Part shown: in pieces, positions 1 through 64,000 of the stretch | Position numbering within the stretch: the first letter of the stretch is position 1 | Layout: the number at the start of each line of letters is the position of its first letter | Source of the DNA: Enchytraeus crypticus | Taxonomy: Eukaryota > Annelida > Clitellata > Enchytraeida > Enchytraeidae | Length of the DNA stretch: 64,000 nucleotides | NCBI GenBank assembly: GCA_905160935.1 | Contig: CAJHZI010000564.1 | Span: forward strand, 926,501-990,500 | Direction: 5' to 3' | Notes under the pieces: model-generated | Database searches by the model: none | Seen by the model: only the letters and a program-made list of their open reading frames with translations | Told to the model about the DNA's origin: nothing | Made by a program: the position numbers and the translations under genes

Positions 1-244
1 AACTCGTGACTTAATCTTACCTTCTACACACGTAATAATTTTAATATTCCAACATTGCGGCTGCATTTATCGGAAAGTTACGATTCTAATTCGCATATTA
101 ACAAAGACAATTGTGTTGTAACAATTGTATTAGTTTTGCAATTATTCGAGATTTAAATATTACGTAAACTGAGCATATCTTGAAAATGAGACTTAACGCA
201 ACGAAGCAGTAATACATGTTTACTAGAGAAGCATATATATAAAA

Positions 245-1109
245 TATCAACATGGTTGATCATTTCGCTATTGATTGTTTTATTATATTGATTTAAATGA
301 TATTCAATGTAGGTTGGTATATATAATAGCTACCAATGTATGTTTGTTAATATTTTATCGTTATTTTGAAATAAATATAGTATGTAAGTTAGACTTTTCA
401 TTAAATTAAAGCGTAGATGTACAGTATATTTAGAAAGAATGGGTAAATGTTAAAAGTGAAGAATTTCTATAAGCTAAATTCTTCTAGTGTGATAGCGATT
501 AGAAATTTAAAGATAAACTTTTAACTGTGAGCCATCAAGATTTCGTTGTTGCATTGATCTAGGAATCTTCGTCTTGGGTAGTTCAGATTTCTGAGATAAC
601 GATTTATTCTGTAACAGAAGTTCCTAATGTAAAACTTCGTTGCTAGATAATACAATATTTCGTGTTAATTTACCCATATACAATTTGGTTCATTATTGAC
701 ATTTCTTAAAATTGTAGTATAACTCATATTTCACCATCTTGTAGCATTTTATTGTTAATCATCGTTTATAAAAGATATATATTCTATTTTTGTCTAATAT
801 TTGCTTAATTTACTGCTCAGAATTTTGGTTCATTCTAAGTATATAATTAAGAAAAGAAGGCCAAGCAGTTGCAATATTTTAAGCGAATTGAGTATCTTCG
901 TTTTAACCGACCAGCCTAGACCTTTAGTAGAAAGTCAAACTATCATTAGGAGTAATAAATCCGCTAGATAGAAGTACAAAAATTGGGACTATTCTATCAA
1001 AATCAAGTTTCAACCAAACTAGACAAGTAGGCTGCCAACCTACATTGAATATCATTTAAATTAATATAATAAAACACTCAATAGCGAAATGATCAACCAT
1101 GTTGATATC
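245..1109. repeat. Inverted repeat pair (arms 245-317 and 1036-1109)
   Basis: The left arm, beginning ATCAACATGGTTGATCATTT, reappears as a near-perfect reverse complement at 1036-1109. About 720 bp of unrelated AT-rich DNA lies between. The outer half of the arm is the SINE-C 3' end. The inner half (AATGATATTCAATGTAGGTT) is not part of other SINE-C copies, so this is an inverted duplication of one locus rather than two independent insertions. Confidence 0.75.
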
Positions 1110-1200
1110 TACAACTTTAATACCACGTGTTTAAACAGTTAGGCGAATCCATTTACCGTGTAACCAGTCTTAAGATTTAAGAATATCCGAGAATTTAAGG
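1076..1200 (-). mobile_element. SINE-C fragment
   Basis: Reverse-orientation 3' part of SINE-C: ATGATCAACCATGTTGATAT, then TTACCGTGTAACCAGTC. The Pol III box region is missing. Confidence 0.6.
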
Positions 1201-1362
1201 GTTCAAGGGAAAACGACGGCGATGATTAGGATGATTATGACGATAATAATGATAATATAGTGATTTGCAATAAATATAAAATTTAAAAGTTATTAGAGAC
1301 TAATTCATAGCTCTTTCTCTTGTTTGGGATAAAGATTTGGTTCAGTATAAAGTTATATCGGT

Positions 1363-1419
1363 TTATTCAGCGCCTTGCGAGGGATCTGGTTTGAGCAAGT
1401 TCACTAGTAGTAGGTGATC
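1363..1419 (-). CDS. Probable last exon of the LOTUS-RRM-Tudor gene
   Basis: After a TTTACAG acceptor, 18 codons (DHLLLVNLLKPDPSQGAE) precede TAA. Joined to exon 8 this gives KMLRYEDHLLLVNLL, a plausible final strand pair of an extended Tudor fold. It makes the total coding length an exact multiple of three. AATAAA overlaps the stop codon and could serve as a polyadenylation signal. Confidence 0.5.
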   Translation of the reverse strand, partial: DHLLLVNLLKPDPSQGAE

Positions 1420-1536
1420 CTGTAAATATACAACAATAAATTAAGATATTAAGATGAAGAAGCTTTAAAAAGTTAAATTTAAAAAAAGTAAAAGTAAAAT
1501 AAAAGTTAAATATCTATACATATCATAACAATTTAA

Positions 1537-1603
<67 letters not shown>

Positions 1604-4600
1604 TCAAAATAGCTCAGTCTCTTTGAAATCAGGTTGAGCATGTATGATAAGATATGCAGACACTTGAGAACACCAGAGTGGCGTGATGATCATAGTAAAA
1701 CTGAACTGAACTAGTAATAGGGGCGAGGGACGTGAAGATAGAAGAGGTTCCACTGTAAATAAGCCCCCCAAGAAATTATTTTCAGTACTAGTCTATACGA
1801 CTGAACTTGTGGTTGACAATAGCAGTTTCAAGGAAATCATTTATTGTCCTTTGATGATGAAATAATTATTTACATGTTAGGATTCGAATAATAAAATGTT
1901 AATTATTTATGATTAATTATAATTAATAGATTGCAGTTATTTCTATTTAAGCAAAATATATTCTAAATGGAAGGTTTTTTAAAATATGCAACAAAGAACG
2001 CATTAACAAGGAACGCAGTGCTACCACTTAACGGTTTTTCAATCATAACAACGAACGAATGGTGAGTATAACAATTAGAGTAAGCCCGTGACAAAGATTG
2101 TCGGTTTACTTAAAATAGAGCATAAATTTTAAAACGGAATAAGTTTGAATAGAAAATGCCACGAAAACAATTAAGAACTCCTTATAAAAACCAACCTCAT
2201 ATCGTAACATTTTTACTTTTATTCGCTCGTTTACCACAGCTTCAGTGCGTAGATCTGCATTTCCTAGTAAAATGAACAATGATACACAATACAAAATTGT
2301 AATAATAGGCACTACTACAGTAATTAAGAGAATTACAAAGTGGACTTTTCAGACACTAAATAGTTATCCAATTCCATCAGTATGTAGCTTGTCCAAATAA
2401 TAACCGAGGTTCACGCCAGAAACGAAGCGATACGAGATTTTGCAAAAATTAGATCTATTAGGTTTCCGTGTAAGTTGTGTAAAACTGTGAATCGTGCGAT
2501 AATATTGGTCATCAACATCTTCATCCCTTACATCCCACTTTAGCTAGGATCGGGATACAAATAGACCCTTTTCCATTCGCTTTAGAAAATATTGTAGCAA
2601 TTTCTAGAGCCTAGTCACTTAACCGAATGTCCTTTGGCACGTTGGTTTGGATCTTAGTGTTTTGTCGCTTTCTACGACACTTGCATTCCACATTTGGTCT
2701 ATTCTTCAGCAATCCGGACAAAAAACGGATAAAACTGCGGTAATATTGGTTAAGAGTTGCTTTGTTTTTTAATATGAAGCAATTTACAGCATTTGTTAAA
2801 CTTTAAAACGGCGATGGGCAAGTGTATATCGTATCATTGAATATCATCTTTAGGCTGGCCGGTGGCTTGTTTCAAAGTTGTTCGACAGCGGATCAGTAGG
2901 TTCAGGGTTCAAATCCAGTGCTCATCCCGTTCTGACATGCCATTCAAGAAGGATACTGACGTTTATATTGGTTTTGGCTATTTAGATGTACAAAGAATGT
3001 TTAGCGCAACTACAGCTATAGTCTTTTTAAATATTCTTATCAAATGTAATCATACTTTTTTCACGTTACACAAACTCTTTATACGAAGATTAAAGAGCAA
3101 TTCAAAAATTACTAATAAACTGTTATACCTAAATAACAAGAGTGTACTTGACTATTTTTAAATTAATAAACATACACTGACTCAAGCAAAGTTAACCTGT
3201 TCGGTGGAAGTGTTGATTTTTAAATTGCGTAACAATTATACGATCTCCCGGACTCATAGAATGGTTGAATCTATCCTTCGGTATCTTTGATATACTGGAA
3301 ACAAGGACACATAAAAGCTACAAAAAAGTTATAGCCAAGGACAAAGATTAACTTTAGTTTCCAGCTCGATTGCAAGTCAGTGACAGGGAGATAACTACAT
3401 TTAAACAATGCATCTTCTCATCCGCTATCGAACAAGTTACCAACAAGCTACCGGCTCAGCCATCTCAGCTTTAAAATATTAAACTTAGTAGAACATCATA
3501 CCGACGACTTTGAGAGCGGTCACTGATGGAGCAATCGACCAGACATCTGTCGGTAGTGGGATGAGGTGATTGCTATCCACCCATACGACGTTACCATAAT
3601 CTACGAAAAACACAAGACGTTTTGAACCCAGTCTCTTGGCGATCCAGACTCTGAAACATAAACATATAGGTGCGCATATACATGTATATGTAGATCCTGG
3701 GGCGAATTGAACCCTCGTGGGTTCGAATCCCAGCCGCGCAGATCTAAGAGTAAATCTCGGACATTCACTGGACTGGTTTTACGGAAAATGGACTAATTGC
3801 CTAACGGATTTAACAAGTGATATTAAAAGTGATAGATATCAACATTGTTGATCATTTCACTATAATGCGTGTTTATAGACAACTTAGGTAATATACATGT
3901 ATCTATTTTTTTTATTGTCGTCATAATCAGAATGGAGGAAAACAAAAATTGTAAAATATCGAAACCAAAAATCAATGCTAACATTACACACAATAGTAAG
4001 AATATCAGTATAAACCACCAACAGTTAGATAAATAAAAACGTAGCAATAAGTCGTCATAAACGTTCACTTCAACGACATGCGAGGTCTCCTAGGAGATAA
4101 ACAGTACGGTTACGTTAAAGCCAATCGTGTTCATAATATAATTTACATAATTGAAACTAAGCCACACTACACCGACTTGCAAAGGACTTGCATAAAAAGT
4201 GCATAGCTTGACAGTAAGATATATTATTCGATATCACTATACAGTAGTTAAAAGGTAAATTAAATGACTTGTAAAGGTGATCAAAGTTAGCGACTGTTCA
4301 TCTCATTGTCATATATTTTAGAGCACCGTTTCTGTACAGAGTAAGAAAAAATAGCAATGGCTGTAGCTTCTCGAATATAGAATGAATTCCTGAATTTGAA
4401 ATTTCATGAGTTCACGTGTCTCCGTATTACAGTTAGTATAAGCTATGGAGACAAAAATTTGTTAACTTTCGCCAATTCATATTCACTATTTATCCATGGC
4501 ACAATTTACTGTATATGAGATTTTCATCGATTAAGAAACCTCAAACGTTTTGAGCGTCGTCATTATCTTTAGTACTCATTGCTCGATGTTGTCCTGCAGG

Positions 4601-7600
4601 TAGAAGCATACTGATTATGTTTGTTGTTGTTGTTACTGAAATACCTGCTCAGTTCACCCTGAAAGAAAACTCCCGCTCTTTTATACTCCTGCTCTACATC
4701 AGCTCCCCCAGGTGACTGGATGTCCTTCAGGGTCACAGCATGGGAGCTCAGCTTATCAAACGTGCGGCCGAAGTCACTCTCACTCTACAAGTAAAAACAT
4801 TCTACTTTATCCATCCTACTTTGATCCATATTGTATTTTGCATACTGCAACTACATGCATATGTTAATCGAAATTAATTACTATAAATAATATGAAAATT
4901 AATACACTGACAATGTTCATTTTACATATAATGAAACAGATTGCAAAATAGGAGTAGAACATGTTAAAATGGGTACCCTTAAACGTTATTTAGAGCCATA
5001 GCATTAAGTTTTGATAGAATCTTAAACTGATTTATATTTGCTAATGTAGAGATTGAATTGCCACCTACTTTACAGATGGCTTCCTGCGAGAGAAGCAGGA
5101 GGCCATAATTTTAAATCTCAGCCAGACCGTATCTTATAGAATCTCTTGTGATATGGATACAGGCGTTAAACTTAGCTTTATATCTAATATAAGAATTTAT
5201 GTCATATTAATAAAAATGGCGAAGTAGCAGTAACTTAAAAGCGTTCTATAAACCTCTTCATCGATTACAGCCCATAAATGTTGCCCATCATTGCAGACAT
5301 AAGTCACAAGTATCTCCAGCTCACACTTCTCTAATTTCTTTCCTGGATTTATCTCTAAATTGCAGCATTCTTTCATCATTTGACCATATACTCCATTCCT
5401 CGTCACATATAAATCATCCTCAATCAAATCGCTGGCGTCATGTTTTCTGGAGGAACTGCTGGTTGATGTTGAACACCTATCGATACTCGAAATTTCAGTT
5501 TTTTCATTTAGCGAATTTTCACATTCAACCTTATCGACACATTCCTTAATCAAAGAACCCATAGCACTGACTTGAGAACCTTTCAACACATCATTTCTCG
5601 ACGATGAAGACCTTTCCACTTCGCCGGGTGATTCCTGTAATCTCTTACGTTTTTTTGCCTCTGATCGGGCCTGGTCAAGAATACTGAGTAAGTTTATTCT
5701 GCTACGTCCACTGACCTGTGCACCTTTCACTGCATCGTTTTTCGATGACGAAGACTTTCCCACTTCATTTGAAGAAGATTCCAGATTAGAATCCTGACTG
5801 TAATCAGAACCCGGAGGAGAAATCCCGTCAGATCCATCGATGGACTTCTCATTATGCACAACATTTGTATGATTGGTGTCTGTTGTGGATCTTTGGCAGC
5901 TAGGAGGTACTCCTCTAGAGCTTATATTTGAATAAAGTCTTTCAGTAGAGTCGATGACATGAGAACGCAAATTACTCTGGAATTTGTCTTCTCTGTCTGA
6001 ATTTTCGGCAGAACATGGAGGTATTGCATCATTCAAATTGCTGTTTGCTATTAATTTTTTGGGATGTTTTAGCAAAGCCAACGATGTATTTTGAGATGTT
6101 TCCTTCATATCATAATCGGATGAACTTCCTGATGGTTCATTTACAGTGCGATTAAAATTTGTTCCAATTAAACTCTGAATTATTAAGTCGATATTAAAAA
6201 AACCACAGTAATCTTTAAGTAGTTTTACATTAGGTATAGTTGCGGCAGCGCTTTCATCAAGAATACCTTCACATCTCGAATATACAACTTCGCGTCTGTT
6301 TAGAAATTTAATATAATGACTTTTCCTTCTCTTTCGTGCTCTCGTAGTCTCACTCATTAAGAGTTCGGGTCTTTCAAATTTCATTGAATGCTCATACCGG
6401 CAATATTTCTGGTCTCTGTCACTTTTCGAAAACCAGTCTCGATAGGGTTTCTGATGATTTAACTGCAATCCAGAAAAACCTGCGCTACATCCACCAATCA
6501 CTGCCTTGTCGGTCTCAGCCATATTAACTTCTTTTAAAAAGCCACTGGAAAAATTTGACGGAAGCTTTTTTTCCTCTGTTTCTCTTCCACTCCTCAACAC
6601 TTTTAAGGAATTAAGATCTTGACTATCTTTGATCTCGCTCGTATTCTGAATGCCACTTAGTGATGCCTCTCGAGTGATTGTGTCAGATAATACAGGCTCT
6701 TCGTCGTAGATAAAGCTTTTACTCTGTTGGACATTAAATTGGGAACCCATTGTTTGACTGCATGAAGATGATGATAGTTTAGAAGGTCGATCCCATTTGT
6801 CTTCGCTACTTGATTCAGAGCGCTTAAACGCCTGACAGCTATATCTGCCTCCGAGATTAGACTGTAGGCCTACATCTGATCCAGTACTGCACATAATTTG
6901 ATCAACATTTGAATTATTTCTCAAATCTTTGAGGAGTTGCATAATACTTTTTCTTATGGGTGAAGCATTAGAAGATGGAGTAGCAATACCATTCTGTTTC
7001 ATTTGATCCTTTTCACCTTCAACTTTCTTTCCCTCATTATTGTCGTTGAAAATTTGGCTTCTACTAATATCTGAAGTACTTTGAGACTTTGTATGCGGGG
7101 ACCCATCATGATCAGTTTTGTTAAGTTCTCGAGTTATAAAGGTTTGATGATGAGGATTTTGTTTAAGTAACTGATCGCTGCGACGAACATCACTTTCGCG
7201 ATTAAGTAGGTCATAGTTTGAAAAATTATAGTCAGGATCCTTTGTGAACTCCTTCTCTGAATTTTTCGCAGCAGGCAATTTTGAATGAGAATCACTTTCC
7301 ATGTTTTGATTTCCCGACATTTCGTTACGCAAAATTGCCTTTAGCTTTTCAGACGTCACAGCGCTGGCGACAGGAGTTCCAGAAAAATGAGCTGGATGAG
7401 AATTTTTAAGCGACGTATTAGGAATCAGGGGACTTACACTCTCATTTCTTGTCATTTCGCTTTCAGGATTCGAGTTGGCTTCAGCTCTAGGATTTGGTTG
7501 TAACTTGGGAGGTTTTGTTTGTCTAGCTTCTCCATTAGGTTCCTCTACTGTAATTGGATTTGGTTGTCGAAGGCATGAAGCCTTTGAATCAGGCTTGATC

Positions 7601-10600
7601 TGCTTAGCATTACCTCCATCAGCCTGTTTCCACCAGCTGAAGTCATCGTCGGATGAACTGGAGGAGAATTTGTGAGATTTCCGACTGAACAGCGTTGCCC
7701 CCTTCCTAGTAAAATCTGCAAAATAAGAAAGTCAAGCAAGCAATGCAAAGAGTCAGTTGAATTAATGTTAGAATCGATCTGTGATCCAGGAGGTCACAGA
7801 CTATGAGCATGCACATCATGATATATAGCAATACTTTCAAATATAATAAATACTGTTATTACTACATTTATGCCTAATTTGTAGAAAGGTTCAGTAAAAA
7901 CAAATTGCATGTAATGACGCGTACCAGTGTTGGTTGGAGGACTTGGACAGAGTTGATTTATTCCATAATCCGTGTATTTTTTGTAGGCTTCTGAGTTCTT
8001 AGCGAAGGAAACGCTGATGCACTCTCCTCTAAATTCGTTTATTGAAGAAAACGCTGCCACGGCATTGTTGAAATTTCTAAAGCTGGCGAAAGCGTACGGT
8101 CTGAAAATTAGAAGAATTAAAAAATTAATTACAAAAACACTTTTCGAGGGTCGACACATTGCAATGCCGCTTCTCGTGGACGTGAAAGACCGGATCCGAG
8201 ATCTTTCAAAAGCTGAGTAGCAAAAGAAAAATTTGTTTTTACACTACAATGAATGATTTTTTTTCAAAAGCGCATAAGAAGCATACCCAGTATTTAGGCT
8301 TACACCTACATGTATATTATACGTTATACAAAACACATTAAACGCTGAAAAGTGGGCCAGCTATCAGCATGTTAATTATGACACAGAGACCAAAACATTA
8401 GTTTAGCTCTCAATCAGTAAATAAGCATCAGATGCCTTTCCACTTATATACTGTATGTATTCCGTAATACATGACACTAGGGTCGAAAATAGAAAATATG
8501 TTTTTTCTTTGATAGTTGACCTTCTGTCCATTCATACAGATTGGTAAAAATAAGAGTTATAAATATGAATAATTTTCTAACCGATACATATATCGCATTC
8601 AATTATTTATATTAATAAATCTTTTTTAGATGCAGCGAAAGAGAGTTCCTCCGGGGTATTCGTGATTCCGCACTTTGTGACCGAGGCCAATCTCAAATAA
8701 TGAAATATATCATTGAGGAGTGACCTCTAACCTGCCTGCCGGGTGGTCTGTCTACGTTAAGACGCCTTACAAGTGAAGCAGTTACCCGGATTAACGCATT
8801 CGCTAAAGAAATAATATATTTTCCGTTTAAGAAATTGTAATAATTAGTCGAATTAAACAAGAAACGAACTATTAGTAACTTACGATCTGCGCTTGGATAT
8901 TTTCAAACGAACTTGAGTGCAATGATGCGCCGCTAATATTGCGTCCATTAGTTCTTCCTAAAGTAAGCATCAATATTAGTATTATATGCAGTGTATATAG
9001 AAAATAAAGTTACAATTACACTGTAAGTACTCTTAGTACTAAGCAATACTAACTACAACAATTCTCTTACTGCAATTCAAAACCGCTTATATTTCAAATA
9101 ATTAAAGTTTTATTATCAGTTTTTATTATTAGGCAATTGGCTTAGGTTTTTTAACGATTATCAGTGCCTTTATCAAGCTTTATTTTACAGACATATTATT
9201 GAAAATAAATGGAGTAAATCTCAGAAAGTTTGCAGTTAATTAATAAAAAATACAGGTAGAGTTTGAAATATCATTTCAGTTCTGAATATGACATGACAGA
9301 TGAAAGAGCCTAAGTCTTAAGAAATAGTGAGGCACCGACGACATGCACAATTACATGCAAGCTACGTGAGTAAGTCTTACCTCAGTGGTGCCATCTGGTA
9401 GGCCGGACAAGAAAAGATCATAGCGTCGAGTTATCCAATTCTTCTTTTCCTCTGTTGGTTTTTTGTCGGAGATATTCCTTGTGTGGTCATTTGCCTTTCT
9501 CGACTTAACAGTACCATCAGTCATATACCCTCCGGTGTCTCTAGAGTAACCTAAATTGGATCTCCCTTCGTGTCCTCTATCTGCAGGTGATACACTTCTT
9601 AAACGTCTCTCTCTTAATTCAAAGATTCTTTTGTCAAGGCTCCTGTCGCATACAGCTTTGCTCTTCACAGCAATATCTACAGGTGAATATGATGATGTAA
9701 CGTTTTCTTTCAATCTCTTAACTTCGCCAGGTAAACTTCGTTTGGATTTAGCTCCGCTCCCATTATCATCAGAAAAATCCGAGATTCGTTCGTTTTTTCG
9801 TCTCTCATTGTAAGCTACAGATTGATAGGAAAGATCTCGATCAAATTCTTTTCCAGCCTCAACTGAAGTGGAAGCAGGACGTCCTCCACCCATATGGAAT
9901 CTTCTGGTACCCTCTTCTTCAAAGTCACTCAACTCCGATTCGATGTCACTGGAGCCTGAGAATCTTCCTTTCTCGAATTTTCTCTGGTATGCAGAACTCC
10001 TAATATCGTTTCTAATGTCAGTTGATTCCCTGCTTGATTTTAGAGATTCTTGATCTCTACTCTGCGCCAATCTCGCTGCAGATAGATCACGAATTGTTTT
10101 TATATCTGGACAAAATGGATGATCCTCAGGAGCTTTGTCTGCTCGAGATTTGCCGGAAGGATTGGAAAATTTTAAGTCAGATCCACTGCAGTGGAAGCCT
10201 TTACTTGTCACCATTTCACTTCGTCCAGTTGTACGGTTTTGTAGTCCTCTATTCTGTCCGGTCGTATCTTCTACAGCTGCAGGTCTTGGCTGCGTTGATG
10301 GTTTGTGATTTTGTAAAGGGTTGTCAGCTAGATAGACCCACACAAGACCCAGTTTTCCTTTTGTTTCTAATCTGAAATCAAAATCCTCCAAAAACTTTAT
10401 TAAGCATTAACATTTTTTAGAGCAAACAAATGTTACCATTTTGAATACCTATTTAGGTAGTCAGCATGATGGACTGTTCTAACAATAGTGAGCAGTATTT
10501 CATAGTACTAGATATCATCATTGCTAGCAGTATCATTTTAATTGCTGTGTTTATAACCTTAGTATTATTATTATTCTTACTGACCTGGACTCTTTTTAGG

Positions 10601-11433
10601 CTTAATGAACAGAGACAATAAAAGTGATAGGATTGGTGATAGTCTAAGTAACCTAATTGATAAATAGTTTTTACAAGATAATATTGAATAAAAGTAGAAT
10701 GGATGTGACGTTTTCAGTCATGTTCCTGAGGTAAACCAAATCAGGCCATTTCACAAATGTTTATTTGCTGATAACTAAATTCTATGTTGCATATGATCTG
10801 TTGTCATAATTTTGTTTCACTGAGAGATTACCTAAATTTAGTCATCAGCATCTTTAATAAGATATATCAGTGTTGGTAAGTTACACTTCAGACTATAGAC
10901 CAACCGTGTTCTGCCCTTATTGTAAGAGGAGACTAATCTGCCAGGGGCTTTACGAAATGATTGGATTATCGAGAGAAAGAGAGAGAGAGAGAGACAGTCT
11001 GAGAGAGTATAAAGATGAGCATAGCATATGAATTACATAGTGCCATTGTGTGTGAAATAGAGAGAAAGAGGGAGAGAGAAAGAGAGAGAGAGAGATAGAG
11101 AGAGCAGAGACAGATCTAGAGAGAGAGAGAGAGACAGAAAGTTAGAGAGAGACAGACAGACCGACGGACAGACAGGCAGATAGAGAAAGAGAGAGAGACA
11201 GAGACAGATACAGCGAGAAAGAGAATGCAGATTAAACAGAGTTCGTAGATTACTTTCCATTCAACTTACCTCGCAATATGCGGAATTCTTCGAAGATATT
11301 CCTCGAGATTTTTAAAACCAATTAACTTAATGTCCAAAGCTCTACCGAACATCTCCTGGTAGAGACCAGAGAACCCGTGAAGTGGAATGCCATTGGGCGC
11401 CTCCTGGATGACGGTTCTTATTTCAGCCTCCAT
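1363..11433 (-). CDS. LOTUS-RRM-Tudor germ-granule-type protein (nine-exon gene model)
   Basis: Exons in coding order are 11433-11270, 10371-9381, 8957-8884, 8100-7925, 7715-5254, 4784-4645, 3650-3502, 2254-2196 and 1419-1363. All junctions are GT-AG and the phases match throughout, giving 4272 nt (1423 residues plus stop). Domains: LOTUS/OST-HTH at about residues 1-75, an RRM at about 372-445, a long Ser/Asn/Lys-rich disordered stretch, and an extended Tudor domain from about 1262 to the end. LOTUS plus Tudor is the arrangement of TDRD5 and TDRD7, which act in germ granules and piRNA-linked RNA control. RRM plus Tudor is the arrangement of TDRD10. All three together is unusual. By inference it binds RNA and methylated Argonaute-type partners in nuage. 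The first seven exons are secure. The last two rest on phase, splice sites and weak similarity to the end of an extended Tudor fold. Confidence 0.8.
1541..1599. repeat. (TA)n microsatellite
   Basis: Nearly pure TA run of about 60 bp in the probable last intron of the LOTUS-RRM-Tudor gene. Confidence 0.95.
2196..2254 (-). CDS. Probable exon 8 of the LOTUS-RRM-Tudor gene
   Basis: A 59-nt segment lies between an ATGCAG acceptor and a GTTGGT donor. It reads DLRTEAVVNERIKVKMLRYE. Its phase (1 in, 0 out) fits exon 7, and the pattern resembles the closing strands of the SN-like half of an extended Tudor domain. The intron before it holds SINE-A and SINE-B copies. It is supported only by phase and weak similarity. 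Confidence 0.55.
2518..2702 (-). mobile_element. SINE-B copy
   Basis: Reverse-orientation copy of the dispersed family whose sense strand starts GTCCGGGTTGCTGAAGAATA and ends in CCTAGTTAAACTGGGATTCA followed by (GAT)n. It lies in the intron before the probable exon 8. Confidence 0.7.
2846..2945 (+). mobile_element. Diverged SINE-A copy
   Basis: GCGGATCAGTAGGTTCAGGG and GGTTCAAATCC (box B) are recognisable. The 5' part has diverged. Confidence 0.5.
3502..3650 (-). CDS. Exon 7 of the LOTUS-RRM-Tudor gene: Tudor core
   Basis: The acceptor is TTTCAG. The translation contains VWIAKRLGSKRLVFFVDYGN, then VVWVDSNHLIPLP. VFFVDYGN is the diagnostic Tudor core with its aromatic residues and Asp/Asn. 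The domain is therefore probably able to bind methyl-arginine, although the full aromatic cage cannot be judged by eye. Phase 2 in, phase 1 out. Confidence 0.85.
3692..3882 (+). mobile_element. SINE-C copy
   Basis: Contains box B (GGGTTCGAATCCC), the GCGCAGATCTAAGAGTAA block, GGACATTCACTGGACTGG and the end GTTGATCATTTCACTATAAT. Box A is truncated. It lies between exons 6 and 7 of the LOTUS-RRM-Tudor gene. Confidence 0.75.
4645..4784 (-). CDS. Exon 6 of the LOTUS-RRM-Tudor gene: Tudor domain, part 2
   Basis: The acceptor is CTTGTAG and the donor GTATTT. It reads SESDFGRTFDKLSSHAVTL and later GVFFQGELS. These are the helix between the first extended-Tudor strand and the core barrel, and the strand before the R(W/Y)xR position. 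It is noticeably more GC-rich than its surroundings, in the manner of a constrained exon. Phase 0 to 2. Confidence 0.8.
5050..5190 (+). mobile_element. SINE-E copy (tRNA-like)
   Basis: Resembles the element at 50485-50625: CTTCCTGCGAGAGAAGCAGG, AGGCCATAATTTTAAATCTC, CAGCCAGACCGTATC, then a TGTGATATGGATACAGGCGT-type tail ending GTTAAACTTAGCTTTA. It abuts the end of exon 5 of the LOTUS-RRM-Tudor gene. Confidence 0.6.
5254..7715 (-). CDS. Exon 5 of the LOTUS-RRM-Tudor gene: long disordered region and first Tudor strand
   Basis: This 2462-nt exon begins after TTTTGCAG and opens FTRKGATLFSRKSHK, followed by SSSSSDDDFSWW. The body is Ser/Asn/Lys/Glu-rich and looks disordered. It contains a duplicated motif (SSSSKNDAVKGAQVS and SSSSRNDVLKGSQVS). 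The last residues, ELEILVTYVCNDGQHLWAVI, match the opening of a Tudor domain (V..V.....LW..I). The donor is taken after GAAGAG at 5254, because reading on reaches a stop at 5197 and loses the Tudor domain. Confidence 0.82.
5562..5768 (-). repeat. Duplicated coding motif inside exon 5
   Basis: Two coding segments about 147 nt apart (5711-5768 and 5562-5622) encode SSSSKNDAVKGAQVS and SSSSRNDVLKGSQVS. The protein and DNA are both clearly related, so this is an internal duplication in the disordered region. Confidence 0.75.
7925..8100 (-). CDS. Exon 4 of the LOTUS-RRM-Tudor gene: RNP1 half of RRM
   Basis: The acceptor is TTTCAG. PYAFASFRNFNNAVAAF is the RNP1 strand and second helix. FRGECISVSFAK is the last strand, with the usual basic end. 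The exon then runs into a linker ending SPPTNT. It leaves in phase 1 at a GTACGC donor. Confidence 0.85.
8884..8957 (-). CDS. Exon 3 of the LOTUS-RRM-Tudor gene: middle of RRM
   Basis: This 74-nt exon is easy to miss. Its acceptor is CTTTAG and its donor GTAAGT. It reads EELMDAILAAHHCTQ then VRLKISKRR, which is the first helix and second strand expected between the RNP2 strand in exon 2 and the RNP1 strand in exon 4. It enters in phase 0 and leaves in phase 2, matching both neighbours exactly. Confidence 0.82.
9381..10371 (-). CDS. Exon 2 of the LOTUS-RRM-Tudor gene: end of LOTUS, charged linker, start of RRM
   Basis: The acceptor is TTTCAG and the donor GTAAGA. The first residues complete the LOTUS wing. 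A charged, Arg/Ser/Asp/Glu-rich region of about 300 residues follows and is predicted to be disordered (RKFEKGRFSG, ELSDFEEEGTRRF). The exon ends with YDLFLSGLPDGTTE, which is the beta-1/RNP2 strand of an RRM. The domain is therefore split by the next two introns. Confidence 0.82.
10975..11225. repeat. GA-rich microsatellite block
   Basis: Imperfect (GA)n with interspersed GACAGACAGAC, starting 45 bp downstream of the exon 1 donor. It resembles the (GA)n tails that follow the 3' end of the LINE family at 21500. Confidence 0.9.
11270..11433 (-). CDS. Exon 1 of the LOTUS-RRM-Tudor gene: LOTUS/OST-HTH domain
   Basis: This exon encodes 54 residues plus two bases. The start is ATG at 11433 in context AAGATGG. 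The reading frame is open a little further upstream but has no earlier ATG. The pattern IRTVIQEAPNGIPL, then LIGFKNLEEYLRRIPH, is typical of the winged-helix LOTUS fold (a helix, a G-I/V-x-L turn, then LGF..L.E.L..IP). The fold finishes in exon 2 with LETKGKLGLVWVYLAD. The donor is GTAAGT and the exon ends in phase 2. Confidence 0.85.
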
Positions 11434-12026
11434 CTTGCCGAAATGTAAACCCAAACACCGTGCTAGTCCATAGCTTCCTGTCGCTAATTAAATTAGGCAA
11501 CGCAGGAAATTTTAAATGAACTTAAAAGAGGATGGCTAGCATTAATTAGCATGATAGCCTTTACTTAATCATACTCTTGCACGCTTCGCAAACGTCGAAA
11601 TACTGAAGGGAACTTTCTTTATATCTATATGGCTTAAACTATCGATAATAAAATTAATATAGGCATAATTAATTTATTAATTAAAATAAATATGCATCTT
11701 TACGCCCACAGTTTTAATGATCATGTTTATCCTCATAATTTAGTACGCTAATAAAAGTTAACTACATATGTTAATCGCCTATAATTTTACTGATAAATAC
11801 ATCTTAGAATGTTTATACACTATAAAATAGAGGGTACATGCCGAGGTTTAACGTAACGTTTAAATTAAAACACGCACGTAGCAAGCGGACTTTCTGTAAT
11901 GCAAGCCATGTCTCTGTGTTCAACTAGCGCCGAATAAATGCGAATTGCCAATATTTACATGCACTAAGCTACGTAATAAAATTCTATAGTTTTGGTTTCG
12001 TTTTCTAAAAACGTGTGGTCCTACAG
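11434..12026. promoter_or_regulatory. Candidate divergent promoter between the LOTUS-RRM-Tudor gene and NUDT12
   Basis: The minus-strand gene starts at 11433, and the candidate NUDT12 first exon starts at 12027. No repeat family was recognised here. No TATA box or initiator could be singled out by eye, so the promoter role is inferred from gene layout only. Confidence 0.35.
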
Positions 12027-12048
12027 ATGGACATTTTCTCTGATTACT
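12027..12048 (+). CDS. NUDT12: Candidate first coding exon of NUDT12
   Basis: ATGGACATTTTCTCTGATTA plus CT before GTAATT would encode MDIFSDY and leave one base. That is the phase exon 14711 needs, giving MDIFSDYSEGPIHEYAKSGN. This supplies the expected N-terminal length. There is no other support, and the intron would be 2.66 kb. Confidence 0.3.
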
Positions 12049-12205
12049 GTAATTTTGTATTTATTGTGTTCGTCGTTTAAATGCTGTAATATAGGCCTAC
12101 ATTGATATTTTCTAGAGCTAGGCCTACCTTTAAGGCAAGAACGATTGGGATATTGGGCGCATTAGAGTTAATATTAAAAATATAAAATTTATAAAGTACA
12201 ATTAA

Positions 12206-12292
12206 GGCCTCTATCTCTCTCTTAGTGCACTTCCTATTGGCAAGTCCATGGTATATAACGCCTCCGCTCGGTGTCTACTTTCCTTCCGAATT
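12206..12292 (-). mobile_element. 3'-end fragment of LINE-1-family (RTE-like) element
   Basis: CTCTCTCTTAGTGCACTTCC, then GGCAAGTCCATGG, matches the 3' end of the larger element at 21505-23390. Confidence 0.75.
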
Positions 12293-12367
12293 CCGTTCGG
12301 TCATTCGGATTTAGAAATATGGTTTAAGATATCATGCCTGCATTTATAATTTTTATTTATAGTATAC

Positions 12368-12592
12368 ACGTACTTATGCATGCCTATAGTGAAATTATCA
12401 ACTATATGACGATATCTATCACTTTTCAACAGCACATTTTTCATCATTTAGGCAATTTACACCTTTTTCCGGATAACCAGTCCAGTGGATGTCCGAGATT
12501 TTATTCTCAGATCCGCGCGGCCGGGAATCGAACCCACGAGAATTCAATGCACCTTAGCATCTGTCATTTAAAATTCAATAAATGTAAATAAG
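12368..12592 (-). mobile_element. SINE-C copy
   Basis: Reverse orientation. Box B complement GGGAATCGAACCC, GATTTTATTCTCAGATCCGC and the 3' end TAGTGAAATTATCAAC are present. Confidence 0.75.
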
Positions 12593-13494
12593 TATCAATA
12601 TAGCATAATTTAGAGGTTACGCGCATATGGTGTTTAATCCATGCATTTGTAATTACTTATTATCTAGGCTCAATTTACTTCATTTTGAGCAAAATGCAGC
12701 AGTTAACTAACGAATTGAATTGATTTATATTTTTCAATTTTGCCTGTGTTATTCTAAATTTATCTGACAAAACATATAGTATATAGATTAAGATATAAAC
12801 TATATATGCAGATCACTACACGGTAAATTTTATTGTTCATCTTGTTAAGTTATCTTGGGTAAAGATTTACCAAAATGTAAATATTCAAATTTGTAGTTGT
12901 TGCCATCATATCAAACTGAAGAAGATTTTGGGGCTTTTTATGGAGCTCTTATATGTACTACTTTTTTGTTTACCTATGGAAGGTCAGGAATGGTGTCTAG
13001 TTAATGTAGTGTACGAAATAAATTATATTAATATTAAATAACAAAGCAGTGAATGACAACTTTTTGTGGCTATTAACACAAATAATAGTAATAGTAATAA
13101 CTTTAATTTTTGCATTGTTGCTATATACATTTAATGCTATTAGAAACCTGCTAGTTTTGCATTACGTTTTGTGTTATTGACTAGACTATTTAATTGATTG
13201 CGGTAGGTAAGGGAAGAACAATGCATAATGCAAATTCTTTCTCTAAGATTTTCGCATTCACCTAACCTACTTCGAGACATATTATAAATTTACGATTATT
13301 TTTGCCCAATCGACTGAATACATATTTAGACTCTGAACATGTGCTCAAAGCAGATTAGGATTAAATACGGAAACGAGAGTTCTAAGCAGTCTTAAAAGTC
13401 TAAAATTAAAAGTCTAAATTCGAGCTTCCAGCATCTAAGTTCAGCATTCTATTATTATATCAGTGTCTTATAATAAAGTGCTGTTGGGCACGTA

Positions 13495-13590
13495 GTGATT
13501 TGTGCCGTTGGGGACCTCCCTGACATCATCCCTGGATGAGGAAATGGGCGTTAAACCTTTATTATTATTATTATTATTATTAGGCCTATT
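13495..13590 (+). mobile_element. SINE-D copy with (ATT)n tail
   Basis: GGGGACCTCCCTGACATCAT, GGATGAGGAAATGGGCGTTA, then ACCTTTATTATTATT. The same module occurs at 19170, 20612 and, reversed, at 19283, 23938 and 37028. Confidence 0.65.
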
Positions 13591-14249
13591 ATTATTATAT
13601 GATGCCCTCTATAAGTAAATTGATCAATTTGTGTATTTTTATCTTTAATTTAGATGAAATTTAGGCCAGCCACATCACGTTGCCATTTTGAATGCTTATG
13701 ATATTTTTACAAGCATTTCTTTTTGTTTGCTTAGCACTACTTGCCTTATTATAAATATTATAAAAATTTGATATGATAAAAGTCATATAATTTTTAAGCT
13801 CGTGAGCATATATTGCCTAAATGTATACATGAACTTGAGTAAGCAGGTGGACTTGGTTTCTCTGCTAAGACGTTGCAGTGAACATTGGAAAAATGTGGAG
13901 AAAACTCATGTACAGAAATACTCTCTTGTCTGGAAAACATTTGTTGAATGAATATTCCAAGTTAAGGTACTTGAGCTCTGTATATTTTAGTGTAGTGTTC
14001 ATAAAACTTCATTAGAAGGTTGTGTGAAGGCAGCACACATTTATACAAATAATTACATGAAGAAGATATCTGAACAGACAGTTCAAATAAGTTTAGGCAG
14101 ATTGTTACAGTTTAAATGTCATTAGAGTGTTTCTCTGATGAGATATACTTGTTCTTAGCATGCTCTTTAAACTAGAGTGGGCCAGTGTTAGCTTTTAAAA
14201 GTGCTCTATTTAAATAAATGTATACCCTGTGCATGAATGCAATTATCTA

Positions 14250-14318
14250 TCTTTCTCTCTCTCTCTCGCTCTCTCTCTCTCTTTCTTGCTCCCTCTAGTG
14301 CAATGCCTATTGGCAGTT
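14250..14318 (-). mobile_element. LINE 3' tail with (CT)n
   Basis: (TCTC)n, then CTAGTGCAATGCCTATTGGC. It is joined directly to SINE-A at 14321. Confidence 0.6.
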
Positions 14319-14320
14319 TT

Positions 14321-14412
14321 AAGCTAAGGTTAACATCAGTTTGCTCACTCTAAAGCAATGTCAGTGACGGGCGAGCCCAGGATTTGATCCCCGCACATAC
14401 TGATCCGCGTTT
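14321..14412 (-). mobile_element. SINE-A copy
   Basis: Reverse orientation: AAGCTAAGGTTAACATCAGT, GTCAGTGACGGGCGAGCCCA, then box B complement GGATTTGATCC. Confidence 0.75.
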
Positions 14413-14710
14413 TGATTATATCCCTATGCTATTATACCCATATGCAATTGAATGTAACCTATTCCAGCAAAATATTGAATATATTCATTTTGCATCGATT
14501 GGCATTATTTATTTAGTCCTAAGTCAATCAGCAAAGTTCATAACAAAATTTTCTTTTCATGAATTTTGCTAATTTTGCTGAAGTTTGAAAGTCCTTTGAA
14601 GTTTGAACGTTATTTTAATTATCAGGTGAGACAGAATCTGTAGCTTTATATTATGAACTTTGATTTGATTTTCTACAGCAGATTATTCTGTAAGACAAGT
14701 TCTCTGTTAG

Positions 14711-20547
<5,837 letters not shown>

Positions 20548-20877
20548 TCCTGCCTGCTGCCATCAGATTCATTCCCTACGTTCTCTTTCACGAATCATTG
20601 CAAATATTTACTTGACGTCCCTGACATTGCCTTATGGCGAGGAACCGGAAATTCTTATTGATTGATTGATTGATCTGTGTTTCTGATGTAATTAGTATTT
20701 TATTTCTCGACGACGATTTCTAAAGCTCAATGACCCGTCTCCTTTACTGGATTCTGTTACAGATACTTTTGTCCACTTGATTAATATTGGTAAAAGTTGA
20801 TTTTAATATGTTTTTAGTATATTCTTCACACTTTTCTAACTGCACATCAGTTATTAAACCGATTAAAGTAAACCTTT

Positions 20878-20883
20878 AATAAA
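20878..20883 (+). terminator. NUDT12: Polyadenylation signal of NUDT12
   Basis: AATAAA lies 331 bp after the stop, in TTTAATAAAGTTTTAG. A SINE-D piece at 20612-20672 is inside the presumed 3' UTR. Confidence 0.6.
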
Positions 20884-21172
20884 GTTTTAGTAAATTAAAA
20901 TAAACTACACTTGTCTTGTTATTTGAAATAATGAGGCTCTCATTTTCTTGCTTTCTGTGAAGCAACGCCTCACAGAGTAAGTCACGCCTTACAGATCGAG
21001 TCACGCTTTTGAGATTAGGCCACGGCTCATTGAATGGACATCACAGCCAGAAATTCGATTGTCACCGAAGCATTCAGGTTCGCTAAGTTTCACCGATACA
21101 CTTCGACATGTAAGATTTGGTTGGTTCGCCGCAAGTGCGAGATTACCTTGAAATAAAACTTGCTAATACCCA

Positions 21173-21236
21173 TACAGAGAGAGAGAGAGAGACAGAGAGA
21201 TACTGAGAGACAGAGAGAGAGAGAGAGAGAAAGAGA
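21173..21236. repeat. (GA)n microsatellite
   Basis: Imperfect GA tract downstream of NUDT12. Confidence 0.9.
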
Positions 21237-21504
21237 TTTGTAACTAATACAAACTGGTGCATTGTTTTTAACATTAAATCTCAAGTAGTCGTTTTATGTA
21301 TTGTAGTTGTTAACGTCAATGTAGATTGATGAAAAAACACAGGCACTAGCAATACTGGAGTCTTTATGCGTTTAAGATTTATTTATAAATAAGTTTCTTT
21401 ATACTGTACATGGATATACCTTTAGTTTTCTGCACATATTTAGAATTTTAAAATAAATACTAACGTATGAACTTCATTATTTGTTATATAAAGTTCTAAA
21501 CAAA

Positions 21505-23390
21505 AAACTATTTTAATGAAATAATAAAATTCTCTCTCTTAGTGCACTGCCTACTGGCAAGTCCATGGTACATAACGCCTCCACTCTTCTCTGTCTTCCG
21601 CCTTCCTCTTCATTTCCACATATGAGTGAGTCTTTAAATCATCTAACATACCTAATCTCGGCCTGCCCCTGCCTCTTTTTCCTTCCATTCTACCTTCTAT
21701 GACCTCTTTTAATAGACCTTCCCCCCTTAGAATGTGTCCTATCCATATCTTCTTCCTATTTCTTAATACATTTATCAACTGTCTATCTGTGCCAACTCTC
21801 TCCAGGACTTCCTCATTTGTAACCTTTTGAGTCCAGCTAATCCTCTCCATTCTTCTCCAAATCCACATTTCCAATGCCTCCAGTTTCCTAATATCTTCCT
21901 TCCTTAAGGTCCATGTTTCACATCCATACAATAGCGTGGTCCAAACCAAAGTTTTCACTATCTTTATCTTTGTGTCTTTCTTTAGATTTTTTGTTAATAG
22001 TTCTTTTCTACTACCAAAGGCCGCTTTTGCTTGTGCAATCCTACTGCACATTTCCGTCTCACATTTCCCATCATCGGTTATAGTATGACCCAAATATTTG
22101 AAACTCCTTACCTGTTTCAATTTCGTACCATTTATTGTGATATTAACTTCACGTTTATTATTGGACACTCTCATAACCTTGGTCTTTTTTATATTAATCT
22201 TCATGCCATATCTTAGGGCCGTATCATTCAGCCTATCCATTATCTTCTGCAATCCAATCTCGCTGCCCGCTACCATTCCGTGGTCATCTGCAAATCGTAC
22301 ATCTTGTAACAAATTCCCTCCTACTTTTATTCCTTCTTCCAAGTCTTCCATGGCTTCCTCCATCATTGCCTCAGCGTAAATGTTAAACAGCACGGCGAAA
22401 TGCTACCTTGTCTTACTCCACGTCCATTTCACCTTCTTCTGAGTATTCTTGTTGGATTTTGATTACTGCTTTTTGATTCAAGTACAAGTTCAAAATTAGT
22501 CTTTACTCTGCAGTCAATTCCTATTCTTTTTAAGATATTCATCATCGTTATCCAATCAATCCTGTCAAAGGCCTTCTCGAAGTCTACAAAGCATACAAAA
22601 ACGTCATTTCCATATTCTAAGCTTCTTTCGCAAAGAACCCCCATTACTCCTATTTCTTCTCTTATGCCGCATCCTTTCCTAAAATCAAATTGTGTCTTGC
22701 TCAGTATCATCTCTGCTTTAGACTGAATGCGAATATTTACTATCATTAATAAGATCTTCGATGCATGAGGTATTAAGCTGATTGTTCTGTAATCCGAACA
22801 CTCCACAGCATTGGCTTTTTTGGGAATTGGAATCATCACTGACTTGGTGAAGTCGTCTGGCCAAATACCTGTATTGTACACTTTCATACATACCTCCATT
22901 AACTTTTTGAGTGTTTCTCCTTCCAACATTTTCAAGAATTCTGCTGGGATTTCATCTATTCCGGCTGCCTTCCCCTTCTTCATGCTATTAATTGCAAAAT
23001 AAATTTCCTCCTTCATTAAATCGGGTCCCCTTTTATCGTTTTCTATGATATTTTCTTCTTCTATTTTAAAATCCTCTTGAACTGGTTTCCCAGCCTTATC
23101 ATACAATTCCTCTACATATTCTCTCCATCTTTCTTTTATTTCTTCCAGCTCTGTCTTCAATTCCCCGTCGTTACCCATTATACTAATGTTCTTTGCATCT
23201 CCTTTCTTTTTCTTATCGGTTCTTGTTAATATCCTGACTTCCTGGTATAATAGATCCGACCTCCCTCTTCTATCATATTCTGCTAAATCATCACACTTTT
23301 CACTCCACCAGTGATCTTTTGCTTTGTCTGTAATTCTTCTAAGTTCACTGTTCAAGCTTCTATATTTCCTTCGGCCATTGCAGCGCTATG
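21505..23390 (-). mobile_element. Decayed non-LTR retrotransposon (RTE-like reverse transcriptase)
   Basis: On the minus strand two overlapping coding blocks (23355-22429 and 22393-21551) together cover the reverse transcriptase and C-terminal part. Recognisable pieces are MKKGKAAGIDEIPAEFL, CFVDFEKAFDRIDW, QDVRFADDHGMVAGS (the FADD catalytic box), SFKYLGHTITDDG, LYGCETWTLRKED and GKRGRGRPRLGMLDDL. The blocks are in different frames, with at least one frameshift between about 22380 and 22440, so the copy is dead. The endonuclease half is absent, consistent with 5' truncation. The 3' end, GTACCATGGACTTGCCAGTA, GGCAGTGCACTAAGAGAGAG, merges into a short GA tract and recurs across the window. Confidence 0.88.
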
Positions 23391-24636
23391 TAGTAATAAT
23401 ATAAAACAATAATTATTCCAATAATTAAAATTGTTTTATAATAGTAGGCCTAATATAGTATTGACGAATATACTATCGCTCTCGGCCGACGAGACAAACG
23501 TTAAATAAATAATATAATCGATCTAAGCTATGAAATTCCGAAGAAGTTATTAAATTTAATTATTATCTTAATATTAATTAAATAAATCAAACGAGACACT
23601 AACTGATTGATACGTTTCGTTTTTTACTAGCAGATACAATATGCAATAGACAAGTGTAATTTGATCAAAGCAAGAGTCATTACAGAAAATACAAATGTTA
23701 CGTTAACAGACAGCCTATGCAGTCTTTAGAGTATGATGAAATGCACGAAAGACGATTCTTTTTATTGAATAAATAACTTGTAAGACACGCATAAACACAT
23801 TTTGTACTAATTGTAGGCTTTCACCAGTAACTCCTGACATTGTGTTATGATAATAGTACTGACATTTTTCTACAATAGTGTTTGAATTGTTAAACAGAAA
23901 ACATTTTTAAAGTCTAATAAGAATAATAATAATACTAATAAAGGTTTAACGTTTGATTCCTCGTCCAAGGATGATGTTAGGGACGTCAATTAGATAGCTT
24001 AAGTGAATTATGAACAATATACATTCTTACAAGTTAATAACGTTTTAATGACTTCGGTAGTAGATAAAACACTGCAAAGTATTTTAGTTGCTATTACAGT
24101 AAATATCATTTACAAAACGAAGCCACCATTCGTAATGGAGATTAAACAGAGTTGGCGCTTACTTGCTTTAAGTAAAATCTGTGGTTTAAACCACTCCTGA
24201 ATTTCAATGTCGCTTCACAGATATATTAATATTGGCACTATAGTAAAACATATAAAAAGTAAAATAAAAAGAACATTAGGCCTATGCTACAGCACTGAAA
24301 GGTACGAGTCCCGTATATGAAATATATTCTTATCTCAACATAGTGAAATAGAAAATTTTAAATTTTAAAACAGAATATGAATTAATCTTTTAAAAAATGC
24401 AGACCTATCCAAAAGTCAAAGATAACATTTTACGTAACAACAAACGAAAATATTAAAAACCGTTATTAAATATAGTTTATCTACACTGGCCAAACTGTAC
24501 AAAACAAGGACAATAAAATAATTCAATTTAAACTTTCGTTTAAAAACTTTCCTTAAAAATTCTTACAACAAAAAAGAGTACAGTATGGGAGTGATTCAAA
24601 TACCCCAGAGGTCCCCAGTGCCTCTACAACAGTGTA

Positions 24637-24740
24637 ATGGTGATGCTTTGATAGTGTATAGTGTATACATAGATTACTTAGTTAATGATTCAATGATTAT
24701 TTGATTGAGGCAGTTAATGACTTGATGACGATGACTCGAT
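24637..24740 (+). repeat. Dispersed repeat shared with 47808-47907
   Basis: AATGGTGATGCTTTGATAG and GATTATTTGATTGAGGCAGT, then TAATGACTTGATG, recur in reverse complement at 47808-47907. The sequence to about 25010 is a degenerate continuation of the TTAATGA/GATGATG pattern. Confidence 0.65.
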
Positions 24741-25017
24741 GGAGCATATACTGATATCCAAATTAATAAAATGACTTAATAATGATGACTGATTGATCAT
24801 AAATTGATATCCTAGTTAATGATTAACGATGGTCACTAGATTGAGCATATATATTGATAATATAGTTAATTATTCGATTATTATGATGATTTTATTGAGC
24901 CTGTTAATGACTACATGACAGTGAATGACTTGATTGTACTTACGCTTATAACCTAGTAAATGGTGTAATGATGATGATAGATTTAGCAAACGCTGACGAC
25001 TTAGTTAATAATTTAAT

Positions 25018-25138
25018 GATGATGACGACTTCCAACTGCTAATCAGTATGTGGGGGGTACAAATCCTGAGCTCGCATGTCATTGATATCGCTTTTGAAAG
25101 ATGAAACTGACGTTAACATTGGCTTTATATAGTTTTTG
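25018..25138 (+). mobile_element. 5'-truncated SINE-A copy
   Basis: CTAATCAGTATGTGGGGGGT, ACAAATCCTGAGCTCGCATG, ATATCGCTTTTGAAAGATGA, ACTGACGTTAACATTGGCTT. The box A region is lost. Confidence 0.7.
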
Positions 25139-26502
25139 AATAGTACAATTATAACTACGTCAAATCCGAATCCGGTTCCGTCCAGATTTGTGTTTGAAAT
25201 CCGGTTCCGATTCCGACGGATTTGCAAAAATCAAATCCGGTGCACCCTAATAAATACGTTATTACTAATCTCGTTTCTGAATTGAATTAGATAAAATAGA
25301 TAAAATATGAAAATATAAATGATCCACAATGGCACAATTTCGAATAACTCTATACTAAGACTGGCGTAGTCAAAGAGAAGTTCAAACAGCCTGTCCAACC
25401 AAATGAAAATATCATTAGCCTAATGAAGGTGCTATTAGATGCTTTCCATCCCTGTAATTAGATTAATTAATTAACAGTGCTTCGTTTTCAGATATAGAAT
25501 CGGCGCCTAACTTCTCAGAGACTGAGAATAAATACTACATGGGACAACTGCACCAGTACACGTGATTAAGTGTCACAGAAATCTAATATAACTTATCGCA
25601 ATTGTGCAACACTACACGAAACAGAAATGAACACAGGATGTTATGTAATGGTGCATGGCATACAATGGCACATAGATCACGTGACAAATGAAACAACACA
25701 TTCGCAATGAGAACTTAAAATTAGATTCATCAATCACCTGCCCACATCCGCGATAGTTCAACAGCTTCATTAATTGCTAAGTAATTCAAATATCATAGTA
25801 AAACATTTGTATTAATTCACATGATTAAACAACAGATCAGAGTAGATAAGGCTTTTGCAGGATACGCAACGGTATATCGTGATAAAAGGTTACAAACAGT
25901 ATAATATATTAACGCAATTTATTAATTAAAAAAAAAAAAAAAACACCATAACAGGGTAGAATATATTTGTACTGTCACAAGGAATAAAAAAGCTATTAAT
26001 TATCAGCTACTAAACGTCGTCAATATACAGCAGCAGACATAAAAATATACTATACTAAAACAGTCAAGTCTTTCATTAAGAGCCAACTTACCACACAAGT
26101 GAAATGTATTATAATGAAATAAAGCAGTCATTACACAACTAACACATACAGTTTTCGTCAATTAACCAATACAAAACAGTCGAGTAAAAATTAATATCGC
26201 TGATCTTCTATTCAACAACATATAGCACGACTAATTCCAATCAAGAGACAAGAACCGCATGTATTTATTTGTAGCTAAAGGCACATTTATGTTAAAATGT
26301 AATTAGCTAGATAGAGCCTATTCAAAGAATATACATTATACTTTTCCAATTTATACAATAGTCTGTAGTGCAATTAGTGCAATAGTTTGTAGTAGTCCTT
26401 ACGCAATTCAAAATACAATAAAGTCTAAACAAATTTTCACATGCTGAAGAATAGAACACCTTTAGAAATCTCAATGAGTATAATAATGCTACCAAAATGA
26501 AT

Positions 26503-26655
26503 CATCATCATCATTATCCTTCCTCGTATCCCTGTTTAACTAGGGTCGAATTAGAACATTTTGTAATTAGTTCCAGAGCCTAGGCGCTCACCAACCGTAT
26601 GCCCTTTCTGACGTTGGTTTGAATCATCGTGCTTTGTAGCCTTTAAGGTCTACAA
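26503..26655 (-). mobile_element. SINE-B copy
   Basis: Reverse orientation: CATCATCATCATTATCCTTC, CCCTGTTTAACTAGGGTCGA, then GAGCCTAGGCGCTCACCAAC. Confidence 0.75.
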
Positions 26656-27457
26656 ATATTAATAATATCATAATATCATAACTTAAATCTAACCTTTCTA
26701 TTTATGGGAAGGAAAGTACTTTCTGCCATGTTAAGCAAAACTGTAATAGAAAATCAAGGATTGGACAAGATGTTGAATAAGTCCACATATCATTTCACCG
26801 ATTTAACAGAACATTAAATAATACTGAAACTCGATCATTTAAAAGAAGACTAGAATCTCCATAATAATCATTAACAAATAACTCAGTGTGAGTACCAATT
26901 AGACTCTTGTACTTCTATGAATACTACATTAGACTTAATGAGAGCAAGTTCTATCATCATTCACATGATGTAGTTAGAACAAAACCTAACAGTACATCAC
27001 TTTACATTCTTTTACAAACAATATATAAGAGATAAATCAGTAATACATAGTTACATTATTGCAACATAGCACCACATAATATTCACTTAGAATCTTTTTC
27101 AACCGTACTGTCATGTTGAAGGTTCAAAATATACATGCATATCAATCATGTGACCACAATCGCTAGAGTGAGTAAAATAAACTACATAACTATAAGTACC
27201 TACATTAGTTAGCCCTTTCAAATGAGACGCTGGTTTCGGTCGATTTTTAGTCCCAACTTACTAACGATTTAGTTCAAACTTACACGGAATAGACAATAGA
27301 AATTTAGATTTAGTCAATAGAATCTAATTGGCATGGGCGCATTCAGTGTCTTCAATTACTAGAATGACTTGACTATTCATATACCCTTCAAATAGACTTC
27401 ATACAGCCTAAAGATCTGTAGAATGATTGGAATATTCTTCATTTATCCAAATGACAA

Positions 27458-27597
27458 GTAGAATAACTCAACATTTCTCTCACATCTCTGCACACAGCTC
27501 ATAGATTGATTTCACATTTCTCTCACATCTCCGCACATAGCTCATGGTAAGATTTCACATTTCTCTCACATCTCTGCACATAGCTCACAGTATGAAT

Positions 27598-27625
<28 letters not shown>
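27458..27625. repeat. Minisatellite including the NOSTRIN stop-codon region
   Basis: The unit of about 49 bp, TTTCACATTTCTCTCACATC, then TCTGCACATAGCTCA, is repeated three times. The last repeat merges with the coding sequence for YVREM-stop. Confidence 0.85.
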
Positions 27626-55044
<27,419 letters not shown>

Positions 55045-55449
55045 CGCCGTACTCAGTAGATATACTGTGACAATCGAACAGTTACGTAAATTCGCTAAAT
55101 TAAATATCAGCTAAGAATCTTAAGCTAAGCAGGCATAAGGAGTTAGACTGAATATGTGATGGTAAATTTCATACAAATTTTTATTTACAAATCTACTTTA
55201 AAAGTAAACAAAGACATCCGCAGTAAAAACTAAAAGTAAACAGCATTGAAGTCACATGTTCTTGATCCAACAGTAGGCCTACAGTTTCTCACAAAACTGA
55301 ACTTACAAGGTTCTAACAAGCAAAGTAAAATAAATTGCAAATATAAAATAAACAAAGATCTCAAATGTTAGGTTAACTGAACCTTATGGGACTTCGAAGA
55401 TCTTATTAAAGATAGACTAAATAGTAAATAATCGCATTCAGTCGAAAGC

Positions 55450-55635
55450 AGAGATGATACTGAGCAAGACACCGTTTGGTTTTAGGAAAGGATGCGGCAC
55501 AAGAGAAGCAATAGGGGTAATGCGGGTTCTTTGCAAAAGAAGCTTAGAATATGGAAAAGACGTTTTTGTACGCTTTGTAGACTTCGAGAAGGCCTTTGGC
55601 AGGATTGATTGGATAACGATGATGAATATCTTTTA
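55450..55635 (+). mobile_element. Reverse transcriptase fragment of the 21505 LINE family
   Basis: Encodes MILSKTPFGFRKGCGTREAI, then DVFVRFVDFEKAFGRIDW. It is closely related to the element at 21505-23390, plus strand, truncated at both ends. Confidence 0.85.
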
Positions 55636-55934
55636 TTTCATATTTATTTGAGTTCTGAACCTTTTGGCAAGTCGACCAATTGTATTGTTGTGGAAGATAT
55701 GCATCTATGAACTGCAATCACTACATAGTGCATAAGTCAATGTTGTTCTCTTTGCCTGTATGGTACTGCGTAATTTTTGGCTATGCTTATGTAGTCATAC
55801 GGAGCTACCAACGCTTTATTAGTGCACAATTAAACTATAGCTATTTTTATTAAATTTTCGGTTTTCAGTTTTTGACTGCTGAATATTTTTGTTTTCACAA
55901 TAGCCTAATTTTAAAGATATGATTTTATAGCTTC

Positions 55935-55936
<2 letters not shown>

Positions 55937-55980
<44 letters not shown>

Positions 55981-55982
55981 TA

Positions 55983-56022
<40 letters not shown>

Positions 56023-56040
56023 ATATATTATATATTTATA
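55937..56040. repeat. (TA)n microsatellite
   Basis: TA tract interrupted once or twice. Confidence 0.95.
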
Positions 56041-57802
56041 CAAGTATACCTACTGTATATATGACCTACAGTCTATAGACAGAAACATCTTAAACCAGTT
56101 TGCACATCGATAAATATACAAAATAATTAATTTAATCACATCAGTGAAAAATAAGAAATAGACACCGTAAGCTTACAGACTATATTTTACTACAAGAACT
56201 TGTGATTGTAGCTGGATAATGTTATATTTATGTGCAGTTTAAATGATGCTGTTCCGTTTTGTAGGTTTTGTTTGGTAGACTTTTCTGAATTTGATATATT
56301 AAGAAATCGTCATAATTTCGAATTGAAAGGGCAGGTAGGTAATGTCAAACAGGAATATAGGATAGAATAGAATATAGGATGAAATTTAAACTATGCAATT
56401 AGGCTAATATTTCCTAAATATATACACTTCATGTAAGGAGTATAATATATTGTGAACATAACCTTTATTTAGTCTACTGAAAGGTTTTCTTCAAAATTCA
56501 ATAAAAATAACTACAGAAAGTGATATAATATCCATGCTTGAAAGAAAGAAAAAGAAAACAACTTAGTTTTTGATAGCCAACAACAAAAGGTGGTAGGAGG
56601 CGTGATGTTTGGCACAACTTTGCTTGAAATAACTGTTAAATTTCAGCAAGAACCGGTTAGCTTACAATTGCGGTCGCTCCAACTGGCACAAGTGTTTCTA
56701 AAGGCCTATTTCATCTTAAATAAATTGTTGACAAACATTTTTTCTGGTCTACTTACATTGCATTTCCACAAATGTTTATACTCAAATTATTCAGGCATTC
56801 TAGAGTAAAGCTATATCATCATCGACTGATATTTAATAAGCTACACAGGACAAAGTTTAAGGTCACTTGAATATCTTGATTAATAAAATCAATGGTTAAA
56901 AACGTCTAGACAATTACAGATATGCTTCAAAAACTGTAAATAAAAAGAAAGTTAATAAATATAATCTAGTTCATTCATTCGCAGACCAATTTAATAACCT
57001 AGATAGTAATGACATGTTGGTGCTCACAAGCTTACTGTTAAATTAATTCTATTGGTACTCTTGGAATGTAGAGCGTATGGCATAGGGCCTAAGGTGCCAA
57101 CTGAACATGGCATTCTTGGCACCAGGGCACCCTCTTCCCGTTCACGGGTGTACGGAACTGTGACCTTTTATAGTTCTAGGCCATATTATCTCGGAGAAAA
57201 TAATGCCGCCAGGTAAGAAAAACTTTAAAGGGAAATCATCAGAATAAATATCTTTTTGGTAATGTAGACATACCTGTAGGCCGAAGGTCCATTGCTTTCA
57301 TCATGGGCTCAAATCACTTTCAAAAGTGGTGGGGTAGAAAAATAAATGTCGCCCGCAGCGCGAAAACTTTTTTCGCGCGCCCCACCAAAATTAGGCTATG
57401 CCCCAACATTTTGAGTTAATTTGGTGGAGCAAAGGAATATTTTGTAGGGCAACAAGCTTTTTTAGCCTAGACAAATTATACAAAAATTTCTTTGCTGACA
57501 GTTCGGGTTAATATGTACGTTGACAGTGGCGGATCCAGGGGGCCCGCTAGGCCCGGCCATAAAAAAATTATAAACCATGTTTTCATTGCTTTATGGCAAT
57601 TTCTGTGTGTCAGTATGTCTGTAAGGGCAGTGGTTGGGGGGGGGGGGGGAGAAGGAACTCGATCAGTTCCACTAGCTAAATATTTTTCAGATATGGAAAT
57701 AGGGGCCCATGGTTGATATCCTAGAAGTCCTATATAATGGAAGGGGGCCCGAAAGATGTTGATCGTTTCACTAGCTCTCAATTTTCACTTTAACCACTCT
57801 CT

Positions 57803-57888
57803 CTCTCTCTCTTTCTCTTAGTGCACTGCCTACAGGCAGGTCTATGGTATATTACGCCTCCACTCTTCTGTCTTCCACCTTCCACTGT
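57803..57888 (-). mobile_element. LINE 3' tail inside the MITE
   Basis: (CTCT)n, TTAGTGCACTGCCTACAGGC, AGGTCTATGG, CGCCTCCACTCTTCTGTCTT. Confidence 0.75.
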
Positions 57889-58125
57889 ATAAGAGGAAAA
57901 AAGGGTGCAAGTAAAAATGTGAACTCTGTCCTGGAGCAGTGGTGCAAACAGCCTTGGCTGGGAGGGGCTTAAGCCCCCCTCCCTACTTCCAAAATTAGGT
58001 CACTTTTGTAATTCGTCCAGATCCGCAGAGCTTCTTCAGAGGTGAAAAAAATTAACCTACTTTTTCCAAACAAATGTATTATTTTAAGCATTTTAGGTTT
58101 TCCTCTCACTTTAGGAGGGGTATGA

Positions 58126-58178
58126 GTGGGGGCGGGGGCTAAGATACAGGGTGAGTGGGGGCGGGGGCTAAGATACAG
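58126..58178 (+). repeat. 25-bp tandem duplication
   Basis: GAGTGGGGGCGGGGGCTAAG, ATACAGG occurs twice in a row. Confidence 0.9.
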
Positions 58179-58889
58179 GGATACATTCGTTCTATGAGCC
58201 GAGCGCAGTAGTGAAAACAATTGAGCCCTCCCTCCCCCACAGCATTTTTCTGGTTGCGTCACATGACCCGCGAAGGCGGAGGGTAAGCAAAAAATATGTA
58301 CACTGTCAACAACAAAATTCGGCCCTCTTAAACATTTCCTGGATCCGCCCATGTACGTTGAAATTTTTGTTTTTAAATGATCCAGTAACTTACCTAATTT
58401 TATTGTGATACAAAGGATTATTGAAAAGCAATCGTAGTTTTAAATGATATCACATTCACACTATTATTATGTCATGCACGGGTACAACCTAACAACAATT
58501 ATTGCACCCGTACAACTTATAACAAAAATAAAGCGACAACAACACAAAAAATCAGGTAGGAATAACAATTAAGTCATATTTAATTACGTAAGTTTGGTAG
58601 CGGGGCAATAGCATGGTCTTAAAGTTAGTGCCTTTCAAGCTGCTGAACCGCGTTCAATCATAGTCATTTCTACTGTCCATTCACGCTGGGCAAGAACAGT
58701 AGGACCACAGTAGGATTGCACAGACCAACTGTGGTCCTGGTGGCAGCATTGCAAATGTTCTGCGCCGCATATTATTGCTCATAGTGAAATTTTTTATTAG
58801 ATTAAATTAAAGTTTTTACTTAGGCCTAAATGACTGTTTGACACTTGTGTCGTTTTTAATTATCTCCTTAAAGTACGCTGTTTAGCACA

Positions 58890-59005
58890 TCTGAAAATGA
58901 TCTGATTACCCCAAAAATGGTGGGGCAAAACCCTATCTTTGCCCTACCTGCTGAAAATTTGGTGGGGCGCAGCACCACCATGCCCAGCGTGATTTGCACC
59001 CATGG
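58890..59005. mobile_element. Terminal fragment of another hAT-like element
   Basis: GGTGGGGCAAAACCCTATC, GGTGGGGCGCAGCACCACCA, then GTGATTTGCACCCATGG. The last bases resemble the reversed CAGTGGTGCAAACAGCC at 57935, but no matching target duplication was found. Confidence 0.4.
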
Positions 59006-59104
59006 CTTTCATCTCTATGAAGTAAGGATGCGTCCCATTGAAAGGTCGGATGTTGAGAAGAGGTTTCGTGTCGTTTGACCTACCGTTCGACGGTCTTCTC
59101 GTAA

Positions 59105-59122
59105 GTATAGACACACACACAA

Positions 59123-59197
<75 letters not shown>

Positions 59198-59310
59198 ACA
59201 TGTATATAATTATATATATATACATGTATATATATTTATTTATATATATACATGTATATAATTATATATATATACATGTATATATATTTATTTATATATA
59301 TATATATTAG
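59105..59310. repeat. Complex CA/TA microsatellite
   Basis: ACAC(A)n, then TA with ATATACATGTATATAATTAT repeated about every 60 bp. Confidence 0.95.
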
Positions 59311-59745
59311 AGCTGCAGACGAATAAAAAATTTAATCGCGATTAATCGTACGATTAATCCGTTAAACGAGTAGTTAATCGATAGGACCATTTTTAATCGA
59401 AACTGTTATGTACACTGTCAACATACTTATATGAATAGTAATTGAGGTTTAATAACTATTTTAGCATTAAAGGATGATGGCAGAGATGACTACCTACTGA
59501 TACTTTGTTCAGCTAATTGTTACGAATTAAGACACAAGATTATTAGCTGTACCAACTGAGAGAGAGAGGCTACGATTTCATTTACAAAGAGGCAAGTTGT
59601 TGAAAATAGGCTTTCGCGTGGCACAGGTGAGGCCGCTGAACCCAAATATTTCAGGTCCAAAAAACAAATCAAATTACCGGGAAAAATGTTGACAGAGTTA
59701 AGTTTAATACAATTACTGATCTGGCTGACGCTACAGTCAAAATAT

Positions 59746-59883
59746 TGACTGGAACCAGTGGCGATGTCCGTAAGATATTCGACCGCTGATCAGTACCTGC
59801 AGGATTCAAATCCTGGGCTTTCCCGTCACTGACATCGTTTTCGAGCGAGGAAACTGACGTAAACATTACCTTTACCAGCTTTT
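59746..59883 (+). mobile_element. SINE-A copy
   Basis: GACTGGAACCAGTGGCGATG, TTCGACCGCTGATCAGTACC, GGATTCAAATCCTGGGCTTT, then the CTTTACCAGCTTTT tail. Confidence 0.85.
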
Positions 59884-59937
59884 TACTTTTAACGATAGAG
59901 ATAACTGCGTTAATCTGCATCCCTTTATATTTACATG

Positions 59938-59938
<1 letters not shown>

Positions 59939-59992
<54 letters not shown>

Positions 59993-60002
59993 GTATATAT
60001 AC

Positions 60003-60041
<39 letters not shown>
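59939..60041. repeat. (TA)n microsatellite
   Basis: TA tract with two TACGTA interruptions. Confidence 0.95.
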
Positions 60042-60042
<1 letters not shown>

Positions 60043-60971
60043 GGCATGTACACTATATTTTTATGTTTTTCCTATTTCTGCCTTGATGGCCAGGTTACAA
60101 TGGTTTTTCTGCCCCTGCAATTCAAATACGAAATTTTTAAATAAAACTGTGCTCATAGGCAGGTGCATTTGGAGATTGTACGTGGACATTGAGCTTTGAA
60201 TAGATTGCCTTGTAGCATAGGCAATATAGGGAAAATGTTCCGAAATACCAATTGCATAAAAAGCTTAAGCTATAATAATTACAATATCTTCCTAATTGAT
60301 GCCTACCGACAAATAGACATAACATAGAAATGCAGCATAATAATTGACTGGAATATCGAATTCGTGTTTTAAATTGTAGGCCTAATAAAATTGCTCAAGC
60401 ATCAAGACGGTAAACACAGAGATATCTACAGTACACAGGTACAGATACACAGGTACACAGAGATACACAGAGATATCTAAGTTATTGCAGAATAAAACTC
60501 TACCGACGCAGGTTAGTATTGTGTATGTTATGATATGTCAAAAGATGCAATGCCCTGACATTTTTTCAGATTTCTTTATTATCAACAGAATTTAATTACA
60601 CGTATCGTATGAATTACGATCGATACCGATATATAAAACCATGACGACTAAGCGATACCATAAAATATGAAAAGAGACGGTTGTGTTGAACGAAAACTGT
60701 TTTTTCAAACTTGACAACAATTCAGAAAAAGGAGGTCTTCGGAACACTAATCCAATGTCAAGACTTACAATAGATCCATTCTAATCACATCCGAGAATTT
60801 ACTATAAAATCAGCGAGCGAGTCGACTTGGATATTCGAGGTTTGCTGTCTCTACGACTGATCTCTCAGAGTTTTGCGGTCAGAAGACTTTGTCGCTGTTC
60901 TAATCTTCCTCGTAGCATCTCGCGGTGTTGCGCCATCTGTCGATAAACCGAGCTGAAGTGTGAAAATAAAG

Positions 60972-61076
60972 ATGACGAGTGAGACAAAGCCCGCCGAGAC
61001 CTTCGATACACCGATCTACATCGTGTCGACCGAACGCCCCTACCGTGCTGAATTAAAAATGCTAGAAAATAACTAA
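60972..61076 (+). CDS. Candidate first exon of the BRICHOS gene
   Basis: The ATG in AAAGATGACG opens a 34-residue frame, MTSETKPAETFDTPIYIVST and onward, rich in the codon and base composition of exons. It lies just after the most GC-rich, repeat-free 200 bp of the region (60780-60970). BRICHOS proteins usually begin with a short cytosolic tail. A donor could be ACC/GTGCTG, but this is weak, and the membrane-spanning exon was not found. It may be an unrelated small ORF. Confidence 0.3.
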   Translation: MTSETKPAETFDTPIYIVSTERPYRAELKMLENN

Positions 61077-62065
61077 TTATATTAAATAACTAGAAATCAA
61101 AATATAAAAAGACTGCTTTCTTATCCAACAATTCAACAGTAGGAATTAATTAGCTAACAATTTTATGTGTAAATTCTATGTTCTCTGTTCGACTGGTTAA
61201 CGAGCATTGACGCCATAGACAATGACGAAGTGTAGGCCTTTGTAGGCTCTCTTGTTCAATAAAGTCAATAGGCTCTACCAAATGAGCAGTTAACCAATCG
61301 GACAGCAAGCTGAAACTTTGTACGCTATAATGACAAGCAAATTGAATTTTTGCTTAATGAACTATGTCTATTTATGGTTTAAGGCAATTAATTAATTGGG
61401 GTCCTAATTGTGAATCAAAGTAATAATTTCTGAATTAAATTGTTAAACTCACTTACACTTTTTAATTTCAGTTAGAAATTTTTAGCGACACATAGAAAAC
61501 GTGTCAATGCCATGCAAATCTTGGATCAGTGATCACCTAGCACCTAGAAATTTTGTAAAATAATCCTCCCTTAGCTATTTTTATATTGTCAATCATCAAT
61601 GAAAATCTAAGGTAGCATGCGATTTTAAAAACCTTAATGTAGATTTAGCAAATATTTATCTATTTTATCAATATAAGTTTAGAGCAAAGAATGCAAAATT
61701 GTTTTACAAACTATACTCCATTGTTTAAGAAATCATAATACGTAATTCTATCGAACCAAAACAACTAGCTTCAACTTGCCATAATGATAATTAGTTTTAG
61801 TAAACTATTTAATATTTTAACAATTCATAAATTAAACAGCAATCACAGCATACATGTGAAAAGGGTTACCTTTCTGTGGTTTTCTTTATGATTACAGATC
61901 TGCATATCATTTACAAAATTATGTTTATTGATAAAGCTATTTAGTACAATATGTTAAAATCATCGAGCGTACTTCTTCACTCATGCGCAGAAAGAGATCG
62001 TCAAGGTCTGATATATCTAGATTTTTATATCGAATTACGACATATTCGTGTTTTGTCCTGGTTGT

Positions 62066-62320
62066 CCAGGTTGTGTCCGGGTTTCTGAAGAATAGACCCA
62101 CCGTGGACTGTACGTATCGTAAAATGCGACAAAACGTAAAACATAAACCTACGTCAGTAAGAACATTCGAATGGTTATTGCCTAGGAACCAAAAATTGCT
62201 ACGAAATATTCTACAACGAATCAAAAAGGTTTGAAGTGGAGCTGGCATCCTGACCCTAGCTAAACTGAGATTCCAGGGATAATGATGATGATGACGATGA
62301 TGATGATGATGATGACGATA
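62066..62320 (+). mobile_element. SINE-B copy
   Basis: GTTGTGTCCGGGTTTCTGAA, AATAGACCCACCGTGGACTG, ACCCTAGCTAAACTGAGATT, then (GATGAT)n. Confidence 0.8.
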
Positions 62321-62454
62321 ATTGACAATAAACATATTGGCATGCACGAATAAACGTCATTAACAGATAGATAATAAACAAATTAACTAGTTAGATTAAT
62401 TTTCAGCATTCAGTTAGCTTGTTGCAGATATTTAGACCCCTAATTTTTAATCTC

Positions 62455-62587
62455 AATGGCTGGAGCCAGTGGCGATGTCGGTAATAAACTCTACCACTGA
62501 TCAGTATGTGCGGGGTTCGAATCCTGGGCTCGCCGTTACTGACATCGCTTTCGAGTGCGGAAACTGACGTTAACATTAGCTTTTTTA
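62455..62587 (+). mobile_element. SINE-A copy
   Basis: TGGCTGGAGCCAGTGGCGAT, CTGATCAGTATGTGCGGGGT, box B GGTTCGAATCC, then the ACGTTAACATTAGCTTTTTT tail with a T-run that could stop Pol III. Confidence 0.85.
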
Positions 62588-62869
62588 CAAAATGTATGGA
62601 TAATTGTATGGATAATCTCATTCTAATTCAAGTGGAACTTCCATTGCTTTCCTCATTGCACTCGTAATTTTTGTATTTGCAAAATCGCAATTTCTAAGTT
62701 GCAAACAATAAAATATTTAATTAATTTCAAGTTTAATCAGTTATTATCGAACGAATAATTGATTGATTAATTAATTGTAACTTATAAAAGAGTTCAAATT
62801 GACGATTAACTTGTAAAAATGTTAGTGTTAAAAAGACTTGATTGATTTATTATACAGTTCAGTTTTCAG

Positions 62870-63985
62870 TTCAAGGGAAGCAAGAATAATGACATCACCC
62901 AGGATGTTGTATCAGATCCTAACGACAATGTCGTCATGTTTCGTTTAAGTCAGCAAGGTCATGATGCTGTTTTTATCAATGATTTCAACAAGGTATGCAA
63001 TCTTTGAATATCATTCCTGTTCGCATATTATAGCGAGTCGATTTAGTTAGAGAATGGAATACCTGTGAATAATATTAGCTAGGATTATATGGTCGTCTAG
63101 GGGCACATCGCTCTAGCATAATCCCGATCCCTAGAGACTCAGGAAATTTAAGTCTAAGTTAGATTCATTTAACTCCCTCTTCCTTCCAGGTCCGAAGTTG
63201 GCTCCCAAGACTTGTTTTCCAAGACTTAGAATCTCAGTTTCAAATATTATGTTTTTAATTGCTTTGCTACATGGAACCAAATACCACATGACATCCGTAA
63301 GACAAATTCTACATGTATAACTGAGTTTTCCCAGTTCTATAAATTTTACTCTTATGACGGATGGTACTATTAACTAATTTCCTATATTTCTTATTAACAA
63401 GGTTGCTATGATGTATTGACTTCCACTTTAGCATCAATTAAAGGAAAACATAGTTATAGTCATCATCATCAGCATCATGATCATGATCATGATCATCATC
63501 ATCTTCCCTTGAATTCCAGTTTAACTAGGGTCTGGATACGAATAGATGAAGATAAAGATAATAGATAAAGATAGAAAAAGAATAGATAAAGCCTAGTAAT
63601 ACTAGGCCGACTTATTCTACCAAAAATGTATATGACAGGGACTTCAAATCATAAATATATCTTAACTAAATAATGGAGATAAGATAATAAATTATGACTT
63701 TACCAGCAGGTCTGGGCTATCTGTCAATCTTTGACTTTGTCTTGATAGTTAATAACATTTTAGTTATGATGACTTTAACTTCAGTTATGATAGACTTTAA
63801 CTTATAGCATTAAGGACTTTATAGACTTTATGATAGCATTAAGGAACTGAAATATCGTTTATTCTACCTGTATATTCGTTCTAAAACAGGGACTTCAAAT
63901 CATAAAGATATCAGCAGAAGACGTCGGGTCCAAGTGTTTCGTGACTCCACTGAATGTCTCTGAAGCACAGACCCGTCCAAGATAA
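62870..63985 (+). CDS. BRICHOS-domain protein, two exons (partial)
   Basis: Exon 62870-62992 (acceptor TTTTCAG, donor GTATGC) reads DNVVMFRLSQQGHDAVFIND, then FNK. Exon 63890-63985 (acceptor AAACAG) reads GLQIIKISAEDVGSKCFVTP, then LNVSEAQTRPR and TAA. Phases match. The pattern (V.HDFNK-type Asp, then KCYV.PLN) is the core of the BRICHOS chaperone domain, best known in ITM2 proteins, chondromodulin and pro-surfactant C. These are membrane-anchored and fold in the ER lumen. BRICHOS domains normally continue beyond this point with a second conserved cysteine. The TAA may therefore be passed by splicing near the window edge, or the protein is truncated. N-terminal and transmembrane exons are unresolved. 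Confidence 0.65.
63479..63548 (-). mobile_element. SINE-B 3' fragment
   Basis: (ATCATC)n, TTCCCTTGAATTCCAGTTTA, ACTAGGGTCTGGATACGAAT. It lies in the intron between the two BRICHOS exons. Confidence 0.7.
63611..63912 (+). repeat. Duplicated 3' splice-site region in the BRICHOS gene
   Basis: ACAGGGACTTCAAATCATAA occurs at 63635 and again at 63886, where it forms the acceptor and first codons of the second exon. Both are preceded by TTATTCTAC. The upstream copy is a decoy acceptor. Confidence 0.75.
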
Positions 63986-64000
63986 TTGATTCTTCGTCTA

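Follow-up and report, generated by a model that had tools for sequence, protein, structure and literature searches.

A LOTUS-RRM-Tudor gene of the annelid Enchytraeus crypticus, the more diverged of two found in the genome

Gene model and domain content

The window analysed here is a stretch of 64,000 nucleotides of the Enchytraeus crypticus genome (contig CAJHZI010000564.1, positions 926,501 to 990,500). The mitochondrial gene order of this genome agrees with the standard order of annelids. On the minus strand of the window, between positions 11433 and 1363, lies a gene of 10 exons that encodes 1461 amino acids, with exons 8-10 being tentative:

11270..11433, minus strand: exon 1, carrying the start codon and the bulk of the LOTUS (OST-HTH) domain; followed by a phase 2 intron
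9381..10371, minus strand: exon 2, end of the LOTUS domain, a linker of ~300 residues with a high content of S, R and D, and the first strand of the RRM; then phase 0
8884..8957, minus strand: exon 3, helix 1 and strand 2 of the RRM; then phase 2
7925..8100, minus strand: exon 4, remainder of the RRM with RNP1 (PYAFASF); then phase 1
5254..7715, minus strand: exon 5, 820 codons that cover a serine-rich linker and the opening strands of the extended Tudor domain; then phase 0
4645..4784, minus strand: exon 6, middle of the Tudor domain; then phase 2
3495..3650, minus strand: exon 7, core of the Tudor domain including FFVDYGN; its end is uncertain, either 3502 (phase 1) or 3495 (phase 2)
3197..3294, minus strand: exon 8 (tentative), extended Tudor domain, C-terminal half (E = 2.3 to a Tudor profile)
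2196..2263, minus strand: exon 9 (tentative), with an open frame, phases and GT-AG as its sole basis
1363..1419, minus strand: exon 10 (tentative), stop codon; based on open frame, phase and acceptor only

Splicing of the first seven exons anew (11433-11270, 10371-9381, 8957-8884, 8100-7925, 7715-5254, 4784-4645 and 3650-3502) yielded 1385 codons with zero stops and GT-AG boundaries throughout, showing that the coordinates and junctions of the initial annotation were correct and its phases consistent over all seven exons. The exon-5 and exon-2 ORFs are the longest and second longest of the window (844 and 351 amino acids, respectively), and the chance of an open frame, considering one frame, is ~2e-27 for the 820 codons of exon 5 and ~2e-11 for the 330 codons of exon 2.

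Profile searches revealed one LOTUS, one RRM and one Tudor domain, which together with the open splice confirms the earlier claim that LOTUS, RRM and extended Tudor reside in one spliced protein. With Pfam cut-offs of 23.8 (OST-HTH), 23 (TUDOR) and 20.7 bits (RRM_1), the whole 1385-codon protein scored 36.4, 28.2 and 17.9 bits, respectively, and the isolated pieces 42.9, 33.4 and 24.1 bits. Hence, the LOTUS and Tudor domains exceed the threshold in either form, whereas the RRM does so only as an isolated piece and falls below it in the whole protein. The RRM contains the motifs LFLSGL (RNP2) and PYAFASF (RNP1), with aromatic residues at position 2 of RNP2 and at positions 3 and 5 of RNP1, the mark of RNA-binding RRMs. 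In the Tudor domain, the residues that we take to be the dimethyl-arginine cage sites, read by eye from alignments of the window gene with the C104 gene described below and of the latter with SND1, are F, S, F, Y and N, that is, three of the four aromatics and the asparagine. Comparison of this Tudor domain with solved structures gave nothing significant (best Tudor E 0.33-0.44).

In the sequence alignment no helix aligned after the hairpin of the window LOTUS domain (after LETKGKLGLVWVYLADNP), unlike in LOTUS 1 of the gene on contig C107. In passages of PMC5458760, the extended, Vasa-binding type of LOTUS domain is told from the minimal type by an alpha-5 helix on the C-terminal side of the winged helix. 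Judged from its sequence, the window LOTUS domain seems to be of the minimal type, lacking the Vasa-binding helix.

The end of the Tudor domain depends on the donor of exon 7. Splicing from donor 3502 puts exon 8 out of frame, adding 13 residues before a stop, which is why the initial annotation ended its model at exon 7. With donor 3495, located 7 nt further downstream (so that exon 7 spans 3650-3495), exons 8-10 can be read in frame up to the stop codon. However, this donor is the weaker GT, matching the donor consensus at 3/9 positions compared with 5/9 for donor 3502, and exons 8-10 are therefore treated as tentative. These exons close with KVKML...LLLVNLL, which we presume to resemble the strands that end extended Tudor domains. 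Among other splices between exons 7 and 8, 5 of the 13 acceptors are in the right phase, and all 5 run into stops. Likewise, nine phase-compatible microexons (7-70 nt) between the two exons were discarded, their splice sites being poor by eye.

A second gene with the same domain order

The order LOTUS, RRM, Tudor recurs in a further gene, located on the minus strand of contig C104 (~262207-288679), whose three domains score 44.4, 23.2 (RRM_1) and 57.2 Pfam bits, respectively. Its LOTUS and RRM-to-Tudor parts were traced with splice sites chosen by hand, the window gene being in view, and the RRM-to-Tudor frame is open over 707 amino acids. A search of ~26 kb downstream for a second Tudor domain returned a lone weak match (E 2.0) without a D[YF]G strand, which was rejected.

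Six of the seven introns compared match between the two genes in position and phase, five of them being informative. They comprise one in the LOTUS domain (phase 2), two in the RRM (phases 0 and 2), one after the RRM (phase 1) and two in the Tudor domain (phase 0, and phase 2 before VW). The LOTUS intron is weak evidence, given that two of three MARF1-like LOTUS domains on contig C403 have a GT near that site, in phase 0. As controls, LOTUS 1 and LOTUS 2 of the TDRD5-like gene on C107 are free of introns and the Tudor domain of that gene is cut elsewhere, and the MARF1-like RRM on C403 is uninterrupted at the site of the first RRM intron.

When the window Tudor domain was compared with 28 other pieces, that of C104 ranked best (score 108, z 19.3), the runner-up reaching 62 (z 7.7). 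In the reverse direction, z favours the Tudor domain of contig C615 (17.6, score 102) over that of the window gene (16.5, score 108). The likeness of the two RRMs is modest, with a score of 52 as compared with 54 for the best of 400 shuffles. The window LOTUS domain scores z 25.3 with TDRD7, 18.8 with the MARF1-like LOTUS (a row that includes two letters supplied by hand), 17.9 with LOTUS 2 of C107 and 9.2 with C104. Compared with the window gene, the C104 gene has a Tudor domain nearer to the Pfam profile (57.2 versus 28.2-33.4 bits) and a large insertion within one of its RRM introns, and the linkers of the two are dissimilar. The window gene is the more diverged of the two LOTUS-RRM-Tudor genes found in this genome.

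Decay or truncation of the window paralogue is a rival reading, with donor 3502 as the true splice that breaks the frame, so that only the LOTUS domain, the RRM and part of the Tudor domain are made. Donor 3502 has the better consensus match and leads to a stop after 13 residues when joined to exon 8, and its phase 1 is that of the corresponding C104 donor. Nevertheless, the exons of 820 and 330 codons are intact, and exons 8-10 form one open frame to a stop with presumably Tudor-like closing strands, which need not survive decay. On balance, we consider decay unlikely and prefer an intact gene. Even so, its Tudor domain could be truncated, since the seventh intron is common to both genes only with donor 3502 and the frame-keeping donor is weak.

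Origin of the architecture

The initial annotation knew of no well-described family with all three domains, a statement overtaken by a published protein. Amphioxus Bf-Tdrd7 (2013, GenBank KC516712) is described in passages of PMC3735472 as a cDNA with a complete ORF of 1279 amino acids containing a LOTUS domain, an RRM and two Tudor domains, and its maternal transcript is located together with Vasa mRNA in the germ plasm. It resembles the window protein in having LOTUS and RRM near the N-terminus, in the presence of Tudor and in length, but it has two Tudor domains rather than one, and the likeness is one of domain content alone. In the literature passages covered, LOTUS, RRM and Tudor are combined in no protein other than that of amphioxus; Figure 2 of PMC2848206 could show one. 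The window gene is a further member of an old, little-studied family and not a new kind of protein. This suggests that Tudor inventories naming one extra domain per protein can miss the LOTUS-RRM-Tudor family.

In our best reading, LOTUS-RRM-Tudor is an old bilaterian architecture, near TDRD7 by its LOTUS domain and near TDRD10, represented by a provisional human sequence entered by hand, by its Tudor domain. Of the two origins initially put forward, ancestral state or lineage-specific fusion, the former gains support from the C104 gene with its introns and from the amphioxus cDNA, and the latter is now weaker. Under the fusion scenario, a LOTUS domain joined an RRM-Tudor gene within annelids and the product was later duplicated, the amphioxus fusion being independent. 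In its favour, the sample comprises a single annelid genome and a single published amphioxus cDNA, the window and C104 genes are not mutually closest in their LOTUS domains, and the window LOTUS domain points to TDRD7 while the C104 Tudor domain points to TDRD10 (provisional sequence). However, a chordate possesses the same rare set of three domains, and two diverged copies with six common introns imply that the fusion predates their split; we consider a lineage-specific fusion improbable.

It is very improbable that the model has merged adjoining LOTUS-RRM and Tudor genes, as had been argued initially from matching phases: although the RRM and the Tudor domain occupy separate exons and are connected by a long linker, the LOTUS domain ends and the RRM begins within exon 2, and the phase-matched intron between the RRM and Tudor exons (7924-7716) measures only 209 nt and contains no AATAAA or ATTAAA. 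Moreover, the C104 gene has the identical exon junction, the exons after it starting similarly (DFTRKG in the window gene, DLLRKV in C104), and the amphioxus cDNA carries all three domains in one ORF.

Proposed role and relation to known families

Taken together, we hold with fair confidence that the locus harbours an intact annelid LOTUS-RRM-Tudor gene, the more diverged of two, belonging to an old bilaterian family that includes Bf-Tdrd7 and is related to TDRD7 and TDRD10, with a germ-granule adaptor as its most likely role. By analogy with related families, the protein is likely to act as an RNA/Piwi adaptor, its location as well as its RNA and Piwi binding being drawn from family knowledge. 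The RRM, and perhaps also the minimal-type LOTUS domain, would hold RNA, the extended Tudor domain would dock a partner bearing dimethyl-arginine, for instance a Piwi protein, and the serine-rich linker of ~800 residues might serve as a flexible, condensation-prone tether. In this way, one polypeptide could bind RNA, make LOTUS contacts and dock Piwi. As the required C-terminal helix cannot be recognised behind its LOTUS domain, the protein is probably no Vasa activator in the manner of TDRD5, TDRD7 and Oskar.

Several known families share parts of this architecture. MARF1 likewise unites LOTUS and RRM in one protein, but it has many LOTUS domains and no Tudor domain, and a MARF1-like gene, recognised by eye, is present on C403. 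TDRD5/Tejas combines LOTUS with a single Tudor domain, but no RRM is listed for it, and the genome has a separate TDRD5-like gene on C107 with LOTUS repeats and one Tudor domain, whose LOTUS 1 is nearer to TDRD5 (z 20.4) than to TDRD7 (z 12.8). Vreteno has an RRM. Veneno of Aedes is described, in the passages available, as a protein of piRNA granules with RRM and Tudor domains and a MYND finger, and these passages mention no LOTUS domain. Veneno shares with the window gene the pairing of RRM and Tudor, and the comparison with both proteins is one of described domains, not of sequence.

TDRD7/Tapas differs from the window gene in having several LOTUS and several Tudor domains without an RRM, and in an extended rather than a minimal-type LOTUS domain; for zebrafish Tdrd7, passages of PMC5485951 list three LOTUS domains, two Tudor domains and no RRM. 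Nevertheless, the LOTUS domains of TDRD7 and the window gene are reciprocal best matches across solved structures and the genome. TDRD7 is the best among solved structures (E 4.7e-8) for the window LOTUS domain, and the TDRD7 LOTUS domain as query retrieves the window gene first (E 1.9e-4), followed by matches at 0.28 and 0.73.

For TDRD10, we used the provisional human sequence. By eye, it shares with the window gene the R-x-W-[VI] that precedes the FVD[YF]G strand. A pattern count of the RxW and W..[PA]P marks was discarded, as it mistook the first D[YF]G of two rows and the majority of pieces are incomplete. Against 29 pieces, the provisional TDRD10 Tudor domain placed C104 first (119, z 18.3) and the window gene fifth (67, z 8.9); the RRM comparison was too weak for use (z 2.8 and 3.6). 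A tree of 13 Tudor rows, with no starred branch, groups the window gene, C104 and provisional TDRD10 at weak support values (55/59 and 57/83); within it the window gene is joined to provisional TDRD10 (81/76) and C104 lies outside this pair. The alternative of C104 and the window gene as sole partners could not be rejected (p 0.347). The idea that TDRD10 types arose by loss of the LOTUS domain is consistent with this similarity, strong for C104 and middling for the window gene, and stands as a lead rather than proof. Among the literature matches listed (30 of 77 in one case), no account of the origin of TDRD10 was found. Passages of PMC12147562 give TDRD10 an RRM followed by a single Tudor domain and list the function of TDRD10 as unknown; the window gene has the same succession of the two domains. 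Passages of PMC5485951 give the name TDRD10 to SMNDC1, a different protein. As TDRD10 is without a LOTUS domain, the window gene is not TDRD10 proper.

The protostome gene pair and the amphioxus protein provide a testable ancestor for TDRD10 and TDRD7. Tentatively, and with some doubt, we propose that a LOTUS-RRM-Tudor gene of the bilaterian ancestor gave rise to vertebrate TDRD10 by loss of the LOTUS domain and to TDRD7 by loss of the RRM, and that the annelid pair kept all three domains, the window copy losing Vasa activation and gaining RNA tethering.

Gene model and domains

The gene under study lies on contig C471 and was modelled as follows:

11433-1363, minus strand: LOTUS-RRM-Tudor gene, ten exons, exons 8-10 tentative

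In line with the initial annotation, exons 1-7 follow the GT-AG rule throughout and, when spliced in phase, yield 1385 codons without a stop. Likewise, Pfam located all three proposed domains in this one protein, namely OST-HTH (LOTUS, residues 3-60), RRM_1 (374-432) and TUDOR (1269-1380). LOTUS and TUDOR passed the curated cut-offs; the RRM_1 score exceeded its cut-off of 20.7 bits as an isolated piece (24.1 bits) and fell below it within the whole protein (17.9 bits), so that the below-threshold outcome named as refuting in the initial annotation applies to the whole-protein score but not to the domain itself. The RRM matches RRM chains among solved structures (best E 5.9e-5), and its motifs LFLSGL (RNP2) and PYAFASF (RNP1) retain all three aromatics that we take to contact RNA.

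The claim that the model does not arise from joining two genes is upheld by exon 2, which holds the end of the LOTUS domain and the first RRM strand within one 330-codon open frame, and by the intron between the RRM and Tudor exons, which measures 209 nt and contains neither AATAAA nor ATTAAA. Exon 5 comprises 820 open codons and closes with the first Tudor strands. At the local base composition, the chance of such open frames is about 2e-11 for exon 2 and 2e-27 for exon 5.

With the donor at 3502 the next exon is read out of frame, adding 13 residues before a stop, and with the GT seven bases further (exon 7 = 3650-3495) exons 8-10 stay in frame to the stop, giving 1461 aa in total; the donor consensus is matched at 3/9 positions at 3495 versus 5/9 at 3502. 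Exons 9-10 translate to RIKVKMLRYE-DHLLLVNLLKPDP, which resembles the closing strand pair typical of extended Tudor domains, and exon 8 gave nothing better than E 2.3 against a Tudor profile. We therefore include exons 8-10 tentatively. Two tRNA-like stretches seen by eye adjoin exon 7 (about 3470-3410 and 3740-3708; GGCTGAGCCGGTAGCTTGTTGG..., GGGATTCGAACCC) and are perhaps SINE remnants.

Surroundings and other contigs

Other features of the window are:

15967-16860, plus strand: ankyrin repeats and a zinc ribbon of the NADH pyrophosphatase type (Pfam); resembles a NUDT12-type gene and lies next to the LOTUS-RRM-Tudor gene on the opposite strand
21554-23385, minus strand: two adjacent ORFs, each with one half of a split reverse transcriptase domain (RVT_1, Pfam); a frame-broken retroelement, non-LTR-like by eye
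about 11240-10970: long simple repeat in intron 1 of the LOTUS-RRM-Tudor gene, CT-rich in minus-strand reading
about 1600-1540, 51027-51299 and 59000-60080: long simple repeats, TA-rich; the latter two form spurious ORFs

Elsewhere in the assembly, COX1-like pieces with stops, perhaps nuclear copies of mitochondrial DNA, occur on C361, C424, C796, C373 and C166, apart from the mitochondrial contig C802. On the latter, inspection by eye and ARAGORN gave the order nad3, nad2, cox1, trnN, cox2, trnD, trnY, trnG and the start of cox3, as is usual in annelids; atp8 was not separately identified by these means. Three more ARAGORN calls (Lys, Ser, Met) were distrusted, since they run into genes or sit on the opposite strand.

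A second gene with shared introns

An OST-HTH profile search of the genome returned six matches among ten candidates, at four loci:

C104: second LOTUS-RRM-Tudor gene, minus strand
C403: three LOTUS domains, MARF1-like by eye
C107: TDRD5-like gene, as judged from sequence
C471: the window gene

The C107 stretch 742001-799000 contains LOTUS repeats and one Tudor domain, and no RRM was found in it; its LOTUS 1 has, by eye, the Vasa-binding type of extension and is nearer to TDRD5 than to TDRD7. On the minus strand of C104, LOTUS (44.4 bits), RRM (23.2 bits) and Tudor (57.2 bits, with a query short of three residues inside the matched region) follow in this order. Splicing of its RRM-to-Tudor exons, at sites chosen by hand with the window gene as guide, gave a single stop-free frame of 707 aa, the other two containing 77 and 25 stops; the LOTUS-to-RRM stretch of about 7.5 kb lies outside this frame. 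No third copy emerged from a genome search with the first 503 window residues, which returned the window gene only (five pieces) and is insensitive, since C104 was also missed. One RRM intron of C104 harbors a same-strand ORF cluster unlike the host exons (about 268500-277000; L021, L022), which is probably a sizeable insertion of mobile or virus-like origin; one ORF resembles a protein-primed DNA polymerase by eye, with no Pfam match at E 0.01.

Six introns are common to the window gene and C104 in position and phase.

Introns shared by the window gene and C104
LOTUS: phase 2
RRM strand 1/helix 1: phase 0
RRM strand 2/3: phase 2
after RRM: phase 1
Tudor N-terminal strands: phase 0
Tudor, before VW: phase 2

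A seventh agrees only with donor 3502. As controls, C107 LOTUS 1 and LOTUS 2 lack an intron, the C107 Tudor is interrupted at other sites, and the C403 RRM, read by eye, is uninterrupted across the first RRM intron site. Two of the three C403 LOTUS domains show a GT, read in phase 0, at nearly the LOTUS intron site, so that five introns are informative. The shared introns are the best evidence that the LOTUS-RRM-Tudor architecture predates the split of the two genes. A lineage-specific fusion of the three domains, to which this C403 control lends some weight, appears improbable.

Kinship, predicted role and precedents

Among solved structures the window LOTUS matched TDRD7 best (E 4.7e-8), with no TDRD5 match up to E 1, and with the TDRD7 LOTUS as query the top hit in this genome was the window gene. 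In pairwise comparison the window LOTUS scored z 25.3 with TDRD7, 18.8 with a C403 LOTUS (a row including two letters supplied by us), 17.9 with C107 LOTUS 2 and 9.2 with C104, which argues against a recent split and is the other point in favor of a lineage-specific fusion. Among solved chains the C104 LOTUS slightly preferred TDRD5 (E 1.2e-5 versus 7.6e-5 for TDRD7). For the window Tudor, C104 was far ahead (108, z 19.3; next 62, z 7.7); the C104 Tudor by z slightly preferred a C615 Tudor (17.6 versus 16.5 for the window gene). The RRMs of C104 and the window gene are modestly alike (score 52; 400 shuffles, mean 23.4, maximum 54). Against 29 Tudor pieces, many of them exon fragments, which biases the result towards the three spliced domains, an approximate reconstruction of the human TDRD10 sequence matched C104 best (119, z 18.3), then C107 (87), the window gene being fifth (67, z 8.9). 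In a 13-row Tudor tree, C104 and the window gene fell on the same side as this TDRD10 reconstruction, at weakly supported branches (55/59 and 57/83). Because of these comparisons, the old family shared by the two genes would sit near TDRD7 and TDRD10, and we assign it to neither name.

By eye, the window Tudor retains three of four aromatics and the Asn at the presumed cage sites, and the protein has a linker of about 800 residues that is rich in serine. The extended LOTUS of TDRD5, TDRD7 and Oskar is described as binding and stimulating Vasa through a required C-terminal helix, which the minimal, MARF1-type LOTUS lacks (PMC5458760). This helix was not seen in the sequence of the window LOTUS; thus, RNA or another molecule is the more likely partner than Vasa. 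LOTUS domains, by one account the minimal ones, are described as binding G-rich RNA (PMC9200344 and PMC12925329). As cage, linker and LOTUS type would fit a germ-granule adaptor bridging RNA and Piwi, we consider it probable that this annelid gene is intact and encodes one, both location and binding being predicted.

Anantharaman and colleagues describe OST-HTH domains fused with RRM and with Tudor domains (PMC2848206), and a 2025 Tudor survey assigns LOTUS to TDRD5 and TDRD7 and an RRM to TDRD10 (PMC12147562). The initial view that no well-described family has all three is not supported: an amphioxus cDNA with a complete ORF encoding LOTUS, RRM and two Tudor motifs is reported, and its maternal transcripts are described in germ plasm, co-localised with Vasa mRNA (PMC3735472). 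The combination was therefore already in print. The initial observation is sound and its explanation ordinary in kind; it adds a useful second phylum to this three-domain family, and what is new is that two annelid genes of this build have introns in common. The amphioxus protein shares LOTUS and RRM with the window gene, but, as described there, carries two Tudor motifs instead of one.
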